This document shows, one piece after another, positions 1 to 64,000 of a DNA stretch of 64,000 nt. Below the pieces are notes generated by a model that saw nothing but the letters and a program-made list of their open reading frames with translations, was not told the origin of the DNA and ran no database searches. A program made the position numbers and the translations under genes. Each line of letters opens with the position of its first letter. The stretch's first letter is position 1. The DNA is from Thermodesulfovibrio aggregans (GTDB taxonomy: Bacteria; Nitrospirota; Thermodesulfovibrionia; Thermodesulfovibrionales; Thermodesulfovibrionaceae): positions 124,001-188,000 of the forward strand of contig NZ_BCNO01000002.1 of the NCBI RefSeq assembly GCF_001514535.1, in the 5' to 3' direction.

Positions 1-657
1 ATCTGCAAAAGTCCTGATGACTGAGATTTTGAATGAACCAAGAAGCGGAGAAAAGATAAAAAAAGTAGGTGAGATGATCCAGAATATTGTAGAAACCATG
101 CTTGATAATCCTGACTCAATTTATAGCCTTCTAAATCTCAAAAGTTATGATTACTATACATATACTCACTCTGTTAATGTAGGAATTCTATCAACAGGGC
201 TTGGGATACAGATAGGCATGGATAAAGATAAACTGTACAATTGGGGATTGGTGCAATGCTTCATGATCTTGGAAAGTCGCAGATTCCCCATGAAATACTC
301 AATAAACAGGGAAAACTTAATGATACAGAATACAACATTATAAAACAACATGTTTTATTTGGCTATGAACTTCTTGAAAATCAGAAGGAGTTTCCAAAAG
401 ATTCTTTGACAGCAGTGCTTCAGCATCATGAAAAGCTTTCAGGAAAAGGTTATCCATTTGGATTGAAAGCAGATGAAATAAAACTTTTTGGAAGAATTAC
501 AGCAATAGCTGACTGTTATGATGCTTTAACAACTCGGAGGCCCTATAAACCGCCATTAACCTCTTATTTTGCTCTTTCCATAATTGTTAAAGAAAAGGGA
601 GATTATGATCCTGAACTCTTAAAGGCTTTTATAAAGATGCTCGGTAAGATAAAATGA
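1..657 (+). pseudogene. HD-GYP domain phosphodiesterase, 5'-truncated by window, frameshifted
   Basis: Two overlapping frames together encode one HD-GYP domain (c-di-GMP phosphodiesterase family). The first frame is open from base 2 and carries the helix with YTHSVNVG; it should continue as LGIGAMLHDLGKSQIP, but that stretch lies one base out of frame, beginning at 241. The second frame holds HDLGK, HHEKLSGKGYP and IADCYDALTTRRPYK, all hallmark HD-GYP elements, and ends at 657. Inserting one T in the AATTGGGG run near 239-245 would restore a continuous protein, so this is either a real one-base deletion, a sequencing error in a short homopolymer, or (less likely) recoding. The real start lies upstream of the window. 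The stop overlaps the rarA start (ATGA), so the two genes are coupled. Confidence 0.8.
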
Positions 658-1898
658 GTGATCTGTTTGATAAACCCTCAGAAACATCAAAAATTCAACC
701 TCTTGCCTACAGAATGATGCCAAGAAATCTTGAAGAATATGTTGGACAGAGTCATATTCTTTCAGAGGGAAAACTTCTAAGAAGAGCAATAGATTCAGAC
801 AGAATAACTTCTCTTATTTTATACGGACCTCCAGGCACTGGGAAAACAGCTCTTGCAAGAATTATCGCAAATAAAACAAAGGCTCATTTTCAGTGGCTGA
901 ATGCAACAACGCTGAATATTGAGGAAATAAGAAAGCAACTCTATTCGGCAAAGCAAAGACTCAGTAAAGGTGTAAAAACGATTCTTTTTATAGATGAAAT
1001 TCACAGACTCAACAGAGTCTCTCAGGATGCCCTGCTTCCTGATATTGAGGAGGGAAACATAATCCTTATTGGAGCCACTACTGAAAATCCCTTTTTTTAT
1101 CTCAATTCGGCTTTGCTTTCCAGAAGTCATGTTTTTGAACTAAAACCTTTGAGTGAAGAAGAGATTATAACAATTCTTAAAAGAGCTTTAAATGATAGGG
1201 AAAGGGGATTTGGAGACTTAAAAATTGAAATTACCTCTGAAGCACTTCTTCATCTGGCAAAATCCTCAGATGGAGATGCCAGAAAGGCTCTATCAGCCCT
1301 TGAGATTGCTGTTTTAACTACTGAAATGGATAAAGATGGCGTTATTAGAATTGATGTTAAAGTTGCTGAAGAAAGTATTCAGAAAAAGCACATTGTCTAT
1401 GACAGAGCTGGAGATGAACACTATGATACAGCTTCAGCTTTTATTAAAAGCATGCGCGGAAGTGATCCAGATGCAACAGTTTACTGGCTTGCCAAAATGA
1501 TTTACGCCGGTGAAGATCCTCGTTTTATAGCACGAAGAATAGTAATTGCAGCAAGTGAGGATGTGGGAAATGCTGATCCAATGGCTTTGGTTGTTGCCAC
1601 AAATGCAGCTCAGGCAGTTGAGTTTATAGGAATGCCAGAGGCAAGAATAATTCTTGCTCAGGCTGCAATTTATGTAGCCAATGCTCCAAAAAGTAATGCC
1701 TGTTACAGGGCAATAGAGGAAGCTCTAAAAGATATTGAAAAAGAACGGACTTTTCAGGTTCCCGAGCATCTTAAAGATGCCCATTACAAGGGTGCTAAAA
1801 GACTCGGGCACGGAAAAGGATATAAATATCCCCATGACTACGGAGGATACGTAGAGCAGGACTATCTTCCTCTGAAGAAAAAGTACTATAAACCCTAA
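654..1898 (+). CDS. rarA: Replication-associated recombination protein A (RarA/MgsA AAA+ ATPase)
   Basis: A 414-residue AAA+ clamp-loader-like ATPase of the RarA/MgsA/WRNIP1 family, acting at stalled replication forks. Walker A GPPGTGKT starts at residue 58 and Walker B has D114-E115 (ILFIDEIHRLN). The sensor-1 region is GATTENPFF, and the C-terminal tetramerisation region (MIYAGEDPRFIARR, ASEDVGNADP, PKSNACYRAI) is typical and full length. The start ATG overlaps the upstream HD-GYP stop by four bases. The 3' end overlaps queE, which is convergent, by four bases. Nothing unusual in the sequence. Confidence 0.96.
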   Translation: MSDLFDKPSETSKIQPLAYRMMPRNLEEYVGQSHILSEGKLLRRAIDSDRITSLILYGPPGTGKTALARIIANKTKAHFQWLNATTLNIEEIRKQLYSAKQRLSKGVKTILFIDEIHRLNRVSQDALLPDIEEGNIILIGATTENPFFYLNSALLSRSHVFELKPLSEEEIITILKRALNDRERGFGDLKIEITSEALLHLAKSSDGDARKALSALEIAVLTTEMDKDGVIRIDVKVAEESIQKKHIVYDRAGDEHYDTASAFIKSMRGSDPDATVYWLAKMIYAGEDPRFIARRIVIAASEDVGNADPMALVVATNAAQAVEFIGMPEARIILAQAAIYVANAPKSNACYRAIEEALKDIEKERTFQVPEHLKDAHYKGAKRLGHGKGYKYPHDYGGYVEQDYLPLKKKYYKP

Positions 1899-2521
1899 GC
1901 TCCTCTTATATCACCAAAAATGTATTTATGAATCTGAAGATTAAGACGCACAGGCAGAGCATCATTAATTATCCATTTAGCAAGTTCTTTAGGTTCAAGA
2001 ATCCCATAGGCAGGGGAAAAAAGAATTTCTGAAGTCTTTATTTCGTGCTTTTTTATAAAATCCTTTGCCCATTCATAATCAGTTCTACTTGTTAAAACAA
2101 ATTTAACCTCGTCAGTTTCCTTTAAAAATCTTAAATTTTCAATGTAGTTTCTTTCGCTCATTCCACTTCCAGGAGTTTTTATGTCCATTATTACTTTTAC
2201 TTCAGGGTTAACCTTTTCAATAGAAATTGAACCGTTTGTTTCAATAAGCACTCTATGGGTTTTTACAAGCTCATTCATAAGCTCATGCACTTCATCCTGC
2301 AGTAGAGGTTCTCCACCTGTTATTTCAACATACTTAAATGGAAAAGAACGAACCTTTTTCAAAATTTCATCAATTGAGAGTTCCTCACCTTCATAGTAAG
2401 CGTACTTTGTATCGCAGTAGGCGCATCTGAGGTTACATCCTGTAAGTCTTACAAAAATCATGGGAATACCAGCAAGAGAGCTTTCTCCCTGAATACTTGA
2501 AAAGATTTCACAGACTTTCAT
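1895..2521 (-). CDS. queE: 7-carboxy-7-deazaguanine synthase QueE (radical SAM)
   Basis: A 208-residue radical SAM enzyme of queuosine/7-deazapurine synthesis that converts 6-carboxytetrahydropterin to 7-carboxy-7-deazaguanine. The cluster-binding cysteines are C29, C33 and C36 in TGCNLRCAYCDTKYA. The N-terminal EIFSSIQGES substrate-binding segment and the EITGGEPLLQ SAM-binding motif are both present. Length fits the family. It overlaps the start of the upstream DUF457 gene's end by four bases (ATGA type), which suggests co-translation. No other queuosine gene (queC, queD, queF) lies in the window. Confidence 0.93.
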   Translation of the reverse strand: MKVCEIFSSIQGESSLAGIPMIFVRLTGCNLRCAYCDTKYAYYEGEELSIDEILKKVRSFPFKYVEITGGEPLLQDEVHELMNELVKTHRVLIETNGSISIEKVNPEVKVIMDIKTPGSGMSERNYIENLRFLKETDEVKFVLTSRTDYEWAKDFIKKHEIKTSEILFSPAYGILEPKELAKWIINDALPVRLNLQIHKYIFGDIRGA

Positions 2522-3420
2522 ATTTTCAGGCTTGCATTTACTATTTTATAACCCTGCGAAGTTTCCTTTAACCATACTTTTGCAGTAAATCTGTTATTTG
2601 GCAAAAATCCGTAGGAAAGCTCTTTCCAAATCACAACAATTACATCACCTTCCTGTTTCAGCTCTGCTACAGGATGTTTCGCAAGTGAAAGCAGTGATTT
2701 TACTGCTTCAGCTTCTTTTGATTTTATAATTGCAGGGTCATTTTTAATCCTGTATTTTTCATCAATATAAACCCGCTTTGTAAAAAGGTCAACAAATCCT
2801 GTTATGTATTCATCTGAATGCTTTGCCACAAACCACCATCTTAAAAAATCATTTGGAAGGGGATAAACCCTGTATTGATGTGCCTCAATTTTTTGTTTAA
2901 GAAAATCTCTTGCCTCTGCTTTAAAATACGCCTTTGTCCCAATGTATAAAGCAATAAAAACCATTGACAAAATATATAAAAACTTTGCCTGCTTTTTAAA
3001 TTTTAAGGACAACAAAACTACAACTAAAAGAGGCAGTAAAACATAGGGATCAATTATAAATGTTAAGGAGAGATTGTAGGAGTTCCAATCAAAGGGAGAA
3101 AGAATTTTTGTTCCATATTGATTTGTGAGGTCAAGAAAAAGATGGAGCCCATAAGCTATGAATGAAAAAGCATATACCTTTAAAAAGCCTAATTTTTTCC
3201 GAAAGATTATTGCAGGCAAAAGAGGAAATAAAAATAAAGCTCCTATTCCATGAGTAATTCCTCTGTGATACATTAAAAAAAGCTCTCTACTGTGAAGCCT
3301 TAAAACAATATCAATATCAGGAATTAGCGAGCTAATAAGAATAATGGCAATGATTGTTTTGTTCTTACTTATTGTTTTTCCAACTACAAATCCAGAAAGG
3401 GTATGAGTAACAGGATCCAT
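2518..3420 (-). CDS. Membrane-bound metal-dependent hydrolase-like protein (DUF457/YdjM family)
   Basis: A 300-residue integral membrane protein. The N-terminal half has the family's histidine-rich loops between hydrophobic helices: MDPVTHTLSG, DIDIVLRLH, YHRGITHG and HLFLDLTNQYGT, followed by PFDW. These match the DUF457 (YdjM/YbcI) family, which is annotated as metal-dependent hydrolase without a defined substrate. The C-terminal 120 residues are soluble and charged, with an extracytoplasmic-looking domain. It lies just upstream of queE on the same strand with a four-base overlap. The substrate cannot be deduced from sequence. Confidence 0.8.
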   Translation of the reverse strand: MDPVTHTLSGFVVGKTISKNKTIIAIILISSLIPDIDIVLRLHSRELFLMYHRGITHGIGALFLFPLLPAIIFRKKLGFLKVYAFSFIAYGLHLFLDLTNQYGTKILSPFDWNSYNLSLTFIIDPYVLLPLLVVVLLSLKFKKQAKFLYILSMVFIALYIGTKAYFKAEARDFLKQKIEAHQYRVYPLPNDFLRWWFVAKHSDEYITGFVDLFTKRVYIDEKYRIKNDPAIIKSKEAEAVKSLLSLAKHPVAELKQEGDVIVVIWKELSYGFLPNNRFTAKVWLKETSQGYKIVNASLKI

Positions 3421-3469
3421 AAAAAATTGTAACAGAAATTAAATAAATAAAAGAAGTTTATTTTATTGC

Positions 3470-3498
3470 TTGACATTTGAAAAATTTTTATGTATTAT
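3470..3498 (+). promoter_or_regulatory. Sigma70-type promoter for atpB-atpE
   Basis: TTGACA at 3470-3475 and TATTAT at 3493-3498, separated by 17 bases. The -10 box is preceded by TG at 3491-3492. It is the only good promoter between the divergent DUF457 gene and atpB, leaving a leader of about 30 bases with the Shine-Dalgarno GGAGG. Confidence 0.75.
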
Positions 3499-3531
3499 AA
3501 CTTAATCAAAAAATAAGAAAGGAGGCATAGC

Positions 3532-4209
3532 GTGGAAGCACCAACTATTTTAGGGATGTTAATTCCTTCAGTCCCACCTTTTGTTAGTTATTCATGGTTA
3601 GCAATGATTCTTATTATTGTTGTATCTTTAATTGTCAAAAGCAATCTTAAAATGGTTCCTGCAGGACTTCAAAATGTCATGGAAGTACTAATAGAATTTC
3701 TTCAAGGACAGGCACGAACAAGTATAGGTCATCACTGGGGAGATAAATTTCTGCCTCTTTTAGGTACTCTTTTTATTTATATTTTAGTAGGAAATCTTTT
3801 TGGTCTTATTCCAGGCTTTGAATCTCCAACTTCCAATGTGAATGTTACTTTCTCAATGGCAATACCTGTATTCTTTATCTATCAGTTTATGGGATTTAAA
3901 GTGCACGGCATTCGTTATTTAGAGCACTTCTTTGGTCCTATAAGAAGTATTTATGCTATTCCATTTATGCTTTTCATGTTCGTTGTTGAATGGATTACCC
4001 ATTTAGCAAGACCTCTTACACTGGGTGTCCGACTTTTCGGTAACATGTTTGGAAAACATCTTTTGTTAATGGTTCTTGGAATACTTGCTCCATTAATTGT
4101 TCCAGTAGCATTTCTTTGCTTAGGAACATTGGTTAGTGTACTTCAGGCATATGTCTTTATGTTATTAACAGCTGTTTATATAGCAGGTGCAGTTGAAGAA
4201 TCTCACTAA
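3532..4209 (+). CDS. atpB: F1Fo ATP synthase subunit a
   Basis: A 225-residue polytopic membrane protein forming the stator side of the ion channel of F1Fo ATP synthase. The essential stator arginine is R167 within ARPLTLGVRLFGNMF. The GDKFLPLLGTLF and NLFGLIPGF regions are also characteristic. It starts with GTG at 3532 behind AGGAGG. It is followed 27 bases later by atpE. The remaining atp genes are not in this window, so the synthase genes are split between loci; this split is common in several Gram-negative lineages. Confidence 0.96.
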   Translation: MEAPTILGMLIPSVPPFVSYSWLAMILIIVVSLIVKSNLKMVPAGLQNVMEVLIEFLQGQARTSIGHHWGDKFLPLLGTLFIYILVGNLFGLIPGFESPTSNVNVTFSMAIPVFFIYQFMGFKVHGIRYLEHFFGPIRSIYAIPFMLFMFVVEWITHLARPLTLGVRLFGNMFGKHLLLMVLGILAPLIVPVAFLCLGTLVSVLQAYVFMLLTAVYIAGAVEESH

Positions 4210-4236
4210 ATAAAAAAAGAAAGGAGGGAAGAAGTA

Positions 4237-4569
4237 ATGAGAAAGTTTTTCGTAATCTTCTTTGCAGCTCTTTTAGTAGTATTGACAGCCTCCGTAGTAT
4301 TTGCAGCTGAATCTGATCCTGCAAAGCTCAACTATTACGGATATGCCACAGCCGGTGCTTTAATTGGACTTGGTGCAGCAGCAGGTGGTGGTGGAGCTGG
4401 AATGGGACAGGGTCTTAGAGGTATTCTTGAAGGTTCTGCAAGAAATCCTGGAGTCACTGGTAAACTCATGACACTCTTTATCGTAGGTCTTGCATTGATT
4501 GAGTCTCTGGTTATTTATGTTCTCGTATTTGTTCTTATTACCTTCTATGCAAATCCTTTTGTAAAGTAA
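4237..4569 (+). CDS. atpE: F1Fo ATP synthase subunit c with N-terminal signal-like extension
   Basis: A 110-residue proteolipid, longer than the usual 75-90 residues because of a cleavable signal-like N terminus ending near VFA-AES (residue 23/24). The two-helix hairpin follows, with the polar loop RNPG. The ion-carrying carboxylate is E89. Residues Q58, S90 and Y94 align with Q32, S66 and Y70 of the sodium-binding c ring of Ilyobacter tartaricus, but the position of T67 is L91. Sodium or proton use therefore cannot be settled from sequence. The Shine-Dalgarno GGAGG lies well placed, and a strong terminator follows the gene. Confidence 0.96.
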   Translation: MRKFFVIFFAALLVVLTASVVFAAESDPAKLNYYGYATAGALIGLGAAAGGGGAGMGQGLRGILEGSARNPGVTGKLMTLFIVGLALIESLVIYVLVFVLITFYANPFVK

Positions 4570-4591
4570 TTTTTTATTTATTTTTCAGAGA

Positions 4592-4620
4592 AGGAGGAGC
4601 GTTTGCTCCTCCTCTTTTAT
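4592..4620 (+). terminator. Rho-independent terminator after atpE
   Basis: A perfect 9-bp stem (arms 4592-4600 and 4605-4613, loop GTTT) followed by a T-rich tail (CTTTTATTT). It closes the atpB-atpE transcript. Confidence 0.88.
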
Positions 4621-4633
4621 TTAAGAACTATGT

Positions 4634-6712
4634 ATGAATAAAAAAAATTTATCTAAAAAGGTTGCTATACTTTCAATTCTTTCAATACTGTTTTCTTCGT
4701 TTGTATATCTTACAGAAATTTTAAAGCCTTTTGAGTTCAAAGTCTACGATCTGTTTACAAAATATTTAAATCCTGCTAAAAAATCAGACAATATCTGCCT
4801 TATCTACATAGACCAACTAAGCATTGATGAACTAAGCAAGGAAAAAATAACATGGCCCTGGCCAAGACAGATCTATGCTCCTGTTATTGAATATCTTTCA
4901 GAAGCTGATGCAGTTTTTATTGATATTCTCTTAACTGAACAGTCTTCTTACGGAGTTGAAGACGATAAAATTCTTGCCGAGGCAGTTGAAAAATCAGGTA
5001 ATGTTTATCTGCCTGTTGTTCTATCACGAGAAAAAAGAGATTTTGATGAAAAATATGCTCAAAAAATCTCTTATCAAACTCAAATACCACTAAAATATGA
5101 ATACAACTCTATAATTTTTCCAATAGAAGAACTCAAACTCTCTGCTAAAAATCTTGGAAATGTAAGCATCCTTCCAGATGAAGATGGAATTTACAGACAT
5201 ATGCCTTTATTTTTCAAAGTAAAGGAATATGTAATTCCAGCATTTGTGGTCAGTTACTTTATTGATAAAAATCAGATTTTGGTAAAAAATAACGAAATTT
5301 TGATAAATAACTCGCCTATTCCTTTAAACAATGGAAGTCTGCTTTTAAAATACTCAAGTGATAAAAATCCCTTTACTGTTTTTTCATTTGTAGAAATTCT
5401 CGGAGCATCAACTTCAGGGGATAAAAAATTAAAAGATTTCTTCAAAGGAAAAACTGTATTTATCGGACTCACAGCAGCTGGACTTTTTGATCTTAAATCT
5501 ACTCCTGTGTCATCAAAAACACCAGGTGTATTTATTCACGCCACTGCCTTTGAAAATTTGATTAACAAAAATTTTATTAAAATTATCCCTGATTTTTTTA
5601 TCTTTGTATTGCTTTTCTTAATCTCTTTAACTATCCCTTATACTTTTTTAAAACAGCATTCCATGAAAATAAATCTTCTTGTTTTTTTATGTCTATTGAT
5701 TTTTTTAATTTCAGCATCTGTAATATTATTTAGATTTTCTTTATACCTGCAACTTTTACCACCCTTTTTATCTCTAATATTCAGCTCAATAATAACACTT
5801 CTTTATAGTTATGCCACAGAGGGGAAAGAGAGAAAATTTATTAAAAGAACATTTAGTCAGTATATGGATAAAAAAATAGTTGATTATCTTCTCGAACATC
5901 CTGAATCCATAACTCCAGGTGGGCAGAAAAAAACTGCAACTGTATTTTTTGCAGATATAGCAGGATTCACTTCTATATCGGAAAAACTATCACCAGAAGA
6001 TACTGCCATGATGCTTCATAGAGTACTTAATTCATTAACATCTGTGGTTATCAAATATGGAGGAGTTGTAGATAAATATATTGGTGACTGTATTATGGCT
6101 TTCTGGGGAGTTCCTCTAAAAACAGATTCAGATGAGATTAATGCCTGCAGAGCTGCATTAGAATGCATTCACTCTATTGAAGAATTGAACAAAGAGTTTT
6201 TAAAAGAAGGAATGCCGCCAGTTAAAATCCGAATTGGAATCCATACAGGAGATGTAATTGCAGGTAATATTGGTAGCGATAGACTTTTTAACTATACTGT
6301 AATTGGTGATACAGTAAACATAGCATCAAGACTTGAGTCAGTAAATAAATTTTTTAAAACAAATATTATAATCAGTGAAGAAACATACTCAAAAACATCA
6401 GATATTTTCCTTGCAAGAGAGCTCGGTGTTATAACAGTTAAAGGGAGAGTTAAACCATTAAAAATATTTGAAATTTTGGGTGAAAAGGATAGATTAAAGG
6501 ATGAAAAAATATTACTTGTTGAAAACTATAATGCAGGATATTTACTTTTCAGGCAACAAAAATGGAATGAGGCAAAAGAGATTTTTCTGTCCATTCTGAA
6601 AAAGTTCCCAGAAGATTTTCCGTCAAGATTTTATCTGACTCAAATAGATGAGCTACAAAATTCACAACAGTTGACAGAAGATTGGTTTATTATTAAAATT
6701 AAAGAAAAATGA
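4634..6712 (+). CDS. CHASE2-domain class III adenylate cyclase
   Basis: A 692-residue membrane sensor. A transmembrane helix near residues 10-30 is followed by an extracytoplasmic CHASE2 domain (to about residue 310), three membrane helices (about 315-395), a class III cyclase domain (about 425-610) and a short TPR-like tail. The metal-binding aspartates are D441 (FFADIAGFT) and D485 (YIGDCIMAFWG). The adenine-specifying pair K481 and D559 and the transition-state R566 are all present, so cAMP synthesis is the expected reaction. Its stop overlaps the start of the SH3 gene. The Shine-Dalgarno is weak. The ligand of the CHASE2 domain is unknown. Confidence 0.92.
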   Translation: MNKKNLSKKVAILSILSILFSSFVYLTEILKPFEFKVYDLFTKYLNPAKKSDNICLIYIDQLSIDELSKEKITWPWPRQIYAPVIEYLSEADAVFIDILLTEQSSYGVEDDKILAEAVEKSGNVYLPVVLSREKRDFDEKYAQKISYQTQIPLKYEYNSIIFPIEELKLSAKNLGNVSILPDEDGIYRHMPLFFKVKEYVIPAFVVSYFIDKNQILVKNNEILINNSPIPLNNGSLLLKYSSDKNPFTVFSFVEILGASTSGDKKLKDFFKGKTVFIGLTAAGLFDLKSTPVSSKTPGVFIHATAFENLINKNFIKIIPDFFIFVLLFLISLTIPYTFLKQHSMKINLLVFLCLLIFLISASVILFRFSLYLQLLPPFLSLIFSSIITLLYSYATEGKERKFIKRTFSQYMDKKIVDYLLEHPESITPGGQKKTATVFFADIAGFTSISEKLSPEDTAMMLHRVLNSLTSVVIKYGGVVDKYIGDCIMAFWGVPLKTDSDEINACRAALECIHSIEELNKEFLKEGMPPVKIRIGIHTGDVIAGNIGSDRLFNYTVIGDTVNIASRLESVNKFFKTNIIISEETYSKTSDIFLARELGVITVKGRVKPLKIFEILGEKDRLKDEKILLVENYNAGYLLFRQQKWNEAKEIFLSILKKFPEDFPSRFYLTQIDELQNSQQLTEDWFIIKIKEK

Positions 6713-7176
6713 TGATCAAGTTGATATTCAAAATCGCAGTTTTGATTTTTATATTTTCTAACCTGTCATGGGCTGAGACGGTTACTGTAATCACAAAGGA
6801 AAATGCTATCAGGGAATCACCAAGATTTTTTTCACCGGTAAAAGCCTATGTAAAATATGGAGACATTCTAAATGTGATTAACAAAGAAAAAGATTGGTAC
6901 AGAGTGAAGTTTAAAAATACCTCAGGATACATTCATAAAACTGCAGTGGAAAAAAGAACTTTATCAACCTATGGAGTATCCACCTCTTCTCAAACTCCAT
7001 CAGAGGGTGAGATAACTCTTGCTGGAAAAGGTTTTAACCCACAGGTTGAAAAAGAATACAGAACCAAAAATCCTATGATTCCATATAAAGTTGTTGACAG
7101 AATTGAAAGTTACCGTATTTCTGAAAATGAAATAATATCCTTTATAAAAAGTGGAGGGCTTTCAGAGCCACAATGA
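6709..7176 (+). CDS. Secreted SH3b-domain protein
   Basis: A 155-residue protein with an N-terminal signal peptide ending near NLSWA-ETV. A bacterial SH3 (SH3b) domain spans about residues 23-85, with the typical YVKYGDIL, DWYRVKF and GYIHK strands. The remainder is low complexity and then helical. The start overlaps the cyclase stop (ATGATGA; the ATG at 6712 is an alternative), and its own stop overlaps the M48 protease start. It probably binds peptidoglycan or a periplasmic partner; the specific role is unknown. Confidence 0.75.
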   Translation: MMIKLIFKIAVLIFIFSNLSWAETVTVITKENAIRESPRFFSPVKAYVKYGDILNVINKEKDWYRVKFKNTSGYIHKTAVEKRTLSTYGVSTSSQTPSEGEITLAGKGFNPQVEKEYRTKNPMIPYKVVDRIESYRISENEIISFIKSGGLSEPQ

Positions 7177-8030
7177 TAAGGAAATTTATATTTATTCCAA
7201 TTTTATTGATTTGCCTGCTTTCTTGTAAAAATGTTGATATAGACAAAGCAGTAGACTTAACCTTTACTACCATTCAAGCAACTGAAAAGGCAGCAAGACC
7301 TATATCAGATGAAGAAGAATACTATGTAGGGAGAGCTGTTGCAGCAAGGCTTTTACAATACTATCCTTTATATGAAAACTCTGCATTAACCAGATATATA
7401 AATTTAGTTGGCACAACAATAGCACTTCATTCTGAAAAACCTTTCACATTTGGAGGCTACCATTTTGCTGTACTAAACAGCAATGAAGTAAATGCCTTTG
7501 CCTGCCCGGGAGGTATAATATTAATAACAAAAGGGATGATTCAGCTTGCACAGAATGAAGATGAGCTTGCTGCAATACTTGCCCATGAAATAGCCCACAT
7601 TAATCATCGTGATGGGATAAACTCAATTAAGCAGGCAAGATGGACAGAAGCACTTACAATCATTGGTACAAAAGCAGCAAGACAGTTTGGTTCTGAAGAT
7701 TTAACCAAACTTGTAAATATCTTTGAAGGTTCAGTTGATGACATAGTGAAAACTCTTGTTGTCAATGGCTATAGCAGATCACAGGAATATGCAGCAGATG
7801 AAACTGCCCTATCATATCTTGCAAAAGCAGGATACAATCCTTATTCTTTGATAAATGTCCTTGAAAGAATGGGAAAATACGCTAATGTTAACAACAAAGG
7901 CTTTTTTAAAACCCATCCTGATCCAAATGATAGAATAGAAAACATCAAAGATAAAATTCCTTCCGTAAACTTAGATCAAACTCTCTTCAATAAACGACTA
8001 CAAAGATTTAATTCTTTTGTCAAAAGCTAA
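7173..8030 (+). CDS. M48-family zinc metalloprotease, lipoprotein
   Basis: A 285-residue periplasmic lipoprotein protease of the M48 family (BepA/LoiP-like). The lipobox LLSC gives lipidation near C17. The zinc motif is HEIAH (H138, E139, H142), with E205 in QEYAADE as third ligand. The conserved FKTHPDPNDRI segment near the C terminus is typical. It overlaps the SH3 gene by four bases, so the cyclase, SH3 and protease genes form one translationally coupled set. A role in outer-membrane protein quality control is plausible by family; the substrate is not deducible. Confidence 0.92.
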   Translation: MIRKFIFIPILLICLLSCKNVDIDKAVDLTFTTIQATEKAARPISDEEEYYVGRAVAARLLQYYPLYENSALTRYINLVGTTIALHSEKPFTFGGYHFAVLNSNEVNAFACPGGIILITKGMIQLAQNEDELAAILAHEIAHINHRDGINSIKQARWTEALTIIGTKAARQFGSEDLTKLVNIFEGSVDDIVKTLVVNGYSRSQEYAADETALSYLAKAGYNPYSLINVLERMGKYANVNNKGFFKTHPDPNDRIENIKDKIPSVNLDQTLFNKRLQRFNSFVKS

Positions 8031-8034
8031 AGAA

Positions 8035-8709
8035 TTAGTGATGAGGTGGAAGGGTTATTATTTTTGAATTCTCTCTATTGTTAAGAATATCAAGCATAGC
8101 AGTTAATGACTTTAAATGAAAACTGTTAAACATTTCGGAATTTTTTAGGTCACTCTTATTGAATCCTGAGAGAAAAATCAATGATCTATATATTTTCTTT
8201 GAAGTTCTTATAGACACTGGATTTAACAGGATTTGTTCAAAAAATCTCTCACTCATCTTTCTAACTCTTTTGTTTATGCTCATTATCTGAAACCAGTAAA
8301 ATCTATCAACAACTCTATCTGCTTTTATCTCAAAAATCATGTGCTTAAAAGAATTAAATTCTCTTATTTCATTATGAAGGATAGCATCTGCTGCCAGGTG
8401 GGTTAGAAATCCGTAGGCAAATGACTTTTCTTCAGGTCTCTCTGCATTATTTAAAAGCATAAAACCTGTTTTCCATGAGTGAGGATTCTTCTCATCAGGC
8501 AGATATTTTTTGCCAATTACTATATCAGGAATAATATTGCCATAGATAAAATACTCTTTATAGTGTTTTATCAATCTAAAAATATCCATAGTCACAAGTC
8601 CTGAAAAAGAAAGTATTTGACTTCCGAGATAAGTATGTGTAAGAGGACCCCATGCATAAGAAGTTTCTGGTAAAAATACAAAAATAGTGATTAATAAGAG
8701 CCAGCTCAT
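8035..8709 (-). CDS. Secreted zinc-dependent phospholipase C-like protein
   Basis: A 224-residue protein with a signal peptide ending at TSYA-WGP. The mature N terminus starts with W and carries the His pattern of the zinc-dependent phospholipase C family (PF00882-like): WGPLTHTYLG, IIPD, HSWKTG and YGFLTHLAADAILH. The start overlaps the pth stop by four bases, so it is probably the last gene of the ispE-prs-rplY-pth run. The C-terminal part is basic and helical. The actual substrate is unknown. Confidence 0.78.
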   Translation of the reverse strand: MSWLLLITIFVFLPETSYAWGPLTHTYLGSQILSFSGLVTMDIFRLIKHYKEYFIYGNIIPDIVIGKKYLPDEKNPHSWKTGFMLLNNAERPEEKSFAYGFLTHLAADAILHNEIREFNSFKHMIFEIKADRVVDRFYWFQIMSINKRVRKMSERFFEQILLNPVSIRTSKKIYRSLIFLSGFNKSDLKNSEMFNSFHLKSLTAMLDILNNRENSKIITLPPHH

Positions 8710-9275
8710 AGATCATCCCTATTGTAAATATTCATTGCTTTATCAAGCCCTTCAGTAATCAAAGTAATGATTGCATCAGCTGCAACAGTCAACTTTTCTC
8801 TTATTATAGCTTTTTCTTCCCTTTTAAAAGGACTCAGAACATAATCTGATATCTCCTCTGCAGGATCTTTACCAATACCCAATTTTACTCTAATAAAGTC
8901 CTTTGTTCCTATGCTTTCAATAATTGACTGAACCCCTCTATGTCCACCTGAAGAACCATTTCTTTTTATTTTTATTTTTCCTAAAGGTAAATCAAGATCA
9001 TCGTGAACCACAATTAAAGACATGGGAAGAGACTGTAAAATTTTTTCATTGATAAATTTTTTTACAGCTCTTCCACTTAAATTCATATAGGTGGTTGGTT
9101 TTATAATTGCTATATCCTCATCATTAATCTTTGCCTCTGCTATAAAATAATCTTCTTTTTCTTTAAAATCTACATTAAGCTTTCTTGCAACTTCATCAAC
9201 TATCATGAAACCTACATTATGTCGTGTATTTGCATATTTTTTACCAGGATTCCCGAGTCCAACAACTATAATCAT
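8706..9275 (-). CDS. pth: Peptidyl-tRNA hydrolase
   Basis: A 189-residue enzyme that recycles peptidyl-tRNAs. Catalytic and binding residues N9 and H19 lie in GLGNPGKKYANTRHNVGF. The conserved VHDDLDLPLG (with the catalytic Asp) and NGSSGGHRG motifs are present. It follows rplY after 8 bases, the common prs-rplY-pth order. The sequence is full length and ordinary. Confidence 0.97.
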   Translation of the reverse strand: MIIVVGLGNPGKKYANTRHNVGFMIVDEVARKLNVDFKEKEDYFIAEAKINDEDIAIIKPTTYMNLSGRAVKKFINEKILQSLPMSLIVVHDDLDLPLGKIKIKRNGSSGGHRGVQSIIESIGTKDFIRVKLGIGKDPAEEISDYVLSPFKREEKAIIREKLTVAADAIITLITEGLDKAMNIYNRDDL

Positions 9276-9283
9276 TCAACTGT

Positions 9284-9925
9284 CTATTCTTCTTCCTCTT
9301 TTTCAGCCTTCTTGCCTTTCTTTATTACCTCAGGTTCAGGTGTTTCTTCTACAGGTGCTGCCTCTACTTCTTCCTCTTCAACAGTAACTGTAGCAATAAC
9401 TTCATCTGGATCTGATATAACTTTTATTCCTTCCTCAAACTTTATATCTCTAACATGGATTGAATCTCCAACTTCTAATTGAGAAACATCTACTTCAATA
9501 TGACCTGGAATCTTTTCAGGGATTGCCTCAATTTCAATTTCTGAAATTCCATGCTGTAGCACTCCATTGTCCTGCTTAACTCCTATTGGCTCACCAATAA
9601 GAATGACAGGAACAGTAACTCTGATTTTTTCAGTAGCACTTACTTCAAGAAAATCTACATGCAAAAGCTTTCCACTTACCGGATCAACCTGATAATCCTG
9701 AAGCACTGCCTGTTTTTCTTCTCCATTCAGTTTAAGAGTTACAAATAGTTTTTCCTTCGTGGCAATATTCATAAAAGGGAGAAGTTCCTTTGCTGTTATC
9801 TGGATTGGAATAGAATACCCCCCTCTGTACATAACACAGGGGATTATACCTTTATTCCTCAGTTGTCTTGCTACTCCCTTTCCTGTTTTTTCTCTTTTTT
9901 CTGCATTTAGAACGAACTTTTCCAT
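9284..9925 (-). CDS. rplY: Ribosomal protein L25, long Ctc form
   Basis: A 213-residue L25 of the Ctc/TL5 type. The N-terminal 5S rRNA-binding domain contains the usual KTGKGVARQLRNKG and PCVMYRGG. The C-terminal beta domain and an acidic, Glu/Ala-rich tail ending in lysine and glutamate repeats follow. It sits between prs and pth with a good Shine-Dalgarno (AAGGAGGAAG upstream of 9925). The tail is low complexity, as often seen in this family. Confidence 0.96.
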   Translation of the reverse strand: MEKFVLNAEKREKTGKGVARQLRNKGIIPCVMYRGGYSIPIQITAKELLPFMNIATKEKLFVTLKLNGEEKQAVLQDYQVDPVSGKLLHVDFLEVSATEKIRVTVPVILIGEPIGVKQDNGVLQHGISEIEIEAIPEKIPGHIEVDVSQLEVGDSIHVRDIKFEEGIKVISDPDEVIATVTVEEEEVEAAPVEETPEPEVIKKGKKAEKEEEE

Positions 9926-9940
9926 AGCTCTTCCTCCTTT

Positions 9941-10885
9941 TTATATGAATAATGAACTTATAGAAGTTTCTTCATGTATTCTTTTAATTGCTTCACCTAA
10001 AAGATATGCAACAGTAAGAACTTTTATTTTAGGACATTTTTCCTTTTTATCATGAAGTGGAATAGTATCTGTAACTATAACCTCTTCAAGCACTGAGTTA
10101 TTAATTCTCTCAATAGCAGGACCTGAAAGAACAGCATGAGTGCATGCAGCAAAAACCCTTTTTGCTCCTTTTTCCTTTAATGCATCTGCAGCCTGAACAA
10201 GTGTTCCACCAGTGTCAATCATGTCATCAATTATCAGAACATCTCTATCTCTAACATCTCCTATAACATGCATTACCTTTGAAACATTTGGTGCGTCCCG
10301 CCTTTTATCTATTATTGCTAAAGGTGCATCTATTTTTTTAGCAAATGCCCTTGCTCTCTCTGTGCCACCTGCATCAGGAGAGACAACAGTAATGTTATCT
10401 AAAAGATTGCTTTTCCTTAAATAATCAAGAATTACTGGAGTAGCTAAAAGATGATCAACAGGAATATCAAAAAATCCCTGAATCTGACCTGCGTGTAAAT
10501 CAATTGAGAGCACTCTATTTGCTCCTGCAACTGTAATAAGGTTTGCAACAAGCTTTGCTGATATGGGAACTCTTGGCTGAACTTTTCTGTCCTGCCTTGC
10601 ATATCCATAGTAGGGAATCACTGCAGTAATTCTTCCAGCAGAAGCTCTTTTCAATGCATCAATGATTAAAAGTAACTCCATGAGATTATGATTTACAGGT
10701 GTGCAGGTAGGCTGAATAACAAAGGCGTCAGAGCCTCTAACATTTTCTTTGATTTGAACCATTATTTCGCCATCACTGAATGTGCTAACAACTGTTTCAG
10801 TTAAAGGAATTTGTAAATAATCGCTAACTTTTTTTGCAAGTTCAGGATTTGCATTTCCTGTTATCAACTTGATACCATCAGGCAT
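9941..10885 (-). CDS. prs: Ribose-phosphate pyrophosphokinase
   Basis: A 314-residue PRPP synthetase supplying nucleotide, His and Trp pathways. The [16 protein letters not shown] segment, the catalytic flexible loop [10 protein letters not shown], the KRRD segment and the PRPP-binding [13 protein letters not shown] are all present. ATG at 10885 follows AAGGAG. It lies 48 bases downstream of tRNA-Gln on the same strand, with a short hairpin between them, and precedes rplY. Confidence 0.97.
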
Positions 10886-10909
10886 TCCAAACTCCTTAAA
10901 AATAAAATT

Positions 10910-10926
10910 ACCCTCTTTCTGAGGGT
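10910..10926 (-). terminator. Hairpin between tRNA-Gln and prs (partial terminator or attenuator)
   Basis: A 6-bp stem (10910-10915 with 10921-10926) with loop of five bases, followed on the minus strand by AATTTTATTTTT. It may define the tRNA 3' end or attenuate transcription into prs. The stem is short, so full termination is doubtful. Confidence 0.45.
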
Positions 10927-10933
10927 TGTTTTA

Positions 10934-11005
10934 CTGGGGAGGCAGGATTCGAACCTGCGAATGGCGGATCCAAAATCCGCTGCCTTGCCGCTTGGCGACT
11001 CCCCA
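10934..11005 (-). tRNA. tRNA-Gln (anticodon TTG)
   Basis: A 72-base cloverleaf on the minus strand. The acceptor arm is TGGGGAG with CTCCCCA, the discriminator base is G, and the T loop is GGTTCGAATCC. The anticodon arm GCGGA-TTTTGGA-TCCGC gives anticodon TTG. CCA is not encoded. It lies 7 bases after the ispE stop and 48 bases before prs, so it is probably cut out of an ispE-prs transcript. Confidence 0.96.
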
Positions 11006-11012
11006 AAATTAA

Positions 11013-11858
11013 TCAACAAAGGGTCTGAACCACCCTCGCCCAGTATTTTTCAAAGTTTTTCAAAGCCCTATCAGCATCCTCTTTATCTTCAAATACTCCA
11101 AATACAGTAGAGCCACTTCCACTCATCAGAGTTTTTTTAGCACCAGATTCAATTAATCTTCTTTTAATCTTATCTATTTCAGGATACTTTTCTAAAACAC
11201 TCTTTTCCAGATCGTTCCATAAATTTAAACTGCTAACATTCCCACAACAGAGCTGATTGTATAACTGCCAAATATTATTATTTATTTTTTCATACTCTGT
11301 TGTCAATTGAGTTTGTAGATTTAAGGATTCATAAGCCCACTTTGTTGAAATGCTGAAATCTGGTTTGACAATTAACAAAGTATAAGATTTTTGAATCTGT
11401 AAGGGTTTAATTATATCACCTCTACCTTCAACAATAGCTATTGGAAGATAGAAGAAAAAGGGTATATCACTGCCAATTGAACTTCCTATTTCATGCATGG
11501 TTTTTGTATCAAGATTAAGTTGCCACAGTTCATTTAGAGCTCTTAAAGTAGTAGCAGCATCAGAGCTTCCACCACCAAGACCAGCACCAATAGGTATTTC
11601 TTTTTTAATAACAACACGCACACCTTTTTTAATTCCCGTATATTTTTGCAAAGCTTTGATTGCTTTGTATACTAAGTTTTTTTCTTTTTTTATGGGCATG
11701 TTAATTTCAATTTCAACTTTTTCTGATGGTTCAAAACTCAGGGTATCATACAAATCTATGGCATGCATCAATGTGATAATATCATGGTAGCCATCATCTC
11801 TTTTTTTTAAAACTGAAAGTGTCCAGTTTATTTTAGCAAAGGCTTTATAGGTGAACAT
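11013..11858 (-). CDS. ispE: 4-diphosphocytidyl-2-C-methyl-D-erythritol kinase
   Basis: A 281-residue GHMP kinase of the non-mevalonate isoprenoid pathway. The ATP loop PIGAGLGGGSSDAATTLRALN (quoted here in part), the N-terminal AKINWTLSVLKKRDDGYH and the C-terminal MSGSGSTVFG motif are all present. The start codon overlaps the stop of the TPR gene by one base (TAATG), indicating coupling. It is followed directly by tRNA-Gln. Confidence 0.96.
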   Translation of the reverse strand: MFTYKAFAKINWTLSVLKKRDDGYHDIITLMHAIDLYDTLSFEPSEKVEIEINMPIKKEKNLVYKAIKALQKYTGIKKGVRVVIKKEIPIGAGLGGGSSDAATTLRALNELWQLNLDTKTMHEIGSSIGSDIPFFFYLPIAIVEGRGDIIKPLQIQKSYTLLIVKPDFSISTKWAYESLNLQTQLTTEYEKINNNIWQLYNQLCCGNVSSLNLWNDLEKSVLEKYPEIDKIKRRLIESGAKKTLMSGSGSTVFGVFEDKEDADRALKNFEKYWARVVQTLC

Positions 11859-13525
11859 TATTTAATCAGAGGTTCAATTTCTTTTATCTTTTTCTCTACC
11901 CTTTCTTTTAGACCTGGTTCTTTTTCATGATATTTCAAAGACTCCTGCCAACTCTCAAAAGCTTTCTTAAAATCTCCGAGTTCTTTATAGACATCTCCAA
12001 GATGTTCAAGAATTACAGGGTCATCTTTTACATATTTTGTCGCATCAAGAAGATACTTTAAAGCATTTTTCTTATCACCCAGCTTAAAATAAACCCATCC
12101 AAGACTGTCAAGATAATAACCATTAGTTGGTTTAAGCTGCACTGCCTTTTCTATTAGAGACTTTGCTTCTTCAAGATTAATGCCTCTATCAGCCCAGCTA
12201 TAACCAAGATAGTTAAGAGCTTCTGCATGGTCAGGTTTTAAAGAGATAGTTTTTCTCATCAATTTCTCAGTTTCATCAAATTTACCAAGCTTATCAAAAA
12301 CTACTCCTGCTACAAAATTCACATCAGGATTATCAGGAAACTTTGTGAGAGCTTTTTCAATATAGTCCTTTGCCTTCTGATAATCTTTTAAATCCATAGC
12401 AGTTTCTGTAGCATAAATGTAAATCTCAGCTATATCTTCGGCAAACTGCAGAATTTCATCATAAATATTTAATGCTTCAGTGAGTTTTTTCTGTTTTAAA
12501 TAAACCGTAGCAAGATTTAAAAAAGCATTGACCTGTTTTGGATTTATTGAAATAATCTGCTTTAATATCTGTTCTGCCTCATTAAACTTTCCTGTTTCAA
12601 TGTAGATTAAGGATAGATAATACATGAGATTCATGTCCTTTGGATTTTTTCTTAATAGGTATTCAAGCTCCTCAATAGCTTTATCATACTGTTTGGTCTG
12701 AAAATAAAGAAGAGCAAGCTTTTCATGAATCTGTTCAACCTCTGATTTCTGCTCTTTCAGGGTTTCAAGCTCTTTTATTGCCTCTCCGTATGATTTCTGT
12801 GAAAGATATAAATTTATCAAACGCTCTCTTGCAAAGAGATTTTCAGGATTAAGTTCCAATGCTTTTTTAAAATATTTCTCAGCTTCTTTAAAGTTTCCTG
12901 CAAGCTCTTCAACTGCTCCTAAATTTGTATACGCTGGCTCATAATCAGGATTAATCCCGACAATTGCCTTAAAACTATTTCGTGCTGATTGAAGATCCTT
13001 CTTTTCAATATAAATTACACCAATAAAATGTAAAGCCATGATATTTTCAGGGTCTTCTTCTAATATCTTTTTAAATGTTTCAATGGCTTTGTCATACATG
13101 CCAGTGCGAAGGTATAGATTTCCTATTTTTGAGAGTATTTCAACTTTTTTAGGTGATTGTTTGAGAACCTTTTCATATACTTCAATAGCTTCATTAATTT
13201 TCTGCTCTTTTACATAAATTAAAGCAAGAACCTGTAGGGCATCTCTATTTTCAGGTTCTTCCTTTAATACATCATTGATATAGCTTTTTGCTGTTTCAAT
13301 ATCGTCAATTTTCAAGTATGTATCAGCTAAAAGCACTTTAATAAATTTTGATGAAGGATCATCCTGCAATGCTTCTTTGTAAAATGTAATCGCTCTGTTT
13401 AGATCTCCATTTATGCTGGAATAGTATCCAGCTATGAAATTAAAGTATGACTGCTCATCATCAGCAGTTGCTGAAAAAGGTATAAAAAAAAGAAAGATGA
13501 AAGCAAAAACTAAAATGTAACGCAT
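11858..13525 (-). CDS. Exported TPR-repeat protein
   Basis: A 555-residue protein with an N-terminal signal peptide ending near SATA-DDE. The rest consists of about 14-15 tetratricopeptide repeats (recurring patterns such as NLGAVEELAGNFKEAEKYFK and YLGYSWADRGINLEEAKSL). It is probably a periplasmic scaffold for a protein complex. It overlaps ispE by one base. No strong Shine-Dalgarno is visible before the ATG at 13525; a -10-like CATAAT lies just upstream. Partner and process are unknown. Confidence 0.85.
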   Translation of the reverse strand: MRYILVFAFIFLFFIPFSATADDEQSYFNFIAGYYSSINGDLNRAITFYKEALQDDPSSKFIKVLLADTYLKIDDIETAKSYINDVLKEEPENRDALQVLALIYVKEQKINEAIEVYEKVLKQSPKKVEILSKIGNLYLRTGMYDKAIETFKKILEEDPENIMALHFIGVIYIEKKDLQSARNSFKAIVGINPDYEPAYTNLGAVEELAGNFKEAEKYFKKALELNPENLFARERLINLYLSQKSYGEAIKELETLKEQKSEVEQIHEKLALLYFQTKQYDKAIEELEYLLRKNPKDMNLMYYLSLIYIETGKFNEAEQILKQIISINPKQVNAFLNLATVYLKQKKLTEALNIYDEILQFAEDIAEIYIYATETAMDLKDYQKAKDYIEKALTKFPDNPDVNFVAGVVFDKLGKFDETEKLMRKTISLKPDHAEALNYLGYSWADRGINLEEAKSLIEKAVQLKPTNGYYLDSLGWVYFKLGDKKNALKYLLDATKYVKDDPVILEHLGDVYKELGDFKKAFESWQESLKYHEKEPGLKERVEKKIKEIEPLIK

Positions 13526-13556
13526 AAAATATTATGGCATAACAGGAGAGAATAAA

Positions 13557-13583
13557 AAAAGGGGGAGAAGTCCTCCCCCTTTT
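13557..13583 (-). terminator. Strong Rho-independent terminator after the 19-aa peptide gene
   Basis: An 11-bp stem: AAAAGGGGGAG (13573-13583 read on minus) with CTCCCCCTTTT (13557-13567), loop of five bases, followed on the minus strand by further Ts (TTTATTC). It separates the mini-unit from the downstream TPR gene. Confidence 0.88.
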
Positions 13584-13590
13584 AAAAGAC

Positions 13591-13650
13591 TTAGCAGGAA
13601 CCTTTGCATTTGCAGGTAGGCATTGCCTTTCCTGATACTTTCTTAATCAT
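13591..13650 (-). CDS. 19-residue Cys-rich peptide, unknown function
   Basis: The encoded peptide is MIKKVSGKAMPTCKCKGSC. It has an excellent Shine-Dalgarno (GGGAGGTG at 13656-13663, six to seven bases from the ATG), its own sigma70-type promoter, a structured leader and a strong terminator, which together make a complete miniature transcription unit. The C-terminal TCKCKGSC could bind a metal or be the core of a modified peptide, but no maturase gene is adjacent. The upstream gene is a DUF2148 protein and the downstream gene a TPR protein. I recognise no family. Length alone makes coding status uncertain; the signals around it are what support it. Confidence 0.6.
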   Translation of the reverse strand: MIKKVSGKAMPTCKCKGSC

Positions 13651-13660
13651 CTGAGCACCT

Positions 13661-13716
13661 CCCTTTCATAGGGATTTAAACCTCTTCATGAGGTTTATTA
13701 GAGCTTCATGCTCTAA
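13661..13716 (-). ncRNA. Leader with three tandem hairpins sharing an AUGAA loop
   Basis: Read on the minus strand. Hairpin 1 (13716-13698) has 7-bp arms TTAGAGC and GCTCTAA. Hairpin 2 (13696-13678) has 7-bp arms AAACCTC and GAGGTTT. Hairpin 3 (13673-13661) has 4-bp arms CCCT and AGGG, and its 3' arm directly abuts the Shine-Dalgarno of the 19-aa peptide. All three have the same five-base loop ATGAA although the stems differ, which points to the loop as the recognised element. The linkers are one and four bases. Transcription should start at about 13714-13718, so these hairpins are essentially the whole leader. Candidate cis-regulatory RNA. Confidence 0.65.
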
Positions 13717-13720
13717 CTAA

Positions 13721-13749
13721 ATTATATCAATTTAAGAAAAAATATCCAA
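13721..13749 (-). promoter_or_regulatory. Sigma70-type promoter for the 19-aa peptide unit
   Basis: Minus strand TTGGAT (13749-13744) and a perfect TATAAT (13726-13721) with a 17-base spacer. The expected start site is at the foot of the first AUGAA hairpin. Confidence 0.8.
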
Positions 13750-13786
13750 GAGAGAATTTCAAGTTCCTTACTACTTGCCTAAAAGC

Positions 13787-14329
13787 TTAGATGGGTTTTC
13801 TGTCAAAGAAAATATTTTTTCCCTTTACACTTAAGGGAATGCCAAGTATAATCTGGGCATCCATAAGTCCAAGTTTTCTTGCAGCAACACCTACTGAGTA
13901 CATTACTCTGTTGTCAACTCCCAGTTCTTTAGCAACTGAAACAAGAGAACCCACTGCAATACCCAGATCAATTGCCCTAATTGTACAGACAGGTCCTGCA
14001 TACTCAATTTCATGGGTCTTCTGCTTAAGAATCGTATTACAGTCATAACCGCAGGTACCACAATTTACTCCAACAGGTTTTTTAAAGTTCAAGCCAATAA
14101 GTATTAGTCCTTCAGCATCCCGCACATTCTGAGCATCTCTTTTAAAGAATTTATGAGTTTCCTTTTCGCCAAGCTTTTCCATCTCTCTGGCAATTGCTTC
14201 CTTTTCTTCAGGAGTAACAATTCCAGTAACAATTTCATCTTCTCCCTTTGCTTTAGGTGCTGTTCTTGCTGAGATGAGCATAAGCTTTGCCACTATTTCA
14301 ATTACTTCTTTCTCTGGATTAAGCTCCAT
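13787..14329 (-). CDS. DUF2148 ferredoxin-domain protein
   Basis: A 180-residue protein of the DUF2148 family (uncharacterised, described as containing a ferredoxin-like domain). Conserved cysteines lie in VNCGTCGYDCNT (about residues 98-110) and in AGPVCTIRAIDLGIAVGS. The N terminus matches the nitroreductase-like/DUF2148 pattern LISARTAPKAKG. ATG at 14329 follows AAGGAGG. The promoter and leader of the 19-aa peptide lie about 40 bases beyond its stop, so the two are probably separate transcripts, although read-through is possible. It probably binds an Fe-S cluster; the reaction is unknown. Confidence 0.82.
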   Translation of the reverse strand: MELNPEKEVIEIVAKLMLISARTAPKAKGEDEIVTGIVTPEEKEAIAREMEKLGEKETHKFFKRDAQNVRDAEGLILIGLNFKKPVGVNCGTCGYDCNTILKQKTHEIEYAGPVCTIRAIDLGIAVGSLVSVAKELGVDNRVMYSVGVAARKLGLMDAQIILGIPLSVKGKNIFFDRKPI

Positions 14330-14386
14330 CGATAAACCTCCTTAAAAAGATTGATTTAATATTTTATCATACAGTTAGAATAAAGG

Positions 14387-17134
14387 ATGCACAATAAGCC
14401 AGAACAGGACTTTCTAATAATAAAAGGAGCAAGGCAGAATAATTTACAAAACATAGACCTGATTATTCCTCACAATAAGTTAACAGTAATCACCGGGATC
14501 TCAGGTTCAGGAAAATCATCTCTTGCCTTTGACACAATTTATGCTGAAGGACAGTGGCGCTTCATTGAGTGTATGTCAAGTTATGCAAGAGTATTCATTG
14601 AAAAACTTCCAAGACCTGATGTAGATTTAATTGACAATCTCAGACCGACAATAGCTCTTGAACAGAGGAATCCTGTTAAAGGTTCAAGAGCAACTGTCGG
14701 AACTCATACTGAAATTTATGATTACCTGAGAATAATTTTCTCAAAGATTGCAAAACCCATATGTCCAAAATGCAACTTAGAGATAAAAGAATGGAATCCT
14801 TCCAAGATTGCTCAGGAACTTTTAGAAAAATATTCTGGTAAAAGAGCTTTCATAGTTTTTGAAAGTGAAGAACCTTCAGAAAAACTTATTCAATTAGGTT
14901 TTTCAAGAGTTTTAACATACGAAAACAGTAATGCAGTAGTAAAAGAACTTTCAGAGTTTAAGGAAAAAGAAAAATTGGTAATAGCTGACAGGCTTCGTAT
15001 TGGAGATATTTCAAGAGTTAATGATTCAGTAGAGATAGCTTTCAAAATGGGTAATGTCAAAGTTTATATTGTTGAAGACAATATTTTGCTTAATTTTCCT
15101 GCTGAGCCAGTATGTCAGATTTGTGGGATAAAAACTCCCGAATCTTCTCCAATGCTTTTTTCTTTCAATCATCCACAGGGAGCATGTCCAGAATGTAAGG
15201 GATTTGGTTATATACTTAAGTATGATGAAAGTTTTATTATTCCTGATAAAGAACTCTCTCTTTCAGAAGGAGCCATTGAAATATGGGAAAGACCATCACT
15301 AAGATGGTGGAAACAGCAACTTCTTAAAGGAGCAAAGCTTTCAGGAATAAATGTAAATATTCCTTACAAAAAATTACCTGAAGAGCATAAAAAACTCATA
15401 TTTACAGGAAATCAGTATTTCTATGGAATTAATGATTTTCTTGAAGAACTTGAGAGAAAAAGATACAAAGTCCATGTGAGAGTTTTCCTCTCAAAGATAA
15501 GAAAGCCTTCTTTGTGTCCTTTGTGTAAAGGAAAACGATTAAGACAAGAAGCATTGATGTTCAAAATAAATGGCTTGGATATTGGTGATTTAAACTTTAT
15601 GTCAGTAAAGGAACTTCAAAAATGGATTGATTCACTGAAACTTTCCGAGGAACAAGCCAAAATTGCCGAAGAACCTCTAAAACAAATCTCTGAAAAACTT
15701 AGTTTTCTTCAAAGAGTAGGACTTGGTTATTTAACTCTTGACAGACAGATTAAAACTCTCTCTGGTGGAGAGTATCAAAGACTTAATATATCAAATCAGC
15801 TTGCCAATAAGCTTACAGCCACTCTTTATGTTCTTGATGAACCAACAGTTGGACTTCATCCAAGAGATACAGACAGAATTGTCAAAGTTATGAAAGAGCT
15901 CACAGATTATGGAAACACTGTTGTAGTTGTAGAACATGACAGGGATGTAATTAAACAGGCAGACTGGATAGTAGAACTCGGTCCTGGAGGTGGTATCTCA
16001 GGTGGAAGAATTATTTATTCAGGTGAGATGAAAAATTTTTTACAGATGAATACGCCTACTTCAAACTATCTTAAAGAAAAAAATGAGCATTCAGTAAGCA
16101 AACCTTCCCGAATTTACAAAGAATTCATAACATTAAAAAATGCAAGGGGGCATAATCTTAAAAACATCACAGTCCATTTTCCAATGAATGCTCTCACAGT
16201 GGTAACAGGTATTTCAGGTTCAGGTAAAAGTTCTCTTGTTGTTGATACATTTTACAGAGCAGTAGCAAATCAGCTCGGTATGTCCAATGAAGAACCTCTA
16301 CCCTATGATGAGATTGAAGGAGTAAAAAATATTAAAACAATAAAGCTTATTGATCAGTCTCCAATTGGTAAAACACCAAAATCCATGCCTGTTACCTATC
16401 TCGGTCTTTATGGTAAAATTAGAGATATCTTTGCCGCTCAAAAGGATGCCAAAGTAAGAGGATTGTCAGCAGGTGCTTTTTCTGTAAACAGTCCAGAAGG
16501 TCAATGCCCGACCTGTAAAGGTGAAGGTTTTATAAGAGTTCAGATGTATTTTTTTGAAGATCTATTCTTGCCCTGTGAAGACTGTGAAGGGAAGAGATTT
16601 AAAAAAGAAGTTCTGGAAGTAAAATACAAGGATAAAAACATCCATGAAGTATTATCAATGAGCTTTGATGAAGCATATGATTTTTTTTACGATGAATTTG
16701 CATTAAGAGAAAAAATTAATATTGTAAGAGAATTGGGACTTGGTTATCTAAGATTGGGTCAACCAGCAACAACTCTTTCTGGTGGCGAAGCACAGAGAAT
16801 CAAAATCTGCGAAGAGATTCTCAATTCAGTTACAGCCAAAAAATCAAATCTTAAGGGCTTTATTTACATTCTTGATGAACCTACTGTGGGACTTCACTAT
16901 GAAGATGTAAAAAAATTTCTTAATATTGTTAAGAAACTAATTGATAAATCAGCAACAGTAATCATAATTGAACACAATCTTCAGGTAATAGCAGAGGCTC
17001 AATGGATCATTGATCTTGGTCCAGAAGGTGGTGATGAAGGAGGCTACCTTGTCTATGAAGGTAACCTCCTCGATTTTCTTAAAATCAATAAATCCTATAC
17101 GGCAAAATATCTAAAAGAATACTTAAAATCTTAA
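14387..17134 (+). CDS. uvrA: UvrA-family excinuclease ATPase (divergent)
   Basis: A 915-residue protein with two ABC ATPase modules and zinc-binding Cys pairs, as in UvrA of nucleotide excision repair. It has two Walker A motifs ([11 protein letters not shown] and [11 protein letters not shown]) and signature motifs LSGGEYQR and LSGGEAQR, each followed by LDEPTVGLH. Zinc modules include CQICG...CPECKG and CPTCKGEGF...CEDCEGKRF. It differs from canonical UvrA in the first signature (Y for A) and in a shorter segment between the first zinc pair region and the first CxxC (the UvrB-binding region). It may be the cell's only UvrA or a paralogue. A TAGAAT box ends five bases before the ATG, so the mRNA may be leaderless. 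The 3' end overlaps the convergent baeRF gene by 12 bases. Confidence 0.85.
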
Positions 17135-18241
17135 AAAAGCACCAATACCGCCATATTCGATAAGTCTCTGTCTGTCTTTCTCATCCTTTACTACCTCAAC
17201 TAAAGCAGACTGCTCAATTGCCATCTCCGTTGCCTTCTCCATTAGATTATTAGCCTTCATTACACAACTTCCACACTCCATACAGCATTCTACTGGTTGA
17301 GTCGTGGCAAATCCGCAGCTTTCACAGACAAAACCATCTATGGTATAATCCTTCGCTATAACAAGTTTCATAACTCTTTTGTCTCTTAAATACTTCAAAG
17401 TATCATCAATGCCTGTTACAGAGTTTTCATTTTTTAAAGCCCTATTAATAAGTTCAGAAACAGTTTCTTTTTCCTTAGATTTTTCGTACCCTTCAATGAT
17501 TGGAAGAACCTTTTCTAAAACCTCTTCTTTTGAAGCATGTTTTTCAATATTTGTCCTTCCTATTATCTTCATCTTTATTTCCTCAGGAAACATATCCATC
17601 AAATGGGAAATAGCCTCATCAGGACCGGCAACAATAAGTCTTCTTATGTCTCTGTCTTTTAGAAAATCTCCGAATTTGTCAATTACATCCTTTAAGTGCA
17701 TTTTTACATGATAATCAATATGTCTTTCATATCTTTTTTCTGCAAGTGCAAACCAGCCACCTTTTTTATGTTTTCCGGGAACATCTTCATGTTCAATCAT
17801 TCCGTACTCTTCAATATCACCGAGAAACACCATGAATACTCTTGCTGTCCGTTTATCAACAAGAAGAACTCCATATTTCTGATAATTATCAAGTAAATCA
17901 AAGAGTGGATTTGTATAAGGGGTTTTATCTACAACTAAATTGTCTTTAAGTTCCACATTTAAATCATATCTTACCCACAAATCTTTTTTGCTACAGCTAT
18001 AGATAACAAGAGACTTTTTAAAGGACTCTCTTTCACTTTGAAGGAATTTTTCTATTTTTTCAATATCTTCTTTGCAGGCATTCTGATCTTTCTCTGGTAA
18101 GGCTTTTACAAGATTTTTAAACTTTGAAAGATAAGCTTGCTTTTTTCTTTCCTGTGGAGAAACATTAAGAAAAAGACTCAAAACAAAAGCATCATCAAAT
18201 TTAACTTTTTCAAGACTCTCTAAATCCTTTCTTTCAAACAT
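17123..18241 (-). CDS. Bacterial eRF1-like (baeRF) family protein with C-terminal zinc ribbon
   Basis: A protein of about 372 residues. The N-terminal two-thirds match the bacterial archaeo-eukaryotic release-factor (baeRF) family: LSLFLNV near the start, GVLLVDKRTARVF, then GKHKKGGWFALAEKRYERH, which corresponds to the GGQ-like loop position. Here the loop reads GGW and lacks the usual SQ after it. The C terminus has a four-cysteine zinc ribbon (CESCG...CMECGSC). The ATG at 18241 is preferred over the GTG at 18250 because AGGAGG sits about nine bases upstream of it. Related proteins are suspected to act on ribosomes or peptidyl-tRNA; that is unproven for this one. Confidence 0.75.
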   Translation of the reverse strand: MFERKDLESLEKVKFDDAFVLSLFLNVSPQERKKQAYLSKFKNLVKALPEKDQNACKEDIEKIEKFLQSERESFKKSLVIYSCSKKDLWVRYDLNVELKDNLVVDKTPYTNPLFDLLDNYQKYGVLLVDKRTARVFMVFLGDIEEYGMIEHEDVPGKHKKGGWFALAEKRYERHIDYHVKMHLKDVIDKFGDFLKDRDIRRLIVAGPDEAISHLMDMFPEEIKMKIIGRTNIEKHASKEEVLEKVLPIIEGYEKSKEKETVSELINRALKNENSVTGIDDTLKYLRDKRVMKLVIAKDYTIDGFVCESCGFATTQPVECCMECGSCVMKANNLMEKATEMAIEQSALVEVVKDEKDRQRLIEYGGIGAFLRF

Positions 18242-19307
18242 GTTCTGCACCTCCTATAAAGTTTTTAAGAATCTCGAGAAATGAGACAAAAAGGCTGAAA
18301 ACAAGAGGACCAATTATGAATCCAATAAGTCCAAAAAGTTTAATCCCTCCAAGAACAGAGAGAAATATGAAGATAAGAGGCAAGTTTACTCTACCTTTTA
18401 TTATTAACGGTTTCAGAATATTGTCAATCATGCTTATTATCAATGTTCCCACCAAAGCAAGGATTATTCCTTTCAAAATAAAACCCTTTGCCAGCAGATA
18501 AATAGAAGCAGGTCCCCAAACAGCAAATGCTCCTAAAACAGGAATAAATGATGCAACAGCAGTTGCAAATCCCCACAGTGTTGCCGATGGAATATCAAGA
18601 AAGTAAAAAGTTATTCCAAGGATTGTTCCCTGAAGCATTGCTATCAGGATACCACCGTAAAAGGTCGTATAAATTATGTTTTTAATCTGCTTTCTTATGG
18701 AAACCTTATCTGCCTCTGCAAAAGGTAAAAACTCACCAATTTTTTTTACAAATTGATCTCCGTCCTTCAAGAAGAAGAAAGCAATAAAAAAGGTAAGTAT
18801 CAAATTTATAAAGAAACCCATAACATTACTAAATCCATGAGCAACTTTTAGAGCTCCCTCTTTAAGTAGTCCACTTATTTCATTTTTGATCATGTCTTCA
18901 AGTGATTTGATGTCTCCTCCTGTAATAAAACTCAGCTTTTCAAGAATCTTTATGGTTACTGAATTTGTTAATAATTCCTCTATCAGCTCTGGAAGATTAA
19001 CTCCTTTTATAAGTTCTCCTGCCTCAAGAATAATCTGATAGGAAATATATATGAATGGCAAAAGAAAGAGTATTATCACCAAAATTATCGTTACTAAAGC
19101 TGTTAATCCTCTGTATTTAAAAAATCTCTTTAAATACTCAAAAACAGGATAAAAAACCAATGCAATAACTATAGCCCAGCCAATTGAAGCAAAAAAAGAT
19201 TTAAGTATCTGAAAATTAAGATAGCCAAGAATACCGATAAAAAGTAACAAAATCCAAACATAAAAGTTTCTTTCAAGTGTGAGTCTGTATTTTCTTGAAG
19301 GGCTCAT
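18234..19307 (-). CDS. AI-2E family permease (UPF0118/PerM)
   Basis: A 357-residue integral membrane protein with about eight hydrophobic helices and the family layout: two N-terminal helices, a long soluble helical insert (about residues 75-150), then a bundle with FIPVLGAFAVWGPASIYLL and IDNILKPLIIKGR. The latter motifs are hallmarks of the AI-2E/PerM family. Members export diverse solutes; some are sodium/proton antiporters. It overlaps the baeRF gene slightly and lies just after the peptidase C26 gene. Confidence 0.88.
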   Translation of the reverse strand: MSPSRKYRLTLERNFYVWILLLFIGILGYLNFQILKSFFASIGWAIVIALVFYPVFEYLKRFFKYRGLTALVTIILVIILFLLPFIYISYQIILEAGELIKGVNLPELIEELLTNSVTIKILEKLSFITGGDIKSLEDMIKNEISGLLKEGALKVAHGFSNVMGFFINLILTFFIAFFFLKDGDQFVKKIGEFLPFAEADKVSIRKQIKNIIYTTFYGGILIAMLQGTILGITFYFLDIPSATLWGFATAVASFIPVLGAFAVWGPASIYLLAKGFILKGIILALVGTLIISMIDNILKPLIIKGRVNLPLIFIFLSVLGGIKLFGLIGFIIGPLVFSLFVSFLEILKNFIGGAEHV

Positions 19308-19310
19308 ATT

Positions 19311-19952
19311 CTATTTTATCTTTTTTGCAAAACTCTGCCAAATGCTCAGGGATGCTTCAGAGAAATCTCTTTCAGGATGCCACTGAACTCCAACAAAAAA
19401 TGGATGTCCTTTAAGATAAAATCCTTCAACAACTCCATCACCTGCCATACAGAATATCTCAAGCCCTCTTCCGAGACTTTTAACTGCCTGATGATGGGAA
19501 CTGTTCACCACATAAACATCTTTTTTAATTAAAAAATCATCAACTACCTTTATTTCATGACTTCCCTTTGTGTGATCAATTTCTGTTTCTATGTTTTGAT
19601 AAAGCGTTCCCTGAAAAAAGACATTCATAAGTTGCATTCCATAGCATATTCCTAAAACAGGCTTTTCTTTTTGGATAAAAATCTCAATAAGTTTCATCTC
19701 TGCCAGAACCCTTTCATCAGGCACAAGTTTTTTACAGGCAGTGTTTCTCTCTCCATAAAACTCAGGATTTATATCTCCGCCACCAGAAATTATCAGTCCC
19801 GAAATTTCATCAATACTTTCAATAACTTTTTCTGTAATATCAGGTGAGATAATAAGAGGAAAAAATCCGAGTTTGGCAATGCTCTCTATATAATCCCTGT
19901 TTAAAAAAATCTTTTTATTTTCAACGCTACATGTAATTCCAATGAACTTCAT
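19311..19952 (-). CDS. Class I glutamine amidotransferase-like hydrolase (peptidase C26, PuuD-like)
   Basis: A 213-residue protein. The nucleophile elbow is GICYGMQLMN with C103, and the GVQWHPERD segment carries the catalytic His and Glu. The ISGGGDINPEFYGE motif is typical of the gamma-glutamyl-GABA hydrolase (PuuD) group. It overlaps the D-aminoacylase gene by four bases, so the pair may degrade gamma-glutamyl or D-amino acid conjugates together; that is an inference from adjacency. No putrescine pathway genes are nearby. Confidence 0.87.
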   Translation of the reverse strand: MKFIGITCSVENKKIFLNRDYIESIAKLGFFPLIISPDITEKVIESIDEISGLIISGGGDINPEFYGERNTACKKLVPDERVLAEMKLIEIFIQKEKPVLGICYGMQLMNVFFQGTLYQNIETEIDHTKGSHEIKVVDDFLIKKDVYVVNSSHHQAVKSLGRGLEIFCMAGDGVVEGFYLKGHPFFVGVQWHPERDFSEASLSIWQSFAKKIK

Positions 19953-21502
19953 AACAGAACTCTTCCATTTCTTTTTCCTGTAAGTGAGCCCTCAGAGACA
20001 GTAACTTCTCCATTTACAATAACATATTTAATTCCTTTTGAGGGTATGAAAGGATTTTCAAATGAAGCTTTATCTTCAATCTCGGCAGGATCAAAAATAA
20101 CAATATCTGCAAAGTATCCCTCTTTTATAACTCCTCTTTTTTCTATTCTGAAAGTCTTTGCAGGTAAGGAAGTAATTTTTCTTATTGCCTCTTCAAGGCT
20201 TATTATCTTTCTTTCAAGCACATATCTTCTTATGAACCTCGGAAAACTTCCAAAGCCTCGTGGATGGGGTTTGCCCTTTGCAGTAATTCCTGATGAGCAT
20301 CTTGCAGAGGAATCTGTTCCTATCATCACATAGGGCTTGGAAAGAATTTTTTCAAGGTTTTCCTCGGTCATTCCAAAGTATATTGCTCCAACCTGAAGAT
20401 TTGAACGAATCAATAAATCACATATAAAATCAGAAGCATTCTCAAGGCTGACAAATTCTCCAACTCTTTTGCCTTCAAGTTTTTTATCGCCTTCAAAAAC
20501 CACATCAGAAATTACGATGCTATTTAAAAACTCTATTCCTCTTTGTTTTAGATATCTCTTGATTGCAAGCCTTACGCCTCTGTCTTTCAGCCTTTCTGTG
20601 ATATCCTCTCTGCTTCCTTCAACTATCCATGAAGGAAGAAAAGCATCAAGGTCTGTCTGGGAAGCTATGTATGGATACCTGTCCGCTGTTATCTTTATTC
20701 CCTGATTTTGTGCTTCCTCTATAGCTTCAAAAACTGAGCTGAGCTTCCACCAGTTTTCCCTGCCTGATGTCTTCAGATGAGATATGTGAACAGGAATTCC
20801 TGCTTTCATTCCAATTAAAATTGTTTCTTCCACTGCACTTAAAAGCCTTTCACCTTCACTTCGCATGTGAGTAGCATAAATTCCTTTAAAGGGTTTTAAA
20901 GTCCTTGCAAGTTCAATGATTTCCTCTGTATCAGCAAAAATTCCTGGCGGATATATCAATCCTGTTGAAAGACCCTTTACGCCGAAGGCAAGATGCTCCT
21001 TAAGTAGTTCTTTCATCTTCTTTATATCATCTTTTTCTGCTTTCACATTTTTATAGCCAATAATAGAACCTCTAAGATTTCCATGACCCAGAAGTGTGGC
21101 AAAGTTAATAGCAGGCTTGACTTTTTTCAATAGCTCAACATATTCCTTAAAACTACTCCACGGCTTAAGTCCAAGCTGATTTATTTCAGGAAGTCTTCTT
21201 TCAAAAACCTCACCAAGTATTGGAAAAGCTGATACTCCGCAGTTACCATTTATTTCAGTAGTGATACCCTGAGTAATCTTTCCCTCTGCTTTAGGGTCTG
21301 CAAGAGTTGTAAAATCCGAGTGTGAGTGGGTATCAATAAAACCTGGGGTAAGAATTAATCCATTGGCTTTTATTACTCTCCTGGCAGAGTACTTTTCCCT
21401 GCCAATATAGACTATTTTGTCTTTTTTTATTCCAATGTTGGCTTCAAACGGAGGGTTTCCAACTCCATTGAAAATTAAAGCCTTTTCTATGAATAGATCC
21501 AT
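19949..21502 (-). CDS. N-acyl-D-amino-acid deacylase (D-aminoacylase family amidohydrolase)
   Basis: A 517-residue amidohydrolase. Metal-binding motifs include LTPGFIDTHSHSDFT near residue 58 and HMRSEGERLL and VHISHLKTSG further on. The catalytic aspartate region is VMIGTDSSA, followed by HPRGFGSFPRFI, all as in D-aminoacylase/dihydroorotase-like enzymes that hydrolyse N-acyl-D-amino acids. The C-terminal beta sandwich (ADIVIFDPAEIEDKA) is complete. It lies directly after the secreted amidase gene, with no gap. Confidence 0.92.
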   Translation of the reverse strand: MDLFIEKALIFNGVGNPPFEANIGIKKDKIVYIGREKYSARRVIKANGLILTPGFIDTHSHSDFTTLADPKAEGKITQGITTEINGNCGVSAFPILGEVFERRLPEINQLGLKPWSSFKEYVELLKKVKPAINFATLLGHGNLRGSIIGYKNVKAEKDDIKKMKELLKEHLAFGVKGLSTGLIYPPGIFADTEEIIELARTLKPFKGIYATHMRSEGERLLSAVEETILIGMKAGIPVHISHLKTSGRENWWKLSSVFEAIEEAQNQGIKITADRYPYIASQTDLDAFLPSWIVEGSREDITERLKDRGVRLAIKRYLKQRGIEFLNSIVISDVVFEGDKKLEGKRVGEFVSLENASDFICDLLIRSNLQVGAIYFGMTEENLEKILSKPYVMIGTDSSARCSSGITAKGKPHPRGFGSFPRFIRRYVLERKIISLEEAIRKITSLPAKTFRIEKRGVIKEGYFADIVIFDPAEIEDKASFENPFIPSKGIKYVIVNGEVTVSEGSLTGKRNGRVLL

Positions 21503-22711
21503 CTAAAATGTCCTTTTTTTATTCTGTCCACTTAACCTTGATTTTGAAGAGGTATGCTTTGTGTATTTTACTTTTTTAATGTTGTCTGTATGCAAAAAGT
21601 AGTTTTTTATTCCTTCAACAACTGCCTTAGCTATCTCCATTCTGTAAGAGTCAGTACTCAGGAGTCTTTCTTCCTCTGGATTGCTGATATATGATACTTC
21701 AAGAAGGCATGAAGGCATCTGAGCTCCTACCAGAACATAGAAAAGAGCTCCCTTTACTCCATTGTCATGTCTTGAAAAGGCAGATTTTAAACTTTCAGTC
21801 ATTGAATTATGTACATATCCTGCAAGTTTGACTGAACTGTCTCTCTTTGCCTCTCTTTCTAATGATGCAAGCATAAATCCAAGTTCACCCTTTAACTGTT
21901 TCATTTTTTTTACAGAAATTGCGTTTTCTCTTGCTGCAACTCTTATAGCTTCTTCGTCATCAGTCCAGTTTAAAATATATGTTTCTATCCCACGAGCATA
22001 AAGGTTAGGAGCAGCGTTTGCATGAATAGAGATGAAAAGGTCAGCCTGAACTTTGTTTGCAATCTCAGTTCTTTCATTAAGCGGGATGAAAATATCTTTG
22101 TCTCGGGTAAGAATTATCTCAAAGGAAGGGTCTTTTTTCAGGAGGTCTTTAACTTTCAGGGCGATATCAAGGACAACATCTTTTTCCATTAAACCTGATG
22201 GTCCGACTGCACCGGGGTCTTTCCCTCCATGTCCTGGATCAATAACAATCTTTCTCTTTAGAGTGATCTTTGACTCTCTATCATTCAGTATTTTTGATGA
22301 CTTACTGCTTCCCTTTTGATAAATGTCAATAACAATTCTGAACGGGTCTTCAAGTTGAATAACTTTAAATTCATAGTCAGTTCCTTTTAGGTCAAAAACA
22401 ACTCTTACAGTATTTGCATCAAACTGACCAATGCGTATTCTGCTTACAATAGGGTTGTTTACTAAATACTCCTTTTTTAGCTCTCTGTTTAAAAAAGCGT
22501 TCTTTATGTCAAAAAAAAGTCTTTCAGGATTTTTAAGCTCACCTTTTACAAACTCAACAAATCCTGTTGTTTCAACTACTACCCTGAAGCTTTCAGAAAC
22601 TTCGTAATATCTGATGTCTTTAACCTGAGCTTTTTCTTCTGCTATAGCAGAAGAGGTAATCAGATTCAGTATAACCAAAAAATTAAATAAAAATAGCAAA
22701 AATCTTAACAT
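21503..22711 (-). CDS. N-acetylmuramoyl-L-alanine amidase with AMIN domain (AmiC-like)
   Basis: A 402-residue secreted cell-wall hydrolase. A signal peptide (ending near SSAIA-EEK) is followed by an AMIN domain (about residues 30-135) that targets peptidoglycan at the septum. An Amidase_3 zinc domain follows (IDPGHGGKDPGAVGPSG, FISIHANAAPN, and the catalytic Glu in LLEVSYISN). It probably cleaves the stem peptide during cell separation. Its insert is long enough to act as a regulatory helix. The small NifU-like gene lies just upstream. Confidence 0.93.
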   Translation of the reverse strand: MLRFLLFLFNFLVILNLITSSAIAEEKAQVKDIRYYEVSESFRVVVETTGFVEFVKGELKNPERLFFDIKNAFLNRELKKEYLVNNPIVSRIRIGQFDANTVRVVFDLKGTDYEFKVIQLEDPFRIVIDIYQKGSSKSSKILNDRESKITLKRKIVIDPGHGGKDPGAVGPSGLMEKDVVLDIALKVKDLLKKDPSFEIILTRDKDIFIPLNERTEIANKVQADLFISIHANAAPNLYARGIETYILNWTDDEEAIRVAARENAISVKKMKQLKGELGFMLASLEREAKRDSSVKLAGYVHNSMTESLKSAFSRHDNGVKGALFYVLVGAQMPSCLLEVSYISNPEEERLLSTDSYRMEIAKAVVEGIKNYFLHTDNIKKVKYTKHTSSKSRLSGQNKKRTF

Positions 22712-22715
22712 TACA

Positions 22716-22940
22716 TTAGACAGCTACAACTTCTTTAACCTCAGGGATTTCGCTTTTCAGTGTCTTTTCAACCCAGTTTTTTAGAGTAAGAGTTGCCATA
22801 GGACATGTTCCGCAGGCCCCTTTTAACTTTACATAAATTACATCATCTTTAATATCAACAAGATCAATATTACCACCGTCTGCCATAAGACCTACTCTTA
22901 TTTTGCCAAGAACCTGTTCAACCTTTGCTCTGTCAATCAT
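22716..22940 (-). CDS. NifU C-terminal-like Fe-S scaffold protein
   Basis: A 74-residue protein equal to the NifU C-terminal (Nfu) domain. The cluster-binding motif is CGTCPMATLTLKNWVE (CxxC). The N terminus has the usual VEQVLGKIRVGLMADGG. It delivers or stores Fe-S clusters. Shine-Dalgarno GGAGGA precedes ATG at 22940. It is followed by the amidase gene after four bases. Confidence 0.93.
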   Translation of the reverse strand: MIDRAKVEQVLGKIRVGLMADGGNIDLVDIKDDVIYVKLKGACGTCPMATLTLKNWVEKTLKSEIPEVKEVVAV

Positions 22941-23033
22941 GCCATCCTCCTCTTATATTTTTTAAAATAATTATACATTATTTGAGCAACATTTTCTCAA
23001 TCGGTTTGTATTTTTTAATAGATATTACATCAG

Positions 23034-23062
23034 TTGACATCTGCATTTTATTTTGATAATCT
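23034..23062 (+). promoter_or_regulatory. Sigma70-type promoter upstream of the 23090 coiled-coil gene
   Basis: TTGACA (23034-23039), 17-base spacer, TAATCT (23057-23062). A short leader with GGGAGGGAG precedes the ATG at 23090. Confidence 0.6.
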
Positions 23063-23089
23063 AAGATTAATAAAAAGCGGGAGGGAGTC

Positions 23090-23950
23090 ATGCAAACCGT
23101 TGAAGAGAGAGTCTCCAGACTTGAAAAGCTTCTTGAAGACTTCATAATTAGTGTGGGAATAGAGTTTAACAAGCTATACAACTCTCAGATGAGAACAGAG
23201 GCTGAGCTTCGAGAATTTAAGGAAGAGATGAGAAAATTCAGGGAGGAATCTGAGAGGGACAGAAAAGCTCTACATGAGGAAATGAGGGAGTTTAAAGAAG
23301 AGATGAGAAAATTCAGGGAGGAATCTGAGAGGGACAGAAAAGCTCTACATGAGGAAATGAGGGAGTTTAAAGAAGAGATGAGAAAATTTAGGGAGGAATC
23401 TGAAAGGGATAGAAAAGCTCTACATGAGGAAATGAGGGAGTTTAAAGAAGAGATGAGAGAATTCAAAGAAGAAATGAAAGAATTTAAGAGAAGACAGGAA
23501 GAAGAAAATAAACGTAAAAACAAAGAGTGGAGCGAGCTTGCAAAAAAAATGGGAACTCTATATGAAGACCTCATAGCACCTGCAATAAGACCGGTGCTCA
23601 AAAAATACTTTAACTGTGAGGTTATTCTTGAAGGACAGAGAATGTTCAGAAGGAAAGATGGAGAGGACTATGAGGTAGATGCCATAGCTGCCTGTGAAGA
23701 TAAGGTATTTATGATAGAGGTTAGAGCAACTCCTCGCATCAACTATGTTGATGAAATAAAAGAGAAGGCTCAGAGATTTTTTGAGTTCTTTCCTGAATTC
23801 AAAGGAAAGAAACTTCACATAATCCTGGGTAGCATAACTTTCCCTGAAAATATAATCAAATACTCAAGCAAACAGGGCATATATGTTATGGGATGGAGAG
23901 AGTGGGAGTACATGGATATCTTGAATTTTGAGGAAGTGAAAGAAGTTTAA
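23090..23950 (+). CDS. Coiled-coil protein with C-terminal PD-(D/E)XK nuclease-like domain and 25-residue repeats
   Basis: A 286-residue protein. Residues about 1-140 form a highly charged coiled coil that includes three near-identical 25-residue repeats. The C-terminal 130 residues look like a PD-(D/E)XK nuclease-like fold (EDYEVDAIAACEDKVFMIEVRAT). The usual ExK lysine is R here (EVR), so catalysis is doubtful. It resembles the thermophile DUF3782-type families. The 46353 gene is a second protein of the same design. The coding frame is secure because the repeats keep the frame and a good promoter and Shine-Dalgarno are present. Function is unknown. Confidence 0.75.
   Translation: MQTVEERVSRLEKLLEDFIISVGIEFNKLYNSQMRTEAELREFKEEMRKFREESERDRKALHEEMREFKEEMRKFREESERDRKALHEEMREFKEEMRKFREESERDRKALHEEMREFKEEMREFKEEMKEFKRRQEEENKRKNKEWSELAKKMGTLYEDLIAPAIRPVLKKYFNCEVILEGQRMFRRKDGEDYEVDAIAACEDKVFMIEVRATPRINYVDEIKEKAQRFFEFFPEFKGKKLHIILGSITFPENIIKYSSKQGIYVMGWREWEYMDILNFEEVKEV
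23222..23446 (+). repeat. Three tandem 75-bp coding repeats
   Basis: Copies start at 23222, 23297 and 23372. They are almost identical at the nucleotide level, differing at only a few bases in the third, and each encodes one 25-residue coiled-coil unit. The near identity suggests recent expansion by slippage or recombination. Confidence 0.93.
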
Positions 23951-23958
23951 TCATCTAC

Positions 23959-23985
23959 TAAACTTTTTTTTAGATCCCCCGATAT
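23959..23985 (+). promoter_or_regulatory. Sigma28 (FliA)-type promoter for flagellin
   Basis: TAAA (23959-23962), 15-base spacer, CCCGATAT (23978-23985), against the consensus TAAA-N15-GCCGATAA (6 of 8 in the -10 box). It lies about 105 bases upstream of the flagellin start, exactly where a late flagellar promoter is expected. Confidence 0.82.
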
Positions 23986-24007
23986 ATTAAATTAAGACAG
24001 CAGGGTG

Positions 24008-24085
24008 GAAAGGAGGTGAAGAAGAAAAATTCACCCTTGACTGTCGGGATGCAGGAGGCATCCAAAACAAAAAACATGGAGGTTT
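24008..24085 (+). promoter_or_regulatory. Structured flagellin leader with GGA motifs (possible CsrA sites)
   Basis: A perfect hairpin (arms GGATGC 24047-24052 and GCATCC 24058-24063) displays AGGAG in its loop. The true Shine-Dalgarno TGGAGG lies at 24077-24082. An additional AAAGGAGGTGAA at 24010-24021 has no start codon behind it and can pair with TTCACC downstream. GGA in a hairpin loop plus a second GGA at the ribosome site is the arrangement through which CsrA represses flagellin (hag) in Bacillus. Binding is an inference. Confidence 0.5.
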
Positions 24086-24090
24086 GAACC

Positions 24091-25692
24091 ATGGCATTAA
24101 GAATTAACTTCAATGCAGAAGCAACAGTGACACACACAGCCCTTTTAAGAAACGAAAGGGCAATGAACAAATCCCTCTTAAGAATCTCTACAGGTCAGAG
24201 AATTCTCTCAGCAGCAGATGATGCAGCAGGTCTCTTTATTGCAGACCAGCTTGCTGTTGTTGCAGCAGCTCTTGACCAGGGTAACAGAAACATTCAGACT
24301 GGTATAAGTGCTCTTCAGATTGCCGAGTCAAATGTTGGTCAGATTTTTGAGAAACTTCAGACAATTTACACAAAAGCACAGTCTGCAGCAAATGACATCA
24401 ATGACCCGAATGCCCGTGCAGCATTACAGAGAGATATTTCGAATCTTGTCGATGCTATTCAGAAGATAGGAACTGATACTGAGTACAACGGAATCAAACT
24501 TCTTGATGGAACATTTGCAAACAAGGTAATCCATTATGGAGCAAGAGCAGACCAGACAATTACAGTTGGAATAAACTCTGTAAAAGCCGATTCTCTTGGC
24601 GCATATATGGTTACAGGAACATATACAACTAATTCAGCTACTGCTAGTGCTAGCCAAACAACTGTTAATAACGGATATACAGCCACTTCTGGTGCTGTAA
24701 CAGGAGCTTTCCTCTGGAGTACTGGTGATACTGCAAAAGTTGCTGGCATTGATGTCTCAAATGGTTTATCTTTTGCAGTTGATGCAAAAACAATTGCAGA
24801 CAATATAAACAGTTCCACAACCCTTCAGAATGCAGGAATCTCAGCAAGAGCAGTTAATCAAAGTATAGCAGCAGCAGGTTGGACAGATATACAAGCTGGA
24901 ACAGGTCAGAGCGTTACAATTAAATTTTTTGTAGGCTCAGCCTCCTCTGCTCCTATTACAGTCAATGTTTCTGCGGGAGAAACTCTTACACTCTCACAAC
25001 TTGTATCAAAGATAAATAGTCAGGCTTCAGCAAACAACACAAAGATTACAGCAAGGGCAGAAAACAATAGGCTGGTTCTTACAACAGAGGGTCAAACAAT
25101 TGGATTGGAAGTATCTGTCTCAGCCGACGTACCAAGTTCGGGTACCAGTATTATCTCAGTTGATATGGCTCAATTCCTTGGTCTTAATGCAACTGGCAAA
25201 ACTGTCTCTGCAACAAATACCACTGCCGGAACAGCAACTGCATCAGCTACAGGTTCTGCAATTCAGGTCGGCAAACTCGTAATAATGGGCACAGATTCAT
25301 ATAACTATGACTTTACAGGGATTACGGGCTCAGGAAGTGGACTCGGAATATCAAATGCCACAGGAACTTCAGAATTTAAAAACCTTTATTCCCTTGATGT
25401 TACAACAAATGAAAATGCTGAGCTTGCTCTTGATATTGTAAAGACAGCCATACAGCGTGTTGATAAAATCCGTACCCAGATTGGTTCTGTTATCAACAAC
25501 CTTCAGGCAATATGGGATGGGCAGAAGACATCCTATGACAACACAAAAGAAGCTGAAAACGTCATTCGTAACACAGACTTTGCAGCTGAGATGAGCACAT
25601 TTATAACAATGCAGATAAGAATGCAGTCTGGTGTGGCAATGCTTGCTCAGGCAAATGCTTTACCACAGCTTGTGCTTCAGCTTTTGAGATAA
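24091..25692 (+). CDS. fliC: Flagellin
   Basis: A 533-residue filament protein. The conserved N-terminal D0/D1 region (about residues 1-165: LRISTGQRILSAADDAAGLFIADQL, quoted in part) and the C-terminal region (about 430-533: IQRVDKIRTQIGSVINNLQ and the ending ALPQLVLQLLR) enclose a variable Thr/Ser/Ala-rich middle with two flagellin-hook-like (IN) motifs. The sigma28 promoter and structured leader match late flagellar expression, and a strong terminator follows. Its neighbours flaG, fliD and fliS form the filament-assembly set. Confidence 0.96.
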   Translation: MALRINFNAEATVTHTALLRNERAMNKSLLRISTGQRILSAADDAAGLFIADQLAVVAAALDQGNRNIQTGISALQIAESNVGQIFEKLQTIYTKAQSAANDINDPNARAALQRDISNLVDAIQKIGTDTEYNGIKLLDGTFANKVIHYGARADQTITVGINSVKADSLGAYMVTGTYTTNSATASASQTTVNNGYTATSGAVTGAFLWSTGDTAKVAGIDVSNGLSFAVDAKTIADNINSSTTLQNAGISARAVNQSIAAAGWTDIQAGTGQSVTIKFFVGSASSAPITVNVSAGETLTLSQLVSKINSQASANNTKITARAENNRLVLTTEGQTIGLEVSVSADVPSSGTSIISVDMAQFLGLNATGKTVSATNTTAGTATASATGSAIQVGKLVIMGTDSYNYDFTGITGSGSGLGISNATGTSEFKNLYSLDVTTNENAELALDIVKTAIQRVDKIRTQIGSVINNLQAIWDGQKTSYDNTKEAENVIRNTDFAAEMSTFITMQIRMQSGVAMLAQANALPQLVLQLLR

Positions 25693-25699
25693 TGAATTC

Positions 25700-25724
25700 G
25701 GGGAGGAGAAATCCTCCCCATTTT
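25700..25724 (+). terminator. Terminator after flagellin
   Basis: An 8-bp perfect stem (25700-25707 with 25712-25719), loop GAAA, followed by ATTTT. It separates the abundant flagellin mRNA from flaG-fliD-fliS. Confidence 0.88.
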
Positions 25725-25747
25725 AACTCTTAGTAAGGAGTTAACTG

Positions 25748-26140
25748 ATGAAACTGGATGGAATTGAAAGAGAACAGATAATCATAAATCCATACAGAAA
25801 ATTAGAGGTGAACTTCACAAATTCACAGGATAATATTCAAATCCAGACGGGTGTTAACAGAAAGGAACAACTCAATGACTCAAACCTAATTCAAAATGCT
25901 CAGAAAAATACAATATCTCAGGAAGAACTTAACAAACTCATGGAAGAACTAAGGCACAAGTTCAGCATGCTTGAAAAGTATTTGCAGATAGATATAGACC
26001 AGCAACTTCAAATACCAATTTCAAAAATTATTGATATGAGAACAGAAGAGGTGATAAGACAGATTCCGCCTGATTGGATTGTTGAAATCCTCAGAAGGAT
26101 GGAAGAACTAAGAGGAGTTTTATACTCCAAGGAGGTTTAA
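25748..26140 (+). CDS. flaG: FlaG-family flagellar protein
   Basis: A 130-residue protein. The C-terminal 75 residues carry the FlaG pattern (LRHKFSMLEKYLQIDIDQQL, then VIRQIPPDWIVEILRRM). FlaG proteins influence filament length. A Shine-Dalgarno AAGGAG precedes the ATG, and the stop codon directly abuts the fliD start (TAAATG). The N-terminal 55 residues are unordered and poorly conserved, as usual for the family. Confidence 0.85.
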   Translation: MKLDGIEREQIIINPYRKLEVNFTNSQDNIQIQTGVNRKEQLNDSNLIQNAQKNTISQEELNKLMEELRHKFSMLEKYLQIDIDQQLQIPISKIIDMRTEEVIRQIPPDWIVEILRRMEELRGVLYSKEV

Positions 26141-27469
26141 ATGGCAGACCTTTATATTTCAGGTCTTACAGGAACATTTGATTCAGGTCAAATGATAGAT
26201 AAACTTTTACAGGTAAAACAGCAACCCATTACAGTACTAACTCAGAAAAAAGCATTACTTCAGGCAAAGGTAACAAGCCTTAACAATCTTTATGGTGCAC
26301 TCAGTAGCTTACAGAGTTTTTTCAACGACCTTGACATAAATAGCATTTTTTCAACCAAGAAAGCAACATCTTCAGATACATCAGTATTAGAGGCAACTGC
26401 CACATCAGATACTCCAAATCTCTCAATGAACATAACAGTAAACAAACTTTCACAGACAGAGATGAGAGCTACCTCGTCTGGTTTAAGCTCATTGACAAGT
26501 ACATTTTCATCATCAGGCACTTTAACTCTCAAATACTGGAAAAACAACTCAGATTTTGAAACCTTTAACATAAACTACTCAGCAGGGCAAACTCTAAATG
26601 ATCTTGTGAATAACATAAATTCAAGCCAGAACAAAATCAAAGCATCTGTTTACTATACAGGAACAGACTATAGATTGCTCCTAACCGAATCAGATACAGC
26701 AAACTCATCAAAAGAAACAGATACAGCAACTTCCTCTTATGTTATTGAGGCAAGCGGTATGCCTGCAGAACTTGGAGAACTTGATACGCCAATTCAGAAT
26801 GCACAGAATGCTTCAATAACAATAGGAAATTCCACAACACCTGTGACAAGTCCGACAAACACATTTTCAGAATTGCTTACAGGACTCAATGTAACAGTTA
26901 AAAAAACAGGTTCTACCACATTAACAGTTAGTGAAGACAACTCAAAGGTCTCAAGTACTCTTAACAACTTTGTATCAAACTATAACAATGTCATATCCTT
27001 AGTAAACTCAATGTCAGGTAAGGGAGCTCAGTTTCAGGGTGATAGCACCATCACTACGATAAAAACAGGTTTTATAAGGCTTCTAAATCCGCTTGTTAAC
27101 GCTGGTTTAATCAACTACTCTGATAAAGACGGAACAATTTCAATAAACAACGATGCACTTCAGTCTTTACAATCATCAAATCCTGATAAGTTGAAGGAAA
27201 TTCTTACAACACTCAAAGACTCTTTCAGTAACTCACTAAACAACTGGACATCTACCATAAAGCTATATAGTAATACAGGTGATTCACAGATTAATTTGAT
27301 CAATCAGAAAATTTCATCAATGCAGGAGTATCTTGCAAAGTATGAAGAAAGACTAAGAAGAGAGTATGCCCAGCTTGAGTCTTTCATATCCCAGACGAAT
27401 CAAATAAGTTCAAGAATACAGGACTTTATGACAACACTTTCAGAAATGACCAAGGGAGGTAACAAATGA
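26141..27469 (+). CDS. fliD: Flagellar filament cap protein FliD
   Basis: A 442-residue hook-associated protein 2. The N terminus (GLTGTFDSGQMIDKLLQVKQQPI) and the C-terminal coiled-coil region (NLINQKISSMQEYLAKYEERL) flank a variable central region, as in the family. It caps the growing filament and helps flagellin fold in place. It overlaps fliS by four bases (ATGA). A Shine-Dalgarno lies inside the flaG end. Confidence 0.95.
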   Translation: MADLYISGLTGTFDSGQMIDKLLQVKQQPITVLTQKKALLQAKVTSLNNLYGALSSLQSFFNDLDINSIFSTKKATSSDTSVLEATATSDTPNLSMNITVNKLSQTEMRATSSGLSSLTSTFSSSGTLTLKYWKNNSDFETFNINYSAGQTLNDLVNNINSSQNKIKASVYYTGTDYRLLLTESDTANSSKETDTATSSYVIEASGMPAELGELDTPIQNAQNASITIGNSTTPVTSPTNTFSELLTGLNVTVKKTGSTTLTVSEDNSKVSSTLNNFVSNYNNVISLVNSMSGKGAQFQGDSTITTIKTGFIRLLNPLVNAGLINYSDKDGTISINNDALQSLQSSNPDKLKEILTTLKDSFSNSLNNWTSTIKLYSNTGDSQINLINQKISSMQEYLAKYEERLRREYAQLESFISQTNQISSRIQDFMTTLSEMTKGGNK

Positions 27470-27891
27470 CCTATGTAGATGCATATCTGCAGAGCAAAGT
27501 GATGGGAGCTGATGCTCTTGAGCTCATAACAATGCTTTATGATAAAGCAATTGTTTCTCTTAATATTGCCAAAGATGCAATAATTAAAGGAGTTGATGAC
27601 CCGGAACTTGTGAAGAAAAAGGTTACTGAGCTAAGCAGGGCAACAGACATAGTGTATTATCTCAATGATATTCTTGACAGACAGAGAGGTGGGCAGATTG
27701 CGGAGAATTTAAGCACAATCTATAACATACTCGCAGAAGAACTGGTAAGGGCAAATCTTTTTAACGATGTTGAAACAATCTCAAAGTGCATAGAGATTTT
27801 AGAAAACCTTAAGTCAGCATGGGAAGATGTAAAAAAACAAATAAGAGAGAACCAAAATGAGCCAACAAAAGCCGTTGCTGGATCAATCTAA
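27466..27891 (+). CDS. fliS: Flagellin export chaperone FliS
   Basis: A 141-residue cytoplasmic chaperone that binds the flagellin C terminus. Conserved FliS features are the N-terminal YLQSKVMGADALELITMLYDKAI and the central LSRATDIVYYLNDILDRQRGG. The start overlaps fliD. The 3' end overlaps the next small gene by 35 bases. The family usually pairs with FliD and flagellin, as here. Confidence 0.95.
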   Translation: MTYVDAYLQSKVMGADALELITMLYDKAIVSLNIAKDAIIKGVDDPELVKKKVTELSRATDIVYYLNDILDRQRGGQIAENLSTIYNILAEELVRANLFNDVETISKCIEILENLKSAWEDVKKQIRENQNEPTKAVAGSI

Positions 27892-28123
27892 AATAAGGGT
27901 AATTTTAAATAAAGCCCAATTTGCTCTCAAAGAAGACCGTTATGACGAAGCTCTGCAAGCTTTGAGTGAGATAGAGATTGAAGACATGAGAAAACTTCAC
28001 TATGAAGAACTTCATGCAATTGGAAAACTTATCATATATTTAAAAGAGCTTGCCGAAGAAAAAAAATTGGGCATAGTTGAAAAACTCAGGATGATTCAGG
28101 CAAGCAAGGAATATTTAGAATAA
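27857..28123 (+). CDS. Small helical protein in the FliT position
   Basis: An 88-residue helical protein starting inside fliS in another frame. Position after fliD-fliS and the all-helical, charged character suggest a FliT-like chaperone, but I see no diagnostic motif. The sequence contains an amphipathic helix pattern (ALKEDRYDEALQALSEIEIE). No other promoter is evident, so it depends on the fliD-fliS transcript. It ends just before the convergent selenoprotein gene. Confidence 0.6.
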   Translation: MSQQKPLLDQSKIRVILNKAQFALKEDRYDEALQALSEIEIEDMRKLHYEELHAIGKLIIYLKELAEEKKLGIVEKLRMIQASKEYLE

Positions 28124-28128
28124 AAGCA

Positions 28129-28320
28129 TCATGCTCTGTCACAGGAGCGTCTCGATATCATATCCCATGTCTCTTCATCAATTTCATTAAGATATTCGGA
28201 AACTTTAAACTCTGCTCCGCACTCACTACAGCGGAGCTCTATTCTCGTTCAGTAGAAGTATATTAAAACAGTGCTTTTACAGTATTTGCATTTCGTATTT
28301 TTCAGAATTCTCTTTCGCAT
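28129..28320 (-). CDS. Dual-CXXC small selenoprotein with in-frame UGA (Sec24)
   Basis: A 63-codon gene. Reading codon 24 (TGA, 28251-28249) as selenocysteine gives a protein with CKYC at residues 11-14, then FYU at 22-24, and CSEC at 31-34, ending in SCDRA. The layout C-x2-C-x9-U-x6-C-x2-C matches the family I recall as dual CXXC motif small (seleno)protein. A SECIS-like hairpin follows the UGA by 11 bases: 7-bp perfect stem (28214-28220 with 28231-28237), ten-base loop with G second, as required in bacterial SECIS elements. It sits divergent to yedE of a selenium gene cluster. The promoter is so close that the mRNA is nearly leaderless, and no Shine-Dalgarno is visible. Standard gene calling would miss it. 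Function of the family is unknown, probably thiol/selenol redox. Confidence 0.82.
28214..28237 (-). promoter_or_regulatory. SECIS-like hairpin of the selenoprotein
   Basis: A perfect 7-bp stem, GCTCCGC and GCGGAGC on the minus strand, with a ten-base loop TGTAGTGAGT. The apical loop begins 18 bases after the UGA, inside the 16-37 base range known for bacterial SECIS, and G is within the first two loop positions. Confidence 0.8.
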
Positions 28321-28328
28321 AAATTTTA

Positions 28329-28357
28329 ATTCTACAATACATTGAAAAAACTGTCAA
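28329..28357 (-). promoter_or_regulatory. Sigma70-type promoter for the selenoprotein, near-leaderless
   Basis: Minus strand TTGACA (28357-28352), 17-base spacer, TAGAAT (28334-28329). The -10 box ends eight bases before the ATG, so the expected leader is only about two or three bases. Confidence 0.78.
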
Positions 28358-28408
28358 ATTCAAAAGAAGAAATCTATTAATGTGTGATAATCCATAGATA
28401 AAAACAAT

Positions 28409-28437
28409 TTTACATATTGGTTTTGAAAAATTAAAAT
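28409..28437 (+). promoter_or_regulatory. Sigma70-type promoter for yedE cluster
   Basis: TTTACA (28409-28414), 17-base spacer, TAAAAT (28432-28437). The leader to the ATG at 28462 is short and contains AAGGAGGG. It is divergent from the selenoprotein promoter; the two are about 50 bases apart. Confidence 0.75.
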
Positions 28438-28461
28438 ATTCAAAAACGTGAAGGAGGGTGT

Positions 28462-29553
28462 ATGGAGGGCTTTAAAAACTTATTTGCAACGCGGTGGGGA
28501 ATTATTTTTGTTGGTTTGGTTATCGGAGTTTTGGCTCCAGTTCTTCAAAATCTTGGAAATCCTCCAAACATGGGTATCTGTGTTGCCTGCATGGAAAGGG
28601 ATATGGCTGGTGCTTTGGGACTACACAGGGCAGCAGTTGTTCAGTATATGAGACCTGAGATTATTGGCTTTGTTCTTGGAGCTTTCCTTTCTGCAATTGC
28701 CTTCAGAGAGTACAGACCTCGTGGAGGTTCTGCACCGTTTATAAGATTCATTCTTGGTGTTTTTGCAATGATTGGTGCACTGGTTTTTCTTGGTTGCCCC
28801 TGGAGAACACTTCTCAGGCTTGCAGGTGGAGATGGAAACGCTATCTTTGGTTTACTTGGTCTGATTTTTGGAATATGGCTTGGAACAAGATTTTTAAAAG
28901 CAGGATACTCTCTTGGAAGAACACAGACAGCACCATCTAAGGCAGCAGGTATTGCTTTCCCTGCTCTGATGTTTGGTTTTCTCTTACTTTTACTCATTGA
29001 CCCTCAGCCGCAGGGCGAAGCAAGAGGAATGCTGCTTTTTTACAGCTTAAAAGGACCTGGTTCACAGCATGCTCCTTTATTTATATCTCTCGGAGTTGGT
29101 TTGTTAATAGGAGTTCTTGCTCAGAGAAGTAGATTCTGCACAATGGGAGCATTCAGAGACTTGATACTATTCAAGCAGGGACATCTTTTCTCAGGCGTGG
29201 CTGCTCTTTTTGTAGCAGCAGTTATAACAAATCTCATACTCGGACAGTTTAATCCGGGGTTTGAAAAACAGCCCATTGCCCATACAATGCAACTATGGAA
29301 CTTTCTCGGAATGACACTTGCAGGACTTGCATTTACCCTTGCAGGTGGATGTCCGGGAAGACAGCTTTTCATGTCCGGAGAGGGAGATGCTGATGCAGCA
29401 ATATTTGCCTCTGGTATGATTGTTGGTGCAGCAGTAGCCCACAACTTTGGACTTGCAAGCTCACCGGCTGGAATTGGTCCAAATGGAGCAGTGGCAACAA
29501 TAGTTGGATTAGTAGTTTGCGTAATAATAGGATTAACGATGAGAAGGAGGTAA
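28462..29553 (+). CDS. yedE: YedE-family putative selenium transporter
   Basis: A 363-residue polytopic membrane protein of the YeeE/YedE family, selenium-associated branch. The two-fold family motifs are visible: GCPWRTLLRLAGGDGN (around residues 113-129) and GGCPGRQLFMSGEGD near residue 296. Other Cys motifs are GICVACMERD and SRFCTMGAFRD. It is followed after three bases by a YedF/TusA-like gene, the arrangement known from selenium-utilising bacteria. Transport of a selenium species is inferred from these family links, not shown directly. Confidence 0.88.
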   Translation: MEGFKNLFATRWGIIFVGLVIGVLAPVLQNLGNPPNMGICVACMERDMAGALGLHRAAVVQYMRPEIIGFVLGAFLSAIAFREYRPRGGSAPFIRFILGVFAMIGALVFLGCPWRTLLRLAGGDGNAIFGLLGLIFGIWLGTRFLKAGYSLGRTQTAPSKAAGIAFPALMFGFLLLLLIDPQPQGEARGMLLFYSLKGPGSQHAPLFISLGVGLLIGVLAQRSRFCTMGAFRDLILFKQGHLFSGVAALFVAAVITNLILGQFNPGFEKQPIAHTMQLWNFLGMTLAGLAFTLAGGCPGRQLFMSGEGDADAAIFASGMIVGAAVAHNFGLASSPAGIGPNGAVATIVGLVVCVIIGLTMRRR

Positions 29554-29556
29554 AAA

Positions 29557-29775
29557 ATGGCTGAGATTGTTGATGCAAGAGGGCTTTCCTGCCCTGAGCC
29601 TGTTCTTTTAACTCTTGAAACAATAAAAAAACTTGGGAAAGGTGAAATAGAGATTTTAGTGGATACTGATACATCCCGTGAAAATGTATCCCGTGCTGCT
29701 ACCTCAATGGGATGGCAGATTGAAAATGTCAGCGAAGAAGGCTCTGGTTACAGGATAAGGATAAAAAAGGATTAA
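29557..29775 (+). CDS. YedF/TusA-like sulfurtransferase-type protein (selenium carrier candidate)
   Basis: A 72-residue TusA-fold protein. The catalytic motif CPEP with C12 lies in DARGLSCPEPVLL. The rest follows the SirA/TusA pattern (VDTDTSRENVSRAATSMGW). In bacteria with a yedE neighbour this gene is called YedF and is thought to handle a selenium intermediate. It starts three bases after yedE and ends two bases before the DUF3343 gene. AGGAGG precedes the ATG. Confidence 0.88.
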   Translation: MAEIVDARGLSCPEPVLLTLETIKKLGKGEIEILVDTDTSRENVSRAATSMGWQIENVSEEGSGYRIRIKKD

Positions 29776-29777
29776 TC

Positions 29778-30314
29778 ATGAAATTCTTTAAAAAACTATT
29801 TAAAGAAAAGCCCCTGTCTTCTGACAGGGGTATCCTTATCTTTGAAAATACATCAGAAGTCATAAAAGCAGAAAATATTCTCAAACAGCATGGATACAAA
29901 GTCAAAGTCGTAGGACCACCTGCCCATGTAAGAAAGGGATGTGACCTCGCTATTGAGTTTCCAGTTGTTGAAGCAATGGGAATTCTCAATACTCTTGAAA
30001 ATCAAGGACTTATGCCAATTGATTTTCTGCCATCAAATGATGGCAATCTGAAACCCGTTGACCTCTTTCATATCAAAGACTACGGAAGATTCATTATGGT
30101 CAGGGCAGCCAACATGAAGATAACAGTGCATAAAAGTACCCTCACAATTGTTAATGTATCAGGAGGAGGATGCCCTGATGTTCCGTATCTGGCAGCCTGC
30201 CTTGTAGGTAAAAGACTTGATGAAGCAGCCGAGCCAAGACAGCTCGGACATACTCTTTGTGGATATGCCCTTCAGTTAGCCTATGATAAAATAAAAGAAT
30301 TATGCTTGCAATAA
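29778..30314 (+). CDS. DUF3343-containing selenium-cluster protein
   Basis: A 178-residue protein. The N-terminal 80 residues look like DUF3343 (ILIFENTSEVIKAENILKQHG, quoted in part), a domain often found with selenium genes and considered a putative Se/S carrier. The second half contains NVSGGGCPDVPYLAACLVGK and a further Cys in TLCGYALQ; these Cys residues may carry selenium. It overlaps the next gene by 13 bases. Function is unknown; the role assigned to the domain is inference from co-occurrence. Confidence 0.75.
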   Translation: MKFFKKLFKEKPLSSDRGILIFENTSEVIKAENILKQHGYKVKVVGPPAHVRKGCDLAIEFPVVEAMGILNTLENQGLMPIDFLPSNDGNLKPVDLFHIKDYGRFIMVRAANMKITVHKSTLTIVNVSGGGCPDVPYLAACLVGKRLDEAAEPRQLGHTLCGYALQLAYDKIKELCLQ

Positions 30315-31153
30315 TAGGAACTGTTCCTGAAGAGGACTTCCCAATTACTTCTGACAGAGTTCATCTGGATGGTAACTATTTAATTCTCAATAATAGAAAA
30401 ATTCCCATAAATAGAGGAACACCTGCATTGATTGCCTCAGCCTGTAAAATTTTTGAAATACTTGGAAAAGACATGCCATATGTTTATCTTGTTGGAGATA
30501 CTGGAAAGGGTTATGGAAGTAAAAAGCTATATGAATACTTTGCTCAAGATGTAAAAAATCAAACTTTTGACACACTTACATTTCACTACCTCATGCCTGA
30601 TGCTGATTGGTGTAATAAGATTCTTCTTTCTATTGATGAGCTAAACAGACGACCCTTTTTAATAGCAGATGCAGGTTTTATGTATGCAGCAAAGATGAGC
30701 GGAAATGCAAAGTATTTTGACCTTTTTACACCAGACCCCGGAGAGCTTGCATTTTTAGCTGATGAAGAGGCACCACATCCTTTTTACACAAGAGGTTTTC
30801 TTCTTCAAGATGAAAGCAAGGTGGAAGAACTCATTAAAAGAGCCTATAAACACGAAAACGCAGCAAAATATCTGCTTGTCAAAGGCAGAAGAGACTACAT
30901 TGCAAAAGATGGTAAAATCTTAGACATCGTATCAGAGCCGTGCATTGAAGCTCTTGAGCCAATTGGTGGAACTGGAGACAGTCTTACAGGCATAGTTTCA
31001 GCTTTGATTGACTCAGGATATGAAACAGAGAGGGCATGCAGCCTGGCAGCTAAAATTAACAGAGTTGCAGGAAAACTCTCAAAACCAGAGCCATCAACCC
31101 AGATTTGGGAAATCATAAAATTCATTCCAGATGCATTTGGCTTACTTGTATGA
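30302..31153 (+). CDS. NAD(P)H-hydrate-dehydratase/ribokinase-fold protein of the selenium cluster
   Basis: A 283-residue protein with the ATP-binding GGTGDSLTGI motif (around residue 221) near the C terminus, equivalent to [10 protein letters not shown] in the Nnr C-terminal kinase domain present elsewhere in this window (44734-46254). The region LFTPDPGELAFL also matches that fold. It is the last gene of the yedE-yedF-DUF3343 set. Its real substrate is unlikely to be NAD(P)H hydrate, because a complete Nnr is present. It ends 12 bases into the convergent TPR gene. Confidence 0.7.
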   Translation: MLAIIGTVPEEDFPITSDRVHLDGNYLILNNRKIPINRGTPALIASACKIFEILGKDMPYVYLVGDTGKGYGSKKLYEYFAQDVKNQTFDTLTFHYLMPDADWCNKILLSIDELNRRPFLIADAGFMYAAKMSGNAKYFDLFTPDPGELAFLADEEAPHPFYTRGFLLQDESKVEELIKRAYKHENAAKYLLVKGRRDYIAKDGKILDIVSEPCIEALEPIGGTGDSLTGIVSALIDSGYETERACSLAAKINRVAGKLSKPEPSTQIWEIIKFIPDAFGLLV

Positions 31154-31690
31154 CCTTATACGCTGAATTGCCTCTGCTGCCTGTGGATCACCGAGCTGAT
31201 AGAGTTTCTCATATAGTTTCAATGCTTCTTCGTATTGTTTTTTTCTTTCCTTAAGTAGGGCAAGGTTATAGAGAGCTGTCTTATTTTCAGGATTCATGGA
31301 AAGAACCTTTCTGAAGCATTCTTCAGCCACTGAGAGATTTCCCATTTTTGCGTGAATTACGCCGTAGTTGATGATTATTGAAACATTATCAGGAGCTTGA
31401 TCTAAAGCTATCTGTGAATAATGAGATGCTTCCTTTAAGTTACCAATCAAAAGATAAAGAGTAGCTATTTTATCAAGAATTTTTGGGTCCTGTTTCCCGG
31501 TAACTCTGAGATATTCTTTATATTCAGAGATCGCATCAGAGTAATTTCCTTTTAATTCAAAATCCTGAGCCCTGTATAGATAATCAGCTGTTTGGAGAGT
31601 TTCTGTATTAAAATGATGCAGTGGAATTTCAATGGTTTTTCTCTCCTGTTTGTCTGTTGAGATTGATTTTAAAGGTTTCTCTTTAGTCAA
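31142..31690 (-). CDS. Short TPR-repeat protein
   Basis: A 182-residue protein with about four TPR units (AAYS-like patterns NYSDAISEYKEYL, NLKEASHYSQIAL, NLSVAEECFRKVL and QYEEALKLYEKLY). It has no signal peptide. The start is a TTG with no visible Shine-Dalgarno and an in-frame stop two codons upstream, so the N terminus is uncertain and the gene could be a truncated remnant or start elsewhere. The upstream sequence is a GC-rich palindromic element. Its role is unknown. Confidence 0.6.
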   Translation of the reverse strand: MTKEKPLKSISTDKQERKTIEIPLHHFNTETLQTADYLYRAQDFELKGNYSDAISEYKEYLRVTGKQDPKILDKIATLYLLIGNLKEASHYSQIALDQAPDNVSIIINYGVIHAKMGNLSVAEECFRKVLSMNPENKTALYNLALLKERKKQYEEALKLYEKLYQLGDPQAAEAIQRIRSYK

Positions 31691-31770
31691 CTGTCAACTT
31701 ACAGGAGGTCGGTTGCGCCACTCGGAGTCTGCCATAACCACCATGGCGCCCATTTTGGCAGTTATGACAT
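31686..31770. repeat. GC-rich palindromic intergenic element
   Basis: A stretch much richer in GC than its surroundings. It holds a perfect tandem 7-mer GTCAACT (31686-31699), a near palindrome ACTCGGAGT, and two inverted arms TGCCATAAC (31730-31738) and GTTATGACA (31761-31769), with TGGCA at 31756-31760. It could be a REP- or MITE-like element. Only one copy was seen in the window. Confidence 0.4.
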
Positions 31771-31806
31771 CCTTCCTCCATTTTTTAAGTCCTATCAAGT
31801 CCTTTC

Positions 31807-32208
31807 TCACAATAAATTTAATTTCCTTAGAATCTCTGCAAGTTCATCTCTCTCTTTAGCATATTCCCGCAAGGCATTAATCCAGTCTCCAAGTCTGTAT
31901 TTTGCCTCAAGCTCTCTTAGTGCTTCCTCCTTTGCCTTTTCTTTAAATGTTTTTCTATCCCAGAGAAGAAGTCCAACAAATACTCCACAGAGTCCACCAA
32001 AAACAGCAAGCATGGCTATCATAAGATTTTGCATGAACTCAAGACGCCTGTCAACAGAGTCTTTAAACTCCTTTAGAGTTGTTTCAACTCCTATAAGTCT
32101 TTCTCTATCCTCCTGAGAAAACTCACTTGCTCGGGCTATTGATATGGATGTTAAAAATACAAATACAATAACCAGAGCAATAACAGTAAGTTTATATAAA
32201 GTTTTCAT
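31807..32208 (-). CDS. Signal-anchored coiled-coil membrane protein
   Basis: A protein of about 133 residues. A signal peptide or anchor (ISIARA-SEF) is followed by a coiled coil (about residues 30-55), a transmembrane helix (NLMIAMLAVFGGLCGVFVGLLL, quoted in part) and a charged C terminus. I prefer the ATG at 32208 because AAGGGGGGA lies about seven bases upstream; a TTG at 32214 is possible. The layout resembles small proteins common in thermophiles. Function is unknown. Confidence 0.6.
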   Translation of the reverse strand: MKTLYKLTVIALVIVFVFLTSISIARASEFSQEDRERLIGVETTLKEFKDSVDRRLEFMQNLMIAMLAVFGGLCGVFVGLLLWDRKTFKEKAKEEALRELEAKYRLGDWINALREYAKERDELAEILRKLNLL

Positions 32209-32293
32209 ATTCAATCCCCCCTTATTTTGCCTTTTCTTTAAATGTTTTTATCCCGAAATTTTTTAATTCCGTATCTGTGTTTCATGTTCAATT

Positions 32294-33250
32294 CTAACAA
32301 ATACTAACGAGAGTGTCAATGAGTTTTTCATTGATTCTTAAGGATATTTCAAGATAGCACAGCTCAGGCTTAAATGCTTTTTCCTTTAACTTTACAAAGT
32401 CTTTTTTTGTTGTGATTAGGAGGTCTGCATTCCGTGCGAGTTTTTCAATTTTTTTGATAACTCTCTCATCGTATTTTTTGTGATCGATGAATTTTTTCTG
32501 TCCGATGATATTGAGATTGAGCGATTTAAGGCAATCTATAAAGCTCTGAAAATTACCAATTCCTGCAAAGGCAAAAACTTTTTTGCCATATGGATTAACT
32601 TGTCTATCATGCCTATCTTTTATCCCCTCAACTGTGAGAGGTGCAAAATATATTTTTTTAATGCCGAAGGTATTAAGTTTTTCTTTCAGCTTTTCATTTT
32701 CCTTTTTAGTAATGAAAACCATGTCTGCCTCAGAGATTTCACTGAGAGGAGACCTGAGAGGTCCGAATGGAACAAGACGGCAGTTACCAAATCCTCTGTA
32801 TCCGTCAACAAGCAGAATATTTAAATCTCTGTAAAGCTTCCAGTGCTGAAATCCATCATCAAGAATGAATATGACTCTGTCATGCTCATCAAATCCAAGT
32901 TTTTCAATTGCATAAACTCCTCCAGCAAATCTATCAGCACTCTTTACTACTATGAGTCCTTCCATAGCCATCATCAATGGCTCATCTCCAGCATCCTCTG
33001 CATTCATCTCTTGAGAGACTATGAAAGGACCTTTAAGCCTACCCCTGTATCCCCGTGTAAGAATAACAGGTAAGTATCCTCTTTTTTTTAATTCCTTTGA
33101 AAGAGCCACTGTAAAAGGAGTTTTTCCTGTTCCTCCAACTGTCAGATTTCCAACACTTATTACTGGAAATGGAAGTTTTCTCTGTTGTTTCAGAGCGTTG
33201 TTTTTTTTACGGAGATAGAAAAATAGATAAATTCTCTCAAAAATATTCAT
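32294..33250 (-). CDS. lpxK: Tetraacyldisaccharide 4'-kinase
   Basis: A protein of about 318 residues that phosphorylates the lipid A precursor, showing that the cell makes lipopolysaccharide. The Walker A-like P-loop is VGNLTVGGTGKTPF; the VILTRGYRGRLKG and ILDDGFQHWKLYRD motifs are hallmark. The start could be GTG at 33265 or ATG at 33250; the latter gives the usual N terminus. It overlaps the phosphatase gene upstream. No other lpx gene is in the window. Confidence 0.94.
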   Translation of the reverse strand: MNIFERIYLFFYLRKKNNALKQQRKLPFPVISVGNLTVGGTGKTPFTVALSKELKKRGYLPVILTRGYRGRLKGPFIVSQEMNAEDAGDEPLMMAMEGLIVVKSADRFAGGVYAIEKLGFDEHDRVIFILDDGFQHWKLYRDLNILLVDGYRGFGNCRLVPFGPLRSPLSEISEADMVFITKKENEKLKEKLNTFGIKKIYFAPLTVEGIKDRHDRQVNPYGKKVFAFAGIGNFQSFIDCLKSLNLNIIGQKKFIDHKKYDERVIKKIEKLARNADLLITTKKDFVKLKEKAFKPELCYLEISLRINEKLIDTLVSIC

Positions 33251-33875
33251 CTTTCCAGAAAACACCGTTTATGAGTTTGACAACAGGAGTCTTTTCATAA
33301 AACTCAATTATGTTTACACAGGCAAAATCCTGCTCAATTCTGAAGATGTTTTCAAGGGGCATTCCAAGAATATTGCATAAGATTACCCTGTTTATTCCTC
33401 CGTGGGCTGTAATAAAAATCTGGCTGTTTTTATGGTTTTTGATGATTTTTTTTAATGCTTCAGAGGCTCTTTTACTTACCTCTATTGTAGATTCTCCATC
33501 TGGAGGTGAAAACTTTGCAGGATTAAGCCTCCATCTTTCAAAATCATCAGGATAGAGAGATACAATCTCATTTATGCTTAATCCTTCCCACTTTCCAAAG
33601 CTTCGCTCTTTTAGAGTCTCCTCAGGTTTTACCTCAAGCGAAAGTGTTTTACCTAAAATTTCTGCTGATGCAAGAGCTCTTTTAAGGGGTGATGAGTAGA
33701 TGAGTTCAGGTTTAAGGCTGTATTTCCTGACATAATCTTTTAAAAAAATGGCAGTTTTTTCAATCTGAGTCTGTCCTTCTCTGCTTAAAGGAACATCAAT
33801 GTGACCTTTGTAAACTTTTTTTGGTCCTTCGGTCTGTCCATGTCTTAATAGATAAATTACAACTGTTGGCTCCAT
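33237..33875 (-). CDS. Histidine phosphatase family protein (alpha-ribazole phosphatase-like)
   Basis: A 212-residue phosphoglycerate mutase-like phosphatase. The catalytic motif is LLRHGQTEG near residue 9, and the second His is in ITAHGGINR. The IYSSPLKRALASAE and ERSFGKWEG segments are family hallmarks. Because its start overlaps the cobO stop by one base, it may be CobC, the alpha-ribazole-phosphate phosphatase of cobamide assembly. General phosphatases of this family look alike, so this is inference. Confidence 0.82.
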   Translation of the reverse strand: MEPTVVIYLLRHGQTEGPKKVYKGHIDVPLSREGQTQIEKTAIFLKDYVRKYSLKPELIYSSPLKRALASAEILGKTLSLEVKPEETLKERSFGKWEGLSINEIVSLYPDDFERWRLNPAKFSPPDGESTIEVSKRASEALKKIIKNHKNSQIFITAHGGINRVILCNILGMPLENIFRIEQDFACVNIIEFYEKTPVVKLINGVFWKDEYF

Positions 33876-34375
33876 CAGTATTCAATCCCCCTCCTTGCAT
33901 TTATTCCTCTGTCAAAGTAGTGTTTGATTTTTTTCATCTCTGTAACAAGGTCTGCTTTCTCAATGAGCCAATCCGGTGCATTTCTTCCTGTGATTATAAG
34001 CTCAGAGTCTGAGGCAAGGTCAATAAGGTTTTGTGTTTGCTCTTTTGAGATTAACCCCAGGTTTAATGCTATAATCAGTTCATCAAAAACAATTAGATCA
34101 TAATGTTCATTTTTGATAAGGTTTTCAATTTCTTTAATGCAGTCCATCGCAACTTCTAATTGAGAAGGCTCTGGCTTTCCGTAAATAAAGCCTGTGCTAC
34201 AGCGGTAAATCCTGATCAAATCTGGAAATTTCTGAAATATCTCAAGCTCTCCAGTATGTGCACCCTTTATAAACTGAACAAACAGGACTTTTAAACCATT
34301 TCCAATTGCCCTTACAGCAGTTCCAACCGCTGCTGTTGTTTTACCTTTTCCATCACCTGTATAAACATGAATCAT
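33875..34375 (-). CDS. cobO: Cob(I)yrinic acid a,c-diamide adenosyltransferase (CobA/CobO type)
   Basis: A 166-residue enzyme that transfers adenosyl to cob(I)alamin or cobyrinic acid diamide. The P-loop is GDGKGKTTAAVG at residue 7; VLFVQFIKG and LIVFDELIIALN follow the family, as does the NAPDWLIEKADLVTEMK end. It overlaps the phosphatase and marC genes by a base each. The B12-type radical SAM gene in this window is consistent with a cobamide requirement. Confidence 0.93.
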   Translation of the reverse strand: MIHVYTGDGKGKTTAAVGTAVRAIGNGLKVLFVQFIKGAHTGELEIFQKFPDLIRIYRCSTGFIYGKPEPSQLEVAMDCIKEIENLIKNEHYDLIVFDELIIALNLGLISKEQTQNLIDLASDSELIITGRNAPDWLIEKADLVTEMKKIKHYFDRGINARRGIEY

Positions 34376-34965
34376 TAACTGACTCCTAAAATCTTTGTAA
34401 ATCCCTTTTTAATAAGACTCACTGCAATAGCACTCAAAAGAAGTGCCATCACTTTTGCAAAAGCCTTTATTCCGTGAACCCCCATTATTTTTATTACAAA
34501 ATCTGCTTTTTCAAGCATTATCCATGCAATCAATAGATTGAGAGAAAGCGAAAAAATTACCATTGGATATCCGTAGTTTCCCGAAAGAATAATTAAAGTC
34601 GTAAGAGTTGCAGGTCCTGCAAGAAGTGGTGTTCCAATTGGAACAACTCCGAGGGTATCACTCATTGTAAGCTCTTTTTCTTTTACTCTTAAAATGTCAG
34701 AGATTGAGAGTATTAAAAGAAGAATTCCTCCTGCAATCATAAAATCTTCAAGCTTTATTCCAAGTAAGGAAAATATAAAATTTCCGAGAAAAAGAAAGGA
34801 GATTGCCACTAAAAATGCTGTTATTACCGATTGTCGAGCAATATGTTTTCTTTCCTGATCAGGAATGCCTTCCACAAGTGAAATATACAAAGGTAAAATT
34901 CCAGGAGCATCAATTGCAACAAAAAGAGGTATGAATGTAAGTAGAAATGTCTGTAATGTCTCCAC
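34375..34965 (-). CDS. MarC-family membrane protein
   Basis: A 196-residue integral membrane protein with about six helices, matching the MarC family (FVAIDAPGILPLYISL at the N terminus, and GTPLLAGPATLTTLI in the middle). The start is GTG at 34965, directly after the stop of the 53-aa Cys protein gene, so the two are probably coupled. The role of the family is not established. Confidence 0.88.
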   Translation of the reverse strand: METLQTFLLTFIPLFVAIDAPGILPLYISLVEGIPDQERKHIARQSVITAFLVAISFLFLGNFIFSLLGIKLEDFMIAGGILLLILSISDILRVKEKELTMSDTLGVVPIGTPLLAGPATLTTLIILSGNYGYPMVIFSLSLNLLIAWIMLEKADFVIKIMGVHGIKAFAKVMALLLSAIAVSLIKKGFTKILGVS

Positions 34966-35127
34966 TTATTTTTTTTCTTCTTCCGCTTCTTTATCTTCTT
35001 CCTCTTCAGTCTTCACTGTTACATCTTTTACAAAATCAGGACATTTCTGTCCTGCTTTGAGGGAAAACTGTTTCTGGCATGTTGCTCTCCATGCACAGAT
35101 AACACACATTGGTTTCTGCTCTGCCAT
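34966..35127 (-). CDS. 53-residue Cys-rich small protein
   Basis: Encodes a protein beginning MAEQKPMCVICAWRATCQKQ and continuing with FSLKAGQKCPDFVKDV, then an acidic tail rich in Glu and Lys. Cysteines 8, 11, 17 and 29 could form a zinc or Fe-S site (C-x2-C-x5-C-x11-C). The ATG at 35125-35127 has GGAGGA nine bases upstream. The pattern CxxCxWRxxCxxxF...CPDF looks conserved in anaerobic bacteria in my recollection, which I cannot verify. It sits between the HEPN gene and marC in the same strand run. Confidence 0.72.
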   Translation of the reverse strand: MAEQKPMCVICAWRATCQKQFSLKAGQKCPDFVKDVTVKTEEEEDKEAEEEKK

Positions 35128-35136
35128 TCGTTCCTC

Positions 35137-35547
35137 CTAAATTTTTATTAATTTTCTTGCAACTTCAACTACCTTCTTTGCACCCTCTATAGCTTTCAAT
35201 GCATCAGCATGAGTGTATTCTTCAGAGGGGATAAAGTCTATATCACCATAAAAGGAGAGTTCTCTTTCCTTTCTGAGCCATTTTGATACTTCCGCAATTT
35301 CAGGTAAATCCTTATGAACTTCCTCAGGAAATTTTTCCATGTGTTCAAGAATTATGCCTCCAACATCATGCCATTTTGGAGGATCTATGCCTATCTGTCT
35401 TAGCATTGCCTTCTGAGCAAGTTCAACCACCTCCTGTGCCTCTCTTATAACATCAGAGTAGTCTTCTTTTTTTAGGAAAAATTCCAGTACCTCTAATCTT
35501 GTTATGGCTTTTTTCATGTATTCTACAGCAAGTTTGTGAGCTGTCAT
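35137..35547 (-). CDS. HEPN-domain protein
   Basis: A 136-residue helical protein matching the HEPN fold of the nucleotidyltransferase-linked type (EAQEVVELAQKAMLRQIG, then PPKWHDVG and a C-terminal YTHADALKAIEGAKKVV). The R-x4-6-H RNase motif of toxic HEPN proteins is not evident, since the nearest arginine and histidine are too far apart. Its start overlaps the MNT gene stop by four bases, making a canonical MNT-HEPN pair. Such pairs act as toxin-antitoxin or as non-toxic accessory modules. Confidence 0.85.
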   Translation of the reverse strand: MTAHKLAVEYMKKAITRLEVLEFFLKKEDYSDVIREAQEVVELAQKAMLRQIGIDPPKWHDVGGIILEHMEKFPEEVHKDLPEIAEVSKWLRKERELSFYGDIDFIPSEEYTHADALKAIEGAKKVVEVARKLIKI

Positions 35548-36041
35548 AGCTCTATTGTGTCTCCAAATTTATAATCAGGTTTTAGTTCCCAGTAGTATCC
35601 ACCTTTAGAGTAAACCTTTCTTGCACCGAGACTTTTAAGTTTTTCCTTTAGTGTCTCCAGATATTTCTTGAAAAAGTCATTTCTATCAAACAGAATTTTG
35701 ACATTTTCTGTCATGTCAAGAAAAAGAGGGCTACCAATCTGAACTTCTTCAGGAGTTTTAAAAACAGGAGAAAGCGTTATATAGATGCCTTGTTTTAACA
35801 GTCTCATTATGTCTTCCTCAAACTTAACCTCAATGTTTTTAATAAATTCTTCAACTCTTTTCACTCTTCCCTTTGGTAAATCCTTTGCAACGATTAATAT
35901 ATCAATATCACTGTCAGGTCTGAAAGTATCAGAAGCCAGAGAGCCAAAGATTACGAGGCTTACAAGTCTGTCACTGTAAAAATTGACTATTTCTTTTGAA
36001 AGCTTTTCAACTAAATCGTAGTATTTTTGTCTGTATCCCAT
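35544..36041 (-). CDS. MNT-type nucleotidyltransferase (partner of HEPN)
   Basis: A 165-residue minimal nucleotidyltransferase. The active-site pattern is GSLASDTFRPDSDIDILI (GS-x9-DxD) near residues 34-50. Downstream there is a third acidic residue in FEEDIMRLL. These enzymes can adenylylate or otherwise modify a HEPN partner. It overlaps the HEPN gene. It lies just downstream of recO on the same strand. Confidence 0.86.
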   Translation of the reverse strand: MGYRQKYYDLVEKLSKEIVNFYSDRLVSLVIFGSLASDTFRPDSDIDILIVAKDLPKGRVKRVEEFIKNIEVKFEEDIMRLLKQGIYITLSPVFKTPEEVQIGSPLFLDMTENVKILFDRNDFFKKYLETLKEKLKSLGARKVYSKGGYYWELKPDYKFGDTIEL

Positions 36042-36047
36042 GTTTTA

Positions 36048-36743
36048 TTATACCCTAATACTGCTTAAAATATGATTCTTTAAAAAGTCCTCAATTTCCA
36101 TGAGCAATTTTTCTGATATTCTAACTCTTTCAAGATAAGACAAACTCCAGTTTGACATCTCACTGAGGATTTTAACCACTCCCTGAGACAACTGTGATGA
36201 TTCTCTGCCTGAAGCACAGTTTTTACAGATTACAAAACCCTGTGAGTAGTGAGTTTCGCCATTTAATCGGTTATGGCAGACTCCACAGTGCTGAAAATCA
36301 GGTAGAAACCCGAGAATTTTCAATGTTTTTATTTTGAGAAAAATAGTGTAGTTTTCTACTTTCTGAGTTTTCTTTATAGAAAAAAGACTGTTTAAAAAGA
36401 GAGAGAAAAGTTCAATATTTGGCTCTCTTTTTGGTAGGATATCGAGAAAAAGCTTTAAAACTTCAGAGAGTTTCAGAAAAAGCTTGTAATTTTCCCTTAT
36501 TGTTTGAAAAGACTCCAATATGTCCGACTGGATCACTCTCTGCAGTCTGTCTTCTCTTCCGATGAAAGAAATTCTCGAGTAGGTTAAAGGCTCAAAAGAA
36601 CTTCCCCACCGACTTTTTATCTTTCGGGGACTTTTGGCAAAAAGATTTATTAAACCAAAGTCTTTGCTTAAATAGGTGACAATTAAGTCTGCCTCTGCAT
36701 AGTCTGTGTTGTTGATGACTATTCCTTCAGTGCTATAGATCAC
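36048..36743 (-). CDS. recO: DNA repair protein RecO
   Basis: A 231-residue protein of the RecFOR pathway. The N-terminal OB fold (YSTEGIVINNTDYAEADLIV), the SPRKIKSRWGSSFEP patch and the zinc-finger-like cysteines (CGVCHNRLNGETHYS...CKNC) are present. Its stop codon is separated from MNT by six bases; it overlaps the bifunctional nuclease gene by one base. Standard length. Confidence 0.94.
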   Translation of the reverse strand: MIYSTEGIVINNTDYAEADLIVTYLSKDFGLINLFAKSPRKIKSRWGSSFEPLTYSRISFIGREDRLQRVIQSDILESFQTIRENYKLFLKLSEVLKLFLDILPKREPNIELFSLFLNSLFSIKKTQKVENYTIFLKIKTLKILGFLPDFQHCGVCHNRLNGETHYSQGFVICKNCASGRESSQLSQGVVKILSEMSNWSLSYLERVRISEKLLMEIEDFLKNHILSSIRV

Positions 36744-37195
36744 TACATTATGTTGCCAAAGTCTTCAGGTTTTAGATTCTTGAGCCACTCTTCAAGCTCA
36801 TCGGCTTTTCTCAGCTCAAAGATTCCTTCTTCAACAAATATTGGTGCCTGGACTCTTAAGGCAATTGCTACAGCATCGGAAGGTCTGGAGTCAATTGCTC
36901 TTTCTCTTACTCCATCATGGGCATAAATAAGAGCATAGTAGGTGTTGTCAATCAAGTCAGTTATGACAACCTTTGTAATACGAACTTCAAGCTCTTCAAG
37001 AATGTTTTTTATAAGATCGTGGGTTAATGGTCTTGGAGTAAGCACTTTGCCAAGTGCCAGTGCAATTGAGTCAGCCTCTGGTTTACCAATCCATATGGGA
37101 AGTGTCTCATCTCCATCTATCTGTTGAAGTAGCAGAATATACATTCCACTTCTTGGATCAAAAAGCAGTCCTTCTACTTTCATCTCAATTAACAT
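36743..37195 (-). CDS. Bifunctional nuclease family protein (DUF151)
   Basis: A 150-residue protein of the BFN family (DUF151). Signature segments are LLQQIDGDETLPIWIG, TPRPLTHDLIKNILEEL and IDSRPSDAVAIALRV. The Arg-Pro-Ser-Asp and Glu residues are conserved in the family, reported to have DNase and RNase activity in some plants and bacteria. It lies between recO and era with one-base overlaps, so it is likely co-transcribed with them. The activity here is unproven. Confidence 0.92.
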   Translation of the reverse strand: MLIEMKVEGLLFDPRSGMYILLLQQIDGDETLPIWIGKPEADSIALALGKVLTPRPLTHDLIKNILEELEVRITKVVITDLIDNTYYALIYAHDGVRERAIDSRPSDAVAIALRVQAPIFVEEGIFELRKADELEEWLKNLKPEDFGNIM

Positions 37196-37196
37196 T

Positions 37197-38066
37197 TTAA
37201 TACCCCAATGATTTTAATAACATATCTCTTTGTCTCCACTTTTTTCTAACCTTTACCCATACCTCAAGGAAAACTTTTGTCTGAAGAAATCTTTCAATCT
37301 CAAGCCTTGCCTCTTGTGCTATCTTTTTCAGTCTTTCGCCCTTTTTTCCTATTATAATAATTTTCTGACCTTCTCTTTCAACATAAATATTTGCCCCGAT
37401 TCTAAGCAGTTTTTCACTCTCTTCCCAATTTTCTATTTCTACAGCTACAGAATAGGGAATCTCATCATAGGTGTATTTCATAACTTTTTCCCTTATAAAC
37501 TCGCTCACCAAAAATCTTTCTGCCTGATCTGTGAGCATATCCTCTGGATAAAGCTTTGGAGATTCCGGAATATAATAGATGACTCTTTCAATCAGTCGTT
37601 CAACTCCGTCATTTTTAAGGGCAGAAATTGGAATTATCTCCTTGAAGGAATATAAATCTTTATAACTGTCTATTAATGGAAGAAGACTTTGTTTTGAAAC
37701 TGTGTCAATTTTATTAATGGCAAGAATAACAGGTTTGTTGATTTTTTTTAGTTTTTCAATAATTGAAAATTCACCCTCTGATGGAGATTGAGGCTCTACC
37801 ATGAAAACTATTAAGTCAACCATATCCATTGCCTGATGAGCTTCTTTAACCATGAATTCACCAAGTTTATGTCTTGGTTTATGAATCCCTGGTGTATCAA
37901 CAAAAATAATCTGAGCATCAGGCAAATTTTTTATGCCAATAATTCTATTTCTTGTTGTTTGAGGCTTTTCAGTTACAATGGCGATTTTCTCTCCAATTAC
38001 TGAATTAAGAAGTGTTGATTTGCCTACATTTGGTTTCCCAATTAATGCCACATATCCACACTTCAT
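37197..38066 (-). CDS. era: GTPase Era
   Basis: A 289-residue GTPase needed for 16S rRNA processing and 30S assembly. G1 is GKPNVGKST, G3 is DTPG, and G4 is NKID. The C-terminal KH domain (KIIIIGKKGERLKKI) binds the 16S 3' end. The order dnaB-...-aat-era-bfn-recO is preserved. The start overlaps the aminotransferase stop by four bases. Confidence 0.97.
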   Translation of the reverse strand: MKCGYVALIGKPNVGKSTLLNSVIGEKIAIVTEKPQTTRNRIIGIKNLPDAQIIFVDTPGIHKPRHKLGEFMVKEAHQAMDMVDLIVFMVEPQSPSEGEFSIIEKLKKINKPVILAINKIDTVSKQSLLPLIDSYKDLYSFKEIIPISALKNDGVERLIERVIYYIPESPKLYPEDMLTDQAERFLVSEFIREKVMKYTYDEIPYSVAVEIENWEESEKLLRIGANIYVEREGQKIIIIGKKGERLKKIAQEARLEIERFLQTKVFLEVWVKVRKKWRQRDMLLKSLGY

Positions 38067-39241
38067 CTGAGTTCTTCCAGTGATTTACGAATTCTTTCAA
38101 TGCCCTTTGCTAAATTTTCCATACTTGTTGCATAAGATATTCTTATATATCCTTCAGTCCCAAAGGCAGAGCCAGGAACCAGAGCTACAAAAGCTTTTTC
38201 AAGAAGGTAGATGCTTAGGTCCATAGATGAATTTATTCCATTTTTCCCAAGTACTTTGTTTACGTTAGGAAAAACATAGAAAGCACCTTTAGGCATCCTG
38301 CAGGAAACTCCTGCGATATTGTTTAACTCTTTCACAAGATAGTCTCTTCTTTTTTCAAACTCCTGACGCATCTTTTCCACACAGTCCTGAGGTCCTTTCA
38401 ATGCTGCCACAGCTGCTTTTTGAGCAATTGATGTTGGATTTGAGGTTGACTGGCTCTGAATTTTTGTCATGGTTTTGATTATCTCTACGGGTCCTGCTGC
38501 ATATCCAATTCTCCAGCCGGTCATTGCATGGGATTTACTTAAACCATTTACAACAATGGTTCTTTCCTTAACTTCTTCACTTAAGGATGCAATACTTATG
38601 TGTTTTTCACCATCGTAGATGAGTTTCTCATATATTTCATCGGAGATGATGTAAATATTGTTCTTTAAAGCGATCTCTGCAATTTCTTCAAGGGCTTTTT
38701 TGGTGTAGATAAATCCCGTTGGATTTGACGGTGAGTTAATTATAATTGCTTTGGTTCGTGGAGTAATTTTTTCCTTTAGAGCATCTGGCTCAACCATAAA
38801 ATCATTTTCTTCTTTTGTCTCTACAATTACTGGTTGAGCATCATTTATGAGTACCTGATCAGGATAGGATACCCAGTAAGGTGAAGGAATAATTACCTCA
38901 TCTCCCGGACCAAACAATGCCTGAGCAATGTTATAGAGAGAGTGCTTTGCTCCACAGGATACAAGAATATTTTCTTTTCCGTATTTTAATCCGTTGTCTC
39001 TTTCAAGTTTTTCAATTATCGCCTCTTTAAGTTCATCAATTCCACCAACAGGAGTGTATTTTGTAAATCCATCTCTGATTGCCTTTATTGCAGCTTCCTT
39101 AATATGCTCAGGAGTATCAAAGTCTGGCTCTCCTACTCCGAAATTTACCACATCAAAGCCTTTTGCTTTAAGTTCCTTTGCTTTTGAATCAACTGCAAGT
39201 GTAGGTGAAGGTTTAACCTTTTTGGCCCTTTCCGCTATCAT
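38063..39241 (-). CDS. Pyridoxal-phosphate aspartate aminotransferase family enzyme
   Basis: A 392-residue fold-type I aminotransferase close to the Ib aspartate transaminase class. The PLP lysine lies in NGLSKSHAMTGWRIGYA, preceded by the NSPSNPTGF and SDEIYEKLIYD motifs. The C-terminal RISYATSMENL carries the substrate-carboxylate arginine. It probably makes aspartate, or prephenate-type transamination as in some Ib enzymes; the specificity is not set by sequence. It overlaps alr and era. Confidence 0.92.
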   Translation of the reverse strand: MIAERAKKVKPSPTLAVDSKAKELKAKGFDVVNFGVGEPDFDTPEHIKEAAIKAIRDGFTKYTPVGGIDELKEAIIEKLERDNGLKYGKENILVSCGAKHSLYNIAQALFGPGDEVIIPSPYWVSYPDQVLINDAQPVIVETKEENDFMVEPDALKEKITPRTKAIIINSPSNPTGFIYTKKALEEIAEIALKNNIYIISDEIYEKLIYDGEKHISIASLSEEVKERTIVVNGLSKSHAMTGWRIGYAAGPVEIIKTMTKIQSQSTSNPTSIAQKAAVAALKGPQDCVEKMRQEFEKRRDYLVKELNNIAGVSCRMPKGAFYVFPNVNKVLGKNGINSSMDLSIYLLEKAFVALVPGSAFGTEGYIRISYATSMENLAKGIERIRKSLEELR

Positions 39242-40335
39242 GTTTCCTCCTCTTTGATATATTTTCTTTTTGCTCTACTTCCTAAGGAAGTTAATACTTC
39301 ATAAGGGATTGTTTCTGCCCATTCGGCAATATCATAGGCTGTAACTTTTTCATTACCTGATTCTCCAAGCACGATAACTTCATCATCAACTTTTGCCTCA
39401 GGAATATCTGTTAGGTCTATCATTGTAAGATCCATACAGACTTTGCCTATAACAGGCGCTTTTTTGCCCCTAACAATAACCCATGCACGGTTACTTAACT
39501 TTCTAAAGTATCCATCAGCATATCCTACAGGAATAACTCCAATTAGACTATCTCTCTTTGTTATAAAAGTTCTTCCATAGCTTATTGGTGAACCTGCTGG
39601 AAGTTTTCTTATATCAACCATCTTGGTTTTAACTGTCATGCAGGGTCTTAAATCACTATCAAAGTTTTGACAGTATCCATAGAGCATCAGACCTGGTCTT
39701 ACTGCATCAAACAAAGCCTCTGGATAAGCTATTCCATCAGAGTTTGTGATGTGGAATACCGGATTAATTCCCAAAGCTTTAACGCATCTCTGAATTTCCT
39801 TAAATCTGTTTATCTGCTCAGCAGTCCACTCTCTGTTTTTTGCTTCCGAAAGATGACTCATAATACCTTCAATTTTTATATTTGGTAACTGAGCTATTTT
39901 CCTTATTGTCTCACAGGGTGCATCATAAATTCCAAGTCTTCCCATGCCTGTTTCCACTTTGATATGAACCGATAAGGAGGTATTTCTTCTTACTGCTTCT
40001 TTTGAGAGAGCCTCAACCTGTTTAAAGTCAAATATTACAGGAGTAAGATTGTATTCAAATATTCCTTCAACTTCTCTGTCAAAAAGAACGATGATTTTAG
40101 ACTTTATTCCTGCCTGTCTCAGCGCAACTGCTTCTTCAAAAAAAGCTACTCCAAAGGCAAAGATGTCCTGTTTTTCAAAAAATTGGGCAACCTCTACTGC
40201 TCCGTGTCCATAGGCATCAGCTTTTACAATCGGTATTATCCTGCAGGCTGGATCCACTGATTTTACGATGTTTTTTATCCTTTGAAAGTTGTGGTTTAAG
40301 GCTTTTAAATCTATCTCTGCTTCAAGAAATCTCAC
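39238..40335 (-). CDS. alr: Alanine racemase
   Basis: A 365-residue PLP enzyme supplying D-alanine for peptidoglycan. The PLP lysine is K38 in VKADAYGHG. The catalytic tyrosine is in the C-terminal domain within SPISYGRTF. The family has a TIM barrel and a beta C-terminal domain; both are complete. It ends overlapping the aminotransferase by four bases and starts two bases after tatA. Confidence 0.96.
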   Translation of the reverse strand: MRFLEAEIDLKALNHNFQRIKNIVKSVDPACRIIPIVKADAYGHGAVEVAQFFEKQDIFAFGVAFFEEAVALRQAGIKSKIIVLFDREVEGIFEYNLTPVIFDFKQVEALSKEAVRRNTSLSVHIKVETGMGRLGIYDAPCETIRKIAQLPNIKIEGIMSHLSEAKNREWTAEQINRFKEIQRCVKALGINPVFHITNSDGIAYPEALFDAVRPGLMLYGYCQNFDSDLRPCMTVKTKMVDIRKLPAGSPISYGRTFITKRDSLIGVIPVGYADGYFRKLSNRAWVIVRGKKAPVIGKVCMDLTMIDLTDIPEAKVDDEVIVLGESGNEKVTAYDIAEWAETIPYEVLTSLGSRAKRKYIKEEET

Positions 40336-40337
40336 AT

Positions 40338-40523
40338 CTATTTTTTGCTCTCATCTTCCTTTTTTGGAGTTACATCAATCTCATCCTTTTCAGATGTGGC
40401 TTTTTTAAAGTTTCTTATGGCTTCTCCAATTCCTCTTCCAATCTGTGGTAGTCTTGTTGCTCCAAAAAGAATTATGACTATTACAAGAATTATCATTAAC
40501 TCCTGTGTTCCTAAGCCAAACAT
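40338..40523 (-). CDS. tatA: Sec-independent translocase TatA/E-type protein
   Basis: A 61-residue protein. One N-terminal transmembrane helix ([19 protein letters not shown]) is followed by an amphipathic helix ([15 protein letters not shown]) and a polar tail, as in TatA/TatE. It forms the translocation pore of the twin-arginine pathway that exports folded redox proteins. The tat partner genes are not in the window. It overlaps the mobA end by 13 bases. Confidence 0.92.
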
Positions 40524-41122
40524 TTTTTGCCCTCCTCTGTAAGAATTTTTAAGTCTTCCTCTGTATTTATGTTAATAAAAGATAACCCTTCTTCATCCAA
40601 ATTTGCAACATCAACTACCTGAGCTTTAACATCCTCAATGAGTTTCATCATGCTGAGTTTGTCCTGTTTGAGCAGATTTTCCAATTCATTCAATATATCC
40701 TTAGAGTAAATTCCTGGTAAAGGATAAATTTTCTCTCTATAGCGAGCAACAGTAATAGGAGTTTTCCTATTAGCATGTTTTTCGCTCAGGAAATAAACAA
40801 TTTCTTTTTTAACAAAAGGCATATCGCATGCAAAGGCAAATACATCGTATCTGGAATTTTTCAATGCCACATGAATTCCTGCCATTGGTCCTTTGAAAGG
40901 ATAAATGTCTCCAAGCACAGGGATTCCTGTATAAAAGTAAAACTCTGGAGAGTTTGTAACAATGAAAACTTCTTCAAATACTTCCTTTAAATTGGTAAGA
41001 AGAATATCAACGAGCTTTTTATTATCTAAAGAGAGCAAACATTTATTGATCTTCATCCGTGATGATTTTCCACCTGCGAGTATTACACCTGTAAGAGCTA
41101 TTTTAGATGACCACTGCACCAA
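40511..41122 (-). CDS. mobA: Molybdenum cofactor guanylyltransferase
   Basis: A 203-residue enzyme that transfers GMP to molybdopterin. The GTP-binding motif is [13 protein letters not shown] near residue 17. The [13 protein letters not shown] and [10 protein letters not shown] motifs follow the family pattern. The start is a TTG/GTG region with a weak ribosome site (41122). It overlaps the MEMO1 gene stop by 20 bases. Because Mo- or W-containing enzymes use the product, it fits an anaerobic respiratory metabolism. Confidence 0.92.
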
Positions 41123-41909
41123 GATATCCTACAACTCTGTTATAGTCTCTGCTTACCTCAGCAGAGGTAGTGTATTTAATGATCTGAACTTCCTTTGCAC
41201 CAAGAAGCTTTGTTGTCTGAAGCATAACTGTTGTTGGAATTATTCCGCACATTGATATCTTATGCTCCATTACAGTATTGTAAAGTCCCTGAGGATCAAA
41301 GGCTTTTATTTTTTCAATAGCCAGTGCATCCACCTTTCTCGCCAGATCATCGGGTAAATAGTGACTCATATCTGTGCTTGAAATGATAACAACTCTACTT
41401 TCAAGTCCAAGTTCTTTAACTGCCCTGGCAATTCCCTGTGATAGATTGAAACATTCCTCAAGAGAAAGCATCTTCAATGTTATTGGTACAATCTGAGCTT
41501 TAGGATTTAGCTTATAAATAAACGGGAGCTGAACCTCTAAGGAATGCTCGTAAACATGAGCCTGAAAGTCTTCTTTTGCAGAAGAGTAACTCAGGATTTT
41601 ACTTGCAAGTTCTTCATTAATCTTTAAACTTCCTAAGGGTATTTCCCACTCTCCCTCTCTCATCAAAGAAATATCTGCTCCATAACCGGTATGATTTGGT
41701 CCAAGAAGAATGAATATTTCTTTTGGTATCATTTTTGAATATACTAAACCTGCTACATGGCCAGAGTAAACATATCCTGCATGAGGACATATTGCACCAT
41801 AGCAGTTGATTCTTTCCTGAGCGGGTATGTATTCTTCAATTTCATAGATAAGCTCTTTAGGATTAGATGGATAAAAATATCCTGCTACTGCTGGCTTTCT
41901 CCTTAACAT
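41103..41909 (-). CDS. amrB: AmmeMemoRadiSam system protein B (MEMO1 family)
   Basis: A 268-residue protein of the MEMO1 family. Conserved segments are RKPAVAGYFYPS near the start, CPHAGYVYSGHVAG, LGPNHTGYG, EHSLEVQLPFI and SSTDMSHY. The family is linked to a radical SAM and an AMMECR1 partner, absent from this window. The activity is unknown. It is placed just downstream of dnaB. Confidence 0.92.
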   Translation of the reverse strand: MLRRKPAVAGYFYPSNPKELIYEIEEYIPAQERINCYGAICPHAGYVYSGHVAGLVYSKMIPKEIFILLGPNHTGYGADISLMREGEWEIPLGSLKINEELASKILSYSSAKEDFQAHVYEHSLEVQLPFIYKLNPKAQIVPITLKMLSLEECFNLSQGIARAVKELGLESRVVIISSTDMSHYLPDDLARKVDALAIEKIKAFDPQGLYNTVMEHKISMCGIIPTTVMLQTTKLLGAKEVQIIKYTTSAEVSRDYNRVVGYLGAVVI

Positions 41910-41910
41910 C

Positions 41911-43293
41911 TTACACTTCCTCTTCTATTTCTGTACCTGTGTACATATCAGTATAATCAAGGAATCTCGTATAATCCTGTAGAAAAGTAAGAAGAACCGT
42001 GTCAGTGGGACCATTTCTTTGTTTGGCTACAATTACCTCAGCCCTTCCTTTATTAGCAGCATTTTTCCTGTTGTATACTTCGTCTCTGTAAAGAAAGATT
42101 ATTACATCTGCATCCTGCTCAATTGCGCCTGATTCCCTTAAGTTAGCAAGGGTTGGTCTTTTGTCAGAGCTTTTTTCTACTGAACGATTTAGCTGACTTA
42201 GTGCAATTACAGGTACTTTAAGTTCCTTTGCCATAGCTTTAAGTGAACGGGATATGTCGGCTATTTCCTGTTCTCTTACATCATATGTATTTCTGCTTCT
42301 CATAAGCTGAAGATAGTCTATGATAACCAATCCGAGTCGACCTTTTTCCATCTTAAGTCTTCTTGCCTTTGCTCTAATTTCAAGAACGCTCATCTGAGAT
42401 GAATCGTCAATATAAATAGGAGCTTCACTGAGCTTAACTGCTGCGTCTGTTATACGCTCCCAGTCTCTCTTGGTTATAAATCCCTTTCTCAGTGCTGATG
42501 AGTTAACCATTGCTATGCTACTGAGAAGTCTCATTGCAATCTGTTCTTTTGACATTTCAAGGCTGAAGAAGGCAACCGGTTCTCCAAGTTCAACTCCAAC
42601 ATGCTGGGCAATATTCAACGAAAAAGCAGTTTTTCCCATTCCCGGTCTTCCACCAATAATTATGAGGTCACCCGGCTGAAAACCTGATGTCAATGCATCA
42701 AGATCTTTGAAACCTGAAGGAATTCCAGTTATTACTGCCTTTTTCTCATACATGCTTTCTATTATCTTAAATGTGTTTTTAACGACATCTTTCATATGAT
42801 AAAAACTCGTATTTGTTCGTTTCTCTGAGATTTCAAAAATCAATCTTTCAGCAAAATCAATCATTTCTTCAGCGTCTTCGGGTTCTTCATAAACCTTTGT
42901 AACAATCTCTGTGCAGGCACGGATAAGTGATCTCAGTAAGGCTTTTTCTCTTACCAGCTTGGCATGATATCTTATATTCGCTGCAGTAGGGACAACTGTA
43001 GTGAGAGTTCCGAGATAACTAACTCCTCCAACATCTTCAAGTTCTCCCTTATCCCTTAGATGTTCTGTCAGAGTAATGAGATCGATCGGCTCATTTCTGT
43101 CAAAAAGCTCAAGCATTGCCTGATAGATCTTTCTATGTCTTTCACTGTAGAAGTCTTCAGGAGAGAGTATTTCAATTGCTTTTGTTATTGCTTCTCCCTC
43201 AAGAATTATTGCACCAAGAACAGCCTGTTCAGCTTCAAGGCTTTGCGGAGGAAGCCTGAGAGCAGTACTTTCTATTTCCTGTAAATAAGCCAT
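41911..43293 (-). CDS. dnaB: Replicative DNA helicase DnaB
   Basis: A 460-residue hexameric helicase. The N-terminal DnaB domain (LPPQSLEAEQAVLGAIILE) is followed by a RecA-like core with Walker A GRPGMGKTAF and the LSRSLK/QLNRSVEKSSDKRP motifs. No intein is present and the length is normal. It overlaps rplI by one base, the common rplI-dnaB order. Confidence 0.97.
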   Translation of the reverse strand: MAYLQEIESTALRLPPQSLEAEQAVLGAIILEGEAITKAIEILSPEDFYSERHRKIYQAMLELFDRNEPIDLITLTEHLRDKGELEDVGGVSYLGTLTTVVPTAANIRYHAKLVREKALLRSLIRACTEIVTKVYEEPEDAEEMIDFAERLIFEISEKRTNTSFYHMKDVVKNTFKIIESMYEKKAVITGIPSGFKDLDALTSGFQPGDLIIIGGRPGMGKTAFSLNIAQHVGVELGEPVAFFSLEMSKEQIAMRLLSSIAMVNSSALRKGFITKRDWERITDAAVKLSEAPIYIDDSSQMSVLEIRAKARRLKMEKGRLGLVIIDYLQLMRSRNTYDVREQEIADISRSLKAMAKELKVPVIALSQLNRSVEKSSDKRPTLANLRESGAIEQDADVIIFLYRDEVYNRKNAANKGRAEVIVAKQRNGPTDTVLLTFLQDYTRFLDYTDMYTGTEIEEEV

Positions 43294-43736
43294 TATTCTC
43301 CTACGACATTAACTTTTAACTTTGCAGTTACATTTGAGTGAAGTTTAACCTCTACTTCATACTCTCCTAATCTTTTGATAGGCTCTAGTATATTGATTTG
43401 TTTTTTGTCAATTGAAAAACCCTGATTTTGTAAAGCCTCTGCTATGTCTTTTGCTGTAATAGAACCAAAAAGTTTTTGATCTTCACCAGCTTTTGCTTTA
43501 ATTACAAGATTAAGAGCACCAAGTCTTTCTGCAATTGACTCTGCATCCTGACGCTTTTTCTTAGCTTCTTCTTCAAATTTTTTCTTCTGATACTCAAGAG
43601 CTTTCAAGTTTTTCTCATCGGCAATCAGGGCAAGACCTCTTGGTAAAAGAAAGTTTCTTGCATATCCATCTTTTACATTAATAATTTGACCAGCCTTACC
43701 CAATCCATGAACATCCTCTTTGAGAATTACTTTCAT
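43293..43736 (-). CDS. rplI: Ribosomal protein L9
   Basis: A 147-residue L9. The correct start is ATG at 43736 ([18 protein letters not shown]), with Shine-Dalgarno GAGGGGGC just upstream, not the TTG/ATT region further out. N- and C-terminal domains joined by a long helix are recognisable. A sigma70-like -10 TATGAT is found about 40 bases upstream. rpsF and rpsR, often adjacent to rplI, are absent from the window. Confidence 0.96.
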
Positions 43737-43963
43737 TACTGCCCCCTCACAAATTTTTTCATTTAAATATATCATACCATATTAAGAAAGGTATAGTAAG
43801 CCTGCTTATTTTGACTGGTCTCTTTACTGTGACTTTGAAGGTTACTCAACCAGCAACAGGCTCCTTTTAACATAATCAGTACAACGGCATAGTAATTAGC
43901 TGTTGGGCTTTTCTATTCTATTAATTCAACGAGCACCTGCCATGAAAAGAGGATTCGCAAAAA

Positions 43964-44737
43964 TCATAAAGAGCGTTGACGAAGAATTTCATAGAGTAAC
44001 ACAGCAGCGCTCATGGCAACATTGAGGCTTTCTGTTTTACCTCTATGAGGAATTCTACAACTTATGTGTTTTATCTTTTTTAGTTCTTCACTTACTCCAT
44101 GAGATTCATTTCCGAAGGCAACTGCTACGGGCAGTGTAAGGTCTAAGTTAAAACAGGGCTGTTTTGCCTTCAGCTCTGTGACTACAAGAGTTATTTTATT
44201 CTTTGAGATGAACTCATTAATTTCCTCATAGGAAACCTCTATCAAAGGAATAAAAAATATGCTTCCCGCAGAAGCTCTTAAAACCTTGCCTGAAAGAGGA
44301 TTGCATGTTCCAGAAGTAAGTAATATTGCCTCTGCACCAAGAGCTTCAGAGGCACGAATGATTGTGCCAAGATTTCCGGGGTCCTGAATTCTGTCTGCAA
44401 TAACAATAAGTGTGGGATTTTTTATTTCATTGATATTGCTGAATTTAAATTTTGCCATTGCAAAAATACCCTGTGGAGTTACAGTATCTGAAATCTCTTT
44501 TGCAATCTTTTGAGATATACCTATAACTGAAAATTTATCCTGAAGAGTTTTGAAAAACTCACTATGTCTTTCAATAAAACTATCAGTGACGAGTATTTTC
44601 TCAAGCTGAACATTAGTTGAATTAATCGCTGTCTCAATAAGATTTATTCCTTCAATAAAGACTCTTTCTTCAGGTTGCTTAATGATTTTCTTTATCTCCT
44701 TTATCAGAGGATTTTCTGAGCTTTGAATCCATTTCAT
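43964..44737 (-). CDS. TrmH-family (SPOUT) RNA methyltransferase
   Basis: A 257-residue 2'-O-methyltransferase. The N-terminal substrate-binding region and SPOUT motifs [27 protein letters not shown] (motif 1, quoted in part), [11 protein letters not shown] (motif 2) and [15 protein letters not shown] (motif 3) are intact. It could methylate rRNA G2251 (RlmB-like) or another site; sequence alone does not decide. It overlaps nnr by four bases. Confidence 0.9.
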
Positions 44738-46254
44738 TGTCTAAGCTCAATAAAGGATTCAGGAATGCTTTCAATGATGTCTCCTGCAATAAGTCCATGA
44801 TATCCTTTTTTCTTAGAAGCTATGTCTCCACTTAGTCCATGTATAAAACAACCAAGCAAAGAGGCATGAAAAGGACTCAGTCCCTGTCCAATGAGCGAGG
44901 CGATTATACCTGTAAGCACATCTCCTGAGCCAGCAGTAGCCATTCCAGGATTTCCTGTTGTGTTTAGATATGCTTTACCCTGAGGTTCTGCAACAACTGT
45001 GGGAACTCCCTTTAAGACAAGCACTACCCCGAAGTCTTTTGCCACCTTTTGGGCAATGTTAATTCGCTGTCTCTCAATATCCTTCACTGAGATGTTTATA
45101 AGCCTGCTTAACTCACCGGGATGAGGGGTGAGAACAATCTGAGACCGGGCATTTTTTAGAACATCCAGCAATCTGGCAAGAACTGTTATTCCATCGGCAT
45201 CAATTACAATTGGACATGGACAGTTTAAAATGAGTTCTTTCAGGAGAAACTCTATGTCCTCATTAACTCCAACTCCGGGACCAAAGGCAACAGAGTTTGC
45301 CCTTTCTTTAATAAATTCCATAATTTCAGGTAAAGCCTGTTTTGAAAGAGTATTCGTTGTGCAGGGAAGTGGAAGAAGCATCTCTTCAAGAACTTTACTT
45401 TGAAAAACCACTTTAAGTGCTGCAGGAACTGCCATTGTTACAAGTCCTGAACCTGTCCTCAGTGCTGCTTTTGCTGTCATCAATGCTGCACCTGTTTTCC
45501 CCGTAGAGCCTGCAACTACAAGAACATGTCCGTATTTTGTTTTATGGGAATAGGCAGGTCTTGGGGGGATAAGAGAGCGGGCAAAAGATTTCTCAATTGT
45601 TGAGATTTTTAAATCTTCAGAGTCAGTTAACTCCTCTGGAAATCCTATATCTTCAACGAAGAGTTTACCTGTATATTCCCTGCCAGGATAAATGAGATGA
45701 CCTATTTTTGGAAGCCCAAAAGTTACTGTCACATCTGCTCTGACAGCAACTCCTAAAATCTCTCCTGTATCTGAAGAGACACCTGAAGGTATATCAACAG
45801 CCACAACCTGTTTCTTAAGAGAATTAAGAATTTCAATAAAATTAGCAAGTTCACCTTCAATGGCTCTTTTAAGTCCTGTACCGAATATTGCATCAATAAT
45901 TAAATCTGCCTTTGATATATCCTCTTTTTCTGGATATCCTTCAATTACAGGAACTCCAAACTTTTTTGCTATGTCAAGCTGGACTTTGCAGTCATTTGAG
46001 AGTTTTTCGTCAGAGAAAAGCTTGAAAATTTTTATGTTTTTGACTTTATTTTTAAGTATTCTTGCACAGGCAATACCATCACCACCATTGTTACCAGGTC
46101 CAGCAATGGCAATAACATTCTGAGGATTGAATTCAAGCACATATTTTGCAACTGCTAAGGCAGCCCTTTCCATAAGAACCAGTGATGGAATTCCATAGTG
46201 TTCAATCGTTAGTCGATCAATTTCTGCCATTTCTTTGGATGTAACCACTTTCAT
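44734..46254 (-). CDS. nnr: Bifunctional NAD(P)H-hydrate repair enzyme Nnr
   Basis: A 506-residue fusion of an N-terminal YjeF epimerase domain ([16 protein letters not shown], near residue 52) and a C-terminal ADP-dependent dehydratase domain ([15 protein letters not shown] near residue 437). It repairs damaged NAD(P)H. The two domains are joined as usual. It starts the run that continues through the TrmH-type gene to rplI and dnaB. The kinase-like gene at 30302-31153 is a distant relative of its C-terminal domain. Confidence 0.96.
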
Positions 46255-46317
46255 AAAGACATTATAGCATAACTTTTTTCACCCATTACTGTATACATCA
46301 CTCTATCTCCCATCAAA

Positions 46318-46347
46318 TTGTTCAAACTAAAATAAAAGTGTTATAAT
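46318..46347 (+). promoter_or_regulatory. Sigma70-type promoter, near-leaderless, for the 46353 gene
   Basis: TTGTTC (46318-46323), 18-base spacer, perfect TATAAT (46342-46347). The box ends five bases before the ATG, so the start of transcription should coincide with the A of ATG. Confidence 0.65.
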
Positions 46348-46352
46348 TTTTT

Positions 46353-47393
46353 ATGCTTAACACACTGAAAATCTTTGAAGATCTCAAAGAAGAACTTTCA
46401 GAGGCAGCAGCAAGAAAAATAGCCTTTTATCTGGGAAAAACCTATGAAGAACTTGCAAATATCGCAACAAAGGAAGAAATAAGAAGTCTTCAAAAAGTAG
46501 TTGCTGAACTCGCTGAAGCTCAGAAAAAAGCTGAAGAGAGACTTACTAGACTTGAACAAACTGTTGCAGAGCTCGCTGAGGCTCAGAAAAAAGCTGAAGA
46601 AAGACTTACAAGACTTGAACAAACTGTTGCAGAGCTCGCTGAGGCTCAGAAAAAAGCTGAAGAAAGACTTACTAAACTTGAACAAACTGTTGCAGAGCTA
46701 GTTGAGGCACAGAAGAAATTTGAAGAGAGACTTACAAGACTTGAACAGACAGTTGCAGAGCTCGCTGAAGCTCAGAAAAAAGCTGAAGAGAGACTTACAA
46801 GACTTGAACAAACTGTTGCTGAGCTCGCTGAGGCTCAGAAAAAAGCTGAAGAAAGACTTACTAGACTTGAACAAACTGTCGCAGAGCTCGCTGAGGCTCA
46901 GATACGTACAGAGCAAAGACTGAATGAGCTTGCTGAAGCTCAGAAAAAAACTGAGGAAGAACTCAGAAAGCTCATAGGTGAACACAAAAAAACAAGAGAA
47001 CAACTTGGTGGACTTGCCCACACTGTAGGTTACATTCTTGAAGACAGAGCATACAAAGGACTGCCTGAACTTCTTAAGAGAGACTTTGCAGTTGAGGCAA
47101 TAGATTTTATCAAAAGAGATTTTATTGAAATCGAACCAAACAGATATGAAGAGATAAATATCTATGGTAAAGGCAGAATTGATGGAAGAGAAATATGGAT
47201 ACTTGGAGAATGCAAAACACAACTTAAGAAGACAGACATAGACAGTTTTCTGAATAAAATCAAAAGAATAGAGAAAATTCTAAAAGGTGAAAAAATATTT
47301 GTGACAGTAACTTATCAGGCATCACCGCCTGTGAGAAAGTATGCACAGGAAAAAGGCGTAAGGCTCTACTTCTCCTACGAGATGCCTCTTTAG
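46353..47393 (+). CDS. Coiled-coil protein with C-terminal PD-(D/E)XK nuclease-like domain and 21-residue repeats
   Basis: A 346-residue protein. Residues about 50-200 are a coiled coil built from six near-identical 21-residue repeats (a Leu/Glu/Ala-rich unit, [20 protein letters not shown] type). The C-terminal 150 residues have a nuclease-like core with [17 protein letters not shown], that is D and ExK, both expected for a PD-(D/E)XK enzyme. It shares the design of the gene at 23090, but the ExK is intact here. No Shine-Dalgarno is visible and the promoter is adjacent, so translation may be leaderless. Function is unknown. Confidence 0.75.
46500..46919 (+). repeat. 63-bp tandem coding repeats, six full copies and a partial seventh
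   Basis: Copies start at 46500, 46563, 46626, 46689, 46752, 46815 and 46878 (partial). They encode 21-residue coiled-coil units; the copies differ at only a few bases. They are likely to vary in number among strains. Confidence 0.93.
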
Positions 47394-47501
47394 TTATGAT
47401 AGGATAGGACAATCCTAACATTTTCTCTCTGTTGCATTCGCTATTACATCCTCATTAAGATATATCTATCGTAAGAGATGACTTATCAAACGCAAACTGC
47501 T

Positions 47502-47531
47502 TTGTCAACTCGTTAGAAAAACTGATATAAT
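47502..47531 (+). promoter_or_regulatory. Sigma70-type promoter for pdxJ-xseA-xseB-rRNA methylase operon
   Basis: TTGTCA (47502-47507), 18-base spacer, perfect TATAAT (47526-47531). The leader contains AAGGGGG in front of the ATG at 47563. Confidence 0.7.
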
Positions 47532-47562
47532 CAAATCAATTAACATTTGAAGGGGGTCAGTT

Positions 47563-48291
47563 ATGGTTATCCTTGGAGTAAATGTTGACCATGTTGCTAC
47601 TGTAAGACAGGCAAGAAGAACTTTTGAACCAGACCCTGTAATGGCAGCTTCTCTGGCCATACTCGGTGGAGCAGATGGAATCACAGTTCACCTGAGAGAA
47701 GACCGCAGACACATTCAGGACAGAGATCTGAGAGTTCTCAGAGAAGTTGTTCCCTGTGAGCTTAATCTTGAGATGGCTGCAACTGAAGAGATGATAAATA
47801 TCGCACTAAACATTAAGCCTGATATGGTTACCCTTGTTCCAGAAAAAAGACAGGAACTTACAACCGAAGGAGGGCTTAATGTTATTGACAATAAACAATC
47901 ATTGAAAGAAGCAGTAGCAAGAATCAAAGATGGTGGAATTCCTGTAAGCCTCTTTATAAATCCTGATAGAGCGTCAATTGAGTGTTCAAAGGAAATTGGA
48001 GCAGACATGGTTGAGATTCACACAGGATACTACTCTGATACAAAAGGGTTGAATCAGCTTAAGGAGCTTGAAAGAATTAAAGATGCTGTTGCATACTCCC
48101 TAAGCATCGGACTTAAGACAAATGCAGGTCATGGATTAAACTACTACAATGTCAAACCTATTGCAGCAATAAAAGGATTGAGAGGACTTTACATTGGACA
48201 CAGTATAATTGCAAGGGCTGTTCTTGTTGGAATTGAAAGGGCAGTAAGGGAGATGAAAAATCTTATTCGTGAGGCTTGCATTAATGCTTAA
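47563..48291 (+). CDS. pdxJ: Pyridoxine 5'-phosphate synthase
   Basis: A 242-residue TIM-barrel enzyme joining 1-deoxyxylulose 5-phosphate and 3-amino-1-hydroxyacetone phosphate. The N-terminal [15 protein letters not shown] is diagnostic. [15 protein letters not shown] and ELNLEMA also match, and [11 protein letters not shown] is the phosphate-binding loop. It is followed by xseA with an eight-base overlap. Confidence 0.97.
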
Positions 48292-49750
48292 AGTAAGCGT
48301 TGCAAATCTAACTCTTTCAGAGTATTTAGCAGAAATCAGGGACTACATTCAGAGTATATCTGAATATAGATGGATAGTTGCAGAGATAGCAAAAGTGGAC
48401 TGCGACAAAAATGGAAACTACTGGATTGAGCTTATTGAGAGAAATGACGATGAGATTGTTGCAAAATGTGATGCAGTAGTATGGAGTAGAAATGCTAGCA
48501 CCATCGCTAACTTTTTTATTAAAACAGGAATACAGTTTAACAGGGGCATAAAAATTCTATTTCTTGGTAAAGCAATTTTTCACGAAAAGTATGGCTTTAA
48601 AATAAGTATCTATCAGATTGATCCTTCCTTTACTGTCGGCGAGATGGCTTTAAAGAAGGAAGAAACAATAAGGAGACTCAGGGCAGAGGGACTCATTGAT
48701 AAAAATAAACTCATTGAGATTCCTGCGGTGATTCAGAGAATTGCAATTATATCAAGTGAATCTGCAGCAGGATATGAGGATTTTTTGAAAATCCTAAAGG
48801 GAAATAAATTTGGATTTAAATTCCACACAAAACTCTTTGATGCTTTTGTTCAAGGTGAGTATGCTGTAAACTCTTTGATTGAAGCCTTTCAAAGATGTTC
48901 CTCTGAATGTAAAGCTTTTGATGTGGTTGTCTTAATTCGTGGTGGTGGTTCTGTTTCTGATCTTGCTATTTTTAACGAGTATGAACTTGCAAAAACAATG
49001 GCTCTGATGCCAATACCGGTATTTACAGGAATAGGACACACAAGAGATGAGACTGTTGCAGACTTTGTTGCATCCATTTCATTTAAAACACCCTCTGAAG
49101 TGGCAAAGTTCATACTTGACAGAGCTCTAGATTTTGACTCAAAAATTGATGCTCTCAGCCAGAGAATCCGTCATAAAGTTGAAAAATTTCTCAGTGTTGA
49201 AACATCAAAAAGTAAAACTCTGGAGGATAGATTTAAACTGGCTTTAAAAAACTCAAGGGAAAGACTTTTACAGAAAATGAATCTCATAGTAAGCGAAGTT
49301 CACAACAATGTCCTTAAAAGAGTTCACAGTGAGAGGGAACTTATCTTCAAAGTTAAACAACAGCTCTATAAAAAAACAAACATGATTATTACAGCCAAAC
49401 ACTTAGAGATGACAAACATCAACAACAAGATTAAGATAAAGCTTAGCGAAAAAATTACAAAGGAAAACTTCAAAGTAAAATCTTCCACTGAAACTCTCTT
49501 TACAAAATTGAAAAACATATTTGCAATGAAAAAAATTCAGATAGAAAGAGCTGGTGAAAAACTTCAACTTCTCAGTCCGGAAAACATATTAAAGAGAGGA
49601 TACAGCATTACTTACTTAAATGGCAGGGTGTTAAAAAACTCGCAGCAAGTTCCAATAGGTGCCAATGTTGAGATTAAACTTTATAGAGGAATGCTTACCG
49701 CAGAAGTAACGAGAAAGGAGGAAGACAATGGAGAACTTAAGCTATTCTAA
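48284..49750 (+). CDS. xseA: Exodeoxyribonuclease VII large subunit
   Basis: A protein of about 488 residues. An N-terminal OB-fold ([21 protein letters not shown]) precedes the exonuclease core ([22 protein letters not shown], then [15 protein letters not shown]) and a long coiled coil. ATG at 48284 is preferred to GTG at 48269 because it lies at the normal distance from GAGG. The gene overlaps pdxJ by eight bases. The 3' end overlaps xseB. It degrades single-stranded DNA with XseB. Confidence 0.95.
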
Positions 49751-49949
49751 AGCTATGAAAGAGATTGAAGAGATTTTGAAATACATAGAATCACAGGAAG
49801 TTGATGTGGATGTTCTCGTTGAAAAGGTAAAGAGAGCAACAGAACTTATTCGCTTTTGCAAAAGCAAACTAAAGTCGGCAGAGGAAGAACTTCACAAAAC
49901 TCTTATTTCCCTGGAAGAGCAAAACTCTACTGATATAGAGCCCTTTTAA
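49728..49949 (+). CDS. xseB: Exodeoxyribonuclease VII small subunit
   Basis: A 73-residue helical protein ([35 protein letters not shown]). It binds the XseA coiled coil. Shine-Dalgarno AAAGGAGG lies before the ATG, which is inside the end of xseA. Its stop directly abuts the next gene's ATG. Confidence 0.94.
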   Translation: MENLSYSKAMKEIEEILKYIESQEVDVDVLVEKVKRATELIRFCKSKLKSAEEELHKTLISLEEQNSTDIEPF

Positions 49950-50687
49950 ATGACTTCGTGGAAAAAAAATCTTTACTTTGTTTTAGTTGAACCAAAAGAG
50001 CCCGGCAACATCGGAGCTTCTGCGAGAGCAATAAAAAACATGGGCTTTGAAAAACTCATCCTCGTAAATCCTGCACCACTTACAGATGAAGCTTACTGGA
50101 TGGCATGGGCAAGTCAGGATATTCTTGAGAATGCTGAAATCTATAAAAACCTTGATGATGCCTTGAAAGACAAAGCAGTTGTCGTTGGAACAACCCGTAG
50201 AAGAGGCTCAAAAAGAGGAGCAATAGTGGATGTAAGGGATGGAGTTAAGAGAATTTTTGAAGTAGCTCAGGACAACAAAGTTGCCATACTCTTTGGCAGA
50301 GAAGACAAGGGGCTTTTCAACGAAGAAGTTGAAAAATGCGGATTTCTTATTACAATTCCCACATCAGAGCTACAGCCTTCATTAAATCTTGCTCAGGCAG
50401 TATTAATAGTTGCCTACGAACTCATGAGATGCGAGGAGATAAAAGATTTTCACATGCAAAGACAGTTTTATGTGGATCAGGAGGAACTTAAAAAGCTCTA
50501 TGAAAGACTATTCACTGTTCTTAAGAAAATTGGATACATCCCTGAAGATCCTGATCTTGAGAAAAGAATAATGAACAACTTCAGACACCTCTTTGGAAGA
50601 ACAGGGCTTACATTCTGGGAGTTGAAACTTCTTCACGGACTCTGTAGTCACATAGAAGAAAAGCTTGTAAATGGCGATATTATCTAA
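49950..50687 (+). CDS. trmJ: TrmJ-type tRNA (cytidine/uridine-2'-O) methyltransferase
   Basis: A 245-residue SPOUT methyltransferase of the TrmJ/YfhQ group. Motifs are LVEPKEPGNIGASARAIKNMG (motif 1, quoted in part), VAILFGREDKGLFNEEV (motif 2) and SLNLAQAVLIVAYEL (motif 3). The C-terminal extension (FRHLFGRTGLTFWELKLLHGL) is characteristic of TrmJ, which methylates position 32 of tRNAs. It begins at the xseB stop (TAAATG). The distinction from other family members is by sequence pattern. Confidence 0.87.
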   Translation: MTSWKKNLYFVLVEPKEPGNIGASARAIKNMGFEKLILVNPAPLTDEAYWMAWASQDILENAEIYKNLDDALKDKAVVVGTTRRRGSKRGAIVDVRDGVKRIFEVAQDNKVAILFGREDKGLFNEEVEKCGFLITIPTSELQPSLNLAQAVLIVAYELMRCEEIKDFHMQRQFYVDQEELKKLYERLFTVLKKIGYIPEDPDLEKRIMNNFRHLFGRTGLTFWELKLLHGLCSHIEEKLVNGDII

Positions 50688-50695
50688 AATAAATT

Positions 50696-50939
50696 ATGTT
50701 TTCCGATGAAAAAAGGGCAGTAAAAAGAATCAAAGATAAACTTCTAAAAGCATTAGAAGAGGAACTTATATACTTAATAGCATTTGGTTCAAGAGTTAGA
50801 GGCGAATTTAGATAACATACTTATCATATTCAATGAAGAAGAGATAAAAACAGGAATTGCTTTCTCACCGGTTGTAAAGTCTTTAGAGATATCTGAAAAA
50901 GAGAAAAAATTTTACACTACTTTTTTACATAAATATTAA
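50696..50939 (+). pseudogene. Decayed MNT-type nucleotidyltransferase
   Basis: The first frame encodes an N terminus ending in IAFGSRVRGEFR and then TAA. In a shifted frame just after (DNILIIFNEEEI) the protein resumes with a segment that fits the strand after the DxD site, ending at 50939. The expected acidic DSDxD residues in between have been lost by a deletion. No HEPN partner follows; the region up to 51020 holds nothing I can name. Confidence 0.65.
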
Positions 50940-51020
50940 AAGAGACGGCAAACTTCGTTTTCACTTCATTTCATCAAACCTCAGGCGTTTACATAGTAAT
51001 AGGCAGATGTGAAATTTTTG

Positions 51021-51049
51021 TTGAATTTATAAAAATATTTTGATAAAAT
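51021..51049 (+). promoter_or_regulatory. Sigma70-type promoter, near-leaderless, for the redox block
   Basis: TTGAAT (51021-51026), 17-base spacer, TAAAAT (51044-51049). The ATG at 51059 starts nine bases later, so the leader would be about three bases. Confidence 0.62.
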
Positions 51050-51058
51050 TTGTAAAAA

Positions 51059-52096
51059 ATGAACTTTACATCACTGATACCTTATACTGAATCAATTCCT
51101 GCTCCTCATGAAATCTTTATTGTGCTTGAACAATTCTTTTTCCTGATACACATAGTCATAATTAACTCAATTGTTGGACTTGGAATAATAACACTCTACA
51201 AGTGGAAAAGAGAAGCCAGCTTTTTTGAAACAAACAAACCTATAGTCAAAAAGATACCTATTCTTTTTGCACTCGGAATAAATATGGCAATACCGGCGCT
51301 TCTTTTTCTTCAGGTTGTCTTCGGACATCTCTTTTACACAAGCTCAATTCTCATGGGAACTTTCTGGATTTTAATTATACCTTTTCTCATAATTGCCTAT
51401 TACAGTTCCTACTTTCACTACAGAAAATTTCAGAGTTCAACTCTCGCAAAACCCGCTTTAGTATTGATGATTTTAATAACTCTTTATATCGCCTTCATGC
51501 TCGTCAACAATCTATCAATGATGGAGATGCCATCAAAATGGACTGCCTACTTTTCTGACAGAACTGGAACTATTTTGCTCTGGAGTGTGCCAAGCATTTA
51601 TCCGAGATTTCTCCATTTTGTTGTAGCATCCCTTGCAGTAGGCGGAATTGCCTATGGAATTTACTTCAGTAAAAAGGAAAACTCTGAAGAAAAAGTTAGG
51701 GAAGGACTTAAGATTTTTGCCTACGCAACTATGATTCAGGTTGTTGTGGGATTCTGGTTTCTTCTGAGTCTTCCTCAGGAAATAATGCAAAAGTATATGG
51801 GCAAAGATATATTTGCCACATCTGTACTTGTCTCTGGAATAGTCACAGCTCTATTAGCGATATTTACATCTCTAAGGGGAAGGCTTAAGGAGAGCATAGT
51901 ACTACTTGCCTTAACTCTGATTTTTATGGCAATAAACCGATACAATCTGAGAATTTTCCAGCTTGAAGGAAGTTTTACTCCTTCACAGCTCAATGTAACA
52001 CCTCAGTGGGATGTATTTGCTGTGTTTGTCGTTATTCTGCTCATTGGAACTGGAACGATTATTTATATGCTCAGGCTGAGTTTTAGTAAAAAATAG
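51059..52096 (+). CDS. Cytochrome bd-like membrane subunit (CydA-related)
   Basis: A 345-residue membrane protein with about eight helices, some rich in His (for example HIVIINSIVGLG, VFGHLFYTS, HFVVASLAVGG). The overall layout resembles the four-helix plus four-helix quinol-oxidase subunits. No CXXCH is present. It is followed after nine bases by the CydA-like/octaheme fusion, and the pair probably forms one membrane redox complex. It is distant from canonical CydA, lacking the GRQPW Q loop, so the exact substrates are uncertain. Confidence 0.68.
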   Translation: MNFTSLIPYTESIPAPHEIFIVLEQFFFLIHIVIINSIVGLGIITLYKWKREASFFETNKPIVKKIPILFALGINMAIPALLFLQVVFGHLFYTSSILMGTFWILIIPFLIIAYYSSYFHYRKFQSSTLAKPALVLMILITLYIAFMLVNNLSMMEMPSKWTAYFSDRTGTILLWSVPSIYPRFLHFVVASLAVGGIAYGIYFSKKENSEEKVREGLKIFAYATMIQVVVGFWFLLSLPQEIMQKYMGKDIFATSVLVSGIVTALLAIFTSLRGRLKESIVLLALTLIFMAINRYNLRIFQLEGSFTPSQLNVTPQWDVFAVFVVILLIGTGTIIYMLRLSFSKK

Positions 52097-52105
52097 AGGG
52101 AAGAT

Positions 52106-54757
52106 ATGAACTATCCTGTATGGGAACTATACTGGCTTAACTCAGGAACATTGATAGCAATTATAGCAGTTCTTCATGTATTTATCTCCCATTTTGCAGT
52201 AGGTGGTGGCATATTTTTATGGCTTACAGACTTAAAAAGTGTAAAAGAAGGCAACATTGCTTTAAGACAATATGTTCGGAGACACATATGGTTCTTCCTT
52301 CTTCTTACAATGGTTTTTGGTGGAGTTTCAGGAGTTGGAATCTGGTTTATAATTGCTCTTTCAAGCCCCTGGGCTACTTCAGTACTTATTCATACCTTTG
52401 TTTTTGCATGGGCAATTGAGTGGGTTTTCTTCATTGTAGAGATTGTGTCACTGCTTATCTATCACTACAAGTTTGAGTCACTTTCAGACAGAAACCGTCT
52501 TAGAGTTGCCTTTATCTATGCTGCTTCAGCATGGTTGAGTCTTTTCATAATCAATGGAATTATAACTTTCATGCTAAGTCCAGGGCAGTGGCTTCAGACA
52601 AACAACTTCTGGCATGGATTTTTCAATCCCACAAATCTTCCTGGACTGTTTTTCAGAACATTTATATGCATAATGTTCGCAGGGCTTTTTGGCTTTGTTA
52701 CAGCGGTGTTTGAAAAGAATGACAGTCTGAGACAGACACTCCTAAAATACTGTGCAAAATGGCTTTACATTCCTCTTCCTTTTCTTATCCTGTCAGCTTT
52801 CTGGTATTTTTACTCAATTCCTGAGAATGCAAGGCTTACAAACTTTGTTTTAAATAAACAAACTGCCAATGCTGTAAATGTATTCATTTTATCTACTGTT
52901 CTGCTATATCTATTAGCTTTAGTCATGGTATTCAGAACCTCAAAGGCTTTACAGCGTGTTTCAGTTTTTGTGCTTCTCATTATTGGGTTATCATGGATTG
53001 GTGGATTTGAGTACATGAGGGAATATGCAAGAAAACCCTATGTTATCTATGGATATATGTATTCGCCTTCTATTTTGGTTCATGATGAAGAGAAACTAAA
53101 TAGAGAGGGATTTCTCAAACATGCAAAATGGACTGCTATTAAGGAAGTAACAGAAGAAAACAGAGTTCTCGCAGGAAGAGAGCTCTTCAATCTTCAGTGC
53201 TTAAGCTGTCACACAATAGGAGGAGTAAAAAATGATATTATAGAGAAAACAAAGGGACTTACCTACTTTGGAATCATCTCTCAGCTTTATGGACAGGGTA
53301 AAATTCTTGATTACATGCCAAAGTTCATTGGAAATGAGAGGGAGATGGAAGCTCTTGCTGCATTTATAAAGTCTTTACATAAAAAGCAGGACCCAAATAT
53401 ACAGCCTTTTACAGTAAAAGAGGAAAATGTAGAAATTCCGACCTTTAATCCTGACAAAGATAAATATGTACTGCTTGCATGGAGCACCCTTGGAGAAAAA
53501 TGTATAACCGATGCTGACAGATGGTTTTCATTCCTCTATCCAGGAAGCACTCTACAGGCTATACTGATAAAAAGAGGTAAAAAACCTAAAATAATCTCTG
53601 ATGGAATAGAGATTCACTATGAAGTTCAGAAAGGCTATGAAAATCCATCAAAACACGTAGATTTTTGGAAATACTCACAGAGCCTGAAAAGCAAAAAAAT
53701 ACAAGAGAATATAGGCTTAACTGGTAAGGGACTCAAAGGTGTCTTTGATTATGACGGAGAGAGGAAGATATTTTCAGCAGAAGGTATCCCTGTGATACCT
53801 TACAGAGACGATGGAGTATTCAATCCATATCCAGTCTTTGATATTAAAGCAATTGAAAAAGGCACAAATAGGATTCTACAGCAGACAAAAGTTGTTGCAC
53901 CTGTATCAACTGAGTTAAGATGCTTCCTGTGCCATGGTGGGACACCGAGATGGAATGGTATCTCTGGAATTTCCGATGAGACCGCAAAAAATATACTTCA
54001 AATTCATGATAGAAGACACGGTACAAAGCTTCTTGAGAGTGCACTAAAAGGTAAACCTCAGATGTGTCAGAGCTGTCATGAAGACTTCATAGTTAAATCA
54101 AAGGGAATAAAGGGTCATAATAGCTTTTCAGCTTCCATGCATGGCTGGCATGCAAACTACATTCCCTACAAAGATGAAAGAGCCTGTAACTTCTGCCATC
54201 CCAATGATACAAGGGGAAATACAAGATGTAACAGGGATATTCACTCAAAACTTGGAATAGGTTGTACCCAATGTCATGGAAAGCTTGATGACCATGCAGC
54301 ATCTGTTTTACTCTCTCAGGAAGGAACAAGAACAGCAAAACTTTTACTTAAAAATTTAAATCCCGAAACTCCCCTCGCTCAGATAAATCCTCGAAAACCA
54401 TGGGTTAACCAACCTGACTGCCTTAACTGTCATATAGGTTTTCAGAAACCTGATAAAAGCTCAAGCTCTTTTAATAAATGGACATCAGATGGAAAAATGC
54501 TTTTCAGAAATAGAGATGACTCAACAGGAAGACTGCCATGCACAGCATGCCATAGCTCACCTCATGCAACCTATCCTGCATTTAATGAATATGGCAAAAA
54601 CAGAGACAACATTCAGCCAATGCAGTATCAGGGTAATCCTCTTCCAATTGGAGCTCAGATGAAGTGCTCTGTCTGTCACATTGAGAAAATGGACAGAGCT
54701 TCAGCACATCATACCAATATGTTGAGAGAGTTTCGCAATAGAAACATCTTGAAGTAA
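52106..54757 (+). CDS. CydA-like membrane domain fused to octaheme c-type cytochrome
   Basis: An 883-residue protein. Residues about 1-315 are membrane helices with the CydA-like pattern (AVLHVFISHFAVGGG with possible heme His, and a GVSGVGIW turn). The following soluble part has eight CXXCH heme c motifs, starting at C365, C606, C654, C694, C720, C772, C812 and C854. The gap between the first two is large and contains a sandwich-like domain. It probably takes electrons from quinol and passes them to periplasmic acceptors, or the reverse, with the upstream gene. The bd Q loop is missing, so oxygen reduction cannot be assumed. GAGGGAAGA precedes the ATG. Confidence 0.78.
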   Translation: MNYPVWELYWLNSGTLIAIIAVLHVFISHFAVGGGIFLWLTDLKSVKEGNIALRQYVRRHIWFFLLLTMVFGGVSGVGIWFIIALSSPWATSVLIHTFVFAWAIEWVFFIVEIVSLLIYHYKFESLSDRNRLRVAFIYAASAWLSLFIINGIITFMLSPGQWLQTNNFWHGFFNPTNLPGLFFRTFICIMFAGLFGFVTAVFEKNDSLRQTLLKYCAKWLYIPLPFLILSAFWYFYSIPENARLTNFVLNKQTANAVNVFILSTVLLYLLALVMVFRTSKALQRVSVFVLLIIGLSWIGGFEYMREYARKPYVIYGYMYSPSILVHDEEKLNREGFLKHAKWTAIKEVTEENRVLAGRELFNLQCLSCHTIGGVKNDIIEKTKGLTYFGIISQLYGQGKILDYMPKFIGNEREMEALAAFIKSLHKKQDPNIQPFTVKEENVEIPTFNPDKDKYVLLAWSTLGEKCITDADRWFSFLYPGSTLQAILIKRGKKPKIISDGIEIHYEVQKGYENPSKHVDFWKYSQSLKSKKIQENIGLTGKGLKGVFDYDGERKIFSAEGIPVIPYRDDGVFNPYPVFDIKAIEKGTNRILQQTKVVAPVSTELRCFLCHGGTPRWNGISGISDETAKNILQIHDRRHGTKLLESALKGKPQMCQSCHEDFIVKSKGIKGHNSFSASMHGWHANYIPYKDERACNFCHPNDTRGNTRCNRDIHSKLGIGCTQCHGKLDDHAASVLLSQEGTRTAKLLLKNLNPETPLAQINPRKPWVNQPDCLNCHIGFQKPDKSSSSFNKWTSDGKMLFRNRDDSTGRLPCTACHSSPHATYPAFNEYGKNRDNIQPMQYQGNPLPIGAQMKCSVCHIEKMDRASAHHTNMLREFRNRNILK

Positions 54758-54758
54758 T

Positions 54759-54787
54759 TTGCAGGATTTTCAATTTTTTTGTAAAAT
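54759..54787 (+). promoter_or_regulatory. Sigma70-type promoter for ODP-chemoreceptor genes
   Basis: TTGCAG (54759-54764), 17-base spacer, TAAAAT (54782-54787). It lies just after the cytochrome stop and leaves a leader of about 30 bases with TGGAGG. Confidence 0.62.
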
Positions 54788-54821
54788 TTTACTTAAGAAA
54801 AATTATAAACTGGAGGAAAAT

Positions 54822-55610
54822 ATGGCAGGCTTGGCAAAAGAAGTTGATATTGTAAGAGGTGATGTAATCTATGATGATGGAACTCACAAATTTATCTGGC
54901 TTGGATGGGAAGAACATGAAGAAGAAGGACTGGTTCAGGTAAATCAGTATCTCATTGAGAATAAAAATGTAGGAGTAATTCTTGATCCCGGAGGTGTTCA
55001 TGTTTTTCCAAGAGTTGTGGCAAATGTCTCAAGGTATGTTGACCTTGATAGAATTCAGCATCTTTTCTTTTCCCATCAGGACCCTGATGTATCCTCTGGA
55101 GTTGCTCTATGGCTAAGCGTAACGCCTGCTAAAGTATATATCTCAAAATGGTGGGTAAGGTTTCTTCCCCATTATGGAATATTTGATATGGCAAGAATTG
55201 TTCCACTTGAGGAAGGTGGTGGCAGAATTCAACTTCCTTCAGGAGACTATCTTGAGATAATTCCTGCCCATTTTCTCCACTCTGTTGCCAATTTCCATGT
55301 TTATGATCCCCGTTCAAAAACCTTATTTACAGGCGATCTCGGCGCTGCCATATTTCCAAAGGGACAGAGATATGCCTATGTGGAGGATTTTGATAGTCAC
55401 TTGAAACTTATGGAAGGATTTCATAGAAGATATCTTGCCTCAAACAGTGTAGTTAGAAAATACATTGAAAAAGTAAGAAGGCTTGAGATTGAAAGAATAG
55501 CTCCCCAGCATGGAGCAATAATCTATAAAAAAGAACACATTCATAGATTCTTTAACTGGCTTGAAAATTTGAAATGCGGTGTTGACATTGCAGATGAGTT
55601 CTACAGATAA
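54822..55610 (+). CDS. ODP-type di-iron oxygen-sensing protein (flavodiiron-like MBL fold)
   Basis: A 262-residue metallo-beta-lactamase fold protein starting MAGLAKEVD. Di-iron ligands fit the flavodiiron pattern: HQDPD (H-x-D-x-D), PAHFLHS, FTGDLG and the final PQHGAI. There is no flavodoxin domain. It matches the oxygen-binding di-iron protein (ODP) known from spirochete chemotaxis. A chemoreceptor gene follows 29 bases later. The ATG at 54822 has AGGAGG-like TGGAGG, whereas an upstream TTG has none. It could serve as the oxygen sensor of that receptor; this is inference from the family and adjacency. Confidence 0.82.
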   Translation: MAGLAKEVDIVRGDVIYDDGTHKFIWLGWEEHEEEGLVQVNQYLIENKNVGVILDPGGVHVFPRVVANVSRYVDLDRIQHLFFSHQDPDVSSGVALWLSVTPAKVYISKWWVRFLPHYGIFDMARIVPLEEGGGRIQLPSGDYLEIIPAHFLHSVANFHVYDPRSKTLFTGDLGAAIFPKGQRYAYVEDFDSHLKLMEGFHRRYLASNSVVRKYIEKVRRLEIERIAPQHGAIIYKKEHIHRFFNWLENLKCGVDIADEFYR

Positions 55611-55639
55611 ACTCAAATAAAAACAAATTGGGGGAAACT

Positions 55640-56515
55640 ATGTTTTTCAGAAGAAAAAAAAGGACAAATCTCACAAAAAAAGATATTGATACAAATCTTG
55701 CCCTTATCAAGACTCTATCATCTGGTATTATAAAATCAAATATTGTCGGTTCAACGATTTCAAATACGATGGGATTGATTGACTCTAACTTTTCAAGGAT
55801 AAGAGATGAAGTTTCATCCATTGCAACAGCTATGGAAGAGATTGACACCACCATAAGGGATATGTCAAGAAGTGTTGCCTCCATAAACGAGGAAGTTCAG
55901 CAGATGGTTAAACAGAATGAAATGATGGATAATGAACTTGAAAAAAGAGTAAAAGATATTGAATCACATAATGAAAAAATAATAGAGGTTGTCTCAAACA
56001 TAAAAGACCTCGGACAGGCTACCCAGAACATTGGTAACATCGTTACCGCTATCTCTGATGTGGCGGATCAGACAAATCTTCTTGCTCTTAATGCATCAAT
56101 TGAAGCAGCAAGAGTTGGAGAAGCGGGAAGAGGATTTGCAGTTGTGGCAGATGAGATAAGGAAACTATCTCAGAAAACAGAGGCTTTAACAAAGGATATC
56201 AGCAAAATACTTGGTAATTTGAGCGAAAGGGTGATAGTTGCTGTTAAAGAGGTTGAAAAAATAAAGGAGCTATTTTCAGGAATTGAGCAAGATATGAAAA
56301 CAATAAGAATGTCCTTTGAAAAAACTAAAGCAATGTCAGATACTGTTGGAGATGCAGTAAATACTCTTTCAACAGCAATAGAAGAACAAAGTCAGGTATT
56401 AACTGATGTTTCAAAGAGAATTACCAATACGGCATCAATGCTCAATGAAACATACAAAGTTTTCTCAACTGTAGTAAAAGTCAATGACGAAATCTCAAAG
56501 ATGACAAAATTCTGA
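55640..56515 (+). CDS. Soluble methyl-accepting chemotaxis protein
   Basis: A protein of about 291 residues without transmembrane helices. The conserved signalling tip [21 protein letters not shown] is present (quoted up to 20 residues: [20 protein letters not shown]). The rest is a long coiled coil. GGGGG lies just upstream of the ATG at 55640, so the TTG at 55628 is less likely. Directly downstream of an ODP gene and with no sensor domain of its own, it probably receives the signal from that protein. It gives the oxygen-sensing chemoreceptor pair. Confidence 0.86.
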
Positions 56516-56518
56516 GAC

Positions 56519-59500
56519 ATGCAAAATAATATTTTAAAACTTGCCATTTGTCCTCACTGCATTAATGAAGAGGAACTTTATTTATGGGGAAAAATATCTG
56601 AAAATCTCAGTAAAACTCTTAATAGGAAAATTGATTTAATTACATTTAGCGATTTTATGAAAGAGGAAGAATCCCTGAGGAAAGAAAATTTTCATATATA
56701 TTATGCTAATCCTGACACAGCAATTTATCTCATGCAAAAAGGCTATGAAATCATCGGAAAGCTAAAAGATGAAAATAACCAACTCTGCAGTATCAGCAGG
56801 AAAGATTATTCATCCGATAAGGACATAATCAAGCTTGCAGTTATCAAAAGAAAGTATTTTTTCCTACCTATTCTTTTCCATAAAAAAGAATTTAGAAAGT
56901 TTCAATTAGTATTTGCAAATAGCTATGAGGAAATCATTGAACTTTTGCAAAAAAAAGAGGCAGATGTAGGTTTTATCTACACAAAAATGCTAAGAAGGTT
57001 GAAAGATGAATACAATATAAAATTTGATGAAAACTTTTGTTTTAATCTACCCCACTATATCTTAATTCATCCTTCTATCAGTAATTTCAAAGAAGATATT
57101 CTTTCCCTGCCAGAAATTGAGAGAGTAACTCAAAAAGAAGTGGAAAATTTAAAGCTGATGTTTGCACAACTTGAAAAAATGCTTGAAGAATGGGCTAATA
57201 GCAACATAATAGAAGCTCTTTTAAATTCACCCAATCTTGGAATAATAATTTATCAGGAAAGGATTGTCTATGCAAACGATTATGCTTTAAGATTTCTTGG
57301 ATATGAAAAAGAAGAACTATACAACATGAGTAGCTTTGACTTAGTTTACGGCGAAGAAAAGAGCAAAATTATAGAGAACCATCATAGAAGGCTTAGAGGA
57401 GAAAAATTTTCATCAGTTTATGAATTAAAGTTCATAAAGAAAGATGGTAGTATTTCATGGGTTCAGTGTCTCACGAATACAATACTTTATCAGGGCAGAT
57501 ACTCAGGTTTAATTCTATTTCACGATATTACTGAGAGAAAACAGAATGAAGAAATTTTAAAAATTCTCAGAGATGTCAATAAAATTATCACTCAATCCAT
57601 CACTGAAGAGGAGATTTACGAAGGAATATGCAGGTCTCTTGTTGAAAATTTAGGTTTTAAGTTTGTGTGGATTGGAATTCCTGAAAAAGGTAAAATTGTA
57701 CCCCTTTATCACTATGGTGAGGAACAGGGATTTTTTGATATTCTTGACATAAAAATTGAAGAAGGATATGGGCTTTCTCAAATAGCATTCAAAACAGGTG
57801 AAATTCAGATAAATGAAGACTCAAGAGAATATCTTAAAAAAGAGCCCTGTGCAGTAGAACTCATAAATAGAAATTTTATGTCTTCCTGCACCATACCTTT
57901 AAAAAAATACGGCAAAGTCGTTTCTCTACTTAAAATATACTCTCAATTCCCTAAATTTTTTAACAAAAACATAGTAAACATACTCGAAGAGATTCAGAAT
58001 GACCTCTCTTTTGCTCTTGAGAGAGTAGATAGGATAAAACACGATATGATTATTTCTGAAGCACTTAAACACTCCGATACTTGGGTGCTTGTTACAGATG
58101 AAAATGGTCATATCCTCTATGTAAATGAAGCAGTAGAGAAAATAAGCGGATACACAAGAGATGAACTTATTGGTAAAAATCCGAGAATATTTAAATCAGG
58201 ACTCAATCCTCCAGAATTTTACAAGCAAATGTGGGATACAATTCTTTCTGGAAAAATATTCAATGCGATAACTCCCAACAGAAAAAAGAATGGCGAAATT
58301 TTCCATGCTGACCTGAAAATTATTCCATTGAAGCTCCCGGGAAATGTTTTAAGATTTGTCGCTGTTGCAAAAGATGTTACGGAAAACATAATGCTCTCTG
58401 AGAGAATCAATAAATTGCAAAACTATGATGCATTAACAGAGCTTTTGAATCTCAATGGATTCTCTGTAGAGGTAACTTTAAAATTAAGGGAAACTCATAC
58501 TAAGGGAGGCTTGGGAGTATTCATACTTATTGATATTGTTAACATGACCTATATAAACAAAATTTTAGGTTTTTCAGGAGGTGACCTTGTACTCAGGCTT
58601 TTTGCTCAAAGATTAAAGGAACTTTTTAAAGAAACATATACAATCGCAAGAATTGGAGCAGATACTTTCGGAATATACCTGAGTGTAGATATGGCTCCTG
58701 AGATATCAAATGTTTATTCCAGGCTTGTGGAACTTAATAATACAGAGTTTCAGCTTGATGATAAATCAATTTCTATAAATATCAATGCTGCCATATCACT
58801 ATTCCCAAAGGATGGGGAAACATTTAAAACTCTATATGAAAAGGCTGACATAGCCCTTACAAAAGCAAAAGCTGAAGGAGAAGGAGCAATAAAATTCTTT
58901 GATCCAGCAATTGAAAAAGATGTGGAAAAACAATGGGATGTAATAAGTTTAGTTAAAAAAGCCTTTGATGAAAATCTGTTTGTTTTTTATTATCAACCAT
59001 ACTTTTACACTGACAGTTTAAAACTTGCCGGCTATGAAGCTCTTGTTAGAATAGTTGATAAAAGTGGTGAAGTTTATTATCCAAAAGTTTTTATTGATTA
59101 CATTGAAAACAGTTCATACCTGAGAATGTTTGAAGACTGGGCAATTAATGAAATCGTGCAAAAGATAAAAAAGTGCAACTTAAACATATCTGTAAATATC
59201 TCAGGTAAGACTTTTAATAATCCAGAATTTGTTAAGAAATTAGCTCAGATTCCTGAAGAAATAAGAGATAAAATTACCATAGAGATTACAGAGAGAGTGT
59301 TTATTGAAAATCCTGAAGATGCGATGGTTCTTATCTCAATGATAAAAAAGATTAAAAATCCACCGAAAATTGCAATGGATGACTTTGGTACAGGATATTC
59401 CTCTTTTGTTTATCTGAAAGATTTACCAATTGACATCATAAAGATAGATATGGCTTTTACAAAACAGATGGTCTATGACAAAAAGGCTCTTGCAATTGTT

Positions 59501-59671
59501 CAGACAATAATTGAGCTCGCAAAAAGGCTTGACAAACTCACCCTTGCTGAAGGTGTTGAAACCAGAGAACAGCTTGAAATTTTAAAATCTTTAAAATGTG
59601 ATATGGTTCAGGGATTTCTCTTTTCAAAACCTCTTCCCGAAAAAGAAATGAAAAGTGTCATAATAAATTAA
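56519..59671 (+). CDS. SBP-like/PAS/GAF/PAS/degenerate GGDEF/EAL c-di-GMP phosphodiesterase
   Basis: A 1050-residue protein without obvious membrane helices. Domains in order: a phosphonate-binding-protein-like (PhnD type) segment (about 1-220), PAS (about 230-345), GAF (about 355-500), PAS (about 515-625), GGDEF (about 640-780) and EAL (about 795-1045). The GGDEF motif is degenerate (GADTF). The EAL site is intact: YEALVRI, EITERVF, MDDFGTGYSSF, KIDMAF and EGVET. So c-di-GMP breakdown is expected. It lies four bases after the chemoreceptor gene. The GADTF site may bind GTP as an activator. A cytoplasmic PhnD-like domain is unusual. Confidence 0.85.
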   Translation: MQNNILKLAICPHCINEEELYLWGKISENLSKTLNRKIDLITFSDFMKEEESLRKENFHIYYANPDTAIYLMQKGYEIIGKLKDENNQLCSISRKDYSSDKDIIKLAVIKRKYFFLPILFHKKEFRKFQLVFANSYEEIIELLQKKEADVGFIYTKMLRRLKDEYNIKFDENFCFNLPHYILIHPSISNFKEDILSLPEIERVTQKEVENLKLMFAQLEKMLEEWANSNIIEALLNSPNLGIIIYQERIVYANDYALRFLGYEKEELYNMSSFDLVYGEEKSKIIENHHRRLRGEKFSSVYELKFIKKDGSISWVQCLTNTILYQGRYSGLILFHDITERKQNEEILKILRDVNKIITQSITEEEIYEGICRSLVENLGFKFVWIGIPEKGKIVPLYHYGEEQGFFDILDIKIEEGYGLSQIAFKTGEIQINEDSREYLKKEPCAVELINRNFMSSCTIPLKKYGKVVSLLKIYSQFPKFFNKNIVNILEEIQNDLSFALERVDRIKHDMIISEALKHSDTWVLVTDENGHILYVNEAVEKISGYTRDELIGKNPRIFKSGLNPPEFYKQMWDTILSGKIFNAITPNRKKNGEIFHADLKIIPLKLPGNVLRFVAVAKDVTENIMLSERINKLQNYDALTELLNLNGFSVEVTLKLRETHTKGGLGVFILIDIVNMTYINKILGFSGGDLVLRLFAQRLKELFKETYTIARIGADTFGIYLSVDMAPEISNVYSRLVELNNTEFQLDDKSISININAAISLFPKDGETFKTLYEKADIALTKAKAEGEGAIKFFDPAIEKDVEKQWDVISLVKKAFDENLFVFYYQPYFYTDSLKLAGYEALVRIVDKSGEVYYPKVFIDYIENSSYLRMFEDWAINEIVQKIKKCNLNISVNISGKTFNNPEFVKKLAQIPEEIRDKITIEITERVFIENPEDAMVLISMIKKIKNPPKIAMDDFGTGYSSFVYLKDLPIDIIKIDMAFTKQMVYDKKALAIVQTIIELAKRLDKLTLAEGVETREQLEILKSLKCDMVQGFLFSKPLPEKEMKSVIIN

Positions 59672-62076
59672 TGAACCTTCTTTATTTTGAAAAACCCACA
59701 AGATACATAAACCACGAAATTAATGCAATTTACAAAGACAGGGAGAAACTCATCAGATTTGCCCTCTGTTTTCCTGATATTTATGAAATAGGCATGTCAC
59801 ATCTTGGCTTAAAAATTCTTTATTCCCTTTTAAACAGTCTTCCGAATGTGTATGCTGAAAGAGTATTTTCACCATGGATTGACATGCAGGAATATATGCA
59901 AAAAAATGATATTGCACTCAGTTCCCTTGAAACAAAAACACCTCTCAGAGATTTTGATATTGTAGGATTTTCGCTTCAGTATGAACTTTCATACACTGCT
60001 GTTTTAAACATGCTTGAACTTGGCAGAATTCCTTTAAGGTGGCAGGATAGAATTGAGGGTAAATATCCTCTCGTTATTGCCGGTGGTCCCTGTACTGTTA
60101 ATCCTTTGCCTCTCAATGATTTCATAGATGCTTTCCTGATTGGAGAGGCAGAGGAAGCAATTCTGGAATTTATAAAAGTGTTTGATGAGTGGAAAGAGTC
60201 AAATTCTTCTAAAGAGTCTTTACTGAAGGCAATATCAGAAATAGAGGGATTTTATGTTCCCTATAGTGGGAAAAGAACTGTTAAAAGGAGATTTATAAAT
60301 GACTTAGAAAATGCACCTTTTCCATATGCACCAGTTGTGCCCTATGCAAAAGTTGTTCATGATAGAGTCTCAATTGAAGTATCCCGTGGATGTCCTTCGG
60401 GATGTAGGTTCTGTCAGGCAGGGTTTATATATAGACCTCTAAGATTCAGAAGTCCCGGTAGAGTTTTTGAAATTGCAGAAAATCTAATAAAGAATACAGG
60501 ATACGAAGAACTTTCCCTTCTTTCATTCAGCATAGGACATTACCCCTATTTAACTGAGCTTGTTAGCGCTCTAAATCAACGCTTTTCAGAAAAGGCAGTT
60601 GCTGTCTCCCTTCCTTCAATAAGAGCGGATAAAGTAACAAAGGATTTGCTTCAGGCAATTAAGTCTGCAAGAAAAACAGGATTTACAATTGCACCTGAAG
60701 CTGCCACTCAGAGGCTTCGCTGTGTAATTAATAAAAATATTTCCGATGAAGATATTGAGAAAGCATGCACCTTTCTTTTTGAGGAAGGCTGGCAGAATAT
60801 AAAGCTTTACTTCATGATAGGACTTCCAACTGAGACAGAACAGGATATAGAAGAAATTGTTAACTTTTCAAGGAAAATAATAAAAATTGCAAAGAGACAC
60901 ACAAACAGATTTGTTGAGATAAATGTCACTGTGTCTCCCTTTGTGCCAAAACCTCATACTCCATTTCAATGGCTTGGACAGATTAATTTTGATGAAATGG
61001 CTAAAAAACTTGATTTTATAAGACAATCCTTTAATAAAAGTAAAATCCACTACAAAGGACACAATCCCCGAATGAGTGTTCTTGAAGCTGCTCTTTCAAG
61101 GGGTGATGAAAAAATTGGAGATGTTTTATACAGAGCATGGATTAACGGAGAGAGGCTAAGTGCATGGTCAGATTTATTTGATTTTAGTAGATGGCTCAAA
61201 GCAATGGATGAAACAGGAGTTGATCTATTTCACTATGCTAAAAGAGAGTTTTCTTATGAAAAACCGCTCCCTTGGGACTTCATTGATACGGGCGTTAAAA
61301 AAGAGTTTCTTAAGAGAGAGCTTGAAAAAGCAGTTAATCTTGAATCCTCAAAGGAATGCACCATTAGATGTGAAGGATGCGGATTGAAATGTAGCAATGA
61401 TTCTAATAAGGATAAGGTTTTACATCTATCAGTAGGGGCAAAAAAACCGAATAATAAAGAGATTTCTATCACCACAGTAAGATTTTGTCATAGAAAAACA
61501 GGATTGATGAAGTATCTTTCTCAGCTTGAATTGGGAAACCTTCTTACAAGAGCATTAAGAATAGCTGATGTTCCCTTTGTCATATCAAAGGGATTTCATC
61601 CAAAGCCTGAGATTTCTTTTGGACCTTCTCTGCCTGTGGGAGTTGAAAGCGAAAGAGAGTATTTTGACCTGAAAATTTATGATGAATTCAGGGAAGAATA
61701 CGTTGAAAGATTAAATAGAGTTTTACCTGAAGGCTTAAAAATAGTTGAGGCAAAGACAGTCCCACCAGAAAGTCCTTCTCTTTCTTCATTTATTCAGAGA
61801 TACAAATACATTGTACAGCTCAACTATGATTTTCAGCTTGACCAAAATAAGATAGAAAGTCTCACATTAAAAAGGCAGGAAAAACTGCTTTTACTCAAAG
61901 ATTTTTTAGAGGAGATTAAGATAAATGGCAAGCAAGTATGTATAATAGTAAAAGATTCTACTGACAAAGCAAGAATCTCTGAGATAGTAGAGGCTATTTT
62001 TGGAAAAGCTCTCAAAGATTTAAACATAAAAAGAATAGCCATGTATGGCTTTAAGGGAGGATGGTTAGAGCCTTGA
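59671..62076 (+). CDS. B12-binding-type radical SAM protein fused to DUF2344 domain
   Basis: An 801-residue protein. An N-terminal B12-binding-like segment (about 20-190) precedes a radical SAM domain with C241, C245 and C248 (RGCPSGCRFCQAGF). The C-terminal 210 residues (about 590-801) match DUF2344 (GLMKYLSQLELGNLLTRAL and GFHPKPEISFGPSLPVG). In other genomes the two parts are often separate but adjacent genes (TIGR03960 and TIGR03936 type). It overlaps RNase G, which is often its neighbour, hinting at an RNA-linked role. The reaction is not known. Confidence 0.88.
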   Translation: MNLLYFEKPTRYINHEINAIYKDREKLIRFALCFPDIYEIGMSHLGLKILYSLLNSLPNVYAERVFSPWIDMQEYMQKNDIALSSLETKTPLRDFDIVGFSLQYELSYTAVLNMLELGRIPLRWQDRIEGKYPLVIAGGPCTVNPLPLNDFIDAFLIGEAEEAILEFIKVFDEWKESNSSKESLLKAISEIEGFYVPYSGKRTVKRRFINDLENAPFPYAPVVPYAKVVHDRVSIEVSRGCPSGCRFCQAGFIYRPLRFRSPGRVFEIAENLIKNTGYEELSLLSFSIGHYPYLTELVSALNQRFSEKAVAVSLPSIRADKVTKDLLQAIKSARKTGFTIAPEAATQRLRCVINKNISDEDIEKACTFLFEEGWQNIKLYFMIGLPTETEQDIEEIVNFSRKIIKIAKRHTNRFVEINVTVSPFVPKPHTPFQWLGQINFDEMAKKLDFIRQSFNKSKIHYKGHNPRMSVLEAALSRGDEKIGDVLYRAWINGERLSAWSDLFDFSRWLKAMDETGVDLFHYAKREFSYEKPLPWDFIDTGVKKEFLKRELEKAVNLESSKECTIRCEGCGLKCSNDSNKDKVLHLSVGAKKPNNKEISITTVRFCHRKTGLMKYLSQLELGNLLTRALRIADVPFVISKGFHPKPEISFGPSLPVGVESEREYFDLKIYDEFREEYVERLNRVLPEGLKIVEAKTVPPESPSLSSFIQRYKYIVQLNYDFQLDQNKIESLTLKRQEKLLLLKDFLEEIKINGKQVCIIVKDSTDKARISEIVEAIFGKALKDLNIKRIAMYGFKGGWLEP

Positions 62077-63575
62077 GCAATGAACTTTTAATAAACATAA
62101 CAAAACAGGAATGCAGGGTTGCTCTTCTTGAGGGTGGTCAGGTTGTTGAGTTTTATATCGAAAGAAAAGGTGATTCAAGTTATGTTGGAAACATTTACAA
62201 AGGCAAAGTTGTAAAGGTGCTTAAAGGCATGCAGGCTTGTTTTGTGGATATAGGACTTGATAAAGCTGCATTTCTCTATGTAGACGACATAAAAGGTGGA
62301 ATTAAAGAGCTCTATCCTTTTCTTGAGGGAGAAGAAGAAACTGAGATTATTCCGAAGATTGACTATAAAGATGTATCAATAGAAGAACTTGTTCAGGAAG
62401 GACAGGAAATCCTCGTTCAGGTTGCAAAAGACCCCATAGGAACAAAAGGAGCAAGGGTTACATCAAGAATTACCCTACCCGGCAGATATGTTGTACTTAT
62501 GCCAGGGATGGAACACATTGGAGTGTCAAGAAAGATTGAAGATGAGACAAAAAGAAAACATCTAAAAGAGCTTGCTGCAAAAATTAAGCCCGCAGGATTT
62601 GGATTAATTATGAGAACTGTAAGTGAGGATGCCACCGAAGAGGAGATTCAAAGGGATATAGATTTTCTACTTCTTCTCTGGGATAATATTCAGAAGAAGA
62701 AAGAAAAAGCTCATGCACCCTTTCTTATTCATAGTGAGTTTGACCTGGTGCTAAGAAGCCTCAGAGATTTTATGAGTCAAAATGTAGACCGAATGATTAT
62801 TGACAACTACATTGAATGGCAGAGATTGAAAGAGTTTGCTCAGGTTTATTTTCCAAGAATTGCCGATAAAATTGAACTATACGAAGGTGAAGAACCAATA
62901 TTTGATGCCTTTGGAATAGAAGTTGACCTTGAGAGGGCACTTCACCGTAAAGTATGGCTTAAATCTGGAGGATACATTGTGATTGATCAGACAGAGGCAA
63001 TGACAGTAATAGATGTAAATACAGGTAAATTTGTCGGCAAAGAAAATCTTGAAGACACAATCTTGAGAACAAACCTTGAAGCAGTCAAAGAAATTGCCTA
63101 TCAGATAAGGCTTAGAAATCTTGGTGGTATCATTCTAATAGATTTTATTGATATGGAAAAGGATGAAAATAAACAGAAAGTAATCAACGCAATGACTGAA
63201 GCAATGAAAAAAGATCGAGCAAAAACAACAATATACAACATTACTGAACTCGGGATAGTTCAGATGACGAGAAAAAGAACAAGAGAAAGCCTTGAACATA
63301 CTCTATGTGACAGTTGCCCCTACTGTGAAGGCAAAGGAAGAGTAAAAAGTATAAGAACTGTAGCCTATGAAATCCTGAGAAAACTAAAATTTATGACAGT
63401 CCCTCAGGGAACAGAGCTAACAGTAGTTACAAATCCATCTGTAGCTGATCTACTAAGTGACGAAGAGAGAGACTCGATAGAGGAAATTGAAAACTCTAAA
63501 AAAATAAGAATTACGATAAAAAAAGACACAATGTTACATCAGGAAAACTACTCAATTCATAAAAATCTATCCTAA
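62073..63575 (+). CDS. rng: Ribonuclease G (RNase E/G family)
   Basis: A protein of about 500 residues. An S1 RNA-binding domain (GNIYKGKVVKVLKGMQACFVDIG, quoted in part) precedes the catalytic DNase-like core (VIDVNTGKFVGKENLEDT and ILIDFIDM with the metal-binding aspartates) and the zinc-link CPYC. It matures 16S rRNA and decays mRNA. The ATG at 62061 is also possible, but its Shine-Dalgarno (GGGAGG) directly touches it; TTG at 62073 gives the normal family N terminus (SNELLINIT). Confidence 0.93.
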   Translation: MSNELLINITKQECRVALLEGGQVVEFYIERKGDSSYVGNIYKGKVVKVLKGMQACFVDIGLDKAAFLYVDDIKGGIKELYPFLEGEEETEIIPKIDYKDVSIEELVQEGQEILVQVAKDPIGTKGARVTSRITLPGRYVVLMPGMEHIGVSRKIEDETKRKHLKELAAKIKPAGFGLIMRTVSEDATEEEIQRDIDFLLLLWDNIQKKKEKAHAPFLIHSEFDLVLRSLRDFMSQNVDRMIIDNYIEWQRLKEFAQVYFPRIADKIELYEGEEPIFDAFGIEVDLERALHRKVWLKSGGYIVIDQTEAMTVIDVNTGKFVGKENLEDTILRTNLEAVKEIAYQIRLRNLGGIILIDFIDMEKDENKQKVINAMTEAMKKDRAKTTIYNITELGIVQMTRKRTRESLEHTLCDSCPYCEGKGRVKSIRTVAYEILRKLKFMTVPQGTELTVVTNPSVADLLSDEERDSIEEIENSKKIRITIKKDTMLHQENYSIHKNLS

Positions 63576-63576
63576 A

Positions 63577-64000
63577 ATGGAATTTCTTACAGAGTGCAAT
63601 AAATGTGGAAAATGTAAGGAAACCTGTCCAGGTTATCAGGCTTTTTTAAAAGAGTCCTTTAGTCCAAGAGGAAGACTGAGACTGGCGAAAGCTTTGCAGG
63701 AAAAAGAAATACTCTATGATGAATCTTTAAAAAAAAGATTTTTTAGCTGCCTTCTCTGTGGATCATGCGAAACCTCTTGTCCATTGAATATAAATATAAC
63801 CAGCATCTTATACAGAGCAAGGACAGAATCAAAAAAAACGTTATTACAATATCTTTTTAAATATTTTTCACTTTATCCCCATATTTTTTTCTCAATTTTG
63901 TCTATTTTAAATCGCTTTGATAAATTTATGAGTATCATAAATTTGCCATATTTCAATAGAATTTCCTCACTGGAAATTAAACCTCAATCTAATTCTCTTC
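63577..64000 (+). CDS. 4Fe-4S oxidoreductase, GlcF/LutA-like, cut by window end
   Basis: A partial protein of at least 141 residues. Two four-Cys clusters of the ferredoxin type, CNKCGKCKETCPG (near residue 7) and CLLCGSCETSCPL (near 60), are the mark of the glycolate oxidase/lactate utilisation Fe-S subunit family. The following part is hydrophobic-rich and reaches the window edge without a stop. It begins two bases after the rng stop. The substrate cannot be told from this part. Confidence 0.82.
   Translation, partial: MEFLTECNKCGKCKETCPGYQAFLKESFSPRGRLRLAKALQEKEILYDESLKKRFFSCLLCGSCETSCPLNINITSILYRARTESKKTLLQYLFKYFSLYPHIFFSILSILNRFDKFMSIINLPYFNRISSLEIKPQSNSL

Follow-up and report, generated by a model that had tools for sequence, protein, structure and literature searches.

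Why should a gene for a peptide of only 19 residues be preceded by three hairpins that carry the same loop? This question is raised by a compact unit on the minus strand of the window (the whole 64-kb stretch of DNA that was analysed). A candidate -35 box, TTGGAT (13744..13749), is separated by 17 nt from the -10 box TATAAT (13721..13726). Downstream lie three hairpins: H1, GTTAGAGC[ATGAA]GCTCTAAT (13697..13717; loop AUGAA, 13705-13709), whose 5' end is at about the predicted transcript start; H2, TAAACCTC[ATGAA]GAGGTTTA (13677..13697; loop AUGAA, 13685-13689); and H3, TCCCT[ATGAA]AGGGA (13660..13674; loop AUGAA, 13665-13669). They are followed by the Shine-Dalgarno sequence GGGAGGTG (13656..13663), the 19-codon open reading frame (ORF) MIKKVSGKAMPTCKCKGSC (13591..13650), which resembles a RiPP precursor, ends in CKCKxSC, and has related units in the order, and an intrinsic terminator with an 11-bp stem and a U-run (13554..13583). 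All these elements had been listed in the first-pass annotation and were verified here. The promoter stands in the window by its sequence and spacing, and a TATAAT-like box is found at the same place in the leaders of the genus, but relatives show no clear conservation of the -35 box. The last hairpin, which had been said to abut the Shine-Dalgarno sequence, is indeed closely associated with it; in fact, the 3' arm of H3 overlaps it.

The stems of H1, H2, and H3 are mutually unrelated, and all three loops are AUGAA. Among hairpins with stems of at least 5 bp, these three form the only run of nearby hairpins with one common 5-nt loop in the 64 kb; other ANGAA hairpins in the window are single, and those inspected look coding, so they were rejected. 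The folded unit has a z-score of -4.26, and none of 200 shuffled sequences was equally stable. An Rfam scan of the window at the gathering threshold returned tRNA only and no leader-RNA family. The peptide gene is flanked by a DUF2148 gene and a TPR gene; the former (a ferredoxin-domain gene, window 13787-14329, minus strand) lies directly upstream of the unit, as it does in some relatives within the genus, but not in all.

All 15 genomes of the genus that were searched contain the unit, with 76-91% DNA identity, and weak matches occur outside the genus; H1 is retained in 14 of 15 other species within it. A search of the order with a degenerate DNA pattern for CKCKxSC followed by a stop codon gave matches in 102 of 176 genomes, most of the surveyed genomes being metagenome-assembled, and a reversed control pattern matched none in the genomes listed. 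In a collection of species, the pattern also matched named records of the Nitrospirota (including Thermodesulfovibrio sp.) and the Desulfobacterota, and it gave chance matches in other phyla. Filtering left 127 units, which encode 109 different peptides; nearly every one has 19-20 aa, and the consensus is M-x-I-[KR]-K-V-x-K-K-x-x-T-T-CKCK-x-SC. Since the search pattern itself demanded the ending CKCKxSC, this ending does not count as separate support; the family filter made use of the basic N-terminal stretch, whereas the T before CKCK was unconstrained. No Pfam or NCBIfam model matched the peptides tested, and relatives of 20-22 aa led to no NCBIfam family. One contig (L246, G156:C26) carries two near-identical copies of the peptide gene with its leader, 1.5 kb apart.

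In 59 of the 127 units, the SPASM motif CxGGCR is encoded just upstream of the peptide. The adjacent protein is a radical SAM/SPASM enzyme, and its scores lie far under every NCBIfam cutoff. Its nearest sequence relatives in the PDB are SkfB and PqqE, and its predicted fold (mean pLDDT 77, with the C-terminal SPASM domain modelled poorly) best matches SkfB and SuiB. The N-terminus is predicted to run strand-strand-strand-helix-helix and is RRE-like by this order of secondary structure alone. In the genus of the window, the maturase is encoded away from the peptide gene; in the window's own genome, it is found at G000:C1:70787-71935, with 49% identity to the linked maturase. A conserved short peptide is thus encoded beside a radical SAM/SPASM maturase that resembles SkfB and SuiB, with a putative RRE and a predicted fold like that of characterised RiPP maturases, which makes a role as RiPP precursor probable.

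To see what is constant in the leaders of these peptides, every hairpin with a 5-nt loop and a stem of at least 5 bp was taken, with no selection on loop sequence. The 64 hairpins have A at position 1 in 54 cases, G at position 3 in 58, A at position 4 in 60, and A at position 5 in 59, with position 2 free. In other words, the identical AUGAA loop noticed at first holds for the three hairpins in the window, and the constant across the family is A-N-G-A-A; similarly, a third hairpin is particular to the window's genus, other groups usually having two. Base 2 varies even within a single leader: L019, for example, has both AUGAA and AAGAA, and L219 is another case. At least one ANGAA hairpin occurs in 73 of 125 peptide leaders and at least two in 44 of 125, where dinucleotide shuffles give 0.5 and 0, and neighbouring loops are 19-21 nt apart in 53 of 60 pairs. 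By the criteria used here, 52 of the 127 peptide units have no ANGAA hairpin, so the peptide does not require such a leader. In the Desulfobacterota, the hairpin next to the Shine-Dalgarno sequence is TTTC[ANGAA]GAAAG, a different sequence with the same loop.

The stems covary. In 40 two-hairpin peptide leaders, there are 97 double-change cells against 30.4 after shuffling, and 96.8% of cells are paired against 72.7%; in a mixed set of peptide and transporter leaders, there are 83 double changes against 28.5, and 11 of 11 pairs covary. The sequences in alignments A1 and A4, like these 40 leaders, were selected for ANGAA-type hairpins, so their pair counts are biased upwards; the dinucleotide-shuffle control of hairpin numbers and the unselected loop counts are free of this bias (the generic alignment A4 replaced A3, whose linker was gapped inside hairpin 2). 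In the 40 leaders, the upstream stem, of which H2 is the counterpart in the window, shows both-sided changes at all 6 pairs, with 99% of cells paired. The Shine-Dalgarno hairpin, of the H3 type CCCU[ANGAA]AGGG, is nearly invariant among the peptide leaders of the order, the 40 included, as expected from a sequence that doubles as the ribosome site. It had been proposed beforehand that homologues should combine a constant loop with covarying stems, and this is what the covariance analysis found. Two degenerate two-hairpin matches without a clear peptide, L305 (G134:C10:15297-15346) and L317 (G024:C29:77-125), lie downstream of a receiver-like gene and are possibly decayed leader copies.

Is the hairpin pair confined to the peptide? 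A covariance model built from the peptide leaders and run over 175 genomes of the order recovered peptides that the DNA pattern had missed and also ANGAA hairpin arrays preceding genes for TonB-dependent receptors. A second, generic model of the hairpin pair extended it to most complete genomes of the genus and to three genomes of f28, a family that belongs to the phylum but not to the order. In a scan of 396 genomes of the phylum, all 62 listed matches with E <= 0.01 were, where placeable, either peptide leaders (about 47) or leaders of metal-uptake genes (15). These two classes account for the strong matches of both models in the order and the phylum; weak matches (e.g., L312, inside a coding sequence, and L322) were dismissed as chance.

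The generic model found two such leaders in the window's own genome, each a tandem ANGAA pair with a terminator, on the minus strand and upstream of a TonB receptor operon: G000:C1 ~576456-576487 (17457-17488 of region L376, which is G000:C1:559000-578500) and G000:C1 ~569086-569120 (L376 10087-10121). The operons in this region encode TonB receptors with a CooC-like ATPase, TrmO, a FecCD-type ABC transporter, and DUF4198. Overall, the targets include TonB receptors, NikL (over its curated cutoff), CbiM, DUF4198, CbiQO, FecCD/BtuF-type ABC transporters (of the periplasmic-binding-protein type), ExbBD/TonB, a CobN-like chelatase, the CooC-like ATPase, TrmO, and a methyltransferase, those without an HMM match being named by eye from sequence. 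In these transporter leaders, the loop spacing is mostly 18-20 nt. Nickel/cobalt uptake is represented by L402, where the pair and a terminator are followed by a NikL equivalog, CbiM, and DUF4198, and by L384, an ECF cluster; NikR is absent from 20 of the 21 carrier-group genomes examined. Because some operons, with CobN-like proteins or a TonB-hemin-like receptor, resemble heme, siderophore, or corrinoid uptake more than nickel uptake, the metal of the regulon is uncertain: judged from gene content, it may be nickel, cobalt, or iron, and nickel or cobalt fits most members.

Several further observations were made in these clusters. In two genomes, a cobalamin riboswitch precedes a TonB receptor gene neighbouring an ANGAA-controlled one (L339:13509-13683, L340:2068-2277), so that two RNA systems occur within one uptake cluster; Rfam matches near other loci are cobalamin riboswitches and one tRNA. 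CobN/Mg-chelatase-like proteins of about 800 aa are encoded downstream of ANGAA-controlled TonB receptors (L377:14110-16515, L378:2237-4705, L381:1767-4148) and recall HmuS heme de-chelatase systems; CobN-like HmuS proteins are known from heme uptake (PMC12583661). At L389:1822-2635 and L340:5438-6269, an ANGAA pair with a terminator stands before a methyltransferase gene (the L339 homologue belongs to Methyltransf_25), and a TonB receptor gene comes next; this methyltransferase may make or modify a metallophore. By eye, an MNT-like nucleotidyltransferase and a HepT-like small gene, a possible toxin-antitoxin pair, lie inside the metal-uptake cluster (L376:10158-11007; same place in L377 and L378).

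How could the same pair serve both classes? In the transporter leaders, three arrangements were found. In arrangement A (L340, L341, L401-L403), the 5' arm of hairpin 1, together with its loop, is the pairing partner of the terminator's 3' arm, GCCANGAAG with CTTCNTGGC-UUUUUU, and the free loop base N2 covaries with its terminator partner (C-G, U-A), ACGAA standing with TTCGTGGC and AUGAA with TTCATGGC. In arrangement B (L342-L344, L376-L383, L386, L387), hairpin 2 and the terminator overlap, the former by its 3' arm and the latter by its 5' arm, GGTC[ANGAA]GGCCGTG...CACGGC-UUUUUU. In arrangement C (L315, L318, L329), the terminator is absent, and the Shine-Dalgarno region of the receptor gene, TCTTAGGAG, has its complement in the left arm of hairpin 2, CTCCTAAGA. 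Folding with and without the downstream arm swaps hairpin 2 for the terminator in L376, and both hairpins for a long terminator in L401. Since the pair competes with the terminator or with the arm that masks the Shine-Dalgarno sequence, an occupied pair should favour transporter expression. The peptide leader has no terminator ahead of the ORF, and its last hairpin holds AGGGA of the Shine-Dalgarno sequence, so that occupancy there should hinder translation. The control of the peptide and that of the transporters would thus be opposite in sign.

We think it somewhat more probable than not that these leaders form an undescribed family of cis-regulatory RNAs, in which a tandem pair of ANGAA pentaloops is bound by a trans-acting factor within a regulon for metal homeostasis, the metal probably being nickel or cobalt. 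Two short hairpins (three in the window's genus) with loops 18-21 nt apart would be held jointly by one factor, most likely a dimeric RNA-binding protein. Occupancy would switch on the transporter operons (TonB receptors, nickel/cobalt ECF systems, and iron/heme/B12-type ABC systems), and at the peptide gene it would tie up part of the Shine-Dalgarno sequence and repress translation. The signal would most likely be the availability of nickel or cobalt, and the peptide, modified by a radical SAM enzyme, would be a RiPP that binds or handles metal and is produced in the metal state opposite to that of uptake; such opposite control would fit the needs of a metal store, buffer, or user. The conserved element, its covariation and spacing, the shared gene sets, the terminator overlap, and the maturase neighbourhood are read from sequence; what we infer is a binder and its nature, the direction of control, the metal, and the modification and metal binding of the peptide. 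The fixed loop spacing suggests a two-site binder. The variation of base 2 within one leader argues against an antisense RNA, and pairing of a small RNA with the loops was rejected on this ground; it argues for protein-type recognition of A1, G3, A4, and A5. The fixed spacing and the recurrence of the pair with terminators at metal-uptake operons also strengthen the initial idea of an RNA-binding protein or a riboswitch-like tandem.

The second half of that idea needs to be weighed. The pair itself might be a riboswitch whose two loops bind a small ligand or a metal complex without a protein, a view that we hold to be unlikely but deserving of attention: invariant bases in short loops, free stems, fixed spacing, and the use of terminators and Shine-Dalgarno sites would suit a small aptamer, tandem-hairpin riboswitches such as guanidine-II exist, and none of the tested known RNA-binding regulators is common to the carriers. 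On the other side, a binding pocket would have little space in two 5-nt loops with one position free, kissing as in guanidine-II would need a self-complementarity that ANGAA loops lack, and an Rfam match is absent. It is rather doubtful, on our estimate, that the CKCKxSC peptide, once modified by the radical SAM enzyme, binds the ANGAA pair by itself or as a metal complex, so that a ribosomally made metallopeptide would regulate both itself and metal uptake; a direct metal riboswitch would be a second form of this proposal. If the hairpins merely stabilised the 5' end of the mRNA, the repeated loop being inherited through duplication, the position of H1 at about the transcript start would be accounted for, as short stable hairpins can protect RNA. 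We consider this improbable, because the stems are mutually unrelated and covary between species around fixed loops, and because the same pair and spacing recur at the terminators of unrelated operons.

Two known protein systems resemble the pair in form. ANGAA is one base away from ANGGA, the last hairpin overlaps the Shine-Dalgarno sequence, a weak RsmY match was found below the threshold (E 0.085), and CsrA is present in the window's genome, all of which would suit CsrA/RsmA-type control with the loops as degenerate sites. However, the essential GGA is missing from the loops, CsrA was not found in the motif carriers G020, G024, and G045, and the regulon and its terminators are untypical, which leaves this reading very improbable. 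The logic of ANTAR-type antitermination by a response regulator is the same as here: in the target RNAs of EutV and NasR, two hairpins with hexanucleotide loops conserved at A1 and G4 compete with a terminator, which the second overlaps (PMC3369931). The loops here are pentanucleotides with A1, G3, A4, and A5, and the ANTAR domain (PF03861) is absent from 27 of the 28 genomes examined; we give this origin hardly any chance.

The favoured reading, with a trans-acting factor on the pair, connects metal uptake at the outer membrane with a leader-RNA family and a radical-SAM peptide, both undescribed, across one order of sulfate-reducing and related bacteria, in which NikR is missing from nearly all genomes checked. 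It makes nickel/cobalt sensing in these bacteria, and the reader of the two-hairpin ANGAA code, accessible to experiment, and an element this compact, used at both terminators and Shine-Dalgarno sites, could indicate a new RNA-binding regulator or a new riboswitch class. The first-pass annotation knew of no described RNA with this pattern, and this has held: no Rfam family reaches the gathering threshold for the ANGAA element, the open-access literature searched contained nothing relevant on the peptide motif, on Thermodesulfovibrio riboswitches, or on tandem-hairpin control of TonB receptors, and two genome-wide surveys of non-coding RNA mention neither this lineage nor TonB nor nickel. A leader RNA with paired hairpins is a kind already known, whereas this RNA family, its regulon, and its RiPP-like peptide are undescribed in the open-access literature searched.

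Among known systems, the SkfB and SuiB RiPP systems share with the present one a small precursor beside a radical SAM/SPASM protein with an RRE-like N-terminus, but here the peptide has 19-20 aa with Cys at its extreme C-terminus, no NCBIfam model for maturases or precursors reaches its cutoff, and the genes are unlinked in the window's genus. NikR and cobalamin riboswitches control the same class of target genes, for nickel/cobalt and B12 uptake; compared with NikR, the element here is an RNA and not a DNA operator. Guanidine-II (mini-ykkC) riboswitches also have tandem hairpins with a common loop sequence near the Shine-Dalgarno sequence, but their loop is an ACGR tetraloop, the gene set here is one of metal uptake, and their Rfam model gave no match at the gathering score or at E <= 10, so that the parallel drawn at first is a loose one. 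CsrA/RsmA sites are similar in presenting A-N-G-x-A loops in repeated hairpins, one of them over the Shine-Dalgarno sequence, and differ in the GGA that the present loops lack and in a protein not found in several carriers. The dual-hairpin antiterminators of ANTAR proteins are alike in their two small hairpins, conserved loop bases, bivalent recognition (here a proposal), and competition with an intrinsic terminator, which is seen here in the transporter leaders and not in the peptide leader; their loop pattern is not found here, PF03861 occurs in 1 of 28 genomes, and the ANGAA element has 5-nt loops, longer stems, a fixed spacing of 18-21 nt, and a use of Shine-Dalgarno sites as well.
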